This document shows, one piece after another, positions 1 to 64,000 of a stretch of 64,000 nucleotides of DNA. The notes under the pieces were generated by a model, which was not told the DNA's origin, searched no databases, and saw only the letters and a program-made list of their open reading frames with translations. Each line of letters starts with the position of its first letter. Position 1 is the first letter of the stretch. The DNA is taken from assembly GCF_000186365.1 (NCBI RefSeq), contig NC_014961.1:248001-312000 (forward strand), given 5' to 3'. Origin of the DNA: Desulfurococcus mucosus DSM 2162. GTDB taxonomy: Archaea; Thermoproteota; Thermoprotei_A; Sulfolobales; Desulfurococcaceae. A program made the position numbers and the translations under genes.

Positions 1-1
1 G

Positions 2-412
2 CCTTTGAAGGGCAGTGTGAGAAGGTTCGGCCGGGCCACATACATACCTGAGAACCCCTTGCTCTACTTCACGAAGCCGACGCCCAGGGAGGAGTTGCTT
101 TACGCTGCGGGAGGCGGGGTCGACGCGGTTGAGGAGGCTGTGGAATTATTCAATCTAGCCGGGGTCCTCGACAGGCCTCTCGCCAAGCTTAGTTCAGGGG
201 AGAGGAGGAGGCTTGCCCTGGCCTCAGCCTATCTAGGCGGCTTCGACATATACCTGGTTGACGAGCCGACAGGCGGCCTGGATCAAGCTAACGCTGTGAG
301 AGTCCTCGACGCTTTAACACGGCTCGTTGAAAACGGCGGGACAGTTGTTGTCGCCACACATGATAAAAGAGTTGTAAGCCTCCTCGACGACGATATAAGG
401 GTTGGTGACTGA
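2..412 (+). CDS. ABC transporter ATP-binding protein, C-terminal part (ECF type), truncated by window edge
   Basis: This is the C-terminal half of an ABC ATPase; the frame is open to the left edge, so Walker A lies outside. Visible are the signature motif LSSGERRRLALA, Walker B with the D-loop (IYLVDEPTGGLD) and the H-loop histidine in VVATHD. The usual Q-loop glutamine (QNP) appears as PENP, a mild oddity. Its stop overlaps the start of the next gene, an EcfT-like membrane protein, by one base, so the pair probably forms the energizing module of an energy-coupling-factor importer for a vitamin or metal. The substrate-binding subunit is not in view and the substrate is unknown. Confidence 0.88.
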   Translation, partial: PLKGSVRRFGRATYIPENPLLYFTKPTPREELLYAAGGGVDAVEEAVELFNLAGVLDRPLAKLSSGERRRLALASAYLGGFDIYLVDEPTGGLDQANAVRVLDALTRLVENGGTVVVATHDKRVVSLLDDDIRVGD

Positions 413-1116
413 TGGGGGTCCTCGGCTGGCTGGTCGCAATCGTCTACAAGGCGCTCTTCCTGAAGGGTGATACAGGGTTCAAGCAGGCTCACTGGGTGGT
501 TAAGGCACTGCACTTGACACTGGTCTCCATGGCTATCCTGAGCGGCAACCCACTCGTGTACACTGGGGCGTTTACACTATTCATCTTGCTCGGCTTACTA
601 TCACCTGGATACGAGTGGGCTGCGTCAACACTGATACTGTCCTCGCTGATCTCAATATACATGTCTGCCACAGCACTCATCGCCTCCCTCGCCGGGGTCG
701 CCCCGATCACCTTGACGGATGCAGTGTTAATCGCGTTGAAGACTGCATCGCTCTCAACAATGCTCGCCTTCTCATTCATAATTATCTCACCGCTAGAGAT
801 ATCATCGCTCCTCATCAAGCTGGGCGCCGGGAGGCTGGCAGCCCTCCCGTTGCTCACATGGAGGCTCATGCCCCTCGGGCTCAAGACGTTTGTTGAAAGC
901 CTCCAGATAGGCAGGGTTAAGGGTGAGCGTGTCTCAGCAAGGATACCGCCCGCTGTAGCCGGCTTGATGGAGGCAGGCGGCTTCATTGAAGAATACTGTT
1001 TCCACAGGCTGAGCACCGGGGCCAAGCACCCTGTGCTCCCATACTACTCGTCGAAGTATACTCTTATACTGCTCGCAGGGGACTTAGCTATCGCTCTACT
1101 CCTCTACTATGCTTAA
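412..1116 (+). CDS. EcfT/CbiQ-like transmembrane coupling protein
   Basis: A 234-residue hydrophobic protein with about five membrane segments, translationally coupled to the ABC ATPase gene (stop and start share one base). Length, position and the cytoplasmic arm between the hydrophobic blocks (around residues 150-200, with basic and alanine-rich stretches) fit the T component of an ECF transporter, which links the ATPases to a substrate-specific S component in the membrane. The family's Ala-Arg-Gly coupling motifs are not clearly preserved, so the call rests mainly on context and topology. No S component follows. The 142 bases after it (1117-1258) show no gene. Confidence 0.65.
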   Translation: MGVLGWLVAIVYKALFLKGDTGFKQAHWVVKALHLTLVSMAILSGNPLVYTGAFTLFILLGLLSPGYEWAASTLILSSLISIYMSATALIASLAGVAPITLTDAVLIALKTASLSTMLAFSFIIISPLEISSLLIKLGAGRLAALPLLTWRLMPLGLKTFVESLQIGRVKGERVSARIPPAVAGLMEAGGFIEEYCFHRLSTGAKHPVLPYYSSKYTLILLAGDLAIALLLYYA

Positions 1117-1258
1117 AGCCACTGCGTCAGCCCCTGAACCCTCGTCACAGCCTCAACGGCTCCCTGTTCGAGACCCTCATCACTGGATCCAAGGGAAGAC
1201 ATGTATCCAGGGCCTTAAACACTTTGCCTCCAATGGTTTCCCCTCGGGTTGAACCCTC

Positions 1259-3541
1259 CTATGCAACCGGCTTCCCGGCACGGGCCTCCAGGGGTGCTGC
1301 CGCGGCTGCAATCCTTGCCTTCCCCAGCTTGCTCAACACGTAGAGGGCCTTCCTACGGGACAACACCTGGTTATTGTTCCCGCAGTATGGGCTGAAGATG
1401 CACCTGGGGCATCCATCGTGGCAGTCGCACCTGCTCATTATCTCCTCAGCAACTTTCTCAGCATCCTCCAGCCTCTCGTAGAGCAGCTTCGCCACCCCGC
1501 TGCCGCCCACCGCTGCATCGTATACAACTATGTCTCCGCTCGGATAGCTCACGCCGCCTAGATCCGTTAACCCGGAGCCGCATACAACCCTTGCAGCCGA
1601 GATCAAGGCGTGTTCTATAGCGTGGAATGCCTCAGCACTCCCCCGGGCTCCAAGCTCGTCTGGAACAGGGTATTTTATGAGGGTGGCTCTCGTAGGATAC
1701 CTGTATGCAACCGGCTCCTCCAGTTCCACGGTGGAAAGCGTCTCCCCACTATACATGTCTTTGACGACTACTCCCTCAACCCTTAGCTCTAACACGACCC
1801 TAGCGTACGCTGCCCTCACCCCGCTTCCAGTCCTCCTCTCAGCAAGGATATCGTAGTCCACGACGTCCACGGTGTAGAGGGGCCTAGTGTAGGATGCGTT
1901 GCCGCTCACCCTTCTAGCGTACGCCCTCTTACTCGATAAATCAATTGATTCAACCATGTATGATTCCCCAGTGTAGAGGTAGATGGCTCCCGGGTAGAGT
2001 TCGAGCAGTGCCACCGGTAGCTCACGGTAGGCTATGACCTCGCCTCGGCCTGAGTCAACGACCTCTACCACGGGGCCTGATGCACGTAGACTTCCGTGCT
2101 CCATGAGGAAGAGCCTTGCACGCCTCGGCACAGGTCTCACATATTCTCCCACGGTTTTCACGAATCCCTCCGCGGCTAGGTCGCCTAGAACCCTCTTCCA
2201 CTCCTCAGGTAGATCCATGACCCTGGCTCTCCAAACCTGCAGTAGGTATGCGAGGAGATGAGTCTTAGACACCTCCTCGTTGAAGGGCTCTATCACCGAT
2301 GGCTGGATGGACTGTGTGAAAAAGCGCTCCGGCATCCTGGCGTAGTAGGTGTCTATAGGGTCGTCGCCCAGCACGGTGAACACGTAGCCTCTTCTCCTCC
2401 TACCAACTCTCCCAGCCCTCTGCAAGTACTTGGTGTATGAGGGAGGCGGTGAAGCCATAACGGCTGCATCCAAGGCCCCTATGTCTATCCCGAGCTCCAG
2501 TGTAGGGGTGGCTACAACCCCGTCGACTACGCCGCTCCTGAGCTTGGCCTCTACATCCCTCCTTACGTCTGCTGGGAGCCCGGCTCTATGCACCGCTACA
2601 TTAACCCCGTGCCGGGTTCGCAGGATCCTTGTGAGCAACTCGGCGAGCTGCTGGCTGTCAACAAACACTATGAATCTCAACCCTTTCCTCGAGAGAATAC
2701 TGCATAGCTGTGCTGTGACACTCCACCGACTCATGTATCCCGAGGAGACTAGCACATGTGTAACAACCCCCCTCCTCCACGTCTCACCCCGTACCTCCAC
2801 GAATTCCTCACCGAAGAGCTCTCCCGCGAACTCCCTTGGGTTGCCGATGGTCGCAGACGCCCCTATGAACACGGGCTTCGAAGCCCTGGATTTCTTCAGC
2901 CTCTCGGCAAGGTGGTGTATGTGGCTGCCTAGAACCCCCTCGTAAACGTGTAGTTCATCGAAAACCATGAAGTCCGCTCTCTCGGCAAACCCCCTTACAT
3001 GGGGACTGTATATTAGTCCAGTGTGCAACATATCCGGGTTCGACACTATTATCGATGGAGGGTTCGAGGCGATTCTCCGCCTCAGCCTCACCGGCGTATC
3101 TCCATCGTACACGGCGAAGCTCACAGCCGGGTACACGGTGTACTCGATGAACCTGTTCAACTGGTCTCTTGCAAGAGCCTTAGTCGGGTAGAGTACCATG
3201 GCCCTAGGGTTCCATCCGTCTCCCTCCACCACCCTCTTGATTACTGGGAGCAGAAAGGCCTCTGTCTTGCCTGTTCCCGTTCCAGCAGATATCACCGTGT
3301 TCTCGCCGTTTAAGATGTGGCGGTAGGCCTCGTATTGAAACCTGTAGAGTCTCTCAATACCCTTGCGGAGCAATGCTTTGACAATGGGGTCCGGTAACCC
3401 GATGTCACGGATGCTTGGCCCGGGCTCTGGTTCACCCGTCTCCTCAACTCTCTCATATATCACTGATGCACCGCTCCCAGGGTACATGGATTTGAGCTCA
3501 GCGTCTACCTCTCTGACAAGGGGGTCCCTGGGCTCCATCAC
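1259..3541 (-). CDS. DExH-box helicase with C-terminal DUF1998 zinc region (MrfA/YprA-like)
   Basis: A 760-residue superfamily 2 helicase. A Q-motif-like stretch (RLYRFQYEA, about residues 64-72) precedes Walker A (SAGTGTGKT, 85-93). Walker B reads DELH rather than DEAH, motif III is GASATIG, and motif VI is RAGRVGRRRRG. The C-terminus carries a cysteine cluster (CDCHDGCPRC then C, residues 705-720) typical of DUF1998 domains. In Bacillus the relative MrfA is a 3'-5' DNA helicase used in repair; such a role here is inference. It begins within the end of a small zinc-protein gene (4-base overlap), so the two are co-transcribed. Confidence 0.9.
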   Translation of the reverse strand: MMEPRDPLVREVDAELKSMYPGSGASVIYERVEETGEPEPGPSIRDIGLPDPIVKALLRKGIERLYRFQYEAYRHILNGENTVISAGTGTGKTEAFLLPVIKRVVEGDGWNPRAMVLYPTKALARDQLNRFIEYTVYPAVSFAVYDGDTPVRLRRRIASNPPSIIVSNPDMLHTGLIYSPHVRGFAERADFMVFDELHVYEGVLGSHIHHLAERLKKSRASKPVFIGASATIGNPREFAGELFGEEFVEVRGETWRRGVVTHVLVSSGYMSRWSVTAQLCSILSRKGLRFIVFVDSQQLAELLTRILRTRHGVNVAVHRAGLPADVRRDVEAKLRSGVVDGVVATPTLELGIDIGALDAAVMASPPPSYTKYLQRAGRVGRRRRGYVFTVLGDDPIDTYYARMPERFFTQSIQPSVIEPFNEEVSKTHLLAYLLQVWRARVMDLPEEWKRVLGDLAAEGFVKTVGEYVRPVPRRARLFLMEHGSLRASGPVVEVVDSGRGEVIAYRELPVALLELYPGAIYLYTGESYMVESIDLSSKRAYARRVSGNASYTRPLYTVDVVDYDILAERRTGSGVRAAYARVVLELRVEGVVVKDMYSGETLSTVELEEPVAYRYPTRATLIKYPVPDELGARGSAEAFHAIEHALISAARVVCGSGLTDLGGVSYPSGDIVVYDAAVGGSGVAKLLYERLEDAEKVAEEIMSRCDCHDGCPRCIFSPYCGNNNQVLSRRKALYVLSKLGKARIAAAAAPLEARAGKPVA

Positions 3542-3768
3542 TCCACCTTTCTAGATAGATCCCTCAATAAGCGTTCCCTTTTAGTCAGCTTCCTCCACAG
3601 CTTGTAGTGTTCTTCACACAGGTACACGTGGCCGGGCCTCCTCGGTGGTGCAGCGTCGACGGGGTGGAGTAGTAGCCCATGCTCCTCCAGCACCTTTGCA
3701 TCGAGGTAGCTTACCTTGCGGGCGGCATCCCTACCGCATCCATTCACACCGCACTTCCCTGTTGGCAT
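3538..3768 (-). CDS. Small putative zinc-binding protein
   Basis: A 76-residue protein with CGVNGC near the N-terminus and CEEHYKLW in the middle, a C-x4-C...C-x2-H spacing that could bind one zinc ion. The C-terminal third is strongly basic and helical. It is the first gene of a two-gene operon with the DUF1998 helicase, overlapping its start by four bases, so it may be a partner or regulator of that helicase. I do not recognise a named family. The ATG lies about 45-50 nt below a palindromic TATA region shared with the divergent tldD gene. Confidence 0.7.
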   Translation of the reverse strand: MPTGKCGVNGCGRDAARKVSYLDAKVLEEHGLLLHPVDAAPPRRPGHVYLCEEHYKLWRKLTKRERLLRDLSRKVE

Positions 3769-3804
3769 GGCTCACGCCTCCACGTAGACTATATGTGGGG
3801 CTCA

Positions 3805-3818
3805 GGGATAAATATCCC
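3805..3818. promoter_or_regulatory. Palindromic TATA region shared by divergent operons
   Basis: The sequence GGGATA-AA-TATCCC is a 6-bp inverted repeat enclosing an AT-rich core that reads as a TATA box on either strand. It lies about 35 nt before the TTG start of tldD and about 45 nt before the ATG of the zinc-protein gene, so it could serve both directions or be an operator over a shared TATA box. Assignment is from position and sequence only. Confidence 0.45.
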
Positions 3819-3851
3819 GGTGCGTGATTAATGGTTTAAGGTGTATTCTAC

Positions 3852-5252
3852 TTGGGGGAAGCCGTGGATTTAGAGTTAGCTGTGAGAACCGGGCTCGCGT
3901 TAGGCGCCGACTTCATTGACGTACGCTACCAGGAATACTATCATGAGTCGCTGAGCGTTGACAACGGGGTTCTAAGGGAGCTCACCACTACCCGTGCAAC
4001 CGGTATAGGTGTGAGGGTCATCGTCAACGGGTTGATGGGTTATGCCACGACCAACGATCTCAGCCCTGGAAGCGTTAAGAGAACGGTTGAGGTGGCTGTT
4101 AAACTAGCTAGGGCGCTGAGGAGTAGTGGGATGCCGCAAGACATATATGAGCGCCCGGTTCAAAGGGATAGGGTTGCCAGCCACTACGTGGAGAACCCTG
4201 AAGACGTCGACTTATCGGAGAAGGCTGGATTACTGCTCGACATGTATAAGGCTGGGAGGAATATACCCGGGGTTTCAAGCCTTACAATCCCCTTCGGGTA
4301 TGAAAGGGATAGAAGAGTGTATGCCTCAAGTAGAGGAGACTACGTCGACTACACTAGGAGAATGATAGGCATCGGTGTGAGAATAGTTGCGAGCAGTGGG
4401 GGAAGCCATGAAATGCTGTGGACAAGTGAATCCCGTGTAGCAGGCTGGGAGTTCATAGAGTCGTTCAACTGGCTTGACTACGTTGTCGAGAACAGTAGGC
4501 TCGCGGTCGAGGCAGCTGGGGCGCCACACGTGAAGCCGGGTAGATACGACGTCGTCCTAGACAACGAGATCGTCGGGTTAATGCTTCACGAGGCCTTCGG
4601 GCACGCGAGCGAAGCCGACATCGTGGAGGCCGGTGGCAGCGTTCTTGGAGGAAGGATAGGTAGCGAGGTTGCAAGCCCGCTTGTCTCAATAGTTGACGAC
4701 GGGAGAATCGAGGGGGGAGTATACGTCCCCTACGATGACGAGGGAACTCCTAAGCTTAAAACATACACTGTGAGGAAAGGCGTGCTCTCCTCATTCCTCC
4801 ACAGTCTTACAACCGCTAGAAGGCTCGGCGCCCAGCCCACGGGTAACGCAAGGATAATGTCCTTCAGGAACACGATACTCGTGAGGCAGACGAACACCTA
4901 TATGGAGCCAGGGGACTGGGATCCTGTTGAAATGATAAGGGACATGAAGCGAGGGCTCTACGTGAAGGGGAAGGGTGCGATGGGTGGAGAAGTAAACCCG
5001 TTGACAGGTGCCTTCACCTTTACAAGCGGGCCAAGCTACATTGTTGAAAACGGTGAGCCAGTGAGACTCGTCAGAGGGGTAATGCTGAGCGGCATAATAC
5101 TTGAAACACTTAGAAACGTCGACGCCGTTGGAAGAGACCTGGTGGTTAGGACAAGCGTGTTCGGCGGGTGCGGTAAAAGCGGTCAAACCGTTAGAGTAGG
5201 CGATGGAGGACCACATGTCAGGGTGAGAGGGTTCACTATTGGAGGTGGTTGA
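3852..5252 (+). CDS. tldD: TldD-family metallopeptidase
   Basis: A 466-residue protein of the TldD/PmbA family. The metal-binding HExxxH motif is present as LMLHEAFGHASE, first histidine near residue 246, marking it as the catalytic subunit. Bacterial TldD pairs with TldE to form a protease that processes peptides and degrades unfolded chains. The start is a TTG with AAGGTG (3838-3843) eight bases upstream; a GTG four codons later is the alternative. The C-terminal glycine-rich tail (GGCGKSGQ) is typical. The next gene, the TldE-like partner, overlaps or abuts it, supporting a heteromer. Confidence 0.92.
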   Translation: MGEAVDLELAVRTGLALGADFIDVRYQEYYHESLSVDNGVLRELTTTRATGIGVRVIVNGLMGYATTNDLSPGSVKRTVEVAVKLARALRSSGMPQDIYERPVQRDRVASHYVENPEDVDLSEKAGLLLDMYKAGRNIPGVSSLTIPFGYERDRRVYASSRGDYVDYTRRMIGIGVRIVASSGGSHEMLWTSESRVAGWEFIESFNWLDYVVENSRLAVEAAGAPHVKPGRYDVVLDNEIVGLMLHEAFGHASEADIVEAGGSVLGGRIGSEVASPLVSIVDDGRIEGGVYVPYDDEGTPKLKTYTVRKGVLSSFLHSLTTARRLGAQPTGNARIMSFRNTILVRQTNTYMEPGDWDPVEMIRDMKRGLYVKGKGAMGGEVNPLTGAFTFTSGPSYIVENGEPVRLVRGVMLSGIILETLRNVDAVGRDLVVRTSVFGGCGKSGQTVRVGDGGPHVRVRGFTIGGG

Positions 5253-5256
5253 AGCC

Positions 5257-6600
5257 GTGCTGGAGAAACTCGTTGAAGCAGGCGTTGGAAAAGGGCTCAG
5301 CGAGGTTGAAGCGTACTCCGTGGAGTCAAGCATCCTCTCGCTCACAGTATCCAGCAACAAGGTTAAGGAGGCCTCTCGCTCCAGAATAGTTACCACGGGA
5401 CTCAGGGGCGCGATCGGGAGGAGGGTGGGAGGCCTCGCGTTAACAGCGCTTAACGTGGATCCAGTTGAAGTGGCTGGAGAACTAGCCAGGATCGCCGGCG
5501 CAGCCCCCGAGGACCCCTACTGGCCGGGTTTCCCCACGCCTCTCCATGGAACAAGTAGAGCCCTCTGCCTCGATAAGAGGATAGCTGAGTTAAGCGAGGA
5601 GGAGGCGGTTGAGATACTCTTAAACGCTATGGAGGCCATGAGGAGTGCAGCAATATCCATGCATGTGGATGAAGCCGTAGTCGTAGAGGGCTCACTAAAC
5701 ATGGGCTCCCAGAGATACCGCGTGGTGAACTCTCACGGGGTGGACGCTGATGCTGAATGCACTTTCATCAGTCTATGGCTCACGCTGAGCGTTAAGACCA
5801 GTAGAGGCAGCTCCGATAAATCAGTGTTCACGGTTAGAAGAGGGCTCGACGAGCAATACTTGATGGAGCGATCCCGGGAGGCAGGCGAGCTGGCACCCTT
5901 GTTCGCTGGCGCCCGCCCGGTTGAGAGCGGCGTGTACGATGTAATACTGACACCCGAGTCCGCAGGCCTAATACTCTCAACCCTTCTAACACCAGCGTTC
6001 TCAGCGCTCAACATACTTGAGTCACGTAGCCCCCTGAAGGGCAAGGTGGGCGAAGAGGTTGTATCACCCGTCTTGACGATCACCGACGACCCCACCCTGC
6101 CACTGGAGACCGGTAGCAGGGGCTTCGATGATGAAGGAGTCGGCACAAGGATGAAAGTGATCCTGGATAAAGGCGTCTTCAAGCAACCACTCCACTCATA
6201 CTACACGGCTTCAAGAATGGGTGATGAGCCAACTGGAAACGGGTTCAGACGGGTGCCCGGGAGCCCCACGCAGCCCGGTGCAACCAACATGGTGGTGCAA
6301 CCCGTCAGGGGCAGCCTAGAGGACTTCACCAGGGAAGCCGGGAGGGCGCTGGTGGTGTACGAGATGATAGGGTACTGGATGAGCAACCCTGTCAACGGGG
6401 TTGTCAAGGCAACGGTGAGTCACGGGCTCCTCGTGGAGAAAGGCGAGGTTGTTAAACCCGTTAAGGGAGTTGTGATCACTGGGAACATATACGAGTGGCT
6501 TGGCAGGGGGTTAATAGGCGTCGGCAGTGATCTAAGGATCAACAATGGTGTCGGCTCCCCGAGCATATGGGTGAGCAGGGTAAACGTCGCCGGGGAGTAG
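5257..6600 (+). CDS. tldE: TldE/PmbA-like partner subunit
   Basis: The second member of the TldD/TldE pair. The PmbA_TldD fold is recognisable (VDPVEVAGELARIAG, FDDEGVGTRMKVILDKGVF, EPTGNGFR), but there is no HExxxH motif, which is normal for the non-catalytic TldE partner. The open frame extends back to a TTG at 5239 inside tldD. I prefer the GTG at 5257 because a strong GGAGGTG (5241-5247) lies nine bases before it, giving 447 residues. Expression is coupled to tldD. Confidence 0.9.
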   Translation: MLEKLVEAGVGKGLSEVEAYSVESSILSLTVSSNKVKEASRSRIVTTGLRGAIGRRVGGLALTALNVDPVEVAGELARIAGAAPEDPYWPGFPTPLHGTSRALCLDKRIAELSEEEAVEILLNAMEAMRSAAISMHVDEAVVVEGSLNMGSQRYRVVNSHGVDADAECTFISLWLTLSVKTSRGSSDKSVFTVRRGLDEQYLMERSREAGELAPLFAGARPVESGVYDVILTPESAGLILSTLLTPAFSALNILESRSPLKGKVGEEVVSPVLTITDDPTLPLETGSRGFDDEGVGTRMKVILDKGVFKQPLHSYYTASRMGDEPTGNGFRRVPGSPTQPGATNMVVQPVRGSLEDFTREAGRALVVYEMIGYWMSNPVNGVVKATVSHGLLVEKGEVVKPVKGVVITGNIYEWLGRGLIGVGSDLRINNGVGSPSIWVSRVNVAGE

Positions 6601-6601
6601 G

Positions 6602-6621
6602 ACTAGGTTTTTAATCCTAGT
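6602..6621. terminator. Possible bidirectional terminator between tldE and birA
   Basis: A perfect 6-bp inverted repeat (ACTAGG / CCTAGT) encloses an 8-base loop that starts with five T residues, two bases after the tldE stop and about ten bases before the convergent birA stop. Archaeal termination relies mainly on T-runs, so the T5 may matter more than the stem. Confidence 0.4.
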
Positions 6622-6631
6622 GTATTCTGCT

Positions 6632-7537
6632 TCAATCAGCATGCCTCAACTGCAGTATCTCCCCGCTCGTCAACCTGTGACTCCCCCTTTCATCCTCGAT
6701 GATTAGCTCCCCGTACTCTGAGACATCCCTGGCAACCCCCTTTATCTCCCCGTTGCTTGTGACAGCGATAACCCTCCTACCCAGCGTGGACAAGTGCTCC
6801 ATGTACTCCTTCCTCAACTCCTCCGGTCTACTGGTCAGCTTGTCGAGGCGACTGATCCAGCCCGAGATGTAGGATAGGATCCTGTTGCGTGGCACATGGT
6901 GCCCCACTATGTTCCTGATGCTTTCAGCTGTCTCCAGCGGCGGGTCATTGTTCACGTTTAAACCCACCCCTATGTAGCTCACTATGCTTACACCCACGTA
7001 TTCCCCCTCAAGGAGGACCCCGGCTATCTTCCTCCCCTTGTAGACTATGTCGTTAGGCCACTTGATCTCAGCGTCCACCACCAGCTTATCCCTCAGGGTT
7101 CTAACCAGGAGGACAGGTATGGCTACAGGTAGGAGTTGCGCAACCTGTGGAGCCACGCTTGCCTTGAACGTGACCCATAGCCCGCCGAGGTTACCTATCC
7201 ATGTCTTCCCATGCCTACCCTTACCCTGAACCTGTAGCTCTGAGAGCACAATGCTCCAGGGAGACATCTGCCTGGCCGAAACCATCGTGGAGCCTGACAC
7301 GATCTTGTAGAGGTAGCTCCACCCCCAGGGCTTGAATCTCCGGGGGTTGTCACCGGGGCTCCAGGAGATCCTTGACTTCACTGTTTTAATCATATAGTAC
7401 CTGGATAACTCCTCTGCGATGCCGAGCACCTCGTCCTGGTGTACACCCAGCTCCTTTACAGCCTCGGAGACCGGTATCTCATCGTGCTCCGAGAGTAGCC
7501 TCAGTAGTTCGAGCTTTAAGGCTAGTTCACTCGTCAC
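6632..7537 (-). CDS. birA: Biotin-[acetyl-CoA-carboxylase] ligase with N-terminal helix-turn-helix
   Basis: A 301-residue BirA-type biotin protein ligase. Residues 1-55 form a winged-helix-like region (LRLLSEHDEIPVSEAVKELG), as in bifunctional BirA repressors. The catalytic domain shows GKGRHGKTW, the adenylate-binding loop, and KWPNDIVYKGRKIAGVLLE. The last 50 residues are the SH3-like C-terminal domain. It biotinylates carboxyl-carrier subunits through biotinyl-AMP; whether the HTH acts as a biotin repressor here is unknown. Its start overlaps the upstream cysteine-cluster gene by 11 bases, placing it third in a nadM-ykgJ-birA operon. Confidence 0.93.
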   Translation of the reverse strand: MTSELALKLELLRLLSEHDEIPVSEAVKELGVHQDEVLGIAEELSRYYMIKTVKSRISWSPGDNPRRFKPWGWSYLYKIVSGSTMVSARQMSPWSIVLSELQVQGKGRHGKTWIGNLGGLWVTFKASVAPQVAQLLPVAIPVLLVRTLRDKLVVDAEIKWPNDIVYKGRKIAGVLLEGEYVGVSIVSYIGVGLNVNNDPPLETAESIRNIVGHHVPRNRILSYISGWISRLDKLTSRPEELRKEYMEHLSTLGRRVIAVTSNGEIKGVARDVSEYGELIIEDERGSHRLTSGEILQLRHAD

Positions 7538-8225
7538 CTGTCTCCCCCCTTAATACCTTAATTTTATCGACGACCTTATCAATGTTGAGGATCCCCGGGA
7601 GATCCGGGTAGTATCTCCTCAGGAACTCGTAGAGGTTCACGACTGGTGCATCCCTCCTTGATGTTGAGACCTCGACAATCCCCTCTCTCCACAGCTTGGA
7701 GAGAAGGCTTAGCAGAGTGTTCCTGATGTTCTCCATTTCGACAGCTGCATTGTACTCCTTCTTCAAGTACCTTATCACCAGGGCCGGGTTACCAGAGTAT
7801 TTTTCAAGCACCTCCCGGTCCTTCTTGACCACTGGGCATGCCACGCTCACTCCGTAGTCGGCTGTGGCCAGTATATACTTGTTTCTCTCATCTATGTTGT
7901 ATCTGACGTGCCGGGGCACATAGGGGTAGCTTCTACATATGAGCGGCTTGTATACATCGTGGATCATGCACTTGGATCCCGAGAGGAAGATACACCTACC
8001 GTTGTGGAGCTCCATCACGTAGCTGAAGGCTAGGTTAACCCTGTTCACCTCCTCGAAGATCACGTAGCCTGGTTGACTACTATAGGGTAGTCCAAGGGCG
8101 TCAGCTATGGTTCTCAACACTATGTCTTCATGCGGTAGTATGGAGACAGGTGAGAAAGTACAGCAGAGCCCGCAGGCTGGGCACTTGAAAACCGGTACCT
8201 CATGCTCCACCATGGAGTCCTCCAT
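7527..8225 (-). CDS. YkgJ-family cysteine-cluster protein
   Basis: A 232-residue protein of the YkgJ/UPF0153 type, a presumed Fe-S or zinc binder of unknown reaction. The hallmark cysteines are visible: CPACGLCC near the N-terminus, then C-IFLSGSKC-MIH and PLICRSYPY in the middle, plus one in VACPVV. An internal methionine four codons in (MVEHEV) could be the true start. It lies six bases downstream of nadM and overlaps birA, so it is co-expressed with two cofactor genes. Confidence 0.82.
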   Translation of the reverse strand: MEDSMVEHEVPVFKCPACGLCCTFSPVSILPHEDIVLRTIADALGLPYSSQPGYVIFEEVNRVNLAFSYVMELHNGRCIFLSGSKCMIHDVYKPLICRSYPYVPRHVRYNIDERNKYILATADYGVSVACPVVKKDREVLEKYSGNPALVIRYLKKEYNAAVEMENIRNTLLSLLSKLWREGIVEVSTSRRDAPVVNLYEFLRRYYPDLPGILNIDKVVDKIKVLRGETGDE

Positions 8226-8231
8226 CCCTGG

Positions 8232-8780
8232 TCAAGCTGTAGCATAGTAGCCGGGTAGTCTCTCACTGTACAGCATCCGTATTCTTTCAACCCCTCCTAT
8301 ACGCTCTATTATCTCGGCCACAGGTGGTGGAACCAGTTGCTTCCAGGATGGATCGTTGGCAAGCATCATCCGCCTGATCGCTGAGCCACTGTAAGTATCC
8401 CTCTCCTTGACCGGTGGGGGGATCACCTCGTAGCCCTCCTCCATGAAGAGGCGCTGTATAATGGGGTTTAATGTGACCACGGATTTAAAGGGTGGACTAT
8501 ACTGTCGCACGAAGTGCACGGCAGCCCTGTTCACCTCCAGTGTGGGGAGAGTCACCGTGACATACCTTGACAAGTCGTGTCCAGCCCATTTAAGGGCCCC
8601 TCTTATCATGAGCAATCTCTCCCCGGCTGTGAAAGGGTTTTCAGGCGTGTGGCTCTGGCTCGCCATCCCCACCACTATTATTACCTCATCATAGTTCCTG
8701 TAGCAGTATTCGATAGCGTTTAAGTGACCGTAGTGGAATGGCTGGAACCTCGCTATCACTAGGCATCTCTCAGTATCCAT
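8232..8780 (-). CDS. nadM: Nicotinamide-nucleotide adenylyltransferase, archaeal type
   Basis: A 182-residue nucleotidyltransferase. The N-terminal ARFQPFHYGHL carries the HxGH-type nucleotide-binding motif, followed by TAGERLLMIRGAL and the C-terminal SGSAIRRMM motif, which match archaeal NMN adenylyltransferases of about 170-190 residues. It converts NMN and ATP to NAD and pyrophosphate in the cytoplasm. It heads a three-gene operon with ykgJ and birA. A TATA-like GTTATAATC (minus strand, 8816-8824) sits about 36 nt before the ATG. Confidence 0.95.
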   Translation of the reverse strand: MDTERCLVIARFQPFHYGHLNAIEYCYRNYDEVIIVVGMASQSHTPENPFTAGERLLMIRGALKWAGHDLSRYVTVTLPTLEVNRAAVHFVRQYSPPFKSVVTLNPIIQRLFMEEGYEVIPPPVKERDTYSGSAIRRMMLANDPSWKQLVPPPVAEIIERIGGVERIRMLYSERLPGYYATA

Positions 8781-8815
8781 GTGTAAGCACCTATAGGGAT
8801 CTCTAGTGCCTAGGC

Positions 8816-8824
8816 GATTATAAC
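8816..8824 (-). promoter_or_regulatory. TATA box for nadM operon
   Basis: On the minus strand GTTATAATC lies about 36 nt upstream of the nadM ATG, the expected place for an archaeal TATA box with a leader of about ten bases. The rest of the 115-base gap (8781-8895) shows no gene. Confidence 0.45.
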
Positions 8825-8895
8825 TATTTCGAGACCGGCTTCAACCCGTGGGCTGCAGCCGTGAAGCCCCGTCACCCAGGGTTGCTGAAGAGGTG

Positions 8896-9273
8896 TCAGC
8901 CCACTCTCCCCAGTCTCTCAATATACCTGCCGAGCGCCTCCACAACCCTTTTAGCCGCCTCGATCTCCCTGCTAACCATGCATTGCTCAACTAGTTCAAC
9001 CCTGTACTTCTTGTATTCCTCCTGGGTAAGCCTCCCCTCGGAGAGCAGGTTGTTCACCTGTGTCACGCAGTCTCTTTCAATGCTCTTGGTCCAAACGGTT
9101 GCCACATATATGTACGGGTACCTTGGATCCAGCTGCCTAATCTCAATGAGCCCCTTTAACTCGGCTGCCACGATGAGATCCTTGACTGCTTGGAGCTCGC
9201 TTTCCTCGAATATAAAGCAGTTGTACCTTGAAAAAGACTTCATCACGCGTTCAGCCAGGTTTACCGCGCTCAC
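8896..9273 (-). CDS. Unknown protein, last gene of HD-phosphohydrolase operon
   Basis: A 125-residue protein that I do not recognise. It is mostly helical and charged, with two cysteines (DCVTQV, EQCMVS) flanking a helix of about 35 residues and no membrane segment, signal peptide or known catalytic motif. Its start overlaps the preceding gene by four bases (ATGA type), so it is translated from the HD-phosphohydrolase operon. It may work with the two other small proteins in that cluster. Confidence 0.6.
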   Translation of the reverse strand: MSAVNLAERVMKSFSRYNCFIFEESELQAVKDLIVAAELKGLIEIRQLDPRYPYIYVATVWTKSIERDCVTQVNNLLSEGRLTQEEYKKYRVELVEQCMVSREIEAAKRVVEALGRYIERLGRVG

Positions 9274-9698
9274 TTCTCATCGCCTAGACGCGTCGTTGAA
9301 ACAGGTATTCTAAGTGCTTCAGTGAAAACCCTTACAAGCCATGCGTAAACAGGGTTTCCAACGCTGCGTCTAAGCATGCCGTTGAAGTACCTGGCCCTGT
9401 ACACCAGCTCCCCTCTGTGGTTGTACACGCTTACATAGCCTTTTACACGGCCAAGGTGGTTTCTCACGAACCACCCGTAGAGCGCGAAGTCGCCGTGGGA
9501 TAAGGATACCTTGATTAATCTAGCTGAGCCGACAACATATGTTGGAGTGGCTTCAGCCTCCTCCACTGCAACGCCTTCACCGGGCTTCACCAAGCCTAAC
9601 CCCCTCCTATACACTAGGAGGGTGCTTGAAGCAGCATGCTTACCGCTCCTGCTCCTGGAGGATTCAACCTTGAAATACCCTGAGCCCTCCACTAGCAT
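9270..9698 (-). CDS. Unknown protein, third gene of HD-phosphohydrolase operon
   Basis: A 142-residue basic protein, unrecognised. The N-terminal 30 residues are serine/arginine-rich and the remainder looks beta-rich (YVVGSARLIKVSLSHGDFALYGWFV, YVSVYNHRGELVYRARYF), suggesting a compact beta domain. It overlaps the upstream 87-residue gene by seven bases and the downstream 125-residue gene by four, so the three small proteins are translationally coupled. No cysteine or metal motif. Confidence 0.6.
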   Translation of the reverse strand: MLVEGSGYFKVESSRSRSGKHAASSTLLVYRRGLGLVKPGEGVAVEEAEATPTYVVGSARLIKVSLSHGDFALYGWFVRNHLGRVKGYVSVYNHRGELVYRARYFNGMLRRSVGNPVYAWLVRVFTEALRIPVSTTRLGDEK

Positions 9699-9955
9699 TG
9701 CCTACCGCCTGCTTCACGTATGTAGAGGAGACCCCCCTCCTTGACATCCACCACCGGGTCCACGGCTTCGATGATTATGCTCCAGGGATCGTTCTGCAAC
9801 TGCCTGTTCACCCTGGCTGTTACACCGCTTAAAACAAGCTGTTTAACACCGTTGTAGACCTGTGAGCCCTCCAGCCTGCCCTCACTACTATACCTGTTGA
9901 CTTCAACCCTGTATTCATCGCTGGCGAAGTAGACGTTGACTATGAGCCTGATCAT
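9692..9955 (-). CDS. Unknown small beta-rich protein in HD-phosphohydrolase operon
   Basis: An 87-residue protein with alternating hydrophobic strands (MIRLIVNVYFASDEYRVEVNR, WSIIIEAVDPVVDV) and a C-terminal cysteine; no recognised family. It starts eight bases after the HD-phosphohydrolase stop and overlaps the following gene by seven bases. The tight packing argues that it is real and functionally tied to the HD enzyme. Confidence 0.55.
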   Translation of the reverse strand: MIRLIVNVYFASDEYRVEVNRYSSEGRLEGSQVYNGVKQLVLSGVTARVNRQLQNDPWSIIIEAVDPVVDVKEGGLLYIREAGGRQC

Positions 9956-9963
9956 TAAACCAC

Positions 9964-11475
9964 CTACATTGTAAGCTTGAACCTTGAGTAATCAATGCCC
10001 CTCACGGATTTATATGCCTCCTCAATACTCCTCCTGTACTCACCCATATCTATCCCCAGCAACGCCTCCAACACTTCTCCAACAACCCTGGAGACCACCG
10101 GCTCCATGTCAACCCTGTACTTCTCCCTCTTAACATAGGCCCTGAAGATCACTGCGAGAGGCAGCTCCCCCTCCAGCAGGTTCACCTCCGGCCCCGGCAC
10201 CACCTGCCTCCCCGAGACCTTACCCGTGTAGAGCACTATCTCAGGCACCCCGCTCCCCCAGTCCGGGTAGAGGAGGCTCTTAGGCACCGGTGATATGTCG
10301 AGTACATCAACCCATAGGTCATCCTCAGCTACCCCGATGCTGCTGAGCCTCCCGGCAAGCTCCTCCACGAGCACTGATGCAACCTTACTCCTCCACTCCC
10401 TGTCAAATATGAGCCTCAGTATTTCACCGATGAACCTGGGCCCCCTGTACCCGTTTAAAACGTATTCTCCGCCGACCCGTCTCCAGAGAGGCTTCCTCTC
10501 AACCAGCATCATTCTAGCTAGGCGTCCAACCTCAGTTGAGTCCCTTAGGGCCTTCCCGAGGAGGACACTGTACATGTAGACATCGGTGAGCTCTAGGAAG
10601 CCCTCCACCTCCCCCCTGGCCAGTGCAAGCACCCTGTCCGCCAGCCCGTATTCCTCGTCAAGCTTCTCTAGGAGGGTGTCCAGTATCTTGTCGAAGGCCC
10701 TGCAGACACTGTGGTAGTAGACGTGCTCATACATACTGGCCTTGGCAACCATGTACTGCTTGAACTCCCCTATCCCGGTTCTATCCAGGACAGCCTTGAA
10801 GACTCCTTTCTCAATGAATGGATAGGTGTTCCTGTAGAGTCTCTCGTAGCTTATATACCCGTACTCGCTTGTCCCAGCGTAGTAGCTGTCCCTCCTCAGG
10901 AAATCCATTATATCCGTAGGATACAGGCCATCCCTGATAATCCACCTATACGCGTCGACAAGCGGCGATCCTTCACGTCTCTCGCCGAGCAGCTTCTTCA
11001 CCATGCTTGTCAAACCAGTTAAACCATACCTCTCCTCAGCCTCCAGGAGCCTGTCCTCTAAGAGTAGCTCTAGGAGTTTAAGCCCTATCTTCTCATGGTT
11101 AGATAGCTCGCCCAGCACATTCTTCTTCCAGAGCACAGAGTACTCGAATGAATGACCGAAGGCTGCATGCCCCACATCGTGGAGGAGCCCTGCCAGCCTA
11201 GCCGCCTCCACTAGGGTTTCAGGCGAGTATCCTTCAAGGACGTCTACGCCGTGGATTGAGACAAGCTTCCCCGTTAAATCCTCCGCAACCAGCCCGGTTA
11301 AATGCATGACGCCCAAGCTATGCTGGAACCTGGTGTGGACGGCTCCAGGATACACTAGGTGGGCTGTTTGAAGCTGCATTATGTATCGGAGCCTTTGAAG
11401 CAGGATGCTGTTCACAACCTGCTCCTCAACCTCCCTGTTGAAGTAAACGTAGCCGTAGATGGGGTCGCTAACCAT
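9964..11475 (-). CDS. HD-domain phosphohydrolase (dGTPase/SAMHD1-like superfamily)
   Basis: A 503-residue HD superfamily hydrolase. Metal ligands are visible as H52 (TRFQHSLGV), H99-D100 (GLLHDVGHAAFGHSFE) and a later aspartate in DIMDFLRRDSYYAG, the layout seen in dNTPase/SAMHD1-like proteins that cleave triphosphate from deoxynucleotides. Substrate is not predictable from the motif alone. The C-terminal 200 residues are less conserved. It is the first gene of an operon with three small proteins of unknown function, which is unusual for a housekeeping dNTPase. The 120 bases upstream (11476-11595) show no gene. Confidence 0.85.
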   Translation of the reverse strand: MVSDPIYGYVYFNREVEEQVVNSILLQRLRYIMQLQTAHLVYPGAVHTRFQHSLGVMHLTGLVAEDLTGKLVSIHGVDVLEGYSPETLVEAARLAGLLHDVGHAAFGHSFEYSVLWKKNVLGELSNHEKIGLKLLELLLEDRLLEAEERYGLTGLTSMVKKLLGERREGSPLVDAYRWIIRDGLYPTDIMDFLRRDSYYAGTSEYGYISYERLYRNTYPFIEKGVFKAVLDRTGIGEFKQYMVAKASMYEHVYYHSVCRAFDKILDTLLEKLDEEYGLADRVLALARGEVEGFLELTDVYMYSVLLGKALRDSTEVGRLARMMLVERKPLWRRVGGEYVLNGYRGPRFIGEILRLIFDREWRSKVASVLVEELAGRLSSIGVAEDDLWVDVLDISPVPKSLLYPDWGSGVPEIVLYTGKVSGRQVVPGPEVNLLEGELPLAVIFRAYVKREKYRVDMEPVVSRVVGEVLEALLGIDMGEYRRSIEEAYKSVRGIDYSRFKLTM

Positions 11476-11595
11476 CTTCCACGTGAATAAACCAGTGGAG
11501 CCACTGCCTAGGCGCGTGGTGATCCCCTCGCCGACAAGCCTCCATGTAGCTGGATCCAGGAGGACGCGGGCTGAACGACCCTGGAAAAACAGTGC

Positions 11596-11796
11596 CTAAG
11601 CCTTTCTAAGCACCCAGCCCTCAGGCCTTCTCTCAACCAACCCCTCCTTCCTTAAATCGTGTAGTCTAGCTCTCACAGTATTGTAGTTGAGCCCCGTCAA
11701 CCTACTTATCTCCTTAGGCATGAGGGGTTTCCCCTGGCTACCCAGGAACTCAACCAGCCTCTCCTTAACCGTCCTCTGCTCACTCAAGCCCACCAC
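11596..11796 (-). CDS. Small winged-helix DNA-binding protein
   Basis: A 66-residue protein that is nearly all winged helix: helix (VKERLVEFLGSQG), helix-turn-helix (MPKEISRLTGLNYNTVRARLHDLRKEGLV) and wing (ERRPEGWVLRK). It probably binds DNA as a transcription regulator. The start is a GTG about 29 nt from a TATA box (11821-11830, minus strand), which suggests a leaderless or nearly leaderless message; a second GTG follows at once. No close operon partner. Confidence 0.8.
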   Translation of the reverse strand: MVGLSEQRTVKERLVEFLGSQGKPLMPKEISRLTGLNYNTVRARLHDLRKEGLVERRPEGWVLRKA

Positions 11797-11820
11797 CCCT
11801 GGTGATCAATCGCCGTAAAG

Positions 11821-11830
11821 GTATTTAAAC
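11821..11830 (-). promoter_or_regulatory. TATA box for winged-helix gene
   Basis: On the minus strand GTTTAAATAC lies about 29 nt before the GTG start of the winged-helix gene, as expected for a leaderless archaeal transcript. Confidence 0.5.
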
Positions 11831-11942
11831 GCTCCAGGAGCACGCGGCTGTCCACGCATATACCTTGGACAGGTGAGGATGGAACCGGGCCGCATCCACG
11901 TCTCCGAGCCACATGTAGCCGTCGAATAAAACAGTGTAGGGC

Positions 11943-11991
11943 CCCTGATGCAACCGGAAGCCCCGCGCCCTTTAGGGCGGGAGGAGGTCAG
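11943..11991 (+). repeat. IS200/IS605-like right-end hairpin repeat, copy 1
   Basis: The segment runs CCTGATGCAACCGGAAGCC, then a CGCCC-TTTA-GGGCG hairpin, then GGGAGGAGGTCA. This layout matches the right end (3' end of the omega-RNA/reRNA) of TnpB-bearing IS200/IS605-family elements from memory, and it recurs six more times in the window. No tnpA or tnpB lies nearby, so it is a solo end or a small derivative. Its last TCA is the complement of the stop codon of the 288-residue gene on the minus strand. The remaining bases of the gap 11797-11942 show only the promoter. Confidence 0.6.
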
Positions 11992-12854
11992 TCGGTAAGG
12001 GATTCAAGCGCTGTAGCAGTGAAGACGCATGCCTCCCCTGGGGCTCCAGCATGCTTCTCTTCGCTGGCTGCCACGCGTCTCCCAAGCATCTTGCCGAGGT
12101 ATCCCTCTATTATCCCGAGCGTCACGGATGAGGGTGCCTGTATGCCGGCCTCCCTGAGCGCTGAGCACTCCCAGTTATCAGTTATCTCAACCCTGTAGTT
12201 CACATAGTCACTTGTCGAAGCCTTCACAACCCCTAGACCTAGTGCACTGTACACTGCTTCAAGGAACCTCAGCCCCTGCTCCACGTACTTCTCGAAGCCC
12301 CCTGCATCCTCTACTCTCCCATTCCACTCCACGTAGAGGTGTACCCCTATACCCTTACCCAGGCTCCTTAAGACGTTGTGCACCTGGCTCTCCAGCCCCG
12401 GATTGGCTGATAGCTGCCTATACATCTCTCTGACACCCTCCTTCAAAGCACCCTGGGTGAACACATAGGCTCTTTCATGGGCGAAGTAGAGGATAGTGTT
12501 CCGCAGGAACACGTAGGAGTTGAAGGCCGTGTAGTGGTCGACGCTTAAAACTATGTCACGCAACTCCTTCCTCAAGGCCTCCGCCAGGCTGCTGCCGCAT
12601 GCATCATCGCAGTCTTCTACAAGGATGAGCAGCCTCCCCTTATCCATATCCCTCGTTACAAGGCCCGGCGTGGTTATATTCGCTATACTCAGCCCCCTCG
12701 ATAAAATAAGCTCCGAGATCCGTGCTACAACACCTTTACCATTCCTCACAATGAGGTCTAGGAGCGTGAAATACCTGTCTCTGAATAGGAAACCCGTGGG
12801 AACATATGCCACCTGAATAACCGGGGCCTCACCCCTCCTACCTCTCCCGAACAA
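11988..12854 (-). CDS. Unknown protein with possible N-terminal ACT-like segment
   Basis: A 288-residue soluble protein without a firm family match. Residues 27-75 (LLDLIVRNGKGVVARISEL, then GLSIANITTPG) have the beta-alpha-beta look of a ligand-binding ACT or ACT-like domain. A CDDAC pair follows. The C-terminal half contains LHVYVEW-like strands and ends in an alanine-rich tail. The start is a TTG. The stop codon TGA is contributed by the hairpin repeat just downstream, so the present C-terminus may have been set by that insertion. A function cannot be assigned. Confidence 0.6.
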   Translation of the reverse strand: MFGRGRRGEAPVIQVAYVPTGFLFRDRYFTLLDLIVRNGKGVVARISELILSRGLSIANITTPGLVTRDMDKGRLLILVEDCDDACGSSLAEALRKELRDIVLSVDHYTAFNSYVFLRNTILYFAHERAYVFTQGALKEGVREMYRQLSANPGLESQVHNVLRSLGKGIGVHLYVEWNGRVEDAGGFEKYVEQGLRFLEAVYSALGLGVVKASTSDYVNYRVEITDNWECSALREAGIQAPSSVTLGIIEGYLGKMLGRRVAASEEKHAGAPGEACVFTATALESLTD

Positions 12855-12966
12855 ACCGCGCAGAATACCCGGGCACCTCCCAGAATCCCTGAGAGCACGA
12901 TAAATAACTAATTATGCAGGGAGAGTTAAAAACTTTTAACCCCACTTCAATCCCACATACAGCACA

Positions 12967-14283
12967 CTAGTATAGCGGCGCAGTATACTGGAAGACGCAT
13001 CTCTCATCACCGTAAACGCTTGCCAGTAGGGTTATAATCCAGTCATATCCCGAGGGCTGCGTGTCCCAGTATATCTTCCACACTATTTTCACACCGCTGA
13101 ACACTGTTAAACCATTAATGTCCAGGGAGAGCAGGCCTGCGAATAGGTATGCTAGAGTAACACTAGTATACCCGTTACAGGAGAGATTCTTTGGTGGTGG
13201 GAACGGGTTATCGTATGGTGGTGGGAATGTGTCATCGTAAATCGTGTAACCATCGAAGTACACGAAGGCTGTGGAGTTCACGACGAGGCCCGCGGCGAGG
13301 GATAAGGATTTACAGGCATCCACGTTCACGGGTATCTTGAAGATCACGAGGGTTGAGCCATTCCCATAGTAGTATGAGGCGTAGAGGCTTCCAGCAGCGT
13401 AGAGTGTGCCTGAGTCATTTCTAAGGGTTATGAAGGGTGTTTGAGACGTGGAGAGCCTTTCAAGCATCTTACTGTAGACGCGTAGCTGTATCCTGGATGG
13501 ATCAGGAATGTAGAGGGATCTCCGCCCGTTGACATCCACGTATGCATCAATGTACACGGGGAGTATGAAGCTATCGCAGAGCAGTCTACCCCTCACGAAT
13601 GTAACGTTGAACCCGTACTCCACATATTTATCGAAGTGCTTGTAGCCGGCTTCCACCGAGAAAACATCCACGCTTACATTCACCCTTAACACATTGATGA
13701 ACCTCGAGTACGGGATCGACGGGTTACCCTCGAATCCAACCCTGTAGTCGACGCTCGGTGGATAAACCACCACGGTGATCCCAGCATCCCTCATCAACGT
13801 ACCCCAGTTCTGGAGGGCACTGTACACGCTGGATGAGACAGCGTTTAGGTAGAACTGTAGAGTGCTGTTCAAGCCCTGTATGAACCTGTCTAGGGATGCA
13901 TTGACTCCCGGCTTACTGTAGTTCAAGCCGCATTCACCAGGGCACACGAAGCTCGTGTAATCATATATTGTGGGCCATGAGGCGGTTATGGCTCTACATG
14001 TCCTTGAATACCGTGTGGGGGTCTGGTTTATATCGTTGTATCTCTGCATTTCAGATGACCATTTATTCATGAAGCTCTGGTACGCTGTTTTATTAGCGCT
14101 GGCTACTGCTGAGACTATGACCGTGTCGAGTTGGGCGTCGATAGCCCTCCATATGGTCTGCTTCTCCTCCGCGACCTGTATGTTTGAGTAATATGTTAGT
14201 GTTGACGTCGTGTAGAGGAGGGTTGTCGTCATCAGGAGGACGAGCAGTGTAACCGCTATGACTACGGGTAGCTGTGCTCTCAC
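12967..14283 (-). CDS. Pilin-like exported protein, last gene of pilus-like operon
   Basis: A 438-residue protein with one N-terminal hydrophobic helix after a short basic start (MRAQLPVVIAVTLLVLL), the shape of a class III (type IV pilin) signal or an anchor. The rest is extracellular in character: rich in Tyr, Ser, Thr and Asn, with many N-x-S/T sequons and a cysteine pair in VCPGEC. No enzymatic motif. It shares one base with the next upstream gene and ends a five-gene operon of similarly built proteins. It is probably a minor pilin or surface subunit of the machine encoded at 20.1-23.7 kb. Confidence 0.7.
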   Translation of the reverse strand: MRAQLPVVIAVTLLVLLMTTTLLYTTSTLTYYSNIQVAEEKQTIWRAIDAQLDTVIVSAVASANKTAYQSFMNKWSSEMQRYNDINQTPTRYSRTCRAITASWPTIYDYTSFVCPGECGLNYSKPGVNASLDRFIQGLNSTLQFYLNAVSSSVYSALQNWGTLMRDAGITVVVYPPSVDYRVGFEGNPSIPYSRFINVLRVNVSVDVFSVEAGYKHFDKYVEYGFNVTFVRGRLLCDSFILPVYIDAYVDVNGRRSLYIPDPSRIQLRVYSKMLERLSTSQTPFITLRNDSGTLYAAGSLYASYYYGNGSTLVIFKIPVNVDACKSLSLAAGLVVNSTAFVYFDGYTIYDDTFPPPYDNPFPPPKNLSCNGYTSVTLAYLFAGLLSLDINGLTVFSGVKIVWKIYWDTQPSGYDWIITLLASVYGDERCVFQYTAPLY

Positions 14284-14672
14284 TAGTATTCAACCCCCAC
14301 CCCGTACTTCACGACTGTGCCGTATACAGTGCCAACGGTGTAAGTGTAGTTGGCGTGGAACCCTGTGCCAGTCCTCGACACTATTTCAGCCGTGCACGAC
14401 TCGCTTCTCACCGTGCTCAAGCCCCCTGTTAAACTATACTCGGTTATATTCACGTAGACCCTTAGGGCGTTGAGCTTCGTGAGCAATGCGTCAGCTAGGC
14501 TACATGCCGTCCAGTAGGGTTTCCCCATGATTACATCGTATACGCTGACCCCTCTCACGGTAACCCTGTAGCTCGAGGTGTACGCGTAGATACCTGTGAA
14601 TAAGACGGCTACTGTTGCGACAACTAGTCCGAGTGCTACACTGGATACGAGGACCTGTATCTGCCCCTTCAC
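14283..14672 (-). CDS. Small pilin-like protein
   Basis: A 129-residue protein beginning MKGQIQVLVSSVALGLVV, a short basic leader with a Gly at the likely processing site followed by a hydrophobic helix of about 22 residues, as in archaeal type IV pilins. The C-terminal domain is small, beta-rich and carries two sequons and a cysteine pair (WTACSL, ESCTAE). It sits within the operon with one-base spacing on both sides. Likely a pilin or pseudopilin; the family is not named. Confidence 0.7.
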   Translation of the reverse strand: MKGQIQVLVSSVALGLVVATVAVLFTGIYAYTSSYRVTVRGVSVYDVIMGKPYWTACSLADALLTKLNALRVYVNITEYSLTGGLSTVRSESCTAEIVSRTGTGFHANYTYTVGTVYGTVVKYGVGVEY

Positions 14673-14673
14673 T

Positions 14674-15783
14674 TCAACTCCTCCTCCAGCTCCACAAGTC
14701 GACCATGTAGGTGAACATCCCTATGGTCACGTAGGATGAAACCCTGTCGGCGTCGCCGGGCGGGTGTTCGGGTGCATTGGTCACAGTGTAGTTGTTCCTG
14801 TATGCTGGTGCGTAGATCACCCTGGCTCCATCGTAGATTGTTGCAAGCACCATGTTGTAGATCGGGTAGTTGACGCTGGCTTTCTCCGTTGCGTTCTCGA
14901 CTAGGCGTGACCGGCCCTCAGAGTACACCCAGTAGCTCCTTCCCTTGGCAAGGTATAGTGTGTAGGCATCCATGGATGAATTATATGTCTTTTTCTCCCC
15001 GAGATACATGGTTTCAGTGGTATTGTATTCCATGTAGGATACGATGTCCCCGCTCACTATCATTTTTATCGTTATATTCGTCCATGAACGAGTGTAATTC
15101 GCCAACCCCTGTGTAGCCACATAGTATATTGTTGAGTTGAAACCCGTGTAGTTATAGAATGAAGTGGGCTTCAAGCCCGCGTTTCTATCGGCGAGGACTG
15201 TGAGGAGCCCTCCGGGCGCGGCCACTATGTACCCCATGGTGGAGGACTCGTTGAGCCAGTAGCCTATGAACCATGTGCTCCCATACCCGCTTACAGCCAC
15301 AGCCACGGATACACCCTTGAAGGATAGTGCTGAGTAATTATACGTGTACTTGAAGACGTCGCCGGCTTTAACCGGGTTCAACTGCAGCGATATGCTTGCA
15401 GCACCGTTCCAGGAGACGAGTAGAAGGTATGTTGTCATATTGAACGGCGAGTAGACGGTCACCGTTCTTCCGGTTGGGTCAAGGGTGACGTTAATCGGGC
15501 TGTATAGTCTCGCATAATAATAGTACTCGTCGTAGGCTGAGCCCGCATACCTCCTTATAAGGCTGTCCAAGCTGCTCCTAACCTCCGCCACCTCTATAGA
15601 TGTGTTCCCATTATTGTAGGCGTCCCTGAACGCTAGGCTTACAGCGGAGACAAATATGTCTCCTACTGCGACAGTCCCCCTCCCCTTTGTAGGCGTGTAG
15701 AACTGTGTAGCAACCATGTTGTAGAAGGGGAGTATTGAGAGCACTATGAGGACTGCTAGAACATACTCCACAACCTCCTTCAA
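14674..15783 (-). CDS. Pilin-like exported protein
   Basis: A 369-residue protein with an N-terminal membrane helix (VVEYVLAVLIVLSILPFYNMV) directly after MKE, then a long extracellular region rich in Tyr, Thr and Asn with about ten N-x-S/T sequons. No hydrolase or binding motif is evident. Its start overlaps the end of the 862-residue gene by four bases. The signal lacks a clear Gly/Ala processing residue, so it may be a membrane-anchored accessory rather than a processed pilin. Confidence 0.68.
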   Translation of the reverse strand: MKEVVEYVLAVLIVLSILPFYNMVATQFYTPTKGRGTVAVGDIFVSAVSLAFRDAYNNGNTSIEVAEVRSSLDSLIRRYAGSAYDEYYYYARLYSPINVTLDPTGRTVTVYSPFNMTTYLLLVSWNGAASISLQLNPVKAGDVFKYTYNYSALSFKGVSVAVAVSGYGSTWFIGYWLNESSTMGYIVAAPGGLLTVLADRNAGLKPTSFYNYTGFNSTIYYVATQGLANYTRSWTNITIKMIVSGDIVSYMEYNTTETMYLGEKKTYNSSMDAYTLYLAKGRSYWVYSEGRSRLVENATEKASVNYPIYNMVLATIYDGARVIYAPAYRNNYTVTNAPEHPPGDADRVSSYVTIGMFTYMVDLWSWRRS

Positions 15784-18368
15784 CGACCCCTCACCCCTCT
15801 AGGCACCTCTACCACGACTACTCCCCCGGTGCTCTTGATGGCGACCACTATGTCGACTGTGAGGTCGCTTGAGAACACTATGTACCCTGAGTACTGATCC
15901 ACGATCACAGTTGGCGGCTGAGGGAACGAGGCATTCTGGATCAGGCCGCTACTGTAGGATACACTGGGCTCCGGGTACACGAAGGGCCTCAGCATTATCA
16001 ACTGGAATAACCCCGTGGTATTAGTGTTCTTAACATTGCTTAATCCTTCCGCTGACACACCGAAGACTACTCTGAGGGAAGCGGGCTTCACCGTGGATGT
16101 CAAGCTGTAACTACTGTAGAGGGCCCTGTTAAACTGGTTCTCGATGAAGTAGTAGAAGGATCCATTGAAGTATCCCACGCTAGTCCAATACCAGCCCCAT
16201 GCAACATTACTGACTCCCATACCGATGCAAGTGGAGCCCGTGTCCAGGAGATACACGTATCCCCCCTTGCCGACGTTAACATTGCAGATATTGTTGGCTG
16301 ACGCATGTATCATCGCAGAGAACGAGGACGTTGACTCACGGATGCCGGGCGCGTACTCTATGATTGTTCCCCCCGAGATCACCTGGTTTATTTCGAAGAC
16401 GTCGACCAGGACCCCGTCCCCCGTGTATATGTAGAGGTATACGGGGCCATCCACGCCTAGCACGGGTTTAAGCGTCACGTTGAGCACTGCCACGCCATTG
16501 GAGCCCGCCACGCCTGAAGCATTGAAGTCCCCGTCCCACAGCTCGGCGATCCAGCCGGCTGGTAGACCCACGACCATTATGCTCGTCAAGTCAACGGGGC
16601 TACCATACCTTATCGCGACTAGGTCGTCGAACTCTGAGCCGGTGTAGCCTACGGGCACACCATTGTAGTACACTATGGGTCCTATGTAGTCTGCTCTCCC
16701 CGTGAAACCCTGGGTGCCCTGCCTTGGCAACTGGTAGACAAGGGAGCCGTCGCTAGCCCTGTACACTGTGAGCTCTAGCTCGGGGTTCCCCTGCCCCTGC
16801 GCCGGGTTCCTTATCGTGGCGTTAATATAGAACCATTCGCCATCTGGATCCACGCTTACACCCGTGGACTCGCAGTCAAGCTGGGTCTGCCCTTGGAGGA
16901 GCCGGTCCACGTCTAGCTGGCACACCTGGAGGTAGCCCTTGTCATCCACTGTGAGCACTATTGCGAACGCTTGGTTAGACGTGTTGGCAAGCCCCTCGCT
17001 GAGCACGATGCCCCTGTATACCCCGCTGTAGGAGTCGACTCTAACCTTGTAGAGCATGCTTGCGTATTCACCCGTGGAGCTTATGCTTCTCTGCGCTATT
17101 GCTATGGAGATATTGGTGTTCTTGCCGACTTGTATAGTCTGTAACGCCGTGTTATTGACTACGAGGTTCACGCCTTCCCCAGTTACCTCCCCGGTTATGC
17201 TCCAGTTGCCGTAGATAATAGTGTAGTTGGAGAGGCTTGTAGAGGGGTCTATTACGGGTGGTATGAGGAGTATACTGTACTTTTCTGCAGTCGTGTTCCA
17301 GGCGTAGAAGCCTGCCCTGTAGTTCTGGCTGTTGGAGCCTGTGTCAACGGGGCTGCCGAGGGCCTCCACTATCCACCCCAGCTTCCCAGTGGCATCCAGC
17401 TCCTGGACAGAGTATATGTTCACGTAGCCCGGGCTAGCGGTATAGGTGGCTGACACGGTGAGCACTGAGCCGTTTCCAGCGATATTGATTGACGCAGTAT
17501 TATTGTATTTGACTCCCCAGACCCCGCTTAAGAGTAGGCTCTGGATGCCACTGTACTCGCCTAGGCGGCTGAGCAACGTGAATATACCCGGGTTGCTTTT
17601 CTCCTGTGCGAAGCTGTTGCCCCAGTACATGTATATGGTCTTCACCTCCCTAGCCTTCAGCAAGGGTATTTTCACCCATATCAACGCGTTCACGCTGCCC
17701 CAGTACTCTATGTAGTAGTCTAGAGGGGTGACGCCGTCGGAGTCCGTGAACCTCACGTCACTCCTGCTGGGCGAGTACTGTTTACCGAGATACGTGCAGT
17801 TAACTCCTGTTAGTGAAAGATTCACGAGCACCAGGTAGTTGCTGAGATCCACGCCTGCACGCTCAGTTACATTGATCGGCATACGGCAGAGGAATGGAAC
17901 CCCGTTCTCACTGTAACCATATGCAGCGTCGAAGCCGGTTCTATACTTGTTGATCACTACACGGCCCCTGGCGACCTCGACCCCGGGTATCATGGATGCG
18001 GATGCATACCCATATATAGTGTTATCCGGGGAGGACACCACCACGTAGAGGCCGGTGTCGCCTGGTACACGCGGGAACAGCTTACTCAAGCTGCTTCCCA
18101 CACCTATGTATACATTGTACTTCTCGCCTGCAGCCGCCTCCACAGGGTTAGCTAGGTGTATGATAGTGTTGTTCAACCCCCTCATGTAGGCGTCGAGAAC
18201 CGCGCTATTTATCCTTACCGCTATCGCGGAAGCTATCTCCTCGTAGAGTTGCTGGAGGTTATTGTACCTCGTAGTATTATACATTATGGATCCATAGTTG
18301 ACCACGGCTATAATCACTGCCACCATTACGACGCCCCCTATCACATGGGTGACCAGCGGTGAAGCCAC
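15780..18368 (-). CDS. Large surface protein with DUF2341 domain and N-terminal membrane helix
   Basis: An 862-residue protein. A hydrophobic helix at residues 8-26 follows a short leader. Residues about 190-275 match the DUF2341 pattern (SDVRFTDSDGVTPLDYYIEYWG, then WVKIPLLKAREVKTIYMYWGN, given here in two parts), a beta domain found in archaeal surface proteins. The remainder is long, beta-rich and dense in N-x-S/T sequons, consistent with a heavily glycosylated extracellular protein. Being embedded in a run of pilin-like genes it may be an adhesive tip or a giant pseudopilin. It starts one base after the next upstream gene. Confidence 0.75.
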   Translation of the reverse strand: MASPLVTHVIGGVVMVAVIIAVVNYGSIMYNTTRYNNLQQLYEEIASAIAVRINSAVLDAYMRGLNNTIIHLANPVEAAAGEKYNVYIGVGSSLSKLFPRVPGDTGLYVVVSSPDNTIYGYASASMIPGVEVARGRVVINKYRTGFDAAYGYSENGVPFLCRMPINVTERAGVDLSNYLVLVNLSLTGVNCTYLGKQYSPSRSDVRFTDSDGVTPLDYYIEYWGSVNALIWVKIPLLKAREVKTIYMYWGNSFAQEKSNPGIFTLLSRLGEYSGIQSLLLSGVWGVKYNNTASINIAGNGSVLTVSATYTASPGYVNIYSVQELDATGKLGWIVEALGSPVDTGSNSQNYRAGFYAWNTTAEKYSILLIPPVIDPSTSLSNYTIIYGNWSITGEVTGEGVNLVVNNTALQTIQVGKNTNISIAIAQRSISSTGEYASMLYKVRVDSYSGVYRGIVLSEGLANTSNQAFAIVLTVDDKGYLQVCQLDVDRLLQGQTQLDCESTGVSVDPDGEWFYINATIRNPAQGQGNPELELTVYRASDGSLVYQLPRQGTQGFTGRADYIGPIVYYNGVPVGYTGSEFDDLVAIRYGSPVDLTSIMVVGLPAGWIAELWDGDFNASGVAGSNGVAVLNVTLKPVLGVDGPVYLYIYTGDGVLVDVFEINQVISGGTIIEYAPGIRESTSSFSAMIHASANNICNVNVGKGGYVYLLDTGSTCIGMGVSNVAWGWYWTSVGYFNGSFYYFIENQFNRALYSSYSLTSTVKPASLRVVFGVSAEGLSNVKNTNTTGLFQLIMLRPFVYPEPSVSYSSGLIQNASFPQPPTVIVDQYSGYIVFSSDLTVDIVVAIKSTGGVVVVEVPRGVRGR

Positions 18369-19145
18369 CTACACCACCTCCACAACCACGTCTTCAACGA
18401 CTATGTCCACGGAGAACGGGACGCCTGCATACGCCTCCCCGAATCCGGCCTTAACCAGGTCGGCGACACCATAGCTCCTCCTAACGCCCACTATATAGTC
18501 GTAGACAACGATCGTTATGTTCCAGAGGTTTGCAGCAATATTCGAGTAGACGTGTCTAAGCCCGGTTGGAGTGATCCTCAAAGAGTGCCCGTTGCCCCCG
18601 GCTAGGTGGACAGTTAAATTATATAGTTGAAGCACGTAGTAGTATCCCTGTAAATCCCCCTTCAAGACCACGTCGACGCTCAACAGCATCCTGCACACGT
18701 CAAACGATGTCGTCATCAAGCCGCTTGATTCACTCCTGTACTCGTAGACCCTTGGCACGAACCTGACATCGCCTACAAGGTACTCTCCCACCCCGTATAC
18801 AAGGCCCACCGGCGCCCCCGGGATACCTGCTCCCAGTGTTAAAGCAGCACAGTTGAGGACTACAACAGGCGTCGAACTACTATTCAAGTACACCTCTATG
18901 CGTCCAGCTTGAGTATACCCTATGGAGGTATGCTGCGCCGGGATGGATGCAGCGTATTCTCCAGCTAACACTATGTTGGGGAAGTAGGCGGCCATGGATT
19001 TAAAGACGTGTTTAACATACTCGTACTCCGTCTTCTGGAGGCTTGACATCGTGGCAAAGTAACTGTAGGGTATGAGGGCGAGCGCTAGCGCGGTGAAGAC
19101 ACCGACAAGTATAAGGGTTGAAAACGTCTCGGAAACACCCTTCAT
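18369..19145 (-). CDS. Pilin-like protein, first gene of five-gene operon
   Basis: A 258-residue protein starting MKGVSETFSTLILVGVF, an archaeal class III signal-like sequence (K-G before VSE, then a hydrophobic helix). The mature part is beta-rich with a few sequons. It heads the operon running down to 12967. A TATA-like GATTAAAAG on the minus strand lies near 19192-19200, about 50 nt upstream. The similar N-terminus of the gene at 19384 suggests that both are subunits of one filament system, now separated by a repeat-filled gap. Confidence 0.72.
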   Translation of the reverse strand: MKGVSETFSTLILVGVFTALALALIPYSYFATMSSLQKTEYEYVKHVFKSMAAYFPNIVLAGEYAASIPAQHTSIGYTQAGRIEVYLNSSSTPVVVLNCAALTLGAGIPGAPVGLVYGVGEYLVGDVRFVPRVYEYRSESSGLMTTSFDVCRMLLSVDVVLKGDLQGYYYVLQLYNLTVHLAGGNGHSLRITPTGLRHVYSNIAANLWNITIVVYDYIVGVRRSYGVADLVKAGFGEAYAGVPFSVDIVVEDVVVEVV

Positions 19146-19210
19146 GAATATTCATCCATAGCTTTTTACTATCTCTTTTACATCCAACCCCCTTTTAATC
19201 CTTTACAGCT

Positions 19211-19243
19211 GAAAGCCCGATCTTTCAAGGCGGGGTTGAAGGG
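19211..19243 (+). repeat. IS200/IS605-like right-end repeat, degenerate copy 2
   Basis: GAAAGCCCGATCTTTCAAGG followed by CGGGGTTGAAGG matches, with several changes, the GAAAGCC-hairpin-GGGG block of the copies at 27511 and 29155. The hairpin arms are partly decayed. It lies about 80 bases left of a better-preserved copy, in the only sizeable gap of the pilus-like locus. Confidence 0.4.
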
Positions 19244-19320
19244 TTTAAACGTTGCGTGAGGGACCCCTAACTCCTGTGAATTGCATTCAGGGCCAGCCCT
19301 GGGCCCACGGGGGCATCCGC

Positions 19321-19387
19321 CCCGTAGATGAACGGGTGTAAACCCGGATAGATGCAGGAAACCCTTTTAGGGCAGGGAGGAGGTCAG
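19321..19387 (+). repeat. IS200/IS605-like right-end repeat, copy 3, at 3' end of pilin gene
   Basis: The block carries GGGTGTAAACCCGGATAGATG, CAGGAAACCCTTTTAGGGCA and GGGAGGAGGTCA. It shares CCCG(A/G)ATAGATGC(A/G)GG with the copy at 57.1 kb and the GGAGGAGGTCA end with copies 1 and 5. The bases just left (19290-19325) can form further hairpins (CAGGGCC-AG-CCCTG; GGGGGC-ATCC-GCCCC), as in an omega-RNA scaffold. The terminal TCA is the stop codon (TGA) of the pilin gene on the minus strand. Confidence 0.6.
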
Positions 19388-20136
19388 CCTATCATGATGC
19401 CTGTGTTAACCACGTAGATTGTTGCCTTGTAGAGGATGGTGTTGGAGGGTATGCCTGGCAGCGGTGCCCCGTTCACTGTTACACTGGTTACATTATAGTT
19501 CTCTGAGATAACCCGGATCACTGGTGACACTACGAGGTATCCCTGCCCTGTCACCAATGGGGGCTGGTACTCGTTGTTCACGCTTGTGAAGTTGAAGAAG
19601 AATAGTTCGAGGCTCAGGGAGCCCCCTATATTTTTAACGGAGTAGTAGATCCTGCAGGCGTCGAGCACGAGTATGCTCCACCCGTTCGAGTAGTACTCGT
19701 ATAGAGAGGGGACTAGCAGCGTGTCGTTTACAAGCGTCTCGTTAACCCCTCTGAGCAGTGTTGGCTGCATATTGGTTAACACGGGTCTTGCCACGGCGGC
19801 CTTTAAAACGTAGCAGCCGCCTCTGCTCACCGTTACGGTGGAGCCGTTGCTCAGGGTAAGGTTCACTGTGAGGTTAACCCTTTTGAACTCGTACCCTATT
19901 GATGCCACCTCATGTGGATACCTGTACTCCAGTACCCTGTTATCCATGTAGCCCTGGGTTGAGATAACGTCTGCAATGTTCCACAGCACGGTTTTCACAT
20001 GCCCGTACTCTGTTAAAGCCTTCACGTAGTCGGTGTAGAATGCTGTGTAGAAGAATACTGCGAGGGATATTGCGACGGCGACCGTGAACAATATTACAGC
20101 GGCAACCACCTCGCTTACAGCTCTAGTAGCCTTCAT
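19384..20136 (-). CDS. Archaeal type IV pilin-like protein
   Basis: A 250-residue protein with the classic archaeal pilin N-terminus: a basic leader then AVSEVVAAVILFTVAVAISL, the hydrophobic helix that packs in the filament core. The mature domain is beta-rich with N-x-T sites. It lies nine bases after the platform-protein gene on the same strand, so it should be a major or principal subunit of this machine. Its stop codon is provided by the adjoining repeat, so the C-terminus may have been altered by that insertion. Confidence 0.8.
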   Translation of the reverse strand: MKATRAVSEVVAAVILFTVAVAISLAVFFYTAFYTDYVKALTEYGHVKTVLWNIADVISTQGYMDNRVLEYRYPHEVASIGYEFKRVNLTVNLTLSNGSTVTVSRGGCYVLKAAVARPVLTNMQPTLLRGVNETLVNDTLLVPSLYEYYSNGWSILVLDACRIYYSVKNIGGSLSLELFFFNFTSVNNEYQPPLVTGQGYLVVSPVIRVISENYNVTSVTVNGAPLPGIPSNTILYKATIYVVNTGIMIG

Positions 20137-20145
20137 GCCTCTACG

Positions 20146-21888
20146 CTACCCCGTGAAGAATGGTGTTGCAAGCATTACTATGAGGGTGATCAACGTGAGG
20201 AGGACGGCGTGGACTACCCCGGCTATAACCCTGCCCGAGGACACTTTGCCCGCGACAATACCCATCACATAGTTGTTTAAAACTATGCTTGGCAGGACTA
20301 CTCCGGCTGCCTGGTTGAATGTGCCCACCTGTATCGGCAGCTTAGCCATGTAGCCCACCATGTATATCACGGTGACGGCTGAGAGTATGCCGCCCATGTA
20401 CGGGACGATCATCAGTGTCCTCAAGCTCCTCTTCCTCTCATCCTCTATGGCTTCAACGCTCTCAGCGAACCATGCAAGGTTCTCCAGTACTTCAACCGTG
20501 CCTCCCCCTACCTCTATGGAGTCTGTGAGGATGAATAATAGTACCTGCCCTATCCACGACCTGATCTTCCTCATCACTTCATCGGTGATCCTCCTTAAGG
20601 GTATCCCTATGCTTAACTCCATTGCTATCTTCCTGAGGTGCGGTGTGAAAACCCCGTAGTCCCTTGGACTCAACTCTATGATGCTTCTCTCAGGGGGGAG
20701 CCCGGTTTTCCTCACCTCGACGAGATCCCTTAGGAACCTCGTTATCCCCCTTGTAACCTTGTACTCTCTCGAGGAGTAAATGTAGTATGCTAGCCCCGGT
20801 AGGGAGGCAATGATCAGCGCTGTGGACAACGCTATTGATGAATACATGTAGCCCGGTGGGTTAGCAATGTTGAATAATAGGAGGAGGCGTCCAGTGAGCT
20901 GCGTGAACGGGTTCATCCTCAACGGGTGGTATGGCGGCAGCATCGTGTAGAAGAACACGCCGAACACTACGAGTAGGAGTGTTATAGGTATGAATGTTGC
21001 AAAGAAAACCATGTAGGGCTTCCAATCCATGAATGGATCCTTGAACTGTATGAGGTCGGCTAGATATATTATGACGCCGCTCAGCAAGGGCATAACTATG
21101 TATAGGAAGAAGAACATTCCCTCACTTGACAGGCCGAAGGGCACGACGCCTGCGAACCCTGTTGTCACAAAGTAGAGGACGGTGAAGCTTATCATCGTTA
21201 ACAGTATCATGGCTAAGTATGCTTCAAGCAGCCCGCCCAGCCTATCCGCTATTATCTTCATGCCTACGAGCATCTCGTTGAAGAGGAGCCTTGATCTTTT
21301 ATTAAGGTAGTCTACGACGTCCCCACCGGCCTTCACCGTGGCTATGTAGCCTGAAAGCGTCTCCTTAACCCTTGAACTAGGGGTTCTCTTCGCCAGCTCG
21401 TCGAAGGCCGTCAACGGGTCTCTCCCAAGTATCCTGTTCAACAATATGAACCTCTGTGCCAGCTCACTCGTCCTCTTGAAAATCGTGGAGCCCTTGAGGA
21501 TTCTTTCAAACGCGATGTAGGGTGAAAGCCCGCTCATAACCATCGTGCTAAGATAGCTTGAGAGAAACGGGAACTCGCCGTCAATGGATGAAGCCCTATT
21601 CGACGCGTAGAGCGAGGGCAGGGAGACCATGAGGAGGAGTACGAGCGTGGGTATTGAAACAGTGATGGCAACGCCCAGGGGGCTCCGGAAGAGGAGTGCG
21701 AGGAGAATTGTCAGGGTGATTGAGGCAGCGAGTGAAACGATGAACACGAGCCCGGTTAACGCAGCGTAGACCTCTGAGTGCATGTGGATACCGGACTTCT
21801 TGATCGAGTCACCTATATTCGGAAACATCTTTAAAATCCGCTTACCAATCCAGTTGAAATACTTGTAGACCCAGTCCCAGAACCTCAA
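20146..21888 (-). CDS. Type II/IV secretion platform protein (TadC/FlaJ/UpsF-like)
   Basis: A 580-residue polytopic protein with two copies of the T2SSF-type cytoplasmic helical domain (about residues 95-210 and 395-500, the latter with PPERSIIELS) separated by membrane segments, with a final pair of helices at the C-terminus. This is the inner-membrane platform around which the assembly ATPase works. The start is a TTG with GGTGG about five bases upstream. It is divergent from its ATPase partner and followed by a pilin gene. Confidence 0.9.
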   Translation of the reverse strand: MRFWDWVYKYFNWIGKRILKMFPNIGDSIKKSGIHMHSEVYAALTGLVFIVSLAASITLTILLALLFRSPLGVAITVSIPTLVLLLMVSLPSLYASNRASSIDGEFPFLSSYLSTMVMSGLSPYIAFERILKGSTIFKRTSELAQRFILLNRILGRDPLTAFDELAKRTPSSRVKETLSGYIATVKAGGDVVDYLNKRSRLLFNEMLVGMKIIADRLGGLLEAYLAMILLTMISFTVLYFVTTGFAGVVPFGLSSEGMFFFLYIVMPLLSGVIIYLADLIQFKDPFMDWKPYMVFFATFIPITLLLVVFGVFFYTMLPPYHPLRMNPFTQLTGRLLLLFNIANPPGYMYSSIALSTALIIASLPGLAYYIYSSREYKVTRGITRFLRDLVEVRKTGLPPERSIIELSPRDYGVFTPHLRKIAMELSIGIPLRRITDEVMRKIRSWIGQVLLFILTDSIEVGGGTVEVLENLAWFAESVEAIEDERKRSLRTLMIVPYMGGILSAVTVIYMVGYMAKLPIQVGTFNQAAGVVLPSIVLNNYVMGIVAGKVSSGRVIAGVVHAVLLTLITLIVMLATPFFTG

Positions 21889-21933
21889 AACACTCCACCA
21901 TGCGGCCTAGTCGTCGAGAAGTATCTTTAAATA

Positions 21934-21972
21934 CTGCAAACTTATAAATCTAAGCAACCCTATAGTTTAAAC
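21934..21972. promoter_or_regulatory. Divergent promoters between platform and ATPase genes
   Basis: Three TATA-like elements lie within 40 bases: CTTTAAATAC, CTTATAAATC and AGTTTAAACC. The left one suits the platform gene on the minus strand, the right ones the ATPase gene on the plus strand, leaving leaders of roughly 30-50 bases that contain the ribosome-binding sites. Exact start sites are not determinable by eye. Confidence 0.45.
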
Positions 21973-22029
21973 CATGCACTGTGTTTTTCAACCAGTTGCC
22001 TCCAGTAACTATCAGAGGGGTTAGGGGTA

Positions 22030-23706
22030 TTGAAGCCGAGGCTGAAGCTACCGTTACCCTTGAAGCGCGGGGAGAGCGGTGGGAAGCGGGTTGAGGAGAA
22101 GGCGAAGATACTGAGGGAGAGTATCGCGGCAATCGAGGAGTTGGTGCAGGTAACGCAGAGGGATCCATCGTGGCGTGTGCTGGACTCGTACTACATATAC
22201 AAGCCCTTCGTGAAGATAACTATTGCTGAAACACCCAAGGGGCCAACATACTTCGTTGAGGAGCAGGGATTGGACGAGGAGGACAGGGCCGCCCTCGAGA
22301 AGCTCTACGAGATCCTGATGGATGAGATAAGGCCACCTCAACGGAGAGAGGACTTAGCGGACTTAAAAGGGTACGTCTTCAAGGAGGTTGAGCGGATCAG
22401 CGACAAGTACCGTGAGAAGCTCGGGATGGTGGGTTCGAGGAGGCTTAAGCTAATGTACTATATTGAGAGAAACCTCCTCGGCTACGGTGTCCTAGACCCC
22501 ATAATGAAGGACCCCAACATCGAGGACATATCGTGTAACGGCGTCTCAATACCGATCTTCGTTTGGCACAGGAAGTACGAGAGCATACCGACAAACATAG
22601 CTTTCACCGGTGAGGAGGCTTTAAACGAGCTGATAATGAAGATGGCGCACATGGCTGGGAAGCACATAAGCATAGCCTACCCAATACTCGACGCAATGCT
22701 ACCGGAGAAGCACCGTGTGGCAGCAACCTACAGTAAAGAGGTCTCCACGAAGGGGCCCTCCTTCACAATACGTAAGTTCCGTGAGAAACCATACAGCATA
22801 GTGGAGGTCATAGAGCAGGGCAACATAGATGCCGTCACAGCAGCCTACCTCTGGATGCTACTGGAGCACGGTAAGACATTCATGATCGCCGGCGGCACGG
22901 GTACAGGTAAGACAACAATGCTGAACGCGCTCTCAATGTTCATAAAGCCAGGCATGAAGATAGTGACTATAGAGGATACACCCGAGCTCAACCTTCCACA
23001 CGTCAACTGGGTTCAGTTAACGAGCAGGGAGACATACGTCGTCGGGACACAGAGCCTGGGGACAAGCGTCAAGCTATACGACCTGGTTAAACTCAGCCTC
23101 AGGTATAGGCCTGACTACGTGATCGTTGGCGAGGTACGTGGAGAGGAGGCCTCAGTGCTCTTCCAGGCCATGGCTACGGGTCACAGCGGGGCAAGCACGA
23201 TCCACGCTGAGACCCTTGACTACGCTATTAAAAGGCTGACAAGCCCCCCGATGAACATACCTCCCACATACATGAGGCTCATGAACGTCTTCATGCACAT
23301 TCAGAGAGTGATCACCAGGGTTGAGAAGGGCGTTGTGAAGGTGCGGAGGAGGATCACGGTTGTCCAAGAGGTTGAAGACTACGAGAAGTATAGGTTGATA
23401 AGCAAGTGGGATCCAAGGACGGATAAGCACGTGGTCAACCTGGGTGAGAGCATGCATCTCGAAGACGTCGCCGCGAAGAAAGGCCTGGACGTGGAGGACG
23501 TGGTGGAGGAAGTGAAAAGGAGAGCAGTAGTCCTAGAGTGGATGAGGGAGGAGGGCATTAGGGATGCATGGGATGTCTCGAGAAGAATATTCGACTACTA
23601 CTATGAGCCGAAAACCGTGTATGAGCATGCTGTGAAACGGTTGGCCGAGATCAGGGGGACGAGCACTGAGAAGGTGAGCGAGGAGTTAACGTCTCCTCAA
23701 GCCTAG
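22030..23706 (+). CDS. Type II/IV secretion (pilus assembly) ATPase, FlaI/UpsE-like
   Basis: A 558-residue hexameric secretion ATPase of the VirB11/PilT/GspE group. Walker A is GGTGTGKT (288-295). The acidic box region IEDTPELNLP, Walker B VIVGEVRGEE and the His box MATGHSGASTIHAE follow in order. It powers assembly of a pilus or pseudopilus at the cytoplasmic membrane. The start is a TTG with GAGGGGT about nine bases upstream; no in-frame ATG lies earlier. It is divergent from the platform gene, unlike the co-directional order of known Ups, Aap and archaellum operons. Confidence 0.93.
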   Translation: MKPRLKLPLPLKRGESGGKRVEEKAKILRESIAAIEELVQVTQRDPSWRVLDSYYIYKPFVKITIAETPKGPTYFVEEQGLDEEDRAALEKLYEILMDEIRPPQRREDLADLKGYVFKEVERISDKYREKLGMVGSRRLKLMYYIERNLLGYGVLDPIMKDPNIEDISCNGVSIPIFVWHRKYESIPTNIAFTGEEALNELIMKMAHMAGKHISIAYPILDAMLPEKHRVAATYSKEVSTKGPSFTIRKFREKPYSIVEVIEQGNIDAVTAAYLWMLLEHGKTFMIAGGTGTGKTTMLNALSMFIKPGMKIVTIEDTPELNLPHVNWVQLTSRETYVVGTQSLGTSVKLYDLVKLSLRYRPDYVIVGEVRGEEASVLFQAMATGHSGASTIHAETLDYAIKRLTSPPMNIPPTYMRLMNVFMHIQRVITRVEKGVVKVRRRITVVQEVEDYEKYRLISKWDPRTDKHVVNLGESMHLEDVAAKKGLDVEDVVEEVKRRAVVLEWMREEGIRDAWDVSRRIFDYYYEPKTVYEHAVKRLAEIRGTSTEKVSEELTSPQA

Positions 23707-23710
23707 CATA

Positions 23711-24460
23711 CTAGCCTACGAGCAGGGTTTCCAGTCTAACCTCGACGCCCAGTTCATGTAGCTCTATGAGTAATGGTAGATCCTTCTCTATGGCTGCTTT
23801 AAGCTCCGCATCCCTGCATTTCCCGAACAACCCTTTCTTCCTAAGCTTGATTCTCACGACGAGGTAGCCGTTGCCTACATCGGCGGCCGGCTCATCCTGG
23901 AGAATGCAGCCGTATAGGTCGGCGGTCTCACGGACTATGTCTCTTAGATGCCTCAGGAAGCCATGTAGCTTGCCTTCATCCACGCTAGGCGGCTTCACCT
24001 CTTGGGTGGCTGGGCGCGGTGTTGCAGCGGGCTCCACCTGCCTGGGTACTGCTTCCGGAGCCGGCTTTTTTCCAGCCGGCTCCTCCACTGGTGCTTGAAG
24101 ACTGAATAAGCGGCACTCCAGGTAGGATGACGCAAGCTTCTTGACTAGATCCCTTAAAGCAATATAGCCGGATAGCCTCACCGATGCCTCGGGGAAATAC
24201 TCGGCGACGGATTTCACGACCCCGTCTTCAAGCAGGATAGTGTAGCTGCTTTCATCACGGCAGGAGAGCAGGTAGGAGCCCTTCGCCAGCTTAGTGGAGA
24301 GTGCTTCAACGAAGTCGGAAAGCGTTACATTTAATACCTCGAGATAACGCCCTTTTAAAAGTAGTTCAGCCTCCTTAACCGGGTCGCCCAGTAGGTCGAG
24401 GCTCCCAGAGTCGTATTTAAGCCCTGTTAAACCAGGTAAATCACTCAAAACACTAGACAC
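23711..24460 (-). CDS. Unknown two-domain protein with Pro/Ala linker, convergent with secretion ATPase
   Basis: A 249-residue protein made of an N-terminal domain (1-115, including LEDGVVKSVAEYFPEASVRL), a Pro/Ala/Lys-rich linker (about 117-160) and a C-terminal alpha/beta domain (165-249, LRHLRDIVRETADLYGC). No signal or membrane segment, so cytoplasmic. It ends four bases from the ATPase gene on the opposite strand. I do not recognise the family; the N-terminal layout is reminiscent of the protein at 37637-38581. The start is a GTG. Confidence 0.6.
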   Translation of the reverse strand: MSSVLSDLPGLTGLKYDSGSLDLLGDPVKEAELLLKGRYLEVLNVTLSDFVEALSTKLAKGSYLLSCRDESSYTILLEDGVVKSVAEYFPEASVRLSGYIALRDLVKKLASSYLECRLFSLQAPVEEPAGKKPAPEAVPRQVEPAATPRPATQEVKPPSVDEGKLHGFLRHLRDIVRETADLYGCILQDEPAADVGNGYLVVRIKLRKKGLFGKCRDAELKAAIEKDLPLLIELHELGVEVRLETLLVG

Positions 24461-24545
24461 CTATCACGGTTATCTTATTCTGTGCGAACCACTTATAAGG
24501 GTTGACCCCCCTAATCCTGAGGGGAGACAGCCGGGAGGCAGCGTC

Positions 24546-25502
24546 ATGGGAGAGGCGTTGATAATCACGCACACGGATATGGATGGAGTAGCGGCGGCAG
24601 CCCTCTACATCTACCTGAACAAGCTTGAAGACTACAGGGTGTACTTCACGGAGCCCTATGGCCTCCACGAGGCGTTGGGGAAGGCGGTTGGAAAAGGGTT
24701 CACTAGGATAGCATTAATGGATCTAGGCGTGAACCCACCCGTGTTCAACAGGGTTGTAGAGCTCCTCGGGGAGCTCACAGGTGGGGGAAGCAGGGTATCC
24801 TGGTTCGACCACCATGTATGGGAGGATGAATGGGTGAAGGCCGTAGAGGGCTCCGGAGTCGTGCTCCACATTGATACCTCGACATGCGCCACCGGCGTGG
24901 TCTACAAGTATAGTGAGCGGAAGGGGAGCATAGACCCCCTGTATGTCTCAAGCCTCGTAAACGGTGTCTGCGCAGGCGACCTCTGGAGGTTCGACCACTG
25001 GCTCGGCCCATACTATGTGAGGCTCGTCAGGAGGAGGGATGGAGATGGATGGAGGAGGAGAGTCCTAGAAACCCTGTCGAAGGGGGTCTTCTGGGACCCG
25101 TTGTTCGAGGAGAAAGTTGTTGAAGCAGTGGAAGCCGAGCTAGGGCTACTGGGAGACGGCTTGAAAACAGTTGTAAGGGAGGTAGACGGCTTCAGGATAT
25201 GTGTCGCAGAGTCAAGCGACACCGTTGAAAACAGTTTCCTAGCCTCATACCTGATGGGAAGGTTCAACGCCGACGTAGCCGTGATAGCGTCAAGCGATGG
25301 GAAGCTAAGCCTGAGGAGCAGGGGTGTAAACGTGAGGGATATAGCCGTCGCACTGGGAGGCGGAGGCCATCTCACGGCGTCAGGTGCCAGGATACCGATC
25401 CCGTTTAAAACAAGGCTGCTTTCAAGGCTGTCGAAGACCATGCTGCTCGAACACGTTGCCGACAGGGTTCTAGACCACAGGGACAAGTTGAGAAGGCTCT
25501 AG
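24546..25502 (+). CDS. DHH-family phosphoesterase
   Basis: A 318-residue DHH/DHHA1 protein. The N-terminus has HTDMDG (9-14), then MDLGV, then the defining FDHH within WFDHHVW near residue 88. The C-terminal DHHA1 motif is GGGGHLTASG. Such enzymes are Mn-dependent phosphodiesterases acting on short oligonucleotides, pAp or cyclic dinucleotides; the substrate here is open. A TATA-like CTTATAAGG lies near 24492. Its 3' end overlaps the convergent DUF429 gene by four bases. Confidence 0.88.
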   Translation: MGEALIITHTDMDGVAAAALYIYLNKLEDYRVYFTEPYGLHEALGKAVGKGFTRIALMDLGVNPPVFNRVVELLGELTGGGSRVSWFDHHVWEDEWVKAVEGSGVVLHIDTSTCATGVVYKYSERKGSIDPLYVSSLVNGVCAGDLWRFDHWLGPYYVRLVRRRDGDGWRRRVLETLSKGVFWDPLFEEKVVEAVEAELGLLGDGLKTVVREVDGFRICVAESSDTVENSFLASYLMGRFNADVAVIASSDGKLSLRSRGVNVRDIAVALGGGGHLTASGARIPIPFKTRLLSRLSKTMLLEHVADRVLDHRDKLRRL

Positions 25503-26044
25503 TCGCAGAGACGCCTGAGGAGGAACACCTCGCCGTCACATGCCTTGAAGACGAGTACACCTCCCTCCCCATGCTTTAACGCCACGATGGAGGCCACTAG
25601 TGCATCCTCCTCATCCCTTGAGAGCACCGTGTTGACGGTTATCCCGACGGCTTCGGCAAGCCTATATACATCACTACACCCGCTGGACTTCAAAGCACTC
25701 CTCGGATGCGTCTCCACCACCTCCACCCCCATCCCCCTCATAATCCCTGCGAGCCTTACAGCCCTCTCATACAGCATTCTCATACCTCTCCAACCCGGTG
25801 GCAGCACCCTGTAACCCCTCTTAATCAACTCTAGGTCAACGCTACGGTAGCCTCTGCCAGGCGTTAAAGGTGCATCTACAGCTGCAACCACGGGTTTAAG
25901 CCTCTCCACGAGCCCCAGTATGTCTTCATCGCTGTAGAGGAGCCCTATGAAGACTATTCTCAAGCCCCTAGAGTGCTCGATAACCGCGACACCGCTTGGA
26001 TTCCTGGGTGAGCCAGCGAGGTCTATGCCTGCGTACCTCACCAT
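25499..26044 (-). CDS. DUF429-family protein (RNase H-like fold)
   Basis: A 181-residue protein with GIDLAGSPRNPSGVAV at the start, VAAVDAPLTPG in the middle and ETHPRSAL later, the pattern of the DUF429 family, predicted to adopt an RNase H/resolvase-like fold with acidic residues D8 and D57. Biological role unknown. It overlaps the end of the geranylgeranyl reductase gene by seven bases and is therefore in its operon. Confidence 0.75.
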   Translation of the reverse strand: MVRYAGIDLAGSPRNPSGVAVIEHSRGLRIVFIGLLYSDEDILGLVERLKPVVAAVDAPLTPGRGYRSVDLELIKRGYRVLPPGWRGMRMLYERAVRLAGIMRGMGVEVVETHPRSALKSSGCSDVYRLAEAVGITVNTVLSRDEEDALVASIVALKHGEGGVLVFKACDGEVFLLRRLCD

Positions 26045-27426
26045 TTAACCCTTTCTCCCTTCTCGAAGCCTATTGTCCTCCTGTACTCCTCGAAGAAGTC
26101 TTCAACACTCCTCATCCAGCCGGGTAGCTCCGCCGGCTTAGACGGGTATTTATCCAGGTAGAGTTCCACAGCCTTCTTCATGTAGCTTCTAACGGTTCTC
26201 AACTGGTTTAGTAGGCTGGGCCTGCTGAGGGCTTTCAACACTGCTAGCACCGTGTGAGCTATCCTTTCCCCTAGCTCCCCTTTCACACCCATATCGTAGA
26301 CCGAGGAGCCGTCGACAAGCCTGTTAGCCATGATCCATTCGAAGTCGTCGTTGGAGAGCCTCTGCATGTACATTCTAAGCACGTCTAGCCCGGCTTGCTT
26401 AGCCCCGTAGGCCTTCATGTACTCTATGTTAGCACCCCACATGGACTCCTCGTCAACCACTCCCTGCTCGAGGGCGTCCCCCATGTGTCTAGCAACTATG
26501 TCGGCTGCCTCAAGGGAGGAGCCTATGCCGCCTCCGTGGACAGGGTTCACGGTGTACGCTGCGTCACCTACTACGCCTACATTCCTCCAGACCATTGTGG
26601 GCAGGGGTCTGCGGGTGGGCACTATGCCGCCTCCAGCATGGATGACTCTCCCAGGGAACCTGGGCTTCAAGTATTTATCATAGTTGTGCCTAGGGTTGTG
26701 GAGCCCGTTCCATATTACGCCGAGCCCCACGTTGACTACTCTGCCGTCACCCGACTTCGGGAAGAGCCACCAGTATCCCCCTGGGGCAACCACGGTGTTC
26801 AAGTATATCACGGCGTAATCCCTGTCGGCTTCATTCACGGAGCCATCGTATTCGACGACCTCCCTGTACGCTATGTTGAAGTCCGTTGTATAAGGCTTCT
26901 CCGAGATAGGCCACGCTTCAGGCAGCCTGCTCCTCAACGCTGGTTTAGCACCGCTTGCATCAATGAAGCCGCTGGCCTCCAGCTCCACGGTGCCTCCACC
27001 CACCTTCTTAACCGTGATGGATTTAACAGTGTTATCCTTAACCGTCACGCCTAGAACAGTGTGCTGGTCGAGTAGCTCAACCCCCTTATCAAGCGCCTGG
27101 CGGAGCAGCCACTGGCCTAGCTTAACCCTGTTAACGCTTACTCCTTCACCTGGCACTGTTATCTCGTAGCGTTCGCTGGGACTATATATCCTGACGCCCT
27201 TGTACACGTGGTCGACGACGCTGTCCGGCGGCTTCAACCCTATGTGCTCGAAGTGATGCACCCCTATCGCGTCCCCGCAGGTTTTATCACCTATCCTGCT
27301 GGCGGGCTTACTCTCCACTAATGCTACCCTGAAGCCCTTGGAGGCAAGGATTAGCGATGAGTAGAGTCCCGCTACCCCGGCACCCACGACTACTGCATCA
27401 TACTTCAAGCCGTGCACCTCGCGCAC
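26038..27426 (-). CDS. Geranylgeranyl reductase family flavoprotein
   Basis: A 462-residue FAD-dependent oxidoreductase. The Rossmann motif VVVGAGVAGLYSSLILASKG is near the N-terminus, followed by CGDAIG and, at about residue 285, GDAAYTVNPVHGGGIGSSLE, typical of geranylgeranyl reductases. In archaea these saturate the isoprenoid chains of membrane lipids such as digeranylgeranylglycerophospholipid. It is the first gene of a pair with DUF429. Exact lipid substrate is inferred from family only. Confidence 0.88.
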   Translation of the reverse strand: MREVHGLKYDAVVVGAGVAGLYSSLILASKGFRVALVESKPASRIGDKTCGDAIGVHHFEHIGLKPPDSVVDHVYKGVRIYSPSERYEITVPGEGVSVNRVKLGQWLLRQALDKGVELLDQHTVLGVTVKDNTVKSITVKKVGGGTVELEASGFIDASGAKPALRSRLPEAWPISEKPYTTDFNIAYREVVEYDGSVNEADRDYAVIYLNTVVAPGGYWWLFPKSGDGRVVNVGLGVIWNGLHNPRHNYDKYLKPRFPGRVIHAGGGIVPTRRPLPTMVWRNVGVVGDAAYTVNPVHGGGIGSSLEAADIVARHMGDALEQGVVDEESMWGANIEYMKAYGAKQAGLDVLRMYMQRLSNDDFEWIMANRLVDGSSVYDMGVKGELGERIAHTVLAVLKALSRPSLLNQLRTVRSYMKKAVELYLDKYPSKPAELPGWMRSVEDFFEEYRRTIGFEKGERVKW

Positions 27427-27510
27427 TGCTTATGCTTAATGATAGGTTGACTGGAGAATAAAAAGACTGCTTTAACCAGTTGAGCTGGCTGCAGGGGGAG
27501 GCCGGTTACA

Positions 27511-27541
27511 ACTGAAAGCCTCGCCTTTTTGGAGGAGGTCA
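27511..27541 (+). repeat. IS200/IS605-like right-end repeat, copy 4 (5' side of AMP phosphorylase locus)
   Basis: ACTGAAAGCCTCGCCTTTTT is followed directly by GGAGGAGGTCA; the 3' arm of the hairpin is missing. It ends 14 bases before the stop codon of the AMP phosphorylase gene, facing it. The minus-strand copy at 29155-29190 shares ACTGAAAGCCTCGCCTTTT, so the two face each other across the gene. Confidence 0.55.
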
Positions 27542-27555
27542 GAGGGTGCTTCACG

Positions 27556-29085
27556 CTATGGTAGAGTCTTGAGCAGCATTCCTTCGACAACCACGGGGTT
27601 CAGGTCTCTCAGTAGTCTAACAGCCGTCTCCAGCCTCGACGCGCTACTACTGTAGAGCGTTATCAATGGGTCGCCCTTGTTCACCCTGTAGCCTACCTTT
27701 GCATGCAGCCTTACCCCGGCTCCCTTATCGTAGGGGGCTCCACAGGCTCTAGCTATCAGTGACACGGCCGCGTTATCTATGTGTGTTACAGCACCCTCCA
27801 GAGGCGATGAGAGAGTGAAGGTGTGGGAGCCCACCTGTATGTCGTCCGGTTTCACATTGGGGTTACCGCCCTGAGCCTCCACTATCTGCTTGAACTTCTC
27901 GTACGCCTTCCCGGAGAGGAAGACCTCCCTAGCTATGTCCTCGCCCTGGCCTGGTTGAGCCCTCCCACTGAGCTCCAGTACAAGCCCTGCCAGCAACACT
28001 GCTTTATCTATTAGGCTTCTACTCCCCTTTCTCTCGATGAGTGCCTCGAGAGCCTCCCTTGCCTCGAGAGCCGGGCCCGCAGTGGTTCCTATCGGTTGCC
28101 CACCATATGTTAAAGCCACCTTGATTGACAGGCCGAGTAATCCGGCCTGCCTTATGAAGAGCCCGGCCAGCTTGTCGGCTGTCGATGCATCCTTGACCTT
28201 GGCCCCGCGGCCCACCGGCATATCTATTACGAGCCTTTCAACCCCCATCGCTATTTTCTTTGAGAGTATACTGGCCACCATTTGTTGATCCGGGTCTATT
28301 GAGAGCCTTCTCTCAATGTTAACGAAGATGTCGTCGGCTGGCGCCAGGTTCAACTTACCTCCCCACGCTAGAACACCCTTAACCCTCCTAGCTATCTCAA
28401 CTATCTCATCCATAGTGAGGTCGACCCTGGCCAAGACCTCCATTGTGTCAGCTGTCCCAGCCGGGCTCGTTATAGCCCTGCTACTGGTCTTCGGTATCAG
28501 GAGGCCTGAGGCCGCTACAATGGGCACTGTTAGCAATGCAACCTTACTGTTGCCTGGCACGCCTCCTATACTGTGTACATCGTACACTGTTTCCTCAAAC
28601 GTGACCCTACTGCCTGTCTCAACCATGGCTTTTATAAGGTAGCTCAACTCCTCCTCGCCGAGCTCGCTGTAGAGCTGGCTGACCAGGAAGGCAGCTATCT
28701 CGGCTTCACCGTAGACGCCGTCAACGACATCCCTTATAATGCTCTTCATCTCCCCCTCCGAGAGCCTTCCTCCATGAAGCCTCTTCTTCAACGCGTTGAA
28801 GCTTGCCGGCAGCCCGACTGGTTTAACCCCGACTTTATCCCCCTCGGAGACGCCGAGCGCTGACGCCGTCTGCTTGGAGAGGGCTACTACACCGGGTTGC
28901 GTTATGGTCTCACTTGTCACCACTGTGGCGTAGGCCGATTTGTCTCCAAGTGTCACTAGCACCACGTTGTTCGCTACCACTCCGAGTTCCCTGGCGTCAG
29001 ACGTGTTCATGATGATTAAATTCCTGTGTAAATCTATGTCGACTACTCTGACCTCGAAGAGCTTAGGCCTCCCCTCTAAACCCAT
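27556..29085 (-). CDS. deoA: AMP phosphorylase
   Basis: A 509-residue archaeal AMP phosphorylase. About 85 N-terminal residues form the extra domain found in this archaeal group and absent from bacterial thymidine phosphorylases. Then come a pyrimidine-nucleoside-phosphorylase core with VHSIGGVPGNSK, KTSSRAITSPAGTADTMEVL and GGKLNLAPADD, and a C-terminal hammerhead domain. It converts AMP and phosphate to adenine and ribose 1,5-bisphosphate, the entry to the ribose-bisphosphate isomerase/type III RuBisCO route; neither partner gene is in this window. GGTGGGAT precedes the ATG. TATA GATTTAAAAACC (about 29144-29155) abuts a repeat copy. Confidence 0.93.
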   Translation of the reverse strand: MGLEGRPKLFEVRVVDIDLHRNLIIMNTSDARELGVVANNVVLVTLGDKSAYATVVTSETITQPGVVALSKQTASALGVSEGDKVGVKPVGLPASFNALKKRLHGGRLSEGEMKSIIRDVVDGVYGEAEIAAFLVSQLYSELGEEELSYLIKAMVETGSRVTFEETVYDVHSIGGVPGNSKVALLTVPIVAASGLLIPKTSSRAITSPAGTADTMEVLARVDLTMDEIVEIARRVKGVLAWGGKLNLAPADDIFVNIERRLSIDPDQQMVASILSKKIAMGVERLVIDMPVGRGAKVKDASTADKLAGLFIRQAGLLGLSIKVALTYGGQPIGTTAGPALEAREALEALIERKGSRSLIDKAVLLAGLVLELSGRAQPGQGEDIAREVFLSGKAYEKFKQIVEAQGGNPNVKPDDIQVGSHTFTLSSPLEGAVTHIDNAAVSLIARACGAPYDKGAGVRLHAKVGYRVNKGDPLITLYSSSASRLETAVRLLRDLNPVVVEGMLLKTLP

Positions 29086-29143
29086 GTCTATCCCACCTGC
29101 TTCCCATTATCCGGAGGCGAAATCTCATAGAATCATGTGGGAG

Positions 29144-29154
29144 GTTTTTAAATC

Positions 29155-29155
<1 letters not shown>
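29144..29155 (-). promoter_or_regulatory. TATA box for AMP phosphorylase gene, abutting a repeat
   Basis: On the minus strand GATTTAAAAACC lies about 60 nt before the deoA ATG, giving a leader of about 35 bases that contains the GGTGGGAT ribosome-binding site. The upstream side of the TATA box touches the GGTCA end of the repeat copy at 29155-29190. Confidence 0.5.
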
Positions 29156-29191
<36 letters not shown>

Positions 29192-29200
29192 TAACAGGCC

Positions 29201-30256
29201 TCAATAACCTATTATGAAGGGTTCCCCGAACCTCCCCAGCCTCACCCTCCCACCCGGCTCACCGTCAACGGGTATGGCTCTAAGCGATAGCGGCCTGGAT
29301 TTAACCCGGCTCAGAGAGTACGCGTCCAGGGTCAGCCTTGCAAGCCCTTCAACGCTGGAGGGTACAATGATCATGTCTACACCGGCTACACACGTGGATG
29401 CGTAGCGCAGGAAGTCCCTGGCCCTCAGCAACCCTCTTCCCCCGTACTCCACTAGCACTGAGTCCTCGGCGTAGGGCAGCATCACCTCGTTGAAGCCAAC
29501 GGCCCTAAGCCTGTCTCCATGCATACCTATCAACTTGTTGACCACGTGTAAAGCGTAGTTGAAGCCGGGTTCCAGAGGGCTGAACCCAAGGGACCCAAGC
29601 AACCCCGCCACGCTTCTCTCCATCCATGGCGAGAGACTGTAGTCTATGTACACAGGGTACCCTAGTGATTTCTCAAGTAGTTCAGCAATGTTGTTGAAGA
29701 CCTTGAAAACCCTGTGCATGGACTCCGATAACCCGTCTATGCTCTCAGCGTCCAGTGCGTTAGGGTATAGGAAGGCTAAGCCGATGCTCCGGGACCCCCT
29801 GCTCGATGAATCCGGGAAGTATGGTGTGAGGAAGGATTCATCGTGGAAGCCGATGGCTATCCTGGTGGCGTTCACGGGGTCATCGGCTGCAGCAGCGTGG
29901 ATGATCCTGGAGAAGTGGAGTGCGTCATCCATGGTGAAGTCGTTCACGGGTGCTAGAATAGGGATGTACAGCCCGCCGCCGGCTAGGTGTGATGCATCGC
30001 CCGGTGTAAGCCTCCTGAGGTCAATGTACCCCGCGCTAACCAATGCGTCCCCGTTGCCCGCTACCTCCAGGAGCTTTAAGGCCTCCCCTACTCCAATACT
30101 CGGCATGGATACACGCTTAGTGAAGACTCTGAGCCCCTGCTCCCTGAGGATCTCAACGGCTCTCTCCAGTACATTGATCCCGTGCTCGTACTCCTCCCTG
30201 ATCCCGCGGTGTCTACCGGCGAAGTATGTCACAGCCCGGACCTCTATGTTCTCCAC
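29201..30256 (-). CDS. DUF711 (UPF0210) family protein
   Basis: A DUF711-type protein of 351 residues: IEVRAVTYFAGRH at the start, PSIGVGEALKLLE, then DDPVNATRIAIGFHD and PGFNYALHV. The family is related to glycyl-radical or aldolase-like folds by structure, but its reaction is unknown. The open frame extends to 30355, which would overlap the divergent argF start. I choose the GTG at 30256 because GAGGGGAG precedes it and TTTTAAAGG-type TATA (30279-30287) lies about 27 bases upstream. The last codons sit ten bases from repeat copy 5. Confidence 0.78.
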   Translation of the reverse strand: MENIEVRAVTYFAGRHRGIREEYEHGINVLERAVEILREQGLRVFTKRVSMPSIGVGEALKLLEVAGNGDALVSAGYIDLRRLTPGDASHLAGGGLYIPILAPVNDFTMDDALHFSRIIHAAAADDPVNATRIAIGFHDESFLTPYFPDSSSRGSRSIGLAFLYPNALDAESIDGLSESMHRVFKVFNNIAELLEKSLGYPVYIDYSLSPWMERSVAGLLGSLGFSPLEPGFNYALHVVNKLIGMHGDRLRAVGFNEVMLPYAEDSVLVEYGGRGLLRARDFLRYASTCVAGVDMIIVPSSVEGLARLTLDAYSLSRVKSRPLSLRAIPVDGEPGGRVRLGRFGEPFIIGY

Positions 30257-30316
30257 GGTGCTCCCCTCATCCACTGGTTTTAAAGGCGATCCAGGTATTA
30301 AATAGGGCTGATCCAC

Positions 30317-31273
30317 GTGGTGGTGCATGTGGTGACCAGCCTTAAAGGCAGGCACTTCCTAACCCTAGCCGAGTATAGTAGGGAGGAATTACTGTTCATC
30401 CTGGAGACGGCGATGCAGTTGAAGCAACGCTATCTCGCAGGGGAGAGAGTGATACCGCTGCTCGTAGGCCGGCATCTGGCGATGATATTCGAGAAGCCGA
30501 GTACGAGGACGAGGATAAGCTTCGAGACAGCTATGAGGGAGCTGGGAGGCAACGCGATATACCTGAGCGCCAGCGAGCTCCAGTTGGCCAGGGGTGAAAC
30601 CATAGAGGACACGGCGCGAGTCCTCTCAAGGTACGTTGACGCCGTGATGGCACGGGTCTACGAGCATTACAAGATCGAGAGGCTCGCCCAGTACAGCAGG
30701 GTCCCCGTTATCAATGGGTTAAGCGACCTCCACCACCCAGCCCAGGCTTTAAGCGACGTGTTAACAATCATGGAGAAGAAGGGGAGGGATATCACGAGGC
30801 TTAAGATAGTGTTCGTCGGGGATGGAGGCGACAACGTCCTACACAGCCTCATGCTTGCAGTAGGGATACTGGGCGGTAGAATCGTGATCGCCTCGCCGAA
30901 GGGCTATGAGCCGCATCCAAGCGTTGTCAAGTTATTCAACGAGCACGCCGCACCCAACGGCGGCTCATACGAGATCGAGAGGGATCCATTTAAAGCCGTT
31001 GAGAACGCTGACGTAGTCTACACCGATGTATGGGTCAGCATGGGGCAGGACAAGGAGAGGGAGAAGAGGTTGAGAGACCTGGAGCCCTACAGGGTCACGG
31101 TTGAACTGATGGAGAGAGCTAAGCCTGACGCGGTCTTCATGCACTGTCTACCAGCCCATAGAGGGGAGGAAGTAGTGGATGAGGTCATAGATGGCAGGTG
31201 GAGCATTGTCTGGGATCAAGCTGAGAACAGGAAGCATGCTCAGAAAGCAGTGTTAGCGCTCCTGGTTCCATGA
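30317..31273 (+). CDS. argF: Ornithine carbamoyltransferase
   Basis: A 318-residue OTCase. The carbamoyl-phosphate motif STRTR is at residues 62-66. HPAQALSD and the ornithine-loop and cysteine motif MHCLPAHRGEEV are present, as is FVGDGGDNVLHS in the second domain. It condenses ornithine and carbamoyl phosphate to citrulline, for arginine synthesis or, in reverse, arginine fermentation. Several in-frame GTG codons at 30317-30331 leave the exact start open. A second, divergent carbamoyltransferase lies at 48.6 kb. Confidence 0.94.
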   Translation: MVVHVVTSLKGRHFLTLAEYSREELLFILETAMQLKQRYLAGERVIPLLVGRHLAMIFEKPSTRTRISFETAMRELGGNAIYLSASELQLARGETIEDTARVLSRYVDAVMARVYEHYKIERLAQYSRVPVINGLSDLHHPAQALSDVLTIMEKKGRDITRLKIVFVGDGGDNVLHSLMLAVGILGGRIVIASPKGYEPHPSVVKLFNEHAAPNGGSYEIERDPFKAVENADVVYTDVWVSMGQDKEREKRLRDLEPYRVTVELMERAKPDAVFMHCLPAHRGEEVVDEVIDGRWSIVWDQAENRKHAQKAVLALLVP

Positions 31274-31300
31274 GGCCTGCATAACCCCGTGTTCCAAAGG

Positions 31301-31355
31301 TTTTTTATAGTGTTCCAGCATAGAGTTATCGCTCAGGTTCAACTGTTTAAAGGTG
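31301..31355 (+). promoter_or_regulatory. Promoter and ribosome-binding site of aglB
   Basis: A TATA-like TTTTTTATAG (31301-31310) lies about 55 nt before the aglB ATG, and AAAGGTG (31349-31355) sits six bases before it. The T-rich run may also end the upstream argF transcript. The iron alcohol dehydrogenase gene at 39892 uses the same GGTGTAATCC spacing. Confidence 0.45.
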
Positions 31356-31361
31356 TAATCC

Positions 31362-33815
31362 ATGAGTAGAACCGTGTCGAACACTATCTACACCTTATAC
31401 GAGTACCTCGCCTCAAGGCCGGGGCTCGCGAAGGCGGCCACATACATTGTTCTCACACTAATACTTGCATACGGCGTGTACGTCAGGTTCTCACCCTACT
31501 GGTTGAATGGTTTCGAGTTCTTCGAGTTCGACAGCTACATTGAGTACTGGCAGGCTAAGTACGTGTATGAGAACGGCTTACTCTCATGGTACACGCTTAC
31601 AAGGGATAACCCTGCAACCCACATATTCTGGTATCCCTGGGGCAGGGACATCATATACTCCAGCTACCCGTTTCTACCGATGTGGATAGGATCCACATAC
31701 CACCTTGTAGAGGGATTAGGGTTATCGTTGAAGCAGTGGGGGATACTCCAGCCCATCATATTCGCAGCCATAGGTATAGTGCTCGCATACGTCACCGGGA
31801 GAGAGCTCTCCGGTGGAAGCAGGCTTGCAGGCCTCTTCACAGCCCTTCTGACAGCCGTGCTACCGGCTGCAACCGAGAGAACGGTGTTAGGGTATATTGA
31901 GAAGGAGGGAGTGGCCCTTGTCCCCATACTGCTCTACGTCTACTTCTACAGTAAGCTGGTGAAGTCCATTAGCAGCGGGCAGGCTTCAAGGCTGAGGAAA
32001 ACAGCATACATGGTTCTCTCCGGGCTATTCCTCGCCATGGTTGGATGGCTGTGGGGAGGCTACGTCTTCATACTGGGCACGATGGTCGCTTTCACAGTGG
32101 TTTACCCTGTCCTAGTGAGGGGCAGTGTTAAAGGGGAGTTCCTAGCCTACCAGTTCGGGCTTATCGCATCCTCCATGATACTTGTACTGCCATCACCGGC
32201 GAATGCTTCGAACCTCGGTATATACCCGTTTAACCCGAGGGATCTAGGAGTAGCCTTGGCATCCACGTTGGTGCTGCCTCTGGCATACTATGTCTTGAAC
32301 ACGGAGTATAGGAGGCTCGGGTTGAGGAAGCCGCTCTTAACGAAGGGGAGATACCTTCTACTGCTAGTGGTTCTCGTTGCCGGGGGATCAGTGGCTGTTG
32401 CACAGGGACTGGTGCCGATCGGCGGTAGGCTGGCATGGGCCCTTGGATTAAGGTTCATCCCGGCGAGCCCCCTCGTCGAGAGCATTGCGGAGCACCAGTC
32501 GCCTCTCTCAAGCTATAGTACCCTCATAGGCATGCTTCACTCGTGGGGAGTGTATCCATGGCTCTTCTTCGCCTCACCCCTAGTGCTAGGGGTCATCGGC
32601 TCCCTCTACTTCATCTACAGGGGTGAGGCGGATAAGCTGTATGTGTCAATAGCGTTCATCCTAGCGTTCTACTCGTACCTGAACGCAGCCTACATGATTG
32701 CTTCAGCGGCATACTTCGGTACACTCGTCATGGGTGTCTTCATGGGTAGACTCGTCGAATACCTCTTGCCGACGCGGCGGGAGCTCGAGGATAGGAGGAA
32801 GGGTAGGGTTAGGTATAGGCCTGCGAGAGAATACCGCGTAGTAGTCCTAGCACTGGTGGCGCTGGCACTGGTGAACACGGCTTACGCAGGGTACGTTGAC
32901 TACGTGTCGAATAAGAGCATGGTTTACACTTTGAAAGCAGGGGTCTCAGGCCTCCCATACTATAGTGACTCATGGTACAAGGCTGTTGAAGCCATAAGAG
33001 GCCTCCCAGAGGGCTCGCTTGTCATAGCGTGGTGGGACTACGGTTACGGTATATCGGTTGACGGCGGGAAGGCTAGTGTGGCTGACGGCTCAACGCTTAA
33101 TGAAACCCAGATAGGCATCATAGGTTTAATAATGTCGGCCACCAACACCAGTGAGGCAGCCATGCTTGCAAAGCTCTTCAACCCGCCGGCTGGTAGAACA
33201 TTCCTCATGGCAATAGACTCCTTCATAGTGTCCAGCGATAACTCCAGCGTCGTGATATGGCCGGTTGTGACAGGCAGCATGCCTGGTACAGTGGACATAC
33301 CGAAGAGCGTCTGGATGATACGCATAGGGAACTCGACGGTCAGCTACTTGAGAAGCATCGGGGTGAACGCGTCGTACAGGGATACCTCCGGATACCTCTA
33401 CGTCTACAGCTTCCAGGATACATCGATAATATCCCCGGTCTTCGATTCACCCGGGAGGCTCCCGTTACTATACAATATGTTGATAGACGGCGCCATGTAC
33501 TGGGCGGAGACAACTAACAGGTCGTACACGTTGAAATGGTTCACCGGGTCCCAGGGCCTCCTCGACTCGGCTACGGCGTCAAGGATCAGTGAGAGCCTCA
33601 AGCTACCTGTTACACAGTACATCCAGGCTCAATCCATAACAAGCCTTTCAACGAGGCCCCTGGTGAACGATACCCATGTTAAACCATACAAGGTGATCAT
33701 GGAGCCATTCGTAAACCCGTATACTGGTCAACCCGTGGAAGTGTCAACACCCGACGGCGGTAGAGGCATCTTATACAGCATCATAGTGTTCTACCAGCTT
33801 CTCCCCGACCACTAG
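31362..33815 (+). CDS. aglB: AglB/STT3 oligosaccharyltransferase
   Basis: An 817-residue membrane enzyme. The first 490 residues hold about a dozen membrane helices with the early acidic EFFEFDSY motif that binds metal and substrate. The diagnostic WWDYG is at 557-561 in the extracytoplasmic domain, followed by an N-rich globular region. It transfers lipid-linked glycans to Asn in N-x-S/T sites of exported proteins. The pilin-like proteins at 12.9-20.1 kb are plausible clients. Stop at 33813-33815, followed by a T/C-rich tract. Confidence 0.95.
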   Translation: MSRTVSNTIYTLYEYLASRPGLAKAATYIVLTLILAYGVYVRFSPYWLNGFEFFEFDSYIEYWQAKYVYENGLLSWYTLTRDNPATHIFWYPWGRDIIYSSYPFLPMWIGSTYHLVEGLGLSLKQWGILQPIIFAAIGIVLAYVTGRELSGGSRLAGLFTALLTAVLPAATERTVLGYIEKEGVALVPILLYVYFYSKLVKSISSGQASRLRKTAYMVLSGLFLAMVGWLWGGYVFILGTMVAFTVVYPVLVRGSVKGEFLAYQFGLIASSMILVLPSPANASNLGIYPFNPRDLGVALASTLVLPLAYYVLNTEYRRLGLRKPLLTKGRYLLLLVVLVAGGSVAVAQGLVPIGGRLAWALGLRFIPASPLVESIAEHQSPLSSYSTLIGMLHSWGVYPWLFFASPLVLGVIGSLYFIYRGEADKLYVSIAFILAFYSYLNAAYMIASAAYFGTLVMGVFMGRLVEYLLPTRRELEDRRKGRVRYRPAREYRVVVLALVALALVNTAYAGYVDYVSNKSMVYTLKAGVSGLPYYSDSWYKAVEAIRGLPEGSLVIAWWDYGYGISVDGGKASVADGSTLNETQIGIIGLIMSATNTSEAAMLAKLFNPPAGRTFLMAIDSFIVSSDNSSVVIWPVVTGSMPGTVDIPKSVWMIRIGNSTVSYLRSIGVNASYRDTSGYLYVYSFQDTSIISPVFDSPGRLPLLYNMLIDGAMYWAETTNRSYTLKWFTGSQGLLDSATASRISESLKLPVTQYIQAQSITSLSTRPLVNDTHVKPYKVIMEPFVNPYTGQPVEVSTPDGGRGILYSIIVFYQLLPDH

Positions 33816-33829
33816 CTCTTTTCCCTTTT
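33816..33829 (+). terminator. Pyrimidine-tract terminator after aglB
   Basis: CTCTTTTCCCTTTT directly follows the aglB stop. T-rich tracts of this kind end archaeal transcripts. The following TTTTAAATC also serves as a candidate TATA box for the next gene, about 38 nt before its ATG. Confidence 0.45.
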
Positions 33830-33867
33830 AAATCATCCCAACTACATAATCCATATAGGTGCCGGCA

Positions 33868-34401
33868 ATGTTTAAGAGGAGCAGGGATCCTTTAAGGAAG
33901 GCTCTCGAAGCCCTTTACCACGTGCGCTTACTCAGGGACAGGATAGACACATTATACAACAGGATTAGCGAGAGAAGGGAAGCATTATTCGAGAGGCTCA
34001 CGGATCTCGAGTCGAAGGGAGAGAGATACCTGGCTAAAAGATACGCCGAGGAGATCTCCAAGCTCGACAAGCTGCTTTCAAGGCTTGCAGCCGTGCAACT
34101 CGTGGTCGAGAAAGTGGATCTCGCCTTACAGTACGCTATAAACATGAGGGAGTTCTCCGGCGTGGCATCCGAGGTCAGCAGCCTAGTCAAGGATCTCTCG
34201 AAGCTGCCCGAGCTCAACATACCGGATTTAAACCTCGCCTTCGCCGAGCTACAGGTATCCATCAGGGAGCTGAGTGAGGCAAGCGGTCCAGGCGCCCTGG
34301 ATCTAAGCTACTCGCCGCCTGGCGGGAGCGATGTGAAAAGGATACTCGAGGAGGCCAGGGAGGTCGTTAAGAAGAGGCTGGAGAACGAGTTAACGGCTTA
34401 A
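33868..34401 (+). CDS. ESCRT-III-like (CdvB/Snf7) paralogue
   Basis: A 177-residue, almost entirely helical protein (LRKALEALYHVRLLRDRIDT, then RLAAVQLVVEKVDLALQYAI), matching the Snf7/CdvB core of archaeal ESCRT-III proteins. Those polymerise on membranes during cell division and vesicle release together with CdvA and Vps4 (CdvC). It is shorter than CdvB and lacks an obvious CdvA-binding winged helix, so it is likely a CdvB1/B2-type paralogue. The ATG at 33868 has AGGTG six bases upstream; a GTG three codons earlier is possible. cdvA and cdvC are not in the window. Confidence 0.75.
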   Translation: MFKRSRDPLRKALEALYHVRLLRDRIDTLYNRISERREALFERLTDLESKGERYLAKRYAEEISKLDKLLSRLAAVQLVVEKVDLALQYAINMREFSGVASEVSSLVKDLSKLPELNIPDLNLAFAELQVSIRELSEASGPGALDLSYSPPGGSDVKRILEEAREVVKKRLENELTA

Positions 34402-34421
34402 CGGGTGGACGGCTGGGCAGC

Positions 34422-35108
34422 CTAGAGCTGTAGAGTATACCTTCTCTCCTCCTTCACCGTGGCGAAGCGCACCCTGAACTGGTTCAAAACATCGATCAAG
34501 TCCTTGGTGACCCTCTTAAGCAGCTCGCCTGGAACCACTACCACGTAGTCGTTGAACTCCTTGTTGAGGAGGCATGACCCTATAGCGTAGGCAAGCATCT
34601 TGTACTGGTCTGAGAGAGGGGTGCCTGGATCTATTATCCACACGCCGAGCCTCTCATCCTCCCTCTCAGCTATGATGTCCGGCTGCAATGGCTTCGCAAA
34701 CCTGTTCTCGGAGGCATCGTAGCCGGCTTTCTCCAGCTCCTTCACCACCTCCTCTATCAAGTGCTTCCTCGCCGGAGACACCCTTTGCACACCTATGTAT
34801 TTCTCGAGCTCGCCGTGCTCCTCCGGGTTGTATAGAGTGTATCTTCCCCTGTCAACCCTGTATAGGAAGAGCTTCTCGGGATCCCTGTAGCGGTCCTTAC
34901 TGCTGCCGTTCACGGTGACAAGGTCTATCTCGAAATCCATGCTCATCTCGGATCTCGATGGATCCTTCTCCCTGGCCTTGGAGACTAGCTCCTTCCGCGT
35001 GAAGTATACTTTTCCACTCCTGTAGAGCTCCTCAGCAGCCTCCTTGAGGAGCAACCAGTTCGGCTTCTTCTCAACGCCCGTTGAATCAGCACTGCTCAAT
35101 GCGACCAC
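34422..35108 (-). CDS. Unknown protein with N-terminal winged-helix-like (DUF7669-type) domain
   Basis: A 228-residue soluble protein. Residues 17-95 (LLLKEAAEELYRSGKVYFTR, then DPEKLFLYRVDRGRYTLYN) resemble the DUF7669-type winged helix found beside restriction-like proteins. Residues 110-228 contain QPDIIAEREDERLGVWIID, reminiscent of a degenerate PD-(D/E)xK nuclease or receptor-like fold. A DNA- or nucleotide-related role is possible but unproven. It lies 19 bases downstream of the Mrp ATPase gene on the same strand. Confidence 0.55.
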   Translation of the reverse strand: MVALSSADSTGVEKKPNWLLLKEAAEELYRSGKVYFTRKELVSKAREKDPSRSEMSMDFEIDLVTVNGSSKDRYRDPEKLFLYRVDRGRYTLYNPEEHGELEKYIGVQRVSPARKHLIEEVVKELEKAGYDASENRFAKPLQPDIIAEREDERLGVWIIDPGTPLSDQYKMLAYAIGSCLLNKEFNDYVVVVPGELLKRVTKDLIDVLNQFRVRFATVKEERRYTLQL

Positions 35109-35127
35109 CGCCCCGGTTACCCGGCTA

Positions 35128-35991
35128 TCAGCCCTGTGCCCCTAGTGATTGATCAGCCTCAACGCTTTTTATTATTTCATCAACCATGCTCATCACTGCT
35201 TTAGCAGCCTCTCCCTCAGGGTATGCGAGAAGGTAGGGTTCACCCCTGTCCACGGCTTCATTGATCAATGGATCCAGCGGTATCTTGCCGAGGAGGCGGG
35301 TCCCGTACTTGCTTGCAAGGTATTCCCCGGTGCTCCTGCCTAGGAGGTTGAAGACGGAGCCGCAGACAGGGCATTTGAAGTAACTCATATTCTCCACTAT
35401 GCCGAGTAGCCTAATATTGTTCCTAGCGGTGAAGTTCACTGCTTTAGCGACAATGGTCTCCGTCAACATGTTTGGAGCCGTCACTATGACCGCCCCTGTT
35501 ACATCCGGGATCACCTGTGCAATAGTTATGGCTGCGTCACCGGTTCCGGGAGGCATGTCTATTACAAGGTAGTCTCCATCACCCCAGGCAACCTTGCTGA
35601 GCAGCTCCGTTATAGCCTTGGAGACCAGGGGACCCCGCCACACAACCGGGAGATCCGGTGAGTCCAGCATGAGGTTAACGGCCACGACTTTAACCCCTAG
35701 GGGTCCCTCAACCGGGAGGATCTCACCGTTTTCACTGGCGTAGTGCCTCATCCCCTGCACGCCCAGCATGGATGGTATTGAGGAGCCATGTATATCGGCA
35801 TCCAGTATGGCAACCCTCCTACCCTTTAAAGCCAGCCCGAGCGCTATTGAGGATGATATGAAGGTTTTCCCAACGCCGCCTTTACCGCTTAAAACAATGA
35901 TCTTAAACCTGTAGCCCTGCAGCTTCCTCTTAGCATCGTTGATGAGTTTGAAGACGGGTGTGAACGCAGCCCTCTTCTCCTGACTACTCAT
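35128..35991 (-). CDS. Mrp/ApbC/NBP35-family Fe-S carrier ATPase
   Basis: A 287-residue P-loop protein. The deviant Walker A is SGKGGVGKT (35-43). DADIHGSSIPSML and DMPPGTGD follow, and the Fe-S-binding CPVC pair lies near residue 209. Family members carry and transfer Fe-S clusters in the cytoplasm. The ATG lies about 24 nt from a TATA box (36011-36020, minus strand), suggesting a leaderless mRNA. It is divergent from mevalonate kinase with separate TATA boxes. Confidence 0.92.
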   Translation of the reverse strand: MSSQEKRAAFTPVFKLINDAKRKLQGYRFKIIVLSGKGGVGKTFISSSIALGLALKGRRVAILDADIHGSSIPSMLGVQGMRHYASENGEILPVEGPLGVKVVAVNLMLDSPDLPVVWRGPLVSKAITELLSKVAWGDGDYLVIDMPPGTGDAAITIAQVIPDVTGAVIVTAPNMLTETIVAKAVNFTARNNIRLLGIVENMSYFKCPVCGSVFNLLGRSTGEYLASKYGTRLLGKIPLDPLINEAVDRGEPYLLAYPEGEAAKAVMSMVDEIIKSVEADQSLGAQG

Positions 35992-36010
35992 CGGTGTCCA
36001 CCACGCTAAC

Positions 36011-36020
36011 CATTTATAAC
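36011..36020 (-). promoter_or_regulatory. TATA box for Mrp ATPase gene
   Basis: GTTATAAATG on the minus strand lies about 24 nt before the ATG, the spacing of a leaderless archaeal promoter. Confidence 0.55.
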
Positions 36021-36037
36021 CATGTTATCCCACTATA

Positions 36038-36047
36038 CTCTTAAATA
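36038..36047 (+). promoter_or_regulatory. TATA box for mevalonate kinase gene
   Basis: CTCTTAAATA lies about 25 nt before the ATG at 36068, so transcription probably begins at or next to the start codon. Confidence 0.55.
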
Positions 36048-36067
36048 GCTAAGGGTGCCAGCGGTCC

Positions 36068-37021
36068 ATGCCTTGCAGCATCGCTCCGGGAAAAGTGATC
36101 CTTTTCGGAGAGCACTTCGTCGTGGAAGGCTACCCGGCCATAGGGCTGGCCGTGGGGCTGTATGCATCCACATGTGTTGAGAAGGGAGAGTTTAAAATAT
36201 ACTCGAGGCAGCTGGGGCCAATAGATCCATCCTCCCCCCTGGCTAAACCCTTCCTCAGGGTGCTTGAGGAGGCTGCAAGGGAATTCAACTGCGGCCGCGA
36301 CTACACTATATACATAGACTCAGGGATCCCCGTGGGAGCTGGAATGGGCTCCTCAGCCGCTGTAAATGTCTCGCTAACACACTCCCTGCTCCATGCATGC
36401 GGCGCCGGGTTCACGAGGGAGGATGTCAGCAGGATAGCCTACATGGGGGAGGTCGAGGTTCACGGCAAGCCAAGCGGTATCGACAACACGTTGGCAACGT
36501 ACGGCGGCCTCGTATACTATAAGCGCGGCTCCTTCAAACGCCTCGACACACTGCTCCCGGAGGGAGTTGAACTAGTGGTGGCGGATACAGGTGTTAAAAG
36601 AGACACAGGAGTAGTTGTGAGAGACGTGCTGGAGAAGCGTAGGAGACTGGGGAGGCTTGGAGGAATACTCTACGAGGCAGCAGGCGAGCTGGTTGAGGAA
36701 GCCCTTGCCGCCCTCAGGGAGAGGGATGTAGTCAGGCTAGGCGAGTTGATGACGGTGAACCATGGGCTCCTCTTCTCAATGGGTGCGTCTGCATGGGTTA
36801 ACGACTACCTGGTTCACAGGATGCTCGGCTTAGGAGCATATGGGGCGAAGCTAAGCGGCGCCGGAAGGGGAGGCATAGTGATAGGGTTAGCGGAGCCTGC
36901 ACGGGCACAGGCGATAGTGGAGGAGCTTGAGAGGGAAGGGGTTAAGGCATACAGGGTTAAACCAGACTACGAGGGAGTCCGCCTCACCACGGGTTCCATG
37001 GTTGAACCAGGCTACGGCTAA
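36068..37021 (+). CDS. mvk: Mevalonate kinase
   Basis: A 317-residue GHMP kinase. The N-terminal APGKVILFGEHFVVEG and the ATP-binding GAGMGSSAA (from residue 90) are clear. KPSGIDN and the C-terminal KLSGAGRGG complete the family signature. It phosphorylates mevalonate in isoprenoid synthesis, feeding the archaeal lipids that the geranylgeranyl reductase at 26 kb would later saturate. Confidence 0.95.
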   Translation: MPCSIAPGKVILFGEHFVVEGYPAIGLAVGLYASTCVEKGEFKIYSRQLGPIDPSSPLAKPFLRVLEEAAREFNCGRDYTIYIDSGIPVGAGMGSSAAVNVSLTHSLLHACGAGFTREDVSRIAYMGEVEVHGKPSGIDNTLATYGGLVYYKRGSFKRLDTLLPEGVELVVADTGVKRDTGVVVRDVLEKRRRLGRLGGILYEAAGELVEEALAALRERDVVRLGELMTVNHGLLFSMGASAWVNDYLVHRMLGLGAYGAKLSGAGRGGIVIGLAEPARAQAIVEELEREGVKAYRVKPDYEGVRLTTGSMVEPGYG

Positions 37022-37107
37022 ATAAGGGTGCCTCCACCATATTTAAACCCGGAATGATGAATATAGTGGTCAATGAGTAATGATTGAACTCCCATGGGCT
37101 GACCGGT

Positions 37108-37533
37108 ATGGCTCTCAACGGGTCGAGGAGCGGGAAGATCAAGCTACGTGTGACACGCGATGTATTCAACAGGTTGAACTCCCTACTCTTAGAGTCCCTG
37201 CCAGCGATATATGGTTACAACGGCTTGATCAAGGGTGAGAAATACTATTTGAAGCCTGTTCACATAGTTTCAAGGAGGCTTCCAACAGGTGCAACCGTCA
37301 AGTACTATTACTACGGGAGATACTGGTACAGGGTGGAGAGGAGTAGCGATGGAAGGATAAAGTGGATCTACCTTGGACGAGTGAAGCCTTCGCCAAGCCT
37401 ACCGGATCCACCTGCAAACCCCCTCGAGGGCCTTGTCGTGAAGAAGATAGAGGAGGAGGGAGTGGTCGAGCTGGTGTTCGCCAACGAGGAGGTCTTCAAA
37501 CGCCTCTACAGCAAGCTTTTCCAGGCTACTTGA
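37108..37533 (+). CDS. Unknown small basic protein
   Basis: A protein of about 141 residues, basic and Tyr-rich, with VTRDVFNRLNSLLLESLPAI, then KYYYYGRYWYRVERSSDGR and IYLGRVKPSPSLPDPP. The paired YYYYGRYW / YLGRV strands suggest a small beta-hairpin domain; no named family. The frame opens at a TTG at 37084, but an ATG at 37108 is more natural. TATA CATATTTAAAC near 37038 precedes it. It stands alone between mvk and another unknown gene. Confidence 0.6.
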   Translation: MALNGSRSGKIKLRVTRDVFNRLNSLLLESLPAIYGYNGLIKGEKYYLKPVHIVSRRLPTGATVKYYYYGRYWYRVERSSDGRIKWIYLGRVKPSPSLPDPPANPLEGLVVKKIEEEGVVELVFANEEVFKRLYSKLFQAT

Positions 37534-37636
37534 AAGCCTCCTAAACCCTGTTCACCGGTTGGAAAACTTTATAAGGCTGATTAAAGGATAAACCATTAAT
37601 GCAGTGGCCTAGATAGTAGTTCTCAGGGGAGATGTA

Positions 37637-38581
37637 TTGATAGTTGACATCGAGGCGTCCAGTCGCATCCTTAACAGGGTTCTGTTAAGGTACATAATTC
37701 TGTCACGTGGAAGCATTGTGGCGAAGAATAAAGGTATCCCAGGCAGCAGGGTGCTCGAGTACGTGGGGAAGGCTTGCAGGAGCAATGTATGCATGGCGTT
37801 ACTTAGGGCTCCAGGGATCTGGGGAGACATATATGTCTCACAAGGGGTTCCAGCAGCGGTAAACATGGAGGTGGACGGGGAGTATCTCAGCGGTGGCCTA
37901 GCCCTGGAGAAGCTTAAAGAGCTCGGGGAGGTGGATGTAGAAGTCTACGCCTTCAACCCCGAGGTGGTGGACGGTATCTACAGGCAGGTGGACAGCCTGA
38001 TAAAAGATGTGAAAGGGGAGGTTGAAGCAGATAGGAAAACCATGACCATAGTCAACACGCTCCTCAAGCTGACTGACACCCCGTGCTACATGGAGGAGCT
38101 TAGGCTCAGCGGAGGAGAGGATCTCCTCGAGGCCCGCATGGTGTGCGTCGGCAAGGATCTCTCTTTTCACGCCATGCTGCTAGCATTAAGGATACTTGAC
38201 CTGTACTCGGTGGCCCCGTCAACACTACGCTTCTCCACGAGGCTTAAAACACTTGAACACGGTGTCCTAGTCGAGAAGAAGGTTGAGGGAGACATGGAGA
38301 TACATGACGACACGACTAGAAACATATATGTCAACCTCCCGTCGATACTGGCCTCAGCAGGCTCCCATGTACTCAGGGCTGAAGTAGACAGGGAGCGCGG
38401 CAAGACTGTGGTAAGGGTTGAAGCCACTCCGCCAGCGCTGGACGTAGAACCCGATGAGCTGGCGGCAATGATACATCGATCCCTCTCCAAGTCCCTCAGG
38501 AGGCTCGAGGTCATCGTTGAATACGTGGTTGAGACAGCCGTGGGACCGGTGAAAGTCAGCGGGAAGGCCCCTGCCCCTTAA
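37637..38581 (+). CDS. Unknown two-domain protein
   Basis: A 314-residue cytoplasmic-looking protein, not recognised. Residues 1-125 (RYIILSRGSIVAKNKGIPGS, then GDIYVSQGVPAAVNMEVDGE) look like a beta-rich sensor- or effector-type domain. The C-terminal part from about residue 225 alternates strands and helices (TRNIYVNLPSILASAGSHVL, then VVRVEATPPALDVEPDEL). Two cysteine pairs occur in the centre. A possible relation to the 249-residue protein beside the pilus ATPase is suggested by layout only. TTG start. Confidence 0.55.
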   Translation: MIVDIEASSRILNRVLLRYIILSRGSIVAKNKGIPGSRVLEYVGKACRSNVCMALLRAPGIWGDIYVSQGVPAAVNMEVDGEYLSGGLALEKLKELGEVDVEVYAFNPEVVDGIYRQVDSLIKDVKGEVEADRKTMTIVNTLLKLTDTPCYMEELRLSGGEDLLEARMVCVGKDLSFHAMLLALRILDLYSVAPSTLRFSTRLKTLEHGVLVEKKVEGDMEIHDDTTRNIYVNLPSILASAGSHVLRAEVDRERGKTVVRVEATPPALDVEPDELAAMIHRSLSKSLRRLEVIVEYVVETAVGPVKVSGKAPAP

Positions 38582-38601
38582 ATGAGCTTACAGATGTAAG
38601 C

Positions 38602-38645
38602 CTGAGGGGATGCAGAAGAACCTCCTTAGGGCGGGAAGGAGCCGT
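38602..38645 (+). repeat. IS200/IS605-like right-end repeat, degenerate copy 6
   Basis: CTGAGGGGATGCAGAAGAAC followed by CTCCTTAGGGCGGGAAGGAG and CCGTC keeps the GATGCAG and TTAGGGCGGGA-GGAG blocks of copies 3 and 7 but has lost the 5' hairpin arm. It lies between the 314-residue gene and the glycosyltransferase promoter (GCTTTAATAC near 38668). Confidence 0.4.
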
Positions 38646-38748
38646 CGAAGCATGACCACGGCGGCGTAAGCTTTAATACTCGCCTCGGTAATCACCTGTA
38701 TTATGTGCTTGTAGACGGCGAGATATTCAGCTTGATGGATGATCAGGC

Positions 38749-39858
38749 TTGAACCAGGAGTTGATGAGCAACCTTACAGGGATAATGGTTGGGGTGGCGC
38801 TCGCCTACACGTTGCTGCTCTCAATAGGTTTAACAGGGTATATCGCGTATAAGCCACGTAGATCCAGTGTGAAGGCATGCAACTACGAGATAGTCATAGT
38901 GTCGAAGGCCGATGAGAAGGTGCAGAGGAGCCTCATAGAGTCGGTTAAATACCATGTCTCAAGGTTCTCCCATATAACCCTTGTGGTCGATGAGGGTGCT
39001 CCCCTTATAAGCACTCTACGCTACCTTAGGGGAGTGAGGCTGATAGTGGTTCCCTCGGGTTACAGGAGGGATCTGGTTGGGAAGGGGAGGGCTTTAAACT
39101 ATTTCGTGGAGCACTATGTGTCACCCGACAAGTGGTATGTATTCATAGACGACGACAACCTGATTCTGGATGACTCATTCCTCTACGAGATACCCTACTA
39201 TGAGGCGAAGGGGTTCGTAGCAGGCAACGGCATCCTCCTCCCGAGGCCCGGGAAAAGCATGGTTTCATACGTCATGGACTGGATCAGGTATATCGATGAC
39301 CTCACGCTCTACAGGTTTTTCACAGGGCTCCTCGGGAAGCCCTTGATAGGGTTGCACGGGGAGCTCCTCATAGTGAAGGGCTCGGTTCTAAAGGAGATAG
39401 GCTTCAACAACAGGTCTATAACGGAGGACTTCAGGTTCGCAGTGGAGCTTGTGAGGAGGAAGTATAAGACCTGGCAGTCTAACACCAGGGTCTCCATAAA
39501 GAGCCCTAACAGCGTGAAGGACTTGATGATTCAGAGGGGGAGGTGGTTTAAGGGCTTGATAACGGATATAAAGTATTCTCCAGCCCCGATGAAACTAATA
39601 GTTGGCTTCAGGTCTTTCGCATGGGTTCTAAATCTAGCTGTATCAGTATTGTTCTTCCCGATACTCGTGTATCTCGGGCTCGTCTGGTACATTTTACCCG
39701 GCAGCATATATTACCTTGCCTCATACACTTACGGCGTGATCAGGAGCAGGGAGCCATACCTAATCCTCCTTGTGCCCTTATTCGGCTTCATCGAGGCATC
39801 CTCAAGGATCTACGGGTTGATGAGGGTCAACGACTTCGTCGTAATAGATAAAAACTAG
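38749..39858 (+). CDS. Membrane glycosyltransferase, family 2-like
   Basis: A 369-residue processive-type GT2 enzyme. There is one membrane helix at the N-terminus and about three at the C-terminus. The catalytic region shows FIDDDN (D-x-D), ITEDFRFAVEL (TED) and QRGRW, the QxxRW-type acceptor motif. It builds or extends a surface or lipid-linked glycan at the membrane, possibly for AglB. The start is uncertain: TTG 38749, or ATG 38764 with AGGAG close upstream. Confidence 0.85.
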   Translation: MNQELMSNLTGIMVGVALAYTLLLSIGLTGYIAYKPRRSSVKACNYEIVIVSKADEKVQRSLIESVKYHVSRFSHITLVVDEGAPLISTLRYLRGVRLIVVPSGYRRDLVGKGRALNYFVEHYVSPDKWYVFIDDDNLILDDSFLYEIPYYEAKGFVAGNGILLPRPGKSMVSYVMDWIRYIDDLTLYRFFTGLLGKPLIGLHGELLIVKGSVLKEIGFNNRSITEDFRFAVELVRRKYKTWQSNTRVSIKSPNSVKDLMIQRGRWFKGLITDIKYSPAPMKLIVGFRSFAWVLNLAVSVLFFPILVYLGLVWYILPGSIYYLASYTYGVIRSREPYLILLVPLFGFIEASSRIYGLMRVNDFVVIDKN

Positions 39859-39891
39859 TTGCATGAATACACCTCTAAAACGGTGTAATCC

Positions 39892-41055
39892 ATGGCTTCA
39901 AAAGCCTTCAAGCTCAAGTATAATGATGTAACACTGTTCTTCGGCCCCGGGGTTCTCCGTGAGAAACTGGCTGAGAACGTGAAGGGGTATGGGAAGGCGT
40001 TGATAATCACTAGTAAGAGTGCTGCAAGAGTGTCGGGTGCACTCGACACGGTCCTCGAAGCATTGAAGCGTGAGAGCGTCGAGTACGTCGTCTACGATGG
40101 CGTTAAGGCGAACCCCTATGCAAGCATGGCTGATGAAGCAGGGAGGATCGCGGTTGAAAACAGAGTTGACCTCATCGTGGCGGTGGGCGGTGGAAGCGTG
40201 ATAGATGTCGGTAAGCTTGCATCAGTGATAGCTACCACCGGTATCAAGGCAGCAGACATAGCCGTGAACCCGGCCTCAGTCTCCAACGCTAGGCGTCTAC
40301 GCTTAATAGCCGTGAACCTCACGCATGGAACCGGCAGCGAGGTGGACAGGTATGCCGTGGTAACCATTGACGGGACATTCGAGAAGAGGGGTATGGCGGT
40401 AAGGTACCCGGACGTAGGGTTCGACGACCCATTGTACACGAGGACCCTGAGCAGGGAGCAGTCACTCTACACTAGTCTCGACGCATTCTACCACGCGTAT
40501 GAAGCCGCCACCTCCACCTTCTCGAATCATTTAACGCTGACTCTCTCAAGGGACGCTGTCGAGGCAGTGGTAGGTAGCCTACCAAGGGTCCTCGGCGACC
40601 CAGGCAACCTGGAGCACAGGGAGAAACTGCTCTACGCGTCAATGATAGCTGGGATCTCAATAGACCAGTCCATGACGCATTTAAACCATGCATTAGAGCA
40701 CTCTTTCAGCGGGTTGCACCCGGAGCTACCCCATGGCGCCGGGCTAGCCATACTAGGCCCCATGGTAGTCTACTACACGCATAAAGCAGTCCCGGAGGCC
40801 TCAGCCCACGTGCTGAGGCCACTGGATCCAGGGTTGAAACCCCTCGCAGGCGACGCGGAGAGAGCCTACAGGGCTGTCAAGGAGTTCCAGTCCTCCCTAG
40901 GGTTTGATGAGAGGTTAAGCGACTACGGTGTAGACATGGGTGAAGTGGAGAAGGCGTTAGAGTTCACTATGAGGATGATTGAGGCAAGATACACGTCGAT
41001 ACCCTTCAAGCCCAGCCTAGACGTGTTAAGGGATATAGTCGCTAGATCCCTCTAG
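39892..41055 (+). CDS. Iron-containing alcohol dehydrogenase
   Basis: A 387-residue group III alcohol dehydrogenase. The NAD(P)-binding stretch is AVGGGSVIDVGKLAS; metal ligands are a mid-protein Asp and His in SLDAFYHAYEA plus two later His in LNHALEHSFSGLHPELPHG. NLTHGTGSEV is typical. Substrate unknown. GGTGTAATCC precedes the ATG. The 3' end overlaps the convergent DUF763 gene by 30 bases. Confidence 0.92.
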   Translation: MASKAFKLKYNDVTLFFGPGVLREKLAENVKGYGKALIITSKSAARVSGALDTVLEALKRESVEYVVYDGVKANPYASMADEAGRIAVENRVDLIVAVGGGSVIDVGKLASVIATTGIKAADIAVNPASVSNARRLRLIAVNLTHGTGSEVDRYAVVTIDGTFEKRGMAVRYPDVGFDDPLYTRTLSREQSLYTSLDAFYHAYEAATSTFSNHLTLTLSRDAVEAVVGSLPRVLGDPGNLEHREKLLYASMIAGISIDQSMTHLNHALEHSFSGLHPELPHGAGLAILGPMVVYYTHKAVPEASAHVLRPLDPGLKPLAGDAERAYRAVKEFQSSLGFDERLSDYGVDMGEVEKALEFTMRMIEARYTSIPFKPSLDVLRDIVARSL

Positions 41056-42264
41056 GAAGCCGATAGCCCTCTTCACCCTGTCAGCGAATGAGGCAAGCCT
41101 CCTCAACATGTGTTCTCTATCACGTGCTCCAACCTTCACCTCATCCAGCATGGATGCAAAGAACTCTATTGTCCTATCAATGTGCTCAACCCTGACGGGA
41201 TAAGGTACACCGTCCTTACCACCATGAGCATAGGCATAGAGGAAGGGATCCATGATGCTTGTTGTCGGATCCCTTAATGAGGGCCTATACCCGTAGATCA
41301 GGTCTGCAACCAGTGCGAGAGCCCTAATGGTTTCAGCACCCACGCCCGGCAAACCTATTAACTCATCGAACTCTCTCACACCCAGCTTCTTTATCTCGGA
41401 GGCAGCTTTTCCAACAAGCCTCAGGTTGGCCACGGGACGGTAGTATCTGGGACACACCTCGGTTAGCTGCCGTACTCGACTCCATGTATCCCCCTGTGCA
41501 CCCCCAGTCACCCATGAGAGGATGGAGGGCTCACCCCTGAGGATCCTATTAGCCTCCCCTAGGCTGTTCAAAAGGGATCCAGGGGGCGTTGAGGAAACTA
41601 TGTCTAGTATGGCTCGCCTAGCCTCCCTGCTACCCGGGTTGGCAAGGTTCAGTGAGAGCTCAATCTTCATGGAGGCTACACCGGAGTGTGGTTCAACCCT
41701 GGTGGTTGGCAGCGAGCCCTTTGGAACGGGGAGATGGTAGCGTCTGGCCATCCCTGAGTCCTCGTTCAATCCCTGTTGGACGACAAGCATGTCTCCATCT
41801 GAGTCCACTATCAGGCTGTGGATATAGATGCTGTAGCCATCCTGCAATGCGACTCCATCGATTTTAGCAGCCATCCTACTGGCTCCCACTATCCTCTCGT
41901 AGTCGGCTACATCGCTAATGGCCTTCGCCTCCTCCGCTACAGCCCTAGAGTCCCGGCCCTTCCCGCCGAGCACGGCGATCCCGTTGTCCCTGAGGGAGCC
42001 GGGTGGAAACGTGTTCTTCAAGACATATACGACCACGGTTGTCGAGCCACTGCTATCCCAGTCCATGCCTATAACATTATTGAATGCCTGGAACCAGAAG
42101 GGGTCCCCTAGGCGCCTCACGAGCTCCCCTGGACCATAATACTCGACAATGTACCGGGCTATCAGTCCTCCGAGAACCCGCATTCTCTCGAACAGGTATG
42201 GAGGTACATGCCCGTTGTGAAGAGGCAGATCCGCAACCCCGCTGTAACGGGTCACGGGTCTCAC
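41026..42264 (-). CDS. DUF763 family protein
   Basis: A 412-residue protein of the DUF763 family (SGVADLPLHNGHVPPYLFER at the N-terminus, then GKGRDSRAV). A helix-hairpin-helix-like segment (VREFDELIGLPGVGAETIRA) implies contact with DNA or RNA. The family is common in archaea and a few thermophilic bacteria with no settled function. GTG start. It overlaps the adh 3' end by 30 bases. Confidence 0.85.
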   Translation of the reverse strand: MRPVTRYSGVADLPLHNGHVPPYLFERMRVLGGLIARYIVEYYGPGELVRRLGDPFWFQAFNNVIGMDWDSSGSTTVVVYVLKNTFPPGSLRDNGIAVLGGKGRDSRAVAEEAKAISDVADYERIVGASRMAAKIDGVALQDGYSIYIHSLIVDSDGDMLVVQQGLNEDSGMARRYHLPVPKGSLPTTRVEPHSGVASMKIELSLNLANPGSREARRAILDIVSSTPPGSLLNSLGEANRILRGEPSILSWVTGGAQGDTWSRVRQLTEVCPRYYRPVANLRLVGKAASEIKKLGVREFDELIGLPGVGAETIRALALVADLIYGYRPSLRDPTTSIMDPFLYAYAHGGKDGVPYPVRVEHIDRTIEFFASMLDEVKVGARDREHMLRRLASFADRVKRAIGFLEGSSDYIP

Positions 42265-42317
42265 TGAGTAACATCTATTCCTGTATTCTAAAAAATATCC
42301 CTAATAAAACTGCTTGA

Positions 42318-44084
<1,767 letters not shown>

Positions 44085-44150
44085 CTAAGGCTAGCTAGGC
44101 TAGGCAACGGTTTAACCCTGGATAGAGACTTTATCGGGGCTGTAAGCATC

Positions 44151-44162
44151 GGTTTAAATACC
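44151..44162 (+). promoter_or_regulatory. TATA box for candidate structured RNA
   Basis: GGTTTAAATACC has a TATA-like core at 44153-44160. The expected start site is near 44180-44183, at the edge of the first hairpin of the structured segment, and no start codon follows at a suitable distance. Confidence 0.45.
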
Positions 44163-44181
44163 TCTCCTCAGATGGGGCCCC

Positions 44182-44300
44182 ATAGCGTTGGGCTCAACCG
44201 CCACCCATGACCCCAGGGTGATAGCCCGTGATCTCTGGGCGAGGCGGAAGCCCCTGGATATTCATTCGTATCCAGGGGCAAACGGCAAGCGGGGAAGCGG
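44182..44300 (+). ncRNA. Candidate structured non-coding RNA
   Basis: A GC-rich segment of about 120 bases with nested pairing. One hairpin spans 44185-44201 (GTTG/CAAC inside GC/CGC). CCGCC (44198-44202) can pair with GGCGG (44243-44247) around an inner CCCAG/CTGGG stem (44212-44216 with 44235-44239) that contains two GTGAT elements. Then comes a perfect 10-bp stem CCCCTGGATA/TATCCAGGGG (44251-44278) with an 8-base loop. A TATA box sits at the right distance upstream. It does not match tRNA, 5S, SRP or RNase P RNA as I know them; a guide RNA, riboswitch-like leader or mobile-element RNA are alternatives. Strand is inferred from the promoter. Confidence 0.45.
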
Positions 44301-44304
44301 CATA

Positions 44305-44484
44305 CTAGCTAGGTCTCTGCTTGCCCAGCCTCCTGTATACATCCTCCTTCCTCAAGCCGGCTAACTCATCGGGGCTCATTGATTCAAGGAGCCTCCTCGC
44401 CTCCTCCCTCAATGATGGATCTAGGTCTCTCAGTAGTTCCTCAATAATCTCCCTTCTATTCTTGCCAGGCTTGAAGACGGCCAT
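44305..44484 (-). CDS. Small helical protein, 59 residues
   Basis: A short frame encoding MAVFKPGKNRREIIEELLRD at the start and PDELAGLRKEDVYRRLGKQR near the end: charged, amphipathic and clearly protein-like in codon pattern. It has the flavour of small helical crenarchaeal proteins or antitoxin-like helices, but no family is assigned. A TATA-like GGTTTAAAACCC (44518-44529, minus strand) lies about 40 nt before the ATG. Its stop borders the candidate RNA on the opposite strand. Confidence 0.6.
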   Translation of the reverse strand: MAVFKPGKNRREIIEELLRDLDPSLREEARRLLESMSPDELAGLRKEDVYRRLGKQRPS

Positions 44485-44644
44485 CTATTCCAACCCATGT
44501 CTATTGGAGTCTCCTACGGGTTTTAAACCTGGGTTTGCATTGGTTCTCCTTTGAGAATGCTTCAAAACCTATAAGCATGTGTGTCGATAGCTATGTTCAA
44601 GTGGTATTGGGTAGATGGGTTCCTGCTTGGGCATGGTGATCGCT

Positions 44645-46045
44645 GTGAGGCTTTTCGGCACAGCTGGTGTAAGGATGAGGTATCCGGATGAGCTTGACGC
44701 GGTTGCTGCTTACAGGTTGGGCTTAGCTATGGGGGTTTTAGGCTTATCCAGCTGCAGCTACATAGTGTATGATACACGTGTCACAAGCCATGTCCTCACA
44801 TACGCCTTTGCGGCAGGCGTTGCGGCCTCCGGTATGGATGCATCAATAGTGGGGCTTGCACCAACCCCTGTGGCAGGGTACGCTGGGCTTAGGCGTGGCG
44901 GTGTAGGCGTGAGTGTTACGGCTAGCCATAATCCCCCGGAGTACAATGGGTTCAAGTTCTATGATGTGGAGGGATTCGAGTTCACGCGGAGCCTCGAGGA
45001 GAGGGTTGAGGAGCTGGTTTCAGGCTCCTTGAAGGCGGCTGAGTGGAGTAGGGCTGGGAGGATACTGCATGACTCCACGCTTCTCGACGACTATGTTGAG
45101 GACTTACTGGAGGCGTCGCAGCCTTCTAGGAGGGCTTGGAGCCCAAGGGTGGTTGTCGACTGTGCTAACGGTGCCTCGTACCATGTGACCCCCGTCGTGG
45201 TTCGATCCCTTGGTGGAATACCGGTTACGGTCAACTGTAGTCCAGACGGCTACTTCCCCGGGCGCCCTCCTGAGCCCAGGAGGGATGTGCTCGAGAAACT
45301 GCTACCCGTCTACAGGGGTGTGGAGCCAGCAATGGTGTTAGCCCACGACGGCGACGCCGACAGGCTTGCAGCCCTAGACCCATTCCAGGGATTCATCAGG
45401 CAGGATAGGCTGCTCGCACTATTCGCCAAAATACTGCTGGAGGAGAGGAAGGGAGTTGTAGTAGTGAGTGTTGACACAGGTAGGGTTGTAGACGAGGTGG
45501 TGGAGGCTTCAGGCGGCAGGCTGGAAAGATACATCCTGGGGAAGACGCATGAGAGAGTGAAGGAGCTTGGAGTAGGCAGCGTGGTGATGGCTGGGGAGCC
45601 ATGGAAGCTCATAGATACATCATGGGGCCCATGGGTCGACGGCGTGAGGCAGGCAGCACTACTAGTGAAACTTGTTGTTGAGAGAGGGAAGCCGCTTGCA
45701 AGGATCCTTGAGGAGGAGGGTGTACCGGACTACCCGTGGGATAGGAGGAGCTATGTGATAGACCCCCCTGGAGCCAGGATGGATGTCTACAAGGGGCTGG
45801 TTGAGGAGTTGAAGAGCAGGCTCGGGGAGCCGGTGGCAGTAATAGATATAGATGGCTACAGGTTCGAGTACAGTGACGACTCATGGATACTTGTCAGGGT
45901 CAGCGGGACCGAGCCGAAGATAAGAGTGTATGCTGAGGCAAGGAGCAGTGAGAGGCTTAAAGAGATGGTGGACACTGTTGGAGCCATCGTAAAGGAGATG
46001 GCTTCAAGGAGGGACGCGAGGATAGCATCGGTCACAATAGGCTAG
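44645..46045 (+). CDS. Phosphohexomutase (phosphomannomutase/phosphoglucomutase/phosphoglucosamine mutase family)
   Basis: An alpha-D-phosphohexomutase. The start RLFGTAGVR, the phosphoserine loop VTASHNPPEYNGFKF, the metal loop DGDADR and the C-terminal phosphate-binding VRVSGTEPKIRVYAE are all intact, so it is catalytically competent. The frame opens at 44615, but the GTG at 44645 with GGTGAT just upstream matches the usual family N-terminus (466 residues). It interconverts hexose 1- and 6-phosphates for glycan or sugar-nucleotide synthesis. Substrate preference is not readable. Confidence 0.9.
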   Translation: MRLFGTAGVRMRYPDELDAVAAYRLGLAMGVLGLSSCSYIVYDTRVTSHVLTYAFAAGVAASGMDASIVGLAPTPVAGYAGLRRGGVGVSVTASHNPPEYNGFKFYDVEGFEFTRSLEERVEELVSGSLKAAEWSRAGRILHDSTLLDDYVEDLLEASQPSRRAWSPRVVVDCANGASYHVTPVVVRSLGGIPVTVNCSPDGYFPGRPPEPRRDVLEKLLPVYRGVEPAMVLAHDGDADRLAALDPFQGFIRQDRLLALFAKILLEERKGVVVVSVDTGRVVDEVVEASGGRLERYILGKTHERVKELGVGSVVMAGEPWKLIDTSWGPWVDGVRQAALLVKLVVERGKPLARILEEEGVPDYPWDRRSYVIDPPGARMDVYKGLVEELKSRLGEPVAVIDIDGYRFEYSDDSWILVRVSGTEPKIRVYAEARSSERLKEMVDTVGAIVKEMASRRDARIASVTIG

Positions 46046-46062
46046 CACCAGGTCAGTATCCT

Positions 46063-46833
46063 CTACGAGTAGGAGTGCTGGAGAAACGATGAGACATCGA
46101 GGTAGACCTCATGGGGCACGTTGATCACATGGCTCGATGCAAGCCGCTTAAACACTCTTGAAACCAGGAGCCTCCTGTACGCCGGGACCCCGAATCCCAC
46201 TGCAACCATGTACCCCCTCCCCCTGTACCTGGCCAGGTCCACGGCTGCAAGCACTAGTGAGGCAGGAGGAATGAGGAGCAGTGCCACGGCTACGGGCTCT
46301 TGCTGCAATACTGCTCCAAGATACAGCCTGGAGAACTCGAGGGCGCCGAGCACGTAGAGCCCTGCTGGAAGCAGGATGCACATCCATATGACGGCGTCGA
46401 CGAGCAGCACTACTGCGGTAACAATGATTCTAGCTGGGACCCCTGCGACAGGCCGGTAGAGCCCGTAGTGAAGCATCAAGCCGACTACAAGTAGCCCGGG
46501 GACAACTATCAGCGGTGCCAGTAAGCCGCCCACGGTGGCCGTCATGCTCCCCCCGTAGCCTAGCAGGAGGAGCACGTAGAGGGCGAGCACAGGCAGATAC
46601 GCGGACACGAACAAGGAGATTTCACCGCTCCCCCTTGGCAGAACCCTCCTGCCGGTGACATCCGTTGAGAGATGGTATGGGAATAGGAGTGTGAAGACCA
46701 CTATGCCAGCCGTCAACACGGCTAGGTCTACAGCTATATACGTAGAGAACCCTCTGAGCAGGACCACGGCGACCAGCCCAGCCCCCACCGAGTAAGCAAG
46801 CCACTTAGCCGTGCCAGGGATCCATGTCTTCAT
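46063..46833 (-). CDS. Polytopic membrane protein of unknown function
   Basis: A 256-residue protein with about six membrane segments (for instance WLAYSVGAGLVAVVLLRGF, YLPVLALYVLLLLGY, LIVVPGLLVVGLMLHYGLY, IIVTAVVLLVDAVIWMCILL). The last 45 residues are a cytoplasmic tail with basic clusters. No transporter signature. It diverges from the P-loop protein gene at 46909 across a 75-base promoter region, and the two may work together. Confidence 0.6.
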   Translation of the reverse strand: MKTWIPGTAKWLAYSVGAGLVAVVLLRGFSTYIAVDLAVLTAGIVVFTLLFPYHLSTDVTGRRVLPRGSGEISLFVSAYLPVLALYVLLLLGYGGSMTATVGGLLAPLIVVPGLLVVGLMLHYGLYRPVAGVPARIIVTAVVLLVDAVIWMCILLPAGLYVLGALEFSRLYLGAVLQQEPVAVALLLIPPASLVLAAVDLARYRGRGYMVAVGFGVPAYRRLLVSRVFKRLASSHVINVPHEVYLDVSSFLQHSYS

Positions 46834-46850
46834 CTATGCCACTCCCCGAG

Positions 46851-46889
46851 ACTATAATAGTTATTAGGCTCACAGTCGTAAATAAACCT
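46851..46889. promoter_or_regulatory. Divergent promoters of membrane protein and P-loop protein
   Basis: On the plus strand GTAAATAAACC (46879-46889) lies about 26 nt before the GTG at 46909, indicating a leaderless start. On the minus strand the AT-rich ATAACTATTATAG (about 46851-46864) lies 20-30 nt before the ATG at 46833. Confidence 0.5.
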
Positions 46890-46908
46890 GACAACGCCTC
46901 AACTAGGC

Positions 46909-48582
46909 GTGAGTCAATCCCTGGAACAGGGGTCGTACCACATGGGTAGGCGTAGTGAGGGCAAGCCACTCATAGTCGGCTTCATAGGTTTCTCGCAATC
47001 CGGTAAAAGCAGTAGGATAGAGAACATCCTGAGGCTAACCGGTAGCGAAACAATGGAGCCAGCCGTATACACCAGGGTCTATGAGAAGGGTACACGGCAC
47101 TCAAGACACTTCATGCCGTTTGCATCGGTGGCCAGGGGGAGAACAATAGATACAGTGCTCGTCACAGTGGACTACACCGGGCACGATCATCTCGCCGCAT
47201 ACTTTTTCACGAGGAGAATACTTGAGGCACTTGAGAAAGGGCTGCTGGGAGCCGGGAGAGAGGCACTTGTAAGGGAGCTGGTTGAGAACGCTGGAAGCGT
47301 GGTCGATGAGCTGGCTGCACGTAGGAGAGGGCTCAGTAAGAGGCTGCTCCTGCAGCTACTTGACTCACCTATACCAGGCTACAAGTATCTCAGGGACTAC
47401 TTCGACCCCTACAGGGAGCTCTGCGGGGTTATAAGGGGGGCTCCATGCAGGGATGAAGAGGTTGCACGCGTAGTGGAGTATGTGAGGCAGACCCTGAGGG
47501 AGACAGGAAGGGACATGGTCTCCTTCAATGATTTAAACAGGATTCTATGCGTGCTTGAATCCTCGCATCAAACAAGGGAGAGGTGCCTGGATATAGGTAA
47601 AGCGGACAGGGTTGAAATAGTGGTCGACGAGGCAGGCGGCTACTTCGCGAGGCTCGTGGTGACAGCTCCACTGCTCACGCACCTACTGGTTGGGCTACTC
47701 ATAGAGTCAAACATACTCTTCATACTTGTGCCGGCTAGCATCGGGGACTACCTCAACCAATTGAAGAGACTGTTCATGGGCGACGACTCCAAGAGCCCGC
47801 ATTACCTCCTAGCCGCGTTGAGGGCTCTTGCATGGGCAGGTGAGGATGTACATGGGCTCCTCGTTAAAGCCCTATCCTCCACAGTGAAGGATAAGGCATC
47901 AGGAGAGGACACTGGTAGAATCGTTGAGGAATGCCTGGAGACAACTGTGGAGGAGGAGGTGGCCAGGCTCAAGCTACCCAGGGATGCTGTACAAGTCGTA
48001 GCGTCGGCAGCCCCGTTCACAAGCATCAACGGGTACAGGGGCTTCATAGGCTGCGTGTCCAAGGCCCTCACAGGGGAGGCTGGGGGAGAGGGGCTTGACA
48101 AGGGGCTCACAGAGGCTTTGACGAGAGTGGTGTTGGAGAAGTACCAGGTTGGACTACTTGAAGCCCTCCTTAAGCTACTGGGATACATTGCTGGATCAGG
48201 AGTGAAGCCGGTGTTAAGCACGGTTGTATTCGACTACACATACATGGATAAAGCTAGGAGGCCATTCAAGGAGATAGTGTCCCGGAGCCTTTCATCAAGC
48301 CTCCTGGAATTCGACAGGGATACCCCGGCCCTCTCAGAGGTCTACAGGCTCCTCAGGGAAACCCCTGGGTTAAAGGGTGTAGACCTAGAGGTATACGCGT
48401 TGCCCTCATCCCTACACGGCTCCTATTCAACCCCATTCGAATACATGATGCTGGTATGCCTGCTCGAAGATAAGCTTGCATCCTTCAAGGTGACCAGCAA
48501 GGACACCGGGGAGAGCAGGGAGGTGCTATGCGTGGACCTCCTCAAGGAGATGAGGTTGCATCATGGAGCAGGGAGGGTTTAG
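46909..48582 (+). CDS. Large P-loop NTPase with GTPase-like motifs, unknown function
   Basis: A 557-residue protein. Residues about 23-35 give a Walker A/G1 motif (GFIGFSQSGKSS). About 65 residues on, VTVDYTGHDHL resembles the G3/switch II DxxGH of translation-type GTPases. A second acidic hydrophobic stretch, RVEIVVDEAGGYF, could be a Walker B. No N/TKxD G4 motif is obvious. The remainder is helical without known domains. The GTG start is supported by a TATA box 26 nt upstream; an ATG 11 codons on is the alternative. No membrane segment apart from weakly hydrophobic patches. Confidence 0.62.
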   Translation: MSQSLEQGSYHMGRRSEGKPLIVGFIGFSQSGKSSRIENILRLTGSETMEPAVYTRVYEKGTRHSRHFMPFASVARGRTIDTVLVTVDYTGHDHLAAYFFTRRILEALEKGLLGAGREALVRELVENAGSVVDELAARRRGLSKRLLLQLLDSPIPGYKYLRDYFDPYRELCGVIRGAPCRDEEVARVVEYVRQTLRETGRDMVSFNDLNRILCVLESSHQTRERCLDIGKADRVEIVVDEAGGYFARLVVTAPLLTHLLVGLLIESNILFILVPASIGDYLNQLKRLFMGDDSKSPHYLLAALRALAWAGEDVHGLLVKALSSTVKDKASGEDTGRIVEECLETTVEEEVARLKLPRDAVQVVASAAPFTSINGYRGFIGCVSKALTGEAGGEGLDKGLTEALTRVVLEKYQVGLLEALLKLLGYIAGSGVKPVLSTVVFDYTYMDKARRPFKEIVSRSLSSSLLEFDRDTPALSEVYRLLRETPGLKGVDLEVYALPSSLHGSYSTPFEYMMLVCLLEDKLASFKVTSKDTGESREVLCVDLLKEMRLHHGAGRV

Positions 48583-48631
48583 GAGGAAGGAGGGGAAAAG
48601 ATTTAGCTTCACGGGATGGGAAAACACTCGT

Positions 48632-49705
48632 CTACTCTCCCATAACCATTGACATGACGGCTTTCTGCACGTGCAGCCTGTTTTCTGCTTCCTCGAAGTA
48701 CAGGCTCTTCTCGTAGCTGTCCAATACCTCGTCCGTGACCTCCTGACCCCTGTCGGCTGGACCGCAGTGCATGTAGAATGGTTTACCAGCCTTCTCCAGT
48801 CTCTCCATCGTTACAATCCAGTTCTTGAACTTATCCTGGTATGCCTTAGCTCCCTCCTTATCCACCGTGCTATTGTATGGTGGGAAGAAGCCTCTCGGGC
48901 TCCAAGCCTTCGGGTACACTATGGTTGCCCCCTCGAAGGCTTCATCCATGTCGTGGACTATCTTGAACTCGCTTCCCCAGTGCTCCGCGTACTTCTTCGC
49001 TATCTGCATGGCTTCATCCATCAGCTCGAAGCCGGGTGGGTGAGCCACGTAGACGTCTGCACCGAGCAGTGCGAACATGCTTGCAACATCCTGTGGCACT
49101 GCAAGGGGCTTCAACCCGCCGCTGTACGCGTAGCTTACTACGACCTTCTTCCCCCTGAGATCCTTAGGCCATCCCAGTGCCTCAAGCGCTGCCTGCGCGT
49201 CGGCAAGCGACTGGAACGGGTGCCATACGTCGTCCTCCATGTTTAGAACCGGTATATCCGCCCACTTAGCGAACTCCCTTATTATCCTGTGGCCGCGTCC
49301 AATAATCCACTTGGCTGCATCCCCGTATATCCTTATAGCTATGGCGTCCCCGTACCTGCTTAGGACTCTTGCAACATCGCTTATGGCCTCGGTTTGATAC
49401 GGCACCATGTCCTCTGGGAGTGTGGGGGCGTACACCTGGTCTGGGCTAATGTACGTTGCCTGCCCACCGAGCTGGTAGACACCTGTCTGGAAGCTGTTCC
49501 TGGTCCTCAGGCTCTTATTGTAGAAGATCAAGTATAGCATCTTGCCTTCAAGCCAGTTGACCTTCCTGACCCCGCTGTGATACATTTGCTTCAGCTCCCT
49601 GGCTGCCTGGAGAACCTTGAACACTGTATCTATGTCGTAGTCGTAGTTGGATAGCCAGTCCTTCCCCTTCAGGTATCCTACGAACCAGGGTTTATGCCTG
49701 CCCAT
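48632..49705 (-). CDS. Acetyl-/succinyl-ornithine carbamoyltransferase-like enzyme
   Basis: A 357-residue carbamoyltransferase distinct from the OTCase at 30.3 kb. The carbamoyl-phosphate motif reads KSLRTRNSF, then GVYQLGGQATYI. Next are WHPFQSLAD (like the HPLQS of succinylornithine enzymes rather than HPxQ-A of OTCase) and the C-terminal EEAENRLHVQKAVM shared with the knotted AOTCase/SOTCase group. The substrate-loop motif HCLP is replaced by MHCGPADRG. The acceptor may be N-acylornithine or something else. A TATA TTTATAAA (49756-49763) lies about 50 nt upstream. Confidence 0.82.
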   Translation of the reverse strand: MGRHKPWFVGYLKGKDWLSNYDYDIDTVFKVLQAARELKQMYHSGVRKVNWLEGKMLYLIFYNKSLRTRNSFQTGVYQLGGQATYISPDQVYAPTLPEDMVPYQTEAISDVARVLSRYGDAIAIRIYGDAAKWIIGRGHRIIREFAKWADIPVLNMEDDVWHPFQSLADAQAALEALGWPKDLRGKKVVVSYAYSGGLKPLAVPQDVASMFALLGADVYVAHPPGFELMDEAMQIAKKYAEHWGSEFKIVHDMDEAFEGATIVYPKAWSPRGFFPPYNSTVDKEGAKAYQDKFKNWIVTMERLEKAGKPFYMHCGPADRGQEVTDEVLDSYEKSLYFEEAENRLHVQKAVMSMVMGE

Positions 49706-49808
49706 CCCACTATCACTCTCCCTCAGTATTAATCAGTAAATATAGTATGTTTCAATTTATAAACCTTGAGGAGGTGGAGTCACGCATTCGCCTAGTGCTC
49801 TACGTGCA

Positions 49809-49832
49809 GCCGGCTTCATTTAAAAAGCCGGC
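49809..49832 (+). promoter_or_regulatory. TATA box framed by a perfect 8-bp inverted repeat
   Basis: GCCGGCTT (49809-49816) and AAGCCGGC (49825-49832) flank CATTTAAA, which is the TATA box of the following gene: the ATG at 49848 is about 26 nt away, as in leaderless archaeal genes. A dyad centred on a TATA box is a classic archaeal repressor site, though a terminator hairpin is an alternative. Confidence 0.5.
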
Positions 49833-49847
49833 CCCCGTTAATGTTGG

Positions 49848-50471
49848 ATGAACAAGTGCTGGGAGGCGTTCCACATCATGGATGCCGGCTCCCCTGGTTC
49901 AAGGATCACTGTGTGCATTGGATCCAGGAACCCCGCTAAGATAAAGGGGGTTGTCAACGCTTTCACAAGGTTCTTCGGGAGCGTGGAAGCCAGGTTCACC
50001 AGCCCTGAGACAGGTCTCCCGCCTCAGCCAATAGGTCTTGAGTTGATTATCGAGGGTGCGAGGAGAAGAGCTATCTATGCAGCCGAGAAGCTCGGTGAAT
50101 GCGACTACAGCGTTGGGGTGGAGGCTGGGTGGATACTGGTCATGGGGGACTACTATGATCTAGAGGCTGCATGGATCCATGGGAGGAATGGCGTCGACTC
50201 CCTGGGGTTCTCACCGGTCTTCAAGATACCGCGTGGCTTCGCCGAGCTCGTTGTGTCAGGGGCTAGGAGAGAGCTGGAGGAAGTCGTCGACGAGCACTAC
50301 GGTACGAGGAGCATAGGTGATAAAGGGGGTTTCATAAGCCTATTGACGAAGGGCGTTGTCGTAAGGCAGGATTTAAGCTTCATGGCAACAGTGATGGCGT
50401 TGATCCCCGTGGTGAACAGGGATCTCTACCGTGACCCAGGTCTTCAACCACCTGCTAGTAGCCAGAGGTAG
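49848..50471 (+). CDS. DUF84-family inosine/xanthosine triphosphatase
   Basis: A 207-residue YjjX/DUF84 protein. GSRNPAKIKGVVNAF at the start, then GVEAGW, and the C-terminal SIGDKGGFISLLTKG carry the nucleotide- and phosphate-binding residues. It hydrolyses ITP/XTP and so keeps deaminated purines out of nucleic acids, which matters at high temperature. The gene appears leaderless and sits under a palindromic TATA region. Its 3' end overlaps the convergent permease gene by 28 bases. Confidence 0.88.
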   Translation: MNKCWEAFHIMDAGSPGSRITVCIGSRNPAKIKGVVNAFTRFFGSVEARFTSPETGLPPQPIGLELIIEGARRRAIYAAEKLGECDYSVGVEAGWILVMGDYYDLEAAWIHGRNGVDSLGFSPVFKIPRGFAELVVSGARRELEEVVDEHYGTRSIGDKGGFISLLTKGVVVRQDLSFMATVMALIPVVNRDLYRDPGLQPPASSQR

Positions 50472-51967
50472 CTCCATAGTAGTGCCACAGTAATCTGCAG
50501 GGTTGTAGACACCAAGGCTATCCTGAGCCATTCACCCCATGAGACGGCTATCTTCTCTCTTTCAGCCATTGAGACGGCAACTATGTTGGCTGTGGAGCCT
50601 ATTGGCGTGTAGTTCCCGCCGAAGACGCCGCCGTAGAGCAGGGCTAGGTAGGAGACCCTGCTCAAGCCGAGTTGAACCAGTATTGTGACGGGCTGCGTCA
50701 ACGCTACTATCACGGAGAGGTTGTCGAGCACGGAGCTCAGCATTGCTGATGCAGCGAGGAGTACGCCTACGACAAGCATGTTGCCTGTGAAGCTCCCCGG
50801 CTCCGAGAACATTGCTATACCATATGCAATCTTAGCTATTGCCCCAGTGTAGCTGAGGGCATATGAGAGGATGAACAGCGACATGAAGAATATTATGGAG
50901 GGCCATTCAACAGCTGATGACAAGAGCTTATCCATGCTTGAAGGATCCGCTAGTAGTAGTGCAAGAGCTATTGAGAGGTATGGTATGAACGCTAGAAGGG
51001 AGTCGGGGTCCACGGGTACACCGGTGGCGAGGCTCATGGCTTCAGCCAGCTTCTCGTTTAGCACGACGAGCCCGGTGAACACTGCCAGTATAAGCAACCC
51101 GATCCTGGTGTGCCTAGCCATGACAGGGGTTACGTCGATTGTTCTAGCAGCAGTGAGCTTCGCTATCAGCTCCCTGGACTGCTTTAACTCCCCGTTAAGT
51201 CTCTCGACATAGTTGCTCAACACGAGCCTGTAGACGAGGATCAATACGAGTACTTCGAGCAGTGAGAGCGGGAGGCATTTCGCAAGGAACTCTGCGACCG
51301 ATATATTGGCTGTGAAAGCTATGTAGACGCCTATAGGGTTCCCTACTGGTAGTGCCACGCTACCAGTATTGGTTGCAAGCACCGTGTAGACTATTAGAGG
51401 CTTAACATCGATCTCAAGCACCCTCCTGAGCTCTAGGACTACTAGCACAGCGTAAATTATGCTTGTAACTTCGCCTAGGATCATGCTGAGTAGGGCTGAG
51501 AACAAGCCGAGCAGTAGGAGGAGCCTGAAAGCCGATGTACTCTTCTCTACCAGGGATACCGCCAACCTATTGAATACGCCTGCCTCCCTAAGGATCCCTG
51601 CGAGAGTCATCGAACCTATGAGGAAGACAAGCAGCCTCCAGTCGATCGCCCTATATATCATGTTCTGAGGCGGAGTCAACCCGGTTATAGCGAGAACCCC
51701 TACACCGGTTATAGCTGCTGCAACACGCCACTCCATCTTCATGACGGTTGCTATTATCACCGTGAAGAAAATGGTGAGCGCTATGGACTGCGCTACATCA
51801 GCCTGCAGGGAGTTCAAGTCTAATGGCGCACCACCCCTGTACTCGGCAACCATCCCGGCTATCCTGTCTCCAAGGGGTCCCGATACATGTAGAATACTCA
51901 TGAGGAAGAAGGACAGCGTGAACACCACGGCGATGGATACAGCCAGCTTCACGAGAGGCCTCAACAC
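50444..51967 (-). CDS. Ion transporter superfamily permease (ArsB/NhaD/SLC13-like)
   Basis: A 507-residue carrier with about 12 membrane helices. The superfamily hallmarks are the paired motifs VALPVGNPIGVYIAF near the middle and GGNYTPIGSTANIVAVSMAE near the C-terminus, each at a re-entrant hairpin. Substrate may be a dicarboxylate, arsenite or Na+/H+; the sequence alone does not decide. Unlike SLC13 carriers it lacks a clear SNT-type motif in both halves. Single-gene unit. Confidence 0.82.
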   Translation of the reverse strand: MLRPLVKLAVSIAVVFTLSFFLMSILHVSGPLGDRIAGMVAEYRGGAPLDLNSLQADVAQSIALTIFFTVIIATVMKMEWRVAAAITGVGVLAITGLTPPQNMIYRAIDWRLLVFLIGSMTLAGILREAGVFNRLAVSLVEKSTSAFRLLLLLGLFSALLSMILGEVTSIIYAVLVVLELRRVLEIDVKPLIVYTVLATNTGSVALPVGNPIGVYIAFTANISVAEFLAKCLPLSLLEVLVLILVYRLVLSNYVERLNGELKQSRELIAKLTAARTIDVTPVMARHTRIGLLILAVFTGLVVLNEKLAEAMSLATGVPVDPDSLLAFIPYLSIALALLLADPSSMDKLLSSAVEWPSIIFFMSLFILSYALSYTGAIAKIAYGIAMFSEPGSFTGNMLVVGVLLAASAMLSSVLDNLSVIVALTQPVTILVQLGLSRVSYLALLYGGVFGGNYTPIGSTANIVAVSMAEREKIAVSWGEWLRIALVSTTLQITVALLWSYLWLLAGG

Positions 51968-52032
51968 TCACCACCCTTGCTAAGCCAGGATATAGGGGGT
52001 TGTGTTTTTAAACGTGTCTCCACCGCATGTCT

Positions 52033-52644
52033 TCACGTAGAGGCCACGCTGCGGCCGCTTCCCCATATACTGTCGAAGTATGAGAGGGCCTTCGAGACCA
52101 GGCTATGGCAGTTGGTTTCAACGGAGGCTTCATGATTCATCGTCAAGGCCGACTCAGTCCAGTTATGGCTTCCAAGTATCAGTGTGGAGTTATCTACTAT
52201 GAGGATCTTCGCATGAGTAGTCCTCGAGGCGGATTCATCGAGCCTCACCGGTATCCCGGAGGCCACCATGTAGTCTATGGTCTCCCTGTAGGACCTATAT
52301 GTTTCATCATCCACTACGACCTTAACATCGACGCCTTTCTCCCGTAGATCTCTCAACGCATTTAGCAGTGAGTTAACCGGGTCCCCTGCCTCCCGTGGAT
52401 CATACTTGACCACATACATTATCACATACACGCTTCTCTCCGCGTTACCCAGGGCTTTCAAAGCCGCACTATAGTACTCTCTGTCCAGGAGCAGGCTCAT
52501 GGAGCAAGTGTTGTTAACCGCAACTCCTCCGCCTGTTTCAAGCCTGCTGTATACATATATGCCTGCAATCAACCCGGCTACGACTCCAACCGCGAAAACC
52601 ACGAGAATGCTTCTAGCACCCGTGTCAACCACCCTGGCCTGCAT
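52033..52644 (-). CDS. Phospholipase D-like (PLDc) nuclease-family protein, membrane-anchored
   Basis: A 203-residue protein with an N-terminal membrane helix (ILVVFAVGVVAGLIAGIYVY) and one HKD motif: HAKILIVDNSTLILGSHNW, followed by TESALTMNHEASV. Single-HKD proteins of this size act as dimers in the Nuc/PLD nuclease group and may sit on the outer face, given the signal-anchor topology. Its ATG is about 80 bases from the divergent nucleotidyltransferase gene. Confidence 0.85.
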   Translation of the reverse strand: MQARVVDTGARSILVVFAVGVVAGLIAGIYVYSRLETGGGVAVNNTCSMSLLLDREYYSAALKALGNAERSVYVIMYVVKYDPREAGDPVNSLLNALRDLREKGVDVKVVVDDETYRSYRETIDYMVASGIPVRLDESASRTTHAKILIVDNSTLILGSHNWTESALTMNHEASVETNCHSLVSKALSYFDSIWGSGRSVAST

Positions 52645-52723
52645 CCACTTTCAAGCTACCTTTATTCTTAAACCTTATAATCTTTACAGCGCCTATAGCA
52701 TCTCAGACCATGTAGTGGTGTGG

Positions 52724-53851
52724 ATGAAGGCCGTAGTGTTAGCCGGGGGCCTTGGAACGAGACTATACCCGTTGACCAAGGTTGCCCCTAAGCCCATGAT
52801 CCCTCTTGCCGGGAAACCCATATTGGAGTACATAGTGGACGGCCTCGTGAGACACGGCTTCACAGATATCATCATAGCTGCGAGATACCTGGGTACACAG
52901 GTCGTAGAGTACTTTAAAGGCCACCCTTACGCTAAACCCGTGATCCTGGACTCGAAGGATACTGCTGACGCCGTGAGGCTCCTCGACGGCGTCTTCGACG
53001 ACCATTTCATTGTGTCAATGGGTGACACACTGTGTAACGCGGACTACAGGGAGATATACGACTACCATAAGTCTTCGAACGCTGTCGCAACGATAGCGCT
53101 CAAGCAGGTTGAAAACCCCCTGCCCTACGGCATAGTCTACCTGGATGAACACGGGGACATCCTCTTGTTCATTGAGAAGCCTTTATCCATCGAGGTATAC
53201 TTACTCAGCCTAGCGTACTACCGGCAGAAAGGGGCCTCAGCATACGAGAACCTGATTAACGCTGGGATATACGTGTTCAACCCTCACATACTTGAAATCC
53301 TTGAGAGGAACCCTGGCCTAATGGATTTCGGCCGCCACGTCTTCCCCTACCTGGTTGAAAACGGGTACAGGGTGAGGGGGCACGTGCTGGGTCACAGCGT
53401 CTACTGGAATGACATCGGTAGGCTTGAAACATATAAGAGTGTTGCATGGGACATGCTGGACGGCAGGATACCCGGCTTGGAGCCAGCTGCCCCCATGGCT
53501 TCCAAAGGGGTTTACATCCATGACTCAGCGATCGTTAGGGGAAGGGTAAACCCGCCCGTGTACATTGGGAGGAGCGTTGTAGTCGAGGAGGGTGCTTCAG
53601 TAGGACCCTACGCCGTGCTAGAGGACAATGCAGTGGTTGGAAAGGGCTCCGTGATCCAGGAGGGCATTGTATGGCGTGACACGCTAATAGGCGAGGGTTC
53701 AAGGATATACGACTCAATACTCATGAACAGGGTTGAAGTAGCCCCCGGCAGCACCCTGGTGTCAACGGTGGTGGGTACGGGTAGCCGTGTATCCGGGGAG
53801 CTGTCGAAGATGATCCTCGACCCAGTGGAGGTGACTCCCCCGTATGCTTAA
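52724..53851 (+). CDS. Sugar-phosphate nucleotidyltransferase with left-handed beta-helix
   Basis: A 375-residue enzyme. The N-terminal nucleotidyltransferase domain begins VVLAGGLGTRLYPLTKVAPK with the PMIPLAGKPILEY continuation, has SMGDTLC as metal loop and FIEKP as sugar loop. The C-terminal third has hexapeptide repeats (VEEGASVGPYAVLEDNAVVG and after). It makes an NDP-sugar (mannose, glucose or GlcNAc). The frame extends to 52499 into the divergent PLD gene, so I use the ATG at 52724. It overlaps the next gene by eight bases. CTTATAATC near 52673 may be its TATA box. Confidence 0.88.
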   Translation: MKAVVLAGGLGTRLYPLTKVAPKPMIPLAGKPILEYIVDGLVRHGFTDIIIAARYLGTQVVEYFKGHPYAKPVILDSKDTADAVRLLDGVFDDHFIVSMGDTLCNADYREIYDYHKSSNAVATIALKQVENPLPYGIVYLDEHGDILLFIEKPLSIEVYLLSLAYYRQKGASAYENLINAGIYVFNPHILEILERNPGLMDFGRHVFPYLVENGYRVRGHVLGHSVYWNDIGRLETYKSVAWDMLDGRIPGLEPAAPMASKGVYIHDSAIVRGRVNPPVYIGRSVVVEEGASVGPYAVLEDNAVVGKGSVIQEGIVWRDTLIGEGSRIYDSILMNRVEVAPGSTLVSTVVGTGSRVSGELSKMILDPVEVTPPYA

Positions 53852-55091
53852 ACAGGTTGATGGAAGGATAACCGGGAAGCCGCTCGTAGACATAAGCCTC
53901 GAGGACGTGGCTATGCTTGGAGCAGTCTTCGGCACAGTGCTCGGGAGAAGGGCCCTGGTTGTAAGCGGTAGGGACACGGCGCCTGTCTCCAGGATGCTTA
54001 AAAGGGCTTTGACCGCAGGGTTGATGAGTGTTGGATGCGATGTAATGGACTTCCATGAAGCAGTCAGCGGTGAAATATCCTTCAGTATGAAAAGGTTTGG
54101 TGCTAAAGGAGGCTTCAACATACATTTGAACCCGCGGAGACCCGGCTACATCACTATCAGACTATACAAGGCACCCGGCTACGAGCTCGTGGGCGGAGGA
54201 CTAGCGGAGGTGGCTTCAAGGGAGAAGCCGGTTCCGCAGGAAGCAGGCGAGGTAGGGTGGGTTAACTACGCTGAGTACATGCATGAGCTCTACGCGTCAG
54301 CACTCGTGAGCTTCGTGAAGTCGGATGAGATATCGGCAGCCAAGCTCAATATTGTAGCCAGCCACGGCCACGGTGCTTCAGACGAGGTGTTGAGACGCAT
54401 ATTCACATTGCTCGAGTTAGAATACACGTTGATGAGCAGTGGGAGAATCAGCGGGGAGACATACCCCTTCGTAAAGGAGATGGGCAAGGTGGCTGCTTCA
54501 ACAAGGGCCATGAGAGCCGATCTAGGAGTAGTCTTCAACATAGATGCCTCAGCCCTCGCAGTATACATAGGGAACCTCGGGTTCCTGCTGCCCGAGGAGA
54601 TCCTTCTAGCAGTGCTCACCAGGTACCCTGGCAACAGCAGTGTCGTAGTAGACAAGTATGTCTCCCCCTCGATCGTGAGGTATATGGGTGAGAAAGGCTA
54701 CCGGGTCAGGGTTGCTGAGAGCGAGGAGAAGCTCATCGAGCTGGTTAGAAGGGAGAGGCCTGTGCTAGCATTGAATGGTCGCGGAGACTTCATAACGCCG
54801 CTGTTCAGCCTCGGATACGATGCACTCATCGCCTTCATGCAGCTACTTGAAGCACTGAGCCTTCAGAGGAGCGAGGTGTACGGTGAGATCAACACGGCTA
54901 GAAGCATGCTGACCCCGAGGGCTAGGAGCCTAAGCGAGGTTGAAGCCGTGTGCAACAGTGACACCACATGTGTGAGAACCCTCTGGGGCTTCAGGATGCT
55001 CAGGGAGAGAACACTACACACATACATCTACAGCCCCGATGCAGGAGGCTACATAGAGATCGTGGAGCAGCAGCGAGAACCCTCCAGCTAG
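53844..55091 (+). CDS. Degenerate phosphohexomutase-like protein (probable pseudoenzyme)
   Basis: A 415-residue member of the phosphomannomutase superfamily by overall layout (VVSGRDTAPVSRMLKRALTA at the start, then AKGGFNIHLNPRRPGYITIR where active enzymes have the TASHNP loop). The catalytic Ser is gone. At the metal loop DGDADR it reads FNIDASALAVY. It therefore seems unable to perform the mutase reaction. It overlaps the nucleotidyltransferase gene by eight bases; in many bacteria a nucleotidyltransferase and a PMM-like domain are fused, so this is a split version and possibly a regulatory subunit. Confidence 0.75.
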   Translation: MLKQVDGRITGKPLVDISLEDVAMLGAVFGTVLGRRALVVSGRDTAPVSRMLKRALTAGLMSVGCDVMDFHEAVSGEISFSMKRFGAKGGFNIHLNPRRPGYITIRLYKAPGYELVGGGLAEVASREKPVPQEAGEVGWVNYAEYMHELYASALVSFVKSDEISAAKLNIVASHGHGASDEVLRRIFTLLELEYTLMSSGRISGETYPFVKEMGKVAASTRAMRADLGVVFNIDASALAVYIGNLGFLLPEEILLAVLTRYPGNSSVVVDKYVSPSIVRYMGEKGYRVRVAESEEKLIELVRRERPVLALNGRGDFITPLFSLGYDALIAFMQLLEALSLQRSEVYGEINTARSMLTPRARSLSEVEAVCNSDTTCVRTLWGFRMLRERTLHTYIYSPDAGGYIEIVEQQREPSS

Positions 55092-55187
55092 GCTCATGCA
55101 CGGCTACCGCAGGATGCCTGGGCGTTGCAGAGCAGTAGAGTCGTGGAGCAAAAACGGTTAGGCTTGTTTGAAACCAATGCTTCCCGG

Positions 55188-56474
55188 TTAGCTTGTACGG
55201 GAGTACGCTGAGAGGTCGAGTAGGCCGTGGCCGCTTAGGTTGAAGAGTATCACCGGCCTCCTGCTTGAACCCCTGTGTTTTAACGCTATGTCGATCACGG
55301 CTTTAACGGCGTGGGAGCTCTCTGGAGCTGGGAGAATGCCCTGGGTTCTCGCGAATAGTAGGCCTGCCTCCAATACCTCGCTCTCACCGTATGCAACCGG
55401 CTTCACCAACCCGTTTTTCACAAGTATGCTTAGCGATGGGGCAACCCCATGGTATCTGAGTCCCCCAGCATATATTGGTGGTGGAATATAGTCGTGTCCA
55501 AGGGTGTGCATCTTCAACAGTGGTGTTAACCCGGCTGTGTCGCCGTAGTCATACCTGTATTCCCCCCTGGTCATTGATGGAACGGTTTCGGGTTCAACAG
55601 CTATGAATACTGGTGGGTCGCCGTCGTTATACCTGTGGCCTATGAAGGGGTAGGATAACCCGGCGAAGTTCGAGCCGCCGCCAACACAGCCGACAATGTA
55701 GTCTACTCTATCGACGCCGAGCATCTCCAGCTGCTTCAACGCCTCCAACCCTATCACGGTTTGATGCAGTAGAACATGGTTTAAGACGCTGCCGAGACTA
55801 TACTTTGCCTTCCCGCCGCTGGAGACCACGTCCTCTATGGCTTCACTTATAGCTATCCCGAGGCTACCCGGGTGATCAGGGTTCTCTGCGAGCAGTCTCC
55901 TACCAGTGTTAGTCCTGTCACTGGGGCTTGGATATACTTCGGCACCATAGGACTCCATGAGTATCCTCCTGTAGGGCTTCTGAAGGTAGCTGGCGCGCAC
56001 CATGAACACTCTTACCTTCAACCCGAAGAGGCTGCCGGCTAGTGAGAGGGCTGAGCCCCATTGACCAGCACCCGTCTCAGTGGAGACTCTTTCAACGCCT
56101 TCAGCGGCATTATAGTATGCTTGGGCGACAGCCGTGTTAACCTTGTGCGACCCGGTTGGCATCACGCCCTCGTACTTGAATAATATTACGGCATTAGTCT
56201 TCAACGCTTCTTCGAGTCTACGGGCCCGTATAAGCGGGGTTGGCCTGCCGAGCATCAGTAGTGTTTCAACTACCTCGCCCGGTATCTCCACGTGTCTCTG
56301 CGTGGTGAACTCCTGCTCCACGAGGCTCCTTGGGAACAGTGCTTCAAGCTCCCTCTTATCCACTGGGCTTCCATCAGGATGGAGCATTGGCGGGAGTTGC
56401 TCAGGTAGATCCGGGGTTATGTTGTACCAGTAGGAGGGGACTATATCCCTGGTTTGAGGGCTCCTTAACTCCAT
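55188..56474 (-). CDS. trpB2: Tryptophan synthase beta-like protein, TrpB2 type
   Basis: A 428-residue PLP enzyme. The N-terminal extension, [14 protein letters not shown], the PLP lysine in [22 protein letters not shown] and the phosphate-binding [10 protein letters not shown] identify TrpB2. This form carries an insert relative to TrpB1 and does not depend on TrpA. No trpA or other trp gene is nearby. It probably salvages indole or uses serine or phosphoserine to make tryptophan. A TATA box GCTTATATAC (56520-56529, minus strand) lies about 50 nt upstream. The 96 bases after it (55092-55187) hold no gene. Confidence 0.93.
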
Positions 56475-56519
56475 TCCAACATGGTCCCACCACGGGTGTC
56501 TCCTCAGAGCCGGCTCCCA

Positions 56520-56560
56520 GTATATAAGCTTTTCGCTTCAGCTGGCATAAGCGTTAATAC
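56520..56560. promoter_or_regulatory. Divergent promoters of trpB2 and tfx
   Basis: GCTTATATAC on the minus strand (56520-56529) serves trpB2. GTTAATAC on the plus strand (56553-56560) would start a transcript near 56583, just ahead of the GGAGGAGG site used by tfx. Confidence 0.45.
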
Positions 56561-56602
56561 GGTGCAACATCATACTTGTCCCGGGAGGAGGCATGGAGCT
56601 GG

Positions 56603-57013
56603 ATGGGGCGCGGGCTCTTCACTGAGAGACAGTACCTGGTGCTCAAGTACAGGGCTCAAGGCCTCACCCAGGAGGAGGTGGCGGGGATCCTTGGCGTGGC
56701 GAGGAGCACGGTGGCGGCGATAGAGAGGGCGGCTCTAAGGAAGCTTAGATTGGCTCAGGAAACCGTGAGCATCTACAAGATGATGCATGCAGCCGGCTAC
56801 ATTGATATACCGGCTGGAACCCACATGGTGGATATACCGGGGATAATCATTAGGAAAGCCGATGAACTGGGAGTAAAGCTTAAAGGAGACTTCAACCTGG
56901 TCTACGGGCAGCTACGCCTATTAATCGGCTCCCGCGCCACTAGGCTGCCTCGCACCGTGAGAGCCGTCATATACAGGGACGGCTCATACGAGTTCCTGGA
57001 GGTACATGACTAG
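56603..57013 (+). CDS. Tfx-family DNA-binding protein
   Basis: A protein of 136 residues with an N-terminal helix-turn-helix (LFTERQYLVLKYRAQGLTQE, then EVAGILGVARSTVAAIERAA) and a C-terminal domain containing GYIDIPAGTHMVDIPGIII. This is the Tfx family, which in Methanothermobacter binds the fmd operon promoter. The frame opens at TTG 56576; the ATG at 56603 has GGAGGAGG about 11 bases upstream and matches the family start. It may regulate trpB2 or the kor operon, its nearest neighbours; this is inference. Confidence 0.85.
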   Translation: MGRGLFTERQYLVLKYRAQGLTQEEVAGILGVARSTVAAIERAALRKLRLAQETVSIYKMMHAAGYIDIPAGTHMVDIPGIIIRKADELGVKLKGDFNLVYGQLRLLIGSRATRLPRTVRAVIYRDGSYEFLEVHD

Positions 57014-57109
57014 ACCCGGGGTTAGGGATACGGGTTCACCGAGTGCGGTGAGCAGGCGTAGTCACTGCTCTCCATGCACCCGCAGGGTTAAAGGCCTCAT
57101 CCTTTTACC

Positions 57110-57181
57110 CGAATAGATGCGGGGAACCAGTGAACCCCTAAACGGGAGTCCTCGCCCTTTAGGGCGGGGGGGGGAGGCCGG
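57110..57181 (+). repeat. IS200/IS605-like right-end repeat, copy 7, upstream of kor operon
   Basis: The longest copy: CCCGAATAGATGCGGGGAAC, CAGTGAACCCCTAAACGGGA, then GTCCTCGCCCTTTAGGGCGG and a run of G ending GGAGGCCGG. The CGCCC-TTTA-GGGCG hairpin is intact; the final GGTCA seen elsewhere is changed to GGCCG. It fills the gap between tfx and the korD promoter. Confidence 0.6.
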
Positions 57182-57217
57182 GCAGCGGAGAATGGATCTT
57201 TATATACTGAAAGTGCT

Positions 57218-57228
57218 TGTATATACTA
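57218..57228 (+). promoter_or_regulatory. TATA box for korDABC operon
   Basis: TTGTATATACT lies about 27-37 nt before the GTG at 57255; a second element, CTTTATATACTG, lies 20 bases earlier. GGGTGG (57242-57247) may serve as ribosome-binding site if transcription starts at the earlier one. Confidence 0.5.
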
Positions 57229-57254
57229 GATGCCTGTGTAAGGGTGGTTTACGG

Positions 57255-57515
57255 GTGTCAACGGTTCTCCCCGAGGCAGGGTTGATTGCAAGGGGGAATG
57301 GAAGATACAGGGTGAACATTATTGTCGACCGGTGCAAGGAGTGCGGTATATGTATCGCTGTATGCCCTATGAAGGTCCTCGCCAAGTCAAGTATTCTCAA
57401 CAGGAATGGCTACAGGCCGCCTGAGCCGGCTCATGTAGAGAAGTGCATTGGTTGCAGGCTCTGCGAGTACAATTGCCCGGACTTCGCGATATACGTGGAG
57501 GTGGAGTCTAAGTGA
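57255..57515 (+). CDS. korD: 2-oxoacid:ferredoxin oxidoreductase, delta subunit (2 x 4Fe-4S ferredoxin)
   Basis: An 86-residue ferredoxin-like subunit. Two clusters are visible: CKECGICIAVCPMKV and CIGCRLCEYNCPDFA. It carries electrons from the TPP centre of the Kor complex to ferredoxin. The open frame reaches back to 57117, but those codons lie inside the hairpin repeat; the GTG at 57255 with TATA and GGGTGG upstream is the more likely start. Its last codons overlap the alpha-subunit start by four bases. Confidence 0.88.
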   Translation: MSTVLPEAGLIARGNGRYRVNIIVDRCKECGICIAVCPMKVLAKSSILNRNGYRPPEPAHVEKCIGCRLCEYNCPDFAIYVEVESK

Positions 57516-58630
57516 GGAAGACGTTTGCATCCGGGAACATGGCTGTAGCGGAGGCAGCGATAACCGCCGGGTTGAAGTTCTACGCTGGCTACCCTATAAC
57601 GCCTAGCTCGGAGATCATGGAGTACCTTGCCGAACACCTTCCCCGGCATGGAGGGATAGTTATACAGATGGAGGATGAGATAGCCTCTATAAACGCGGTT
57701 GTAGGGGCTTCATGGGCTAATGTTAAAGCCATGACGGCGACCTCGGGGCCAGGCTTTTCGCTCATGGCGGAGGGCCTTGGGCTCGCGGTTATGACTGAGA
57801 CCCCCTTAGTAGTCGTCGACGTGATGAGGGCGGGTCCCAGCACGGGTGTACCAACGAAGACCACGCAAGCAGACATCTTCCAGGCGAGATGGCTCGCCCA
57901 CGGCGACTACATTATACCTAGCTACGCGCCGTGGAGCGTTCAGGAAGCCTACGACTTAACCATTAAAGCCTTCAACACAGCCGAGAAGCTTAGGACACCC
58001 GTGATACTTCTAAGCGATGCAGTGATAGCCCATCTCTGGGAGCCACTGGTGATCCGGGAGAGAGGTGAGGTGGAGATCATTGAGCGCCGGAAGCCAGCTG
58101 GCAGGGAAGGCTATAAACCATACATGCCGGGCGACGACCTGGTTCCACCCATGGCGTGCTTTGGAGAAGGCTTCAAAGTACTTGTTGAATCACTTACACA
58201 CGATGAAAGAGGGTTCTACGCTCCATCCACCACATACCATAGGAGCACAGTGGTGAGGCTGGCGTTGAAGATACTTAAGAACATAGACTACGTCTTCGAG
58301 TACGAGGCCTACATGATGGATGACGCTGAGGTAGCCCTTGTCTCATACGGGTCAACGGCTAGGACCGTTTACGCCTTGATGAGGGAGCTACGGAGGAAGG
58401 GCGTTAAAGCCGGCTTACTCCGCTTGAAGACGCTGTGGCCGCTTGACGAGGAGAAGATTTACAGGAGTGTTAAGGCAGGCAGGATCATTGTTGTCGAGAA
58501 CAACATGGGCAAGCTCTACCTTGATGTGAAGAGGATATTCAGGGATAGAGAGGTCTACCCCGCACCAGTTATAAGCCTGGAGCTGCCCACGGTGAGCGAA
58601 GCCATGGAGGTGGTTGAACAATGGCTGTAG
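57512..58630 (+). CDS. korA: 2-oxoacid:ferredoxin oxidoreductase, alpha subunit
   Basis: A 372-residue subunit with FYAGYPITPSSEIMEYLAEH, EDEIASINAVVGASWAN and ATSGPGFSLMAEGLG, the pyrimidine-domain signatures of KorA/VorA-type enzymes. With KorB, KorC and KorD it oxidises 2-oxoglutarate or a branched-chain 2-oxoacid to the acyl-CoA plus reduced ferredoxin, a central step of peptide fermentation. GTG start, overlapping korD by four bases and korB by ten. Kor versus Vor cannot be settled by eye. Confidence 0.9.
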   Translation: MRKTFASGNMAVAEAAITAGLKFYAGYPITPSSEIMEYLAEHLPRHGGIVIQMEDEIASINAVVGASWANVKAMTATSGPGFSLMAEGLGLAVMTETPLVVVDVMRAGPSTGVPTKTTQADIFQARWLAHGDYIIPSYAPWSVQEAYDLTIKAFNTAEKLRTPVILLSDAVIAHLWEPLVIRERGEVEIIERRKPAGREGYKPYMPGDDLVPPMACFGEGFKVLVESLTHDERGFYAPSTTYHRSTVVRLALKILKNIDYVFEYEAYMMDDAEVALVSYGSTARTVYALMRELRRKGVKAGLLRLKTLWPLDEEKIYRSVKAGRIIVVENNMGKLYLDVKRIFRDREVYPAPVISLELPTVSEAMEVVEQWL

Positions 58631-59451
58631 CCCCTAGATACATGCATCCATTAGACAGGCATCTACGCTTAGAGAGAATACCAACCCTCTACTGCCCCGG
58701 CTGCGGGCTAGGAATAGGTCTGGGAGCAATGCTCAGGGCGCTGGATAAGAGGATCAAGGAGGGCGTTGTCAAGGAGGACAAGGTGGTCTGGGTGGGAGGC
58801 ATAGGGTGCTCTGCCAGGATGGCCTTCTACGTCAACTATGACTCCGCACACGTGCTTCATGGAAGGGCGATACCTTTCGCAATAGGAGCGAAGCTCGCCA
58901 ACCCTGAGCTAACCCTCATAGTGGTGGGCGGGGACGGCGACATAGCCGGGATAGGCGGGAACCACATCCTCCACGCTGCCAAGAGGAACATAGACCTGGT
59001 TACAGTAATGTTCACCAACTTCGTCTACGCGATGACAGGCGGCCAGGTCGCACCCACCACTCCTCTCCGAGTCAAGACGACGACAACGCCCCACGGCAAC
59101 CCTGAGCCACCTCTAAACATAATCAAGGTGGTTGCATCCCTGAACGCCAACTATGTTGCAAGGGCAAGCATAACAACACCCCACTACATCGAGCAATTCT
59201 TCTACAGGGCTCTAGGCATGAAGGGGTTCAGGTTCCTCGAGGTGGTGAGCACCTGCCCGGAGGTGTATGGCAGGCACATAGGGTTAAGGGACCCGGTTGA
59301 AATGTACAATGAGCTGAGGAAGAGGGTTAAGTACAAGCCGAACCCAACGATAGATGAGGCAATCATAGACTGGGATAAAGGCATAGTCATAGGGGAGTTC
59401 ATTGTGAGAGACAACCCATCCTACATGGATCTGGTGAGGGGGTTGAAGTGA
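58621..59451 (+). CDS. korB: 2-oxoacid:ferredoxin oxidoreductase, beta subunit
   Basis: A 276-residue TPP-binding subunit. CPGCGLGIG (cluster-proximal cysteines), GIGCSARM and the TPP-Mg motif GGDGDIAGIGGNH through NFVYAMTGGQ are all present. Overlaps korA by ten bases and korC by four. Confidence 0.92.
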   Translation: MAVAPRYMHPLDRHLRLERIPTLYCPGCGLGIGLGAMLRALDKRIKEGVVKEDKVVWVGGIGCSARMAFYVNYDSAHVLHGRAIPFAIGAKLANPELTLIVVGGDGDIAGIGGNHILHAAKRNIDLVTVMFTNFVYAMTGGQVAPTTPLRVKTTTTPHGNPEPPLNIIKVVASLNANYVARASITTPHYIEQFFYRALGMKGFRFLEVVSTCPEVYGRHIGLRDPVEMYNELRKRVKYKPNPTIDEAIIDWDKGIVIGEFIVRDNPSYMDLVRGLK

Positions 59452-59984
59452 AGGTGGAGATACTTATCATTGGGAGAGGCGGACAGGGAGTCCTCCTCCT
59501 CGGGAGACTCCTGGGGCTGGCTGCAAGCAAGTACGCCGGGCTATACGCTGTGGCAACGGAGACCTATGCAGCTGAGACGAGGGGTGGGGAGAGCCGGGCG
59601 GATGTTGTCATAGGTGGATCCATGAGTGACATAGACTATGTTAAAGTACAGTCACCGGATATAGCTGTCTTCATGTACCCCTTCAACATCGAGAAGTACA
59701 GGCAGCTCCTGAAGCCTGAAAGCAGGGTGTTCATAGATGAGGAATATGTTAAACCCGACTTCTTCAAGGGCTTCAAGCTCTACTCACAGAGGTATAGTGG
59801 ACTAGCCGAGTCCACTGTGGGGAGCAGCAGGGTTGCAAACATGGTGATAGCCGGTCACATAGCGAGGGCCACAGGCATACTTAGCCTAGAGGACTTGAAG
59901 AAAACCGTCATCGACCTAACTCCTGAGCGATGGCATCAAGCGAATATAAAGGCGCTTGAACTAGGGTTCTCCCTACCAGTCTAG
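59448..59984 (+). CDS. korC: 2-oxoacid:ferredoxin oxidoreductase, gamma subunit
   Basis: A 178-residue gamma subunit with the family start IIGRGGQGVLLLGRLLG and TETYAAETRGGESRADVVIG. It closes the korDABC operon. A tRNA gene follows on the opposite strand 14 bases later. Confidence 0.92.
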   Translation: MKVEILIIGRGGQGVLLLGRLLGLAASKYAGLYAVATETYAAETRGGESRADVVIGGSMSDIDYVKVQSPDIAVFMYPFNIEKYRQLLKPESRVFIDEEYVKPDFFKGFKLYSQRYSGLAESTVGSSRVANMVIAGHIARATGILSLEDLKKTVIDLTPERWHQANIKALELGFSLPV

Positions 59985-59997
59985 CATGTTTTAAAAG

Positions 59998-60070
59998 TGG
60001 ACCGGCCGGGACTTGAACCCGGGACCTCCGCCTTGCGAGGGCGGCGCTCTTCCAGCTGAGCTACCGGCCC
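59998..60070 (-). tRNA. tRNA-Ala (anticodon CGC)
   Basis: On the minus strand a 73-base cloverleaf: acceptor GGGCCGG pairs with CCGGTCC (one G-U), D-arm GCTCAGCTGGAAGAGC, anticodon arm GCCGCC-CTCGCAA-GGCGG with anticodon CGC, and T-arm CCGGG-TTCAAGT-CCCGG. The discriminator is A, CCA is not encoded, and no intron is seen. Upstream TATA GGGTTAAAAGC (60097-60107) lies about 28 nt before the 5' end. CTTTTAAAAC follows the 3' end. Confidence 0.97.
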
Positions 60071-60096
60071 ACCGCTACCCGTTGATCCAACCCGGG

Positions 60097-60107
60097 GCTT
60101 TTAACCC
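60097..60107 (-). promoter_or_regulatory. TATA box for tRNA-Ala
   Basis: GGGTTAAAAGC on the minus strand, about 28 nt before the first base of the tRNA. The rest of the 138-base gap 60071-60208 shows no gene. Confidence 0.6.
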
Positions 60108-60208
60108 TTGCCACAGTGCCACCGGGAGTGGTTTCTTGAAGCCGGTTTAACACAGCTATATGAATGCATCCCTGCACTTGTAGAGAAGGTATGTGGCTGC
60201 TGAAAGCA

Positions 60209-60859
60209 TTAGCACACGATCACGCTCCCGGCAAGGTAGAGTGCTAGTATGAAGTAGACGAGGCCCGCCGGCAACCCGTATTCGCCTGCGAGTACTGAGG
60301 CCTCCGCGGGGTTGGTGAAGGCGTAGACGGCGTAGCCCAGTATCCAGGTGAATATCACCAGAGGGAGCGGCATTGAGGCATATGCCAGCATGAGCCCGGT
60401 TGAACGCCTCTTCTTCATCATGGACATAGCCATCAAGGCTGGGAGCGCCAGCATCAGTGCTGACACAGCGTATGCCTGTGCAAAGGTGCCGGCCAGTATG
60501 AAGAAGAGGATCATGCCGGTCAAGTAGTACCTGTATCCTTTCCTGACAAGCCTTATCCTGTCTGTGAAATCATAGGGTGCCATCTTACACCATTTCACAA
60601 GCGTGTCGAGCTCCTTCACGAGGTCGCCGGGCAAACCCTCCCCGCTTGCCTCGAGCACCCTGGAGGCAAGGTCCCTTGCCTTCTTATTTATCAGTCTAGC
60701 CAGCTCAACGTTGTCAACGGTTATCTCCCTTCCAGCGGATTCAAGGGATGCAAGGGCTTCCTCAAGCCTCCTCCTCAACCTTGGGTCGCTCAGCCGCCTT
60801 GATGCAAGCATCCTCCTCAAGGCGTCGGCGGCATCGTTTAACAGTATAGTGCTCTCCAA
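60209..60859 (-). CDS. Membrane protein with helical N-terminal domain, unknown
   Basis: A 216-residue protein. Residues 1-100 are soluble, helical and rich in Arg and Glu (LRRMLASRRLSDPRLRRRLE). Residues 108-216 contain about four membrane helices. The TTG start has a strong GGAGGAGG seven bases upstream, implying that it is not leaderless. A 53-codon frame just upstream (60838-60999, minus strand) overlaps the start and could be part of the same transcript. No family recognised. Confidence 0.6.
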   Translation of the reverse strand: MESTILLNDAADALRRMLASRRLSDPRLRRRLEEALASLESAGREITVDNVELARLINKKARDLASRVLEASGEGLPGDLVKELDTLVKWCKMAPYDFTDRIRLVRKGYRYYLTGMILFFILAGTFAQAYAVSALMLALPALMAMSMMKKRRSTGLMLAYASMPLPLVIFTWILGYAVYAFTNPAEASVLAGEYGLPAGLVYFILALYLAGSVIVC

Positions 60860-61083
60860 AGCGTTAACCCTCCTCCAGCACTATGAGTCCGGCAACTAGA
60901 CCGCGATACCCCGTCGCGTCCCCCACGGGGAAACAACCTCTCTGCAAACAAGCCGGATTCATACATCAACGCCACCCTGATCCACGGGCCGCCTCCCATA
61001 GTCAAGGTATCCGGGTTGGAGACCGTGATAAATGCTCACGGTGCACGGGTTTAAAAATAGCTGAGGGGAGAGGGGAAAAAGAC
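60860..61083. other. Intergenic stretch with promoter and a doubtful upstream frame
   Basis: A TATA-like TATTTTTAAACCC (minus strand, 61047-61059) would start a transcript with a leader of about 170 bases before the 216-residue membrane protein. Within it a 53-codon frame (60999 down to 60838, with FPRGGRDGVSRSSCRTHSAG) is open, but its composition is not convincing. No RNA gene was recognised. Confidence 0.35.
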
Positions 61084-61194
61084 TTAGGTTTTAGTCTTCT
61101 TCCCGCCTCCGAACTGCTTCCAGAGGCACCAGGCTGCCAACCCCAGTATGAAGATCCATGAGGCCAGCATGAATGCCACGGCTGAGGGATCCAT
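61084..61194 (-). CDS. 36-residue membrane peptide, probable small subunit of the sodium symporter (MetS-like)
   Basis: A 37-codon gene starting 12 bases after the symporter stop: one membrane helix (AVAFMLASWIFILGLAAWCL) after MDPS, then a basic tail (GGGKKTKT). GGGGTGG lies four bases before the ATG. Bacterial MetPS-type sodium symporters use such one-helix small subunits, encoded right after the carrier, for activity. Position, size and topology support the same role; sequence identity to MetS is not claimed. Confidence 0.7.
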   Translation of the reverse strand: MDPSAVAFMLASWIFILGLAAWCLWKQFGGGKKTKT

Positions 61195-61206
61195 GCTACC
61201 ACCCCT

Positions 61207-62760
61207 CTACTCCACCACGATTATCTTCCTGTTCTCCGCTAGCTCCCTAGCGTACTTCCTCTTGATGCCGTAATATGTTTCAATAGCACCTATCAGCAGT
61301 GCAATGAGTATGGCTACCCTGGCGCCAACGATTAACGGGTCGCTCTGCGCGAAGACCCCTGACTTATAGTAGTCTATGGTTGTCCCAACGAGGAGTATCA
61401 GTATGTAGGCTGGTGTCAGAGTCATCAATATGTACTTGAATACCTCGGGGACCCTTATCAATGCACCGTTATGGAGCTCCCTCCACAGGTTGCCGGGTTT
61501 AAACAGGTATACGGCTACGATCACATCGAATAAGCCTAGTAGCACGAGTAGGTAGGAGCCAACCCAGTTGTCGAGCTCGCCGAAGTATGTGAGGGAGGGG
61601 TCGAGTGCAACCGGTAGCCCTAGCAGCAGGTATACTATGAAGACTACTACAGCGGCAACCTTACGCTTAACGCCGAGATCCTCCTCTAGCAGTGCAACCA
61701 GGTAGTTGTACATTGCTATAGCCGAGGTCCATCCAGCGAAGAATAATAGGAGGAACCAGAGGACGCCGAAGACTCTTCCAGCCTCCCCGAGCGATGTGAA
61801 GACGTTGGGCAACGCCATGAAGGAGAGCCCTAGGGATCCCTGCTTGACAACGCTGGGTCCCAGGTATGCGTACGCTATCGGTATAGCTATTGTGCCGCCT
61901 AGGACTACTTCAGCGACCTCGTTGAGGGATGCCGTGGTTAATGCGGCTAACGCTATGTCGTCATCCTTCTTCACGTATGATGCATAGTTCTGTATTATCC
62001 CCATTCCAAGGCTGAGCGTGAAGAAGATCTGTCCTGCAGCGGCCAGGGATATAACCCAGAAGTTTTGCATTAGGACCCCGAAGTCAGGCTTCCAACTATA
62101 CTCTAGCCCAGCCCATGAACTCCAGTCGGGTCGCACCGGTGCCCCGGTTGTCACGGATTTCACAGCGAGTATGACGGCGAACAAGTATAGTAGCGGCATC
62201 ATTATCTTGTTGAAGAGCTCGATCCCCTTGGAGACGCCTCTGTAAGCGGCTATGAATAGCAGTATCATAGGTATGGCCCATGTAGCCATCACCATCCCCG
62301 TGTTCCCTATGTGGTTGTTGAAGAATTGAACCGTGTCAACACCGTAGTATGCACCGGTTGCACTGTATATGGCGTAGGCGGCGGTCCACCCTATTACATG
62401 TATATAGTATGAGTTCAGCAGTGTGGTGACCGCGAACGCCAGCATCCCGCCTATGATGCCGAAGACTATGGCTGTCCTCGGCTTAACGCTCTCCCTGGCC
62501 ATCAAGTAGAATGTGGGTCCCAGTGTGCCATGCCCGTATTTGCCGCCGTATCTCCCTGTAGCCCATTCAACCCACATCAACGGTATGCCGAGCAATAGTA
62601 GGGCAGCGAAGTAGGGTATCATGAATGCGCCGCCACCGTTTCCAGCTAGGAGCCTTGGGAACCTCCAGAAGTTGCCTAGTCCAACGGCGTTTCCAGCCAT
62701 GGAGAGTATTAAGCCTATCCTGGTGGCCCAGGTCTCCCTTTCACCGCTAATAGACATCAC
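61207..62760 (-). CDS. Neurotransmitter:sodium symporter (NSS/SNF) family transporter
   Basis: A 517-residue carrier with about 12 helices. The N-terminal WATRIGLILSMAGNAVGLGN followed by FWRFPRLLAGNGGGAF is the conserved sodium- and substrate-binding helix 1 region of the LeuT family. It imports an amino acid with Na+. The start is GTG 62760 or ATG 62757; a TATA TTTATATACT (62792-62801, minus strand) lies about 35 nt upstream. Followed by the 36-residue companion gene. Confidence 0.95.
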   Translation of the reverse strand: MMSISGERETWATRIGLILSMAGNAVGLGNFWRFPRLLAGNGGGAFMIPYFAALLLLGIPLMWVEWATGRYGGKYGHGTLGPTFYLMARESVKPRTAIVFGIIGGMLAFAVTTLLNSYYIHVIGWTAAYAIYSATGAYYGVDTVQFFNNHIGNTGMVMATWAIPMILLFIAAYRGVSKGIELFNKIMMPLLYLFAVILAVKSVTTGAPVRPDWSSWAGLEYSWKPDFGVLMQNFWVISLAAAGQIFFTLSLGMGIIQNYASYVKKDDDIALAALTTASLNEVAEVVLGGTIAIPIAYAYLGPSVVKQGSLGLSFMALPNVFTSLGEAGRVFGVLWFLLLFFAGWTSAIAMYNYLVALLEEDLGVKRKVAAVVVFIVYLLLGLPVALDPSLTYFGELDNWVGSYLLVLLGLFDVIVAVYLFKPGNLWRELHNGALIRVPEVFKYILMTLTPAYILILLVGTTIDYYKSGVFAQSDPLIVGARVAILIALLIGAIETYYGIKRKYARELAENRKIIVVE

Positions 62761-62791
62761 CCCGGATTCATACGTATACCGGGGGGCCTAG

Positions 62792-62801
62792 TATATAAAC
62801 T
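62792..62801 (-). promoter_or_regulatory. TATA box for sodium symporter
   Basis: AGTTTATATACT on the minus strand, about 35 nt before the start codon. Confidence 0.55.
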
Positions 62802-62868
62802 TTATGTTCAAGTATGGATCAGGCGCCCACGCAAGGAAGGCCGAGGGCGCCCCGGGGAAAACAGGGCT

Positions 62869-64000
62869 CTATACCTGCGGTGGGTTAAGCCTATACCCTG
62901 TTAGCCTTGAAATGAGCACTGTGCACGCATTGTCTCCAGAAGCATTCACAGCGGTTCTCACTGCATCGGCCAAGGGGTCTACGACAAGCATTATTCCAAC
63001 GCCTTCAAGCGGCAGGCCCAGCACGGAGAGCACGTACGCCAGCATTATTGTGCCTCCACCAGGTATGGCTGCCGTGGCAACGGAGCCTATGACGGCGGCC
63101 ATGATAGCCATGCCTAGTTGACCCGGTGTGAGACTTATGCCGAATAGTTGCGCTATGAAGAGCGCGCTTAACGCCTGGTATAGCGCTGTGCCATCCATGT
63201 TGACTGTTGCCCCCACTGGGAGGGTTATCTCGAATACCTCGTCGGGAATACCCATCTTCCTCGCTGCCTCCATGTTGAACGGCAAGGTTACGGCTGATGA
63301 ACGGGTTGTAAATGCTACTAGGAATGGTGTTAGCTGCGCCTTAAAGTACTTTAATGGATTCAACCCGCCCACGTACACTATGATAGAGTATACTATGAAG
63401 AAGTGCATCAATGTGAACCCGTACTGCACGCCCAGGAACCTGGCGTACGCGCCCAGCATGGCTGGCCCATAGGATATCATCAGCCAGGCTGAGTAGCTGA
63501 AAACGGCGACCGGTGCATAGTACATTACCACGGAGACGAATTTAACCATGAGGCTTGAGAGGAGTGAAAGCCCTGAGGCAACCCTTCTACCTGGCTCCCC
63601 CATTAGGACGGCTGCCACGCCGAGCAGTATCGCGAAAATAATCATCGTCATGGAGCCTGAGACCGTGAGCAGGTTACTGAAGTCGGGCTGGAAGAATGAG
63701 AGAAGCAGGTCCACCCCGCTCGGCGGGGTCGGAGGCTTATAGTCTTTGGGCACCTGGAGTCCTATTCCCTCGCCGGGCTTGAAGAAGACTCCGCCGAGGA
63801 CGCCCCATGTAGCGGCCAGGATCGATGTACCAATATAGAGGATCAGCATCCATGCAAGTATTCTTCCAAGCTTCCTCGCACTGGCTATGGAGGAGGTTGC
63901 AGCAGCTATGGTGAACAATATGAGTAGCGGGATAACTATCCTGATCAACCTGACGAACACGTCCCCAAGGGCTTTAAGCCATGAAGCAGTGGCTGAAGCA
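62869..64000 (-). CDS. Dicarboxylate/amino-acid:cation symporter (GltPh-like), N-terminus beyond window
   Basis: A GltPh-type elevator transporter. Hairpin 1 is TTRSSAVTLPF, the sodium motif is NMDGT in GATVNMDGTALYQ, hairpin 2 is AAIPGGGTIM, and helix 8 has DPLADAVRTAVNASGDNACT, where the substrate-contacting Arg and Asn-rich motif are recognisable. The frame stays open from 63960 to the right edge (SWLKALGDVFVRLI matches the family), so the N-terminal helices lie outside. It takes up aspartate or glutamate with Na+ or H+. The gene precedes the NSS symporter on the same strand. Confidence 0.93.
   Translation of the reverse strand, partial: ASATASWLKALGDVFVRLIRIVIPLLILFTIAAATSSIASARKLGRILAWMLILYIGTSILAATWGVLGGVFFKPGEGIGLQVPKDYKPPTPPSGVDLLLSFFQPDFSNLLTVSGSMTMIIFAILLGVAAVLMGEPGRRVASGLSLLSSLMVKFVSVVMYYAPVAVFSYSAWLMISYGPAMLGAYARFLGVQYGFTLMHFFIVYSIIVYVGGLNPLKYFKAQLTPFLVAFTTRSSAVTLPFNMEAARKMGIPDEVFEITLPVGATVNMDGTALYQALSALFIAQLFGISLTPGQLGMAIMAAVIGSVATAAIPGGGTIMLAYVLSVLGLPLEGVGIMLVVDPLADAVRTAVNASGDNACTVLISRLTGYRLNPPQV

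Follow-up and report, generated by a model that had tools for sequence, protein, structure and literature searches.

A type IV pilus locus of the Desulfurococcaceae with a predicted lectin-bearing and putatively exchangeable minor-pilin cassette

RESULTS

The locus at positions 12967 to 23706 of the 64,000-nucleotide stretch of Desulfurococcus mucosus DSM 2162 DNA that was analyzed (the window) is, judged from its gene content, a type IV pilus machine of the Desulfurococcaceae, and it probably serves an adhesion pilus in which the tip complex bears a lectin and can be exchanged as a cassette. Sequence comparisons support the machine genes, the exported character of the accompanying proteins, a lectin fold, restriction to this lineage, and exchange of the cassette. 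A T2SSE ATPase gene (plus strand) and a two-half T2SSF platform gene (minus strand) are divergent and are followed by six minus-strand open reading frames, F, E, D, C, B, and A (250, 258, 862, 369, 129, and 438 residues), whose products look membrane anchored and secreted. Both the divergent pair of a FlaI/UpsE-type ATPase and a TadC/FlaJ-type platform and the unusual set with very large proteins (369, 438, and 862 residues), as reported in a preliminary description, were recovered here. The features are as follows.

22030 to 23706, plus strand: secretion ATPase of the T2SSE / FlaI-UpsE-AapE type, 558 aa, TTG start (Pfam T2SSE, 4.7e-35)
21889 to 22029, no strand: putative divergent promoter region, 141 bp, between ATPase and platform genes, with TATA-like TTTAAATA and TTATAAAT runs read by eye
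20146 to 21888, minus strand: platform of the TadC/FlaJ type, 580 aa, two T2SSF halves (Pfam T2SSF, 3.5e-19, two stretches)
19384 to 20136, minus strand: F, likely minor pilin, 250 aa, leader ...RA-VSEVVAAVILF, paralogue of E
19146 to 19383, no strand: intergenic gap between E and F; short stretches match TnpB ends
18369 to 19145, minus strand: E, likely minor pilin, 258 aa, leader MKG-VSETFSTLIL (alignment of E across loci)
15780 to 18368, minus strand: D, modular pilin-like protein, 862 aa (Pfam DUF2341, 5e-14; AlphaFold2 model)
14674 to 15783, minus strand: C, membrane-anchored beta protein, 369 aa, N terminus MKEVVEYVLA (AlphaFold2 model)
14283 to 14672, minus strand: B, likely small minor pilin, 129 aa, leader MKG-QIQVLVSS (alignment, conserved across loci)
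12967 to 14283, minus strand: A, likely minor pilin, 438 aa, leader M(K/R)A-QLP (alignment of A across loci)
11988 to 12854, minus strand: linked ACT + V4R-like protein, 288 aa (profile matches)
23711 to 24460, minus strand: G249, linked charged protein, 249 aa (conserved next to the ATPase)

Neighboring genes overlap or abut from A through E, and the same gene order recurs in all loci of Desulfurococcaceae for which the contig covers the whole arrangement, which argues against chance. Platform orthologues (50 to 82% identity) are present in 25 of 40 genomes of the family. The system is lineage specific. The conserved unit exceeds positions 12967 to 23706, as G249 and the ACT + V4R-like protein travel along with it. 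G249, which is found next to the ATPase wherever the contigs of relatives reach, has no Pfam or NCBIfam match and is probably cytoplasmic. The 288-residue protein matches the profiles of the acetolactate synthase small subunit (1e-8) and MJ1460 (2.1e-4); its gene takes two different locus-linked positions among relatives, and it is possibly a ligand sensor or regulator. The E-F gap resembles the ends of TnpB (IS605-type) genes located elsewhere in the genome in blastn (84% over 44 bp to locus L081, 90% over 30 bp to L055) and might conceivably be the relic of a deleted mobile element. The sole Rfam match was a subthreshold HgcC at 11847 to 12004.

The combination of a T2SSE ATPase with a T2SSF platform places the locus in the type IV filament superfamily. 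In a genome-wide search, both detected T2SSF matches fell in the one platform gene, and the genome contains one prepilin peptidase (PF01478, 2.7e-9, G000:C1:1164548). Some ATPase orthologues in relatives bear inteins. The best NCBIfam match of the ATPase is the archaellum ATPase FlaI, but its score of 382.9 bits is below the cut-off of 550, and no archaellin (PF01917) was found in the D. mucosus genome; for want of an archaellin, an archaellum was ruled out. Archaellins and the pilus locus are both present in Thermosphaera-type relatives. Scores for the models of Ups pili (UpsF, 81.6 of 400 bits; UpsB, 14.6 of 70 bits) and of the bindosome (BasE, 268.7 of 1000 bits; BasF, 56 of 1300 bits) likewise fell below the cut-offs. 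In outgroup loci from other families, the ATPase and TadC genes are co-directional and accompanied by small pilins. Literature searches for such pili in Desulfurococcaceae or Staphylothermus returned nothing relevant and no D. mucosus filament linked to the locus.

Stand-alone pilins in the genome were searched for by family, yielding PilA, an Aap-like pilin of 144 residues encoded outside the locus, which matches in profile and alignment the Sulfolobus acidocaldarius adhesion pilus (AAP) chain 8q30 (9.5e-11). The PilA gene stands directly after A in eight loci of relatives (L024, L026, L037, L039, L040, L041, L059, and L061). PilA is likely the major pilin, with A to F as minor pilins or tip proteins, and it would be polymerized by the motor of the locus. 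The preliminary description had taken all six proteins for pilin-like; the large ones appear rather to be accessory to this ordinary small major pilin encoded elsewhere.

By reading, a class III leader plus a hydrophobic helix is present in A, B, E, F, and PilA. The K/R-G/A cleavage motif is missing from C (MKEVVEYVLA...) and D (MASPLVTHVIGG...), yet both have an N-terminal membrane helix, so the six leaders first proposed are reduced to four. N-x-S/T sequons are more frequent than expected in A (11 versus 3.7), C (13 versus 4.2), D (19 versus 8.5), and F (7 versus 2.8), and the ATPase and platform have none. Because of this enrichment, A, C, D, and F are taken to be exported, and export of the large proteins was one of the points on which the earlier reading could have failed.

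The AlphaFold2 model of D (pLDDT 77.5, pTM 0.52, from a shallow alignment of 15 sequences) consists of an N-terminal helix (4 to 63) and a beta head broken by DUF2341 (203 to 260) and a ConA-like lectin fold (approximately 263 to 801). The fold search gave VIA Z scores of 14 to 16 over 180 to 200 residues to lectins, GH43 C-domains, and alginate lyases; Foldseek rows of BoNT/tetanus binding domains reflect the generic ConA-like jelly roll and were given no functional meaning. Short D orthologues (168 to 170 residues) are devoid of the insert, and the long pilin-like first helix is kept in these forms as in the D models. At its C terminus, the window's D matches short D weakly (iE 0.43); the best relative reaches 7.5e-4. 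In the model, D therefore unites a pilin moiety with a ConA-like domain, as in lectin-bearing (PilC-like) modular pilins, and it is predicted to have a stalk like that of a pilin and, in its head, a ConA-like lectin fold. The probable ligands of the module are glycans of cells or surfaces, a lectin fold alone being no proof of sugar binding. Searches of PDB sequence profiles for a function of D, E, and G gave no significant match. Among the roles suggested at the outset (adhesion, contact, or secretion), adhesion is most likely and is strengthened by the ConA-like fold in D and the sequon enrichment in A, C, D, and F; no observation favors secretion.

The model of C (pLDDT 89.1) has helices at 2 to 28, 38 to 57, and 66 to 80, followed by beta domains, and its fold search returned only Ig-like arrangements at 95 to 181 (Z 7.7 over 78 residues), which are too weak for a name and cover a minor part of C. 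Homologues of C occur in 10 of 300 Thermoproteota genomes, all in Desulfurococcaceae. E and F are paralogues (hhalign probability 99.9); F was seen in D-type cassettes only, and a long D co-occurs in every locus showing both. The extra domain is carried by D in 13 loci, by E in 5, and by A in 3, is absent from L028, and is never carried by two proteins at once, with some loci covered only in part. E of L024, L039, and L040 (618 to 635 residues) contains DUF2341 and an L-type-lectin match, and the A insert of Staphylothermus-type relatives (L037, L042, and L066) matches part of the D module (hhalign, 96%). The E inserts of L059 and L065 have no similarity to the D module, and hence not all inserts are shown to be adhesins. 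The re-homing of the adhesin module among at least three minor pilins points to their sharing one complex.

Platforms of three loci (L063, L065, and L066) are 89 to 97% identical, and their minor pilins are 28 to 38% identical. Between L065 and L066, identity is 97% for TadC versus 38, 35, and 30% for E, the D scaffold, and C; between L063 and L065, it is 89% for TadC versus 28 and 36% for E and D. For same-type pairs with TadC at 90 to 98%, D stays at 77 to 95% and C at 66 to 93%. DNA identity of 91 to 99% gives way sharply to about 50% no more than 200 nt from the TadC stop codon, and it is about 75 to 95% all through the control pair L037/L042. The E and C trees unite the D-types (support 100/99 and 99/98) and reject the motor grouping (AU P = 6.6e-6 and 8.9e-6), whereas ATPase plus TadC reject the D-types as a single clade (AU P = 1.7e-7). 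For TadC alone, excluding the fragmentary g16 contigs, D-type monophyly is just short of rejection (P = 0.068). The motor and cassette trees are thus in strong conflict, indicating at the sequence level that the block between the platform and the major pilin has been exchanged as a unit.

DISCUSSION

We propose that PibD cleaves PilA and that the ATPase and TadC platform then extrude the PilA shaft. A to F would make up a minor-pilin complex of their own. This complex, most likely located at the tip of the pilus, would initiate assembly and display one adhesin, which in D. mucosus would be D with its DUF2341 and ConA-like module. The (F)-E-D-C-B-A block would be replaced whole by recombination between related species while motor and shaft stay, and the adhesin would reside on D, on E, or on A depending on the cassette. 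More tentatively, and with somewhat less than even confidence, the system may be serotype-like, with the lectin moved among D, E, and A scaffolds and the block exchanged across genera, so that near-identical motors would address different partners or surfaces; if so, swapping possibly serves partner choice or virus evasion.

The six proteins might instead be basal, S-layer, or envelope anchor parts, like ArlF and ArlG of the archaellum, with the lectin module binding the cell's own glycosylated S-layer. The motif-less N-terminal membrane helices of C and D and the weak Ig-like match of C, a fold frequent in envelope proteins, would suit such a role, and the section of Makarova et al. 2016 (PMC4858521) on the extra Desulfurococcales components compared them with the archaellum minor set. 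However, A, B, E, and F bear pilin leaders, D in its short and modeled forms keeps a long pilin-like helix, and the set is swapped whole with the motor kept, which is easier to account for if the module is distal than if it forms a base fitting both motor and S-layer; we regard an anchor as unlikely. Distinctly less probable is a DNA-uptake or mating pilus whose swappable lectin tip picks mating partners or binds DNA for transformation. Repeated transposon insertions in a pilus-locus DUF2341 gene abolish transformation in Methanococcus maripaludis (PMC10133366), and Sulfolobus Ups pili recognize species via S-layer glycans (PMC7064770), but the locus has no DNA-import gene and the context of DUF2341 elsewhere is adhesion. 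Such a use is compatible with the adhesion pilus proposed here, as the machine would be the same.

Cassette exchange itself could be an artifact, produced by metagenome assembly or by paralogous loci that went unrecognized, since the sharpest cases (L063, L065, and L066) are short contigs from incomplete MAGs, two of them (L065 and L066) from one MAG with 7% contamination. We give this little credence: the conflict persists without these short g16 MAG pieces (AU P = 7e-7 for E, 3e-75 for C, and 1.7e-7 for the motor) in trees that still include the complete genomes L037 and L042, L041 (60-kb contig), and L059 (16.5 kb), and the same gene-boundary break occurs in three independent contigs. A Tad/T2SS-like apparatus that secretes or displays large proteins and builds no filament, as might be suggested by an operon in which large exported proteins outnumber small pilins and by a window locus lacking a major pilin, is very improbable given that many relatives have a PilA-family pilin next to the locus, that this pilin stands alone in D. 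mucosus, that each large protein has its own membrane helix, and that the linked genes include none for a soluble exoprotein.

Makarova et al. 2016 (PMC4858521) used the term "major enigma" for how abundant and diverse type IV pili are in hyperthermophiles. In the adhesion pilus proposed here, the variable part maps to a discrete block that ends sharply and holds a single adhesin-type domain; the locus also yields candidates for archaeal pilus lectins. The idea that type IV pili evolve modularly thereby becomes testable: a changed cassette should go with a changed binding target and an unchanged motor.

The Sulfolobus Aap pilus shares its major pilin family with PilA; neither a lectin module nor a set of large minor pilins, five to six in number, is known to us from that pilus. 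The pilus system itself was probably already described by Makarova, Koonin, and Albers 2016 (PMC4858521), where the passages on Desulfurococcales type IV pili of ATPase subclade 4A propose that 3 to 4 further components, whose origin could not be traced, are a set of minor pilins and argue for modular evolution with exchange of pilin sets. By its text description (ATPase, TadC, and orphan minor components), that system agrees in composition with the locus, which may be one of its members; the main-text account of 4A describes neither an adhesin or lectin on the extra components, nor a switch of carrier, nor junction-level exchange. The clade 1 pili of Methanococcus and Thermococcus, as outlined there, likewise have large DUF2341 proteins, proposed as PilY-like tip adhesins, in the pilus locus, but with two large proteins per locus, whereas in the D. 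mucosus type DUF2341 lies inside a pilin head and the carrier changes. Bacterial PilA/PilB/PilC of Streptococcus sanguinis (PMC9934059), to which no sequence homology is shown, similarly form a small tip complex of minor pilins that presents one minor pilin with Ig-like and ConA-like lectin modules grafted on its pilin moiety; the extra domains there are C-terminal to the pilin and the carrier is fixed, whereas the D. mucosus module is apparently inside the head. In Sulfolobus Ups pili (PMC7064770), also crenarchaeal type IV pili, a pilin region mediates species-specific glycan recognition and exchanging it changes the partner; this specificity resides in the major pilin UpsA, whereas in the D. 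mucosus type it would reside in a separate minor-pilin cassette. The PilV shufflon of IncI plasmids (PMC9045228) also exchanges the binding part of a minor-pilin adhesin while the machine remains constant; PilV variants arise inside a cell when gene ends are inverted site-specifically, whereas in the Desulfurococcaceae a whole gene block appears to be replaced between lineages.

Conserved gene content and order of the pilus locus

The genome is a single contig of 1,314,639 bases, and the window spans positions 248001-312000. All eight genes that the preliminary description had placed in the pilus locus were found among the open reading frames of the window, and its identification of an ATPase and a platform (TadC) holds up by Pfam matches to T2SSE and T2SSF, respectively.

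window 12967-23706: ATPase (+), TadC (-), minor-pilin genes F, E, D, C, B, A (-)

Pilin-like leaders, ascribed to six proteins, are present in A, B, E, and F; C and D lack the usual K/R-G/A motif. N-x-S/T sequons in A, C, D, and F are two to three times as frequent as expected from composition, and charged residues are few (12 to 15%); the ATPase and platform have zero sequons, and cytoplasmic neighbours have 23 to 29% charged residues. The large proteins of the locus are thus predicted to be exported. Only two T2SSF matches were detected in the whole genome, both being halves of the pilus platform; a family search of the same genome found no archaellin, and there is one prepilin peptidase. 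A second operon resembling type IV pilus loci (G000:C1 about 470000-475000; L053:9475-13792) contains, besides three small pilin-like genes, those for a more divergent secretion ATPase (T2SSE, 1e-21) and for a 476-aa platform-like protein that Pfam does not match.

Relatives of the same family include genomes that we take to be Staphylothermus, Thermosphaera, and Thermogladius, names serving as handles only. Platform orthologues (50 to 82% identity) occur in 25 of the 40 family genomes, and 6 further genomes have a homologue at 31 to 34% only. Wherever a contig covers the region, the order is ATPase(+), platform(-), [F], E, D, C, B, A, with all cassette genes ([F]-E-D-C-B-A) codirectional with the platform; the more distant loci outside the family have ATPase and platform on the same strand, next to small "SPVIATVII" pilins. 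A profile of protein C detected it in 10 of 300 Thermoproteota genomes, every one of them a member of this family. By orthology, shared order, and the restriction of C, the system is therefore judged to be conserved at family level rather than a one-off.

The gene of the likely major pilin, of PilA type, stands alone in this genome (144 aa, beginning MKKAISPVIATVIIV). Its product is 44 to 62% identical to pilins directly adjoining gene A in many relatives, and the PilA alignment matches the Sulfolobus acidocaldarius adhesion-pilus chain 8q30 (9.5e-11). A 317-aa gene adjoining it (L055:232-1185) looks TFIIB-like by eye; TFIIB homologues are listed among type IV pilus regulators (Makarova et al., PMC4858521).

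A lectin-fold module and its change of carrier

In the AlphaFold2 model of the 862-aa protein D (mean pLDDT 77.5, pTM 0.52), the first helix is 60 residues long, and beta structure comes after it. Pfam detects DUF2341 within D, and structure comparison of the model places a ConA-like lectin/glucanase jelly roll within residues about 263-801, with Z scores of 14 to 16 over 180 to 200 residues against GH43 C-terminal domains, legume lectins, and alginate lyases. In several relatives D is short (168 to 170 aa) and lacks this module. Over its N-terminal 120 residues, short D has strong matches to long D (1e-10 to 2e-29), and its C terminus matches that of long D weakly (best 7.5e-4; 0.43 for the window's own D). 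These terminal matches suggest that the module was inserted within the pilin head.

The carrier, the minor pilin bearing an insert, differs among loci. Loci L024, L039, and L040 (L026 and L030 are the same loci as those of this group) combine short D with an E of 618 to 635 aa. This E matches DUF2341 (4e-16) and, weakly, an L-type lectin, and it shares with long D the first part of the D module (hhalign, 95.7%). An insert on A in L037, L042, and L066 shares a different part of the module (96.0%), and in L059 and L065 the insert, on E, is unrelated to it. Two carriers were seen in no locus, and L028 has none. F is a paralogue of E that accompanies long D, not short D. Gene A of L042 (L042:13390-14862) appears to go out of frame late (490 aa, the A profile ending at about position 455); in the near relative L037 it encodes 621 aa, and the L042 gene possibly reflects a frameshift or phase variation.

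Exchange of the cassette between near-identical motors

Carriers interleave on the platform tree. Loci L063, L065, and L066 have platforms 89 to 97% identical, yet carry D-, E-, and A-type cassettes (named after the carrier), respectively, with only 28 to 38% identity in E and 34 to 36% in the D scaffold; C of L065 and L066 is 30% identical. Same-type pairs with 90 to 98% platform identity retain 77 to 95% in D and 66 to 93% in C. Within 200 nt of the platform stop codon, DNA identity between L065 and L066 drops from 91 to 99% to about 50%; in the control pair L037/L042 it stays at about 75 to 95% all along. The E tree, in which the D-types all fall together (100/99), rejects grouping the three loci as the platform does (AU p 6.6e-6), and the C tree rejects L065+L066 (8.9e-6). 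As a guard against their short MAG contigs, trees were repeated without these three. The Staphylothermus-side motor group was still rejected by E (7e-7) and C (3e-75), and joint ATPase and TadC data rejected the D-types as a single clade (1.7e-7), the platform alone being not quite decisive (0.068). PilA similarity tracks the motor (ATPase plus TadC), not the cassette type: in the L041-L037 pair, PilA is 69% and TadC 74% identical versus 31% for cassette E and 32% for C. Phylogeny and junctions argue that the cassette is exchanged as a unit.

Inteins and linked genes

In several relatives the pilus ATPase is split by inteins, for which there are two insertion sites, at profile positions about 300 and 388; L024 and L041 apparently have two inteins each.

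Intein-bearing pilus ATPases
L024:5259-9782, Pfam Intein_splicing and LAGLIDADG matches
L042:5162-8371, the same matches
L059:5493-8660, the same matches
L041:11939-16348, further intein-bearing ATPase
L064:1-2428, probable

The E-F gap (window 19146-19383) has short stretches in common with the surroundings of a TnpB gene adjoining the stand-alone PilA (L055) and with the prepilin peptidase locus (L081), possibly deleted IS605-type relics. An ACT and V4R-like protein (window 11988-12854), in which no DNA-binding domain was seen, is linked to the pilus locus in two positions, behind gene A or between the ATPase and the linked 249-aa protein. In Staphylothermus-type loci, the latter is followed by a KaiC-like ATPase, possibly an ArlH-like partner, and an adjoining 448- to 511-aa membrane protein (L039:4494-6775, L037:14927-17050); the KaiC-like ATPase is absent from the corresponding place in the window.

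Discussion

Makarova et al. (PMC4858521) already noted that Desulfurococcales 4A systems have additional orphan components, that Methanococci, Methanothermobacteria, and Thermococci have tip adhesins with DUF2341, and that pilin sets in general are exchanged as modules. New are the lectin fold in this locus, the restriction to one carrier per locus on any of three scaffolds, and junction-level exchange among loci whose motors are near-identical.

The pilus may, though with low probability, serve DNA uptake, since a DUF2341 protein of the Methanococcus maripaludis pilus locus is required for transformation (PMC10133366). In the adhesive model that we propose, PilA would form the shaft, driven by the ATPase/TadC motor, and A to F would form a tip complex with one adhesin, in the window the lectin D; we infer the tip location, the ligand, and the use of PilA by this system. 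Because such a complex would be distal and co-folding, its replacement en bloc would be expected, with motor and shaft kept. This putative lectin tip follows the model for Streptococcus sanguinis, in which a glycan-binding minor pilin that has Ig-like and ConA-like modules is predicted at the tip (PMC9934059), and would fit the glycan-based recognition of Sulfolobus Ups pili (PMC7064770).
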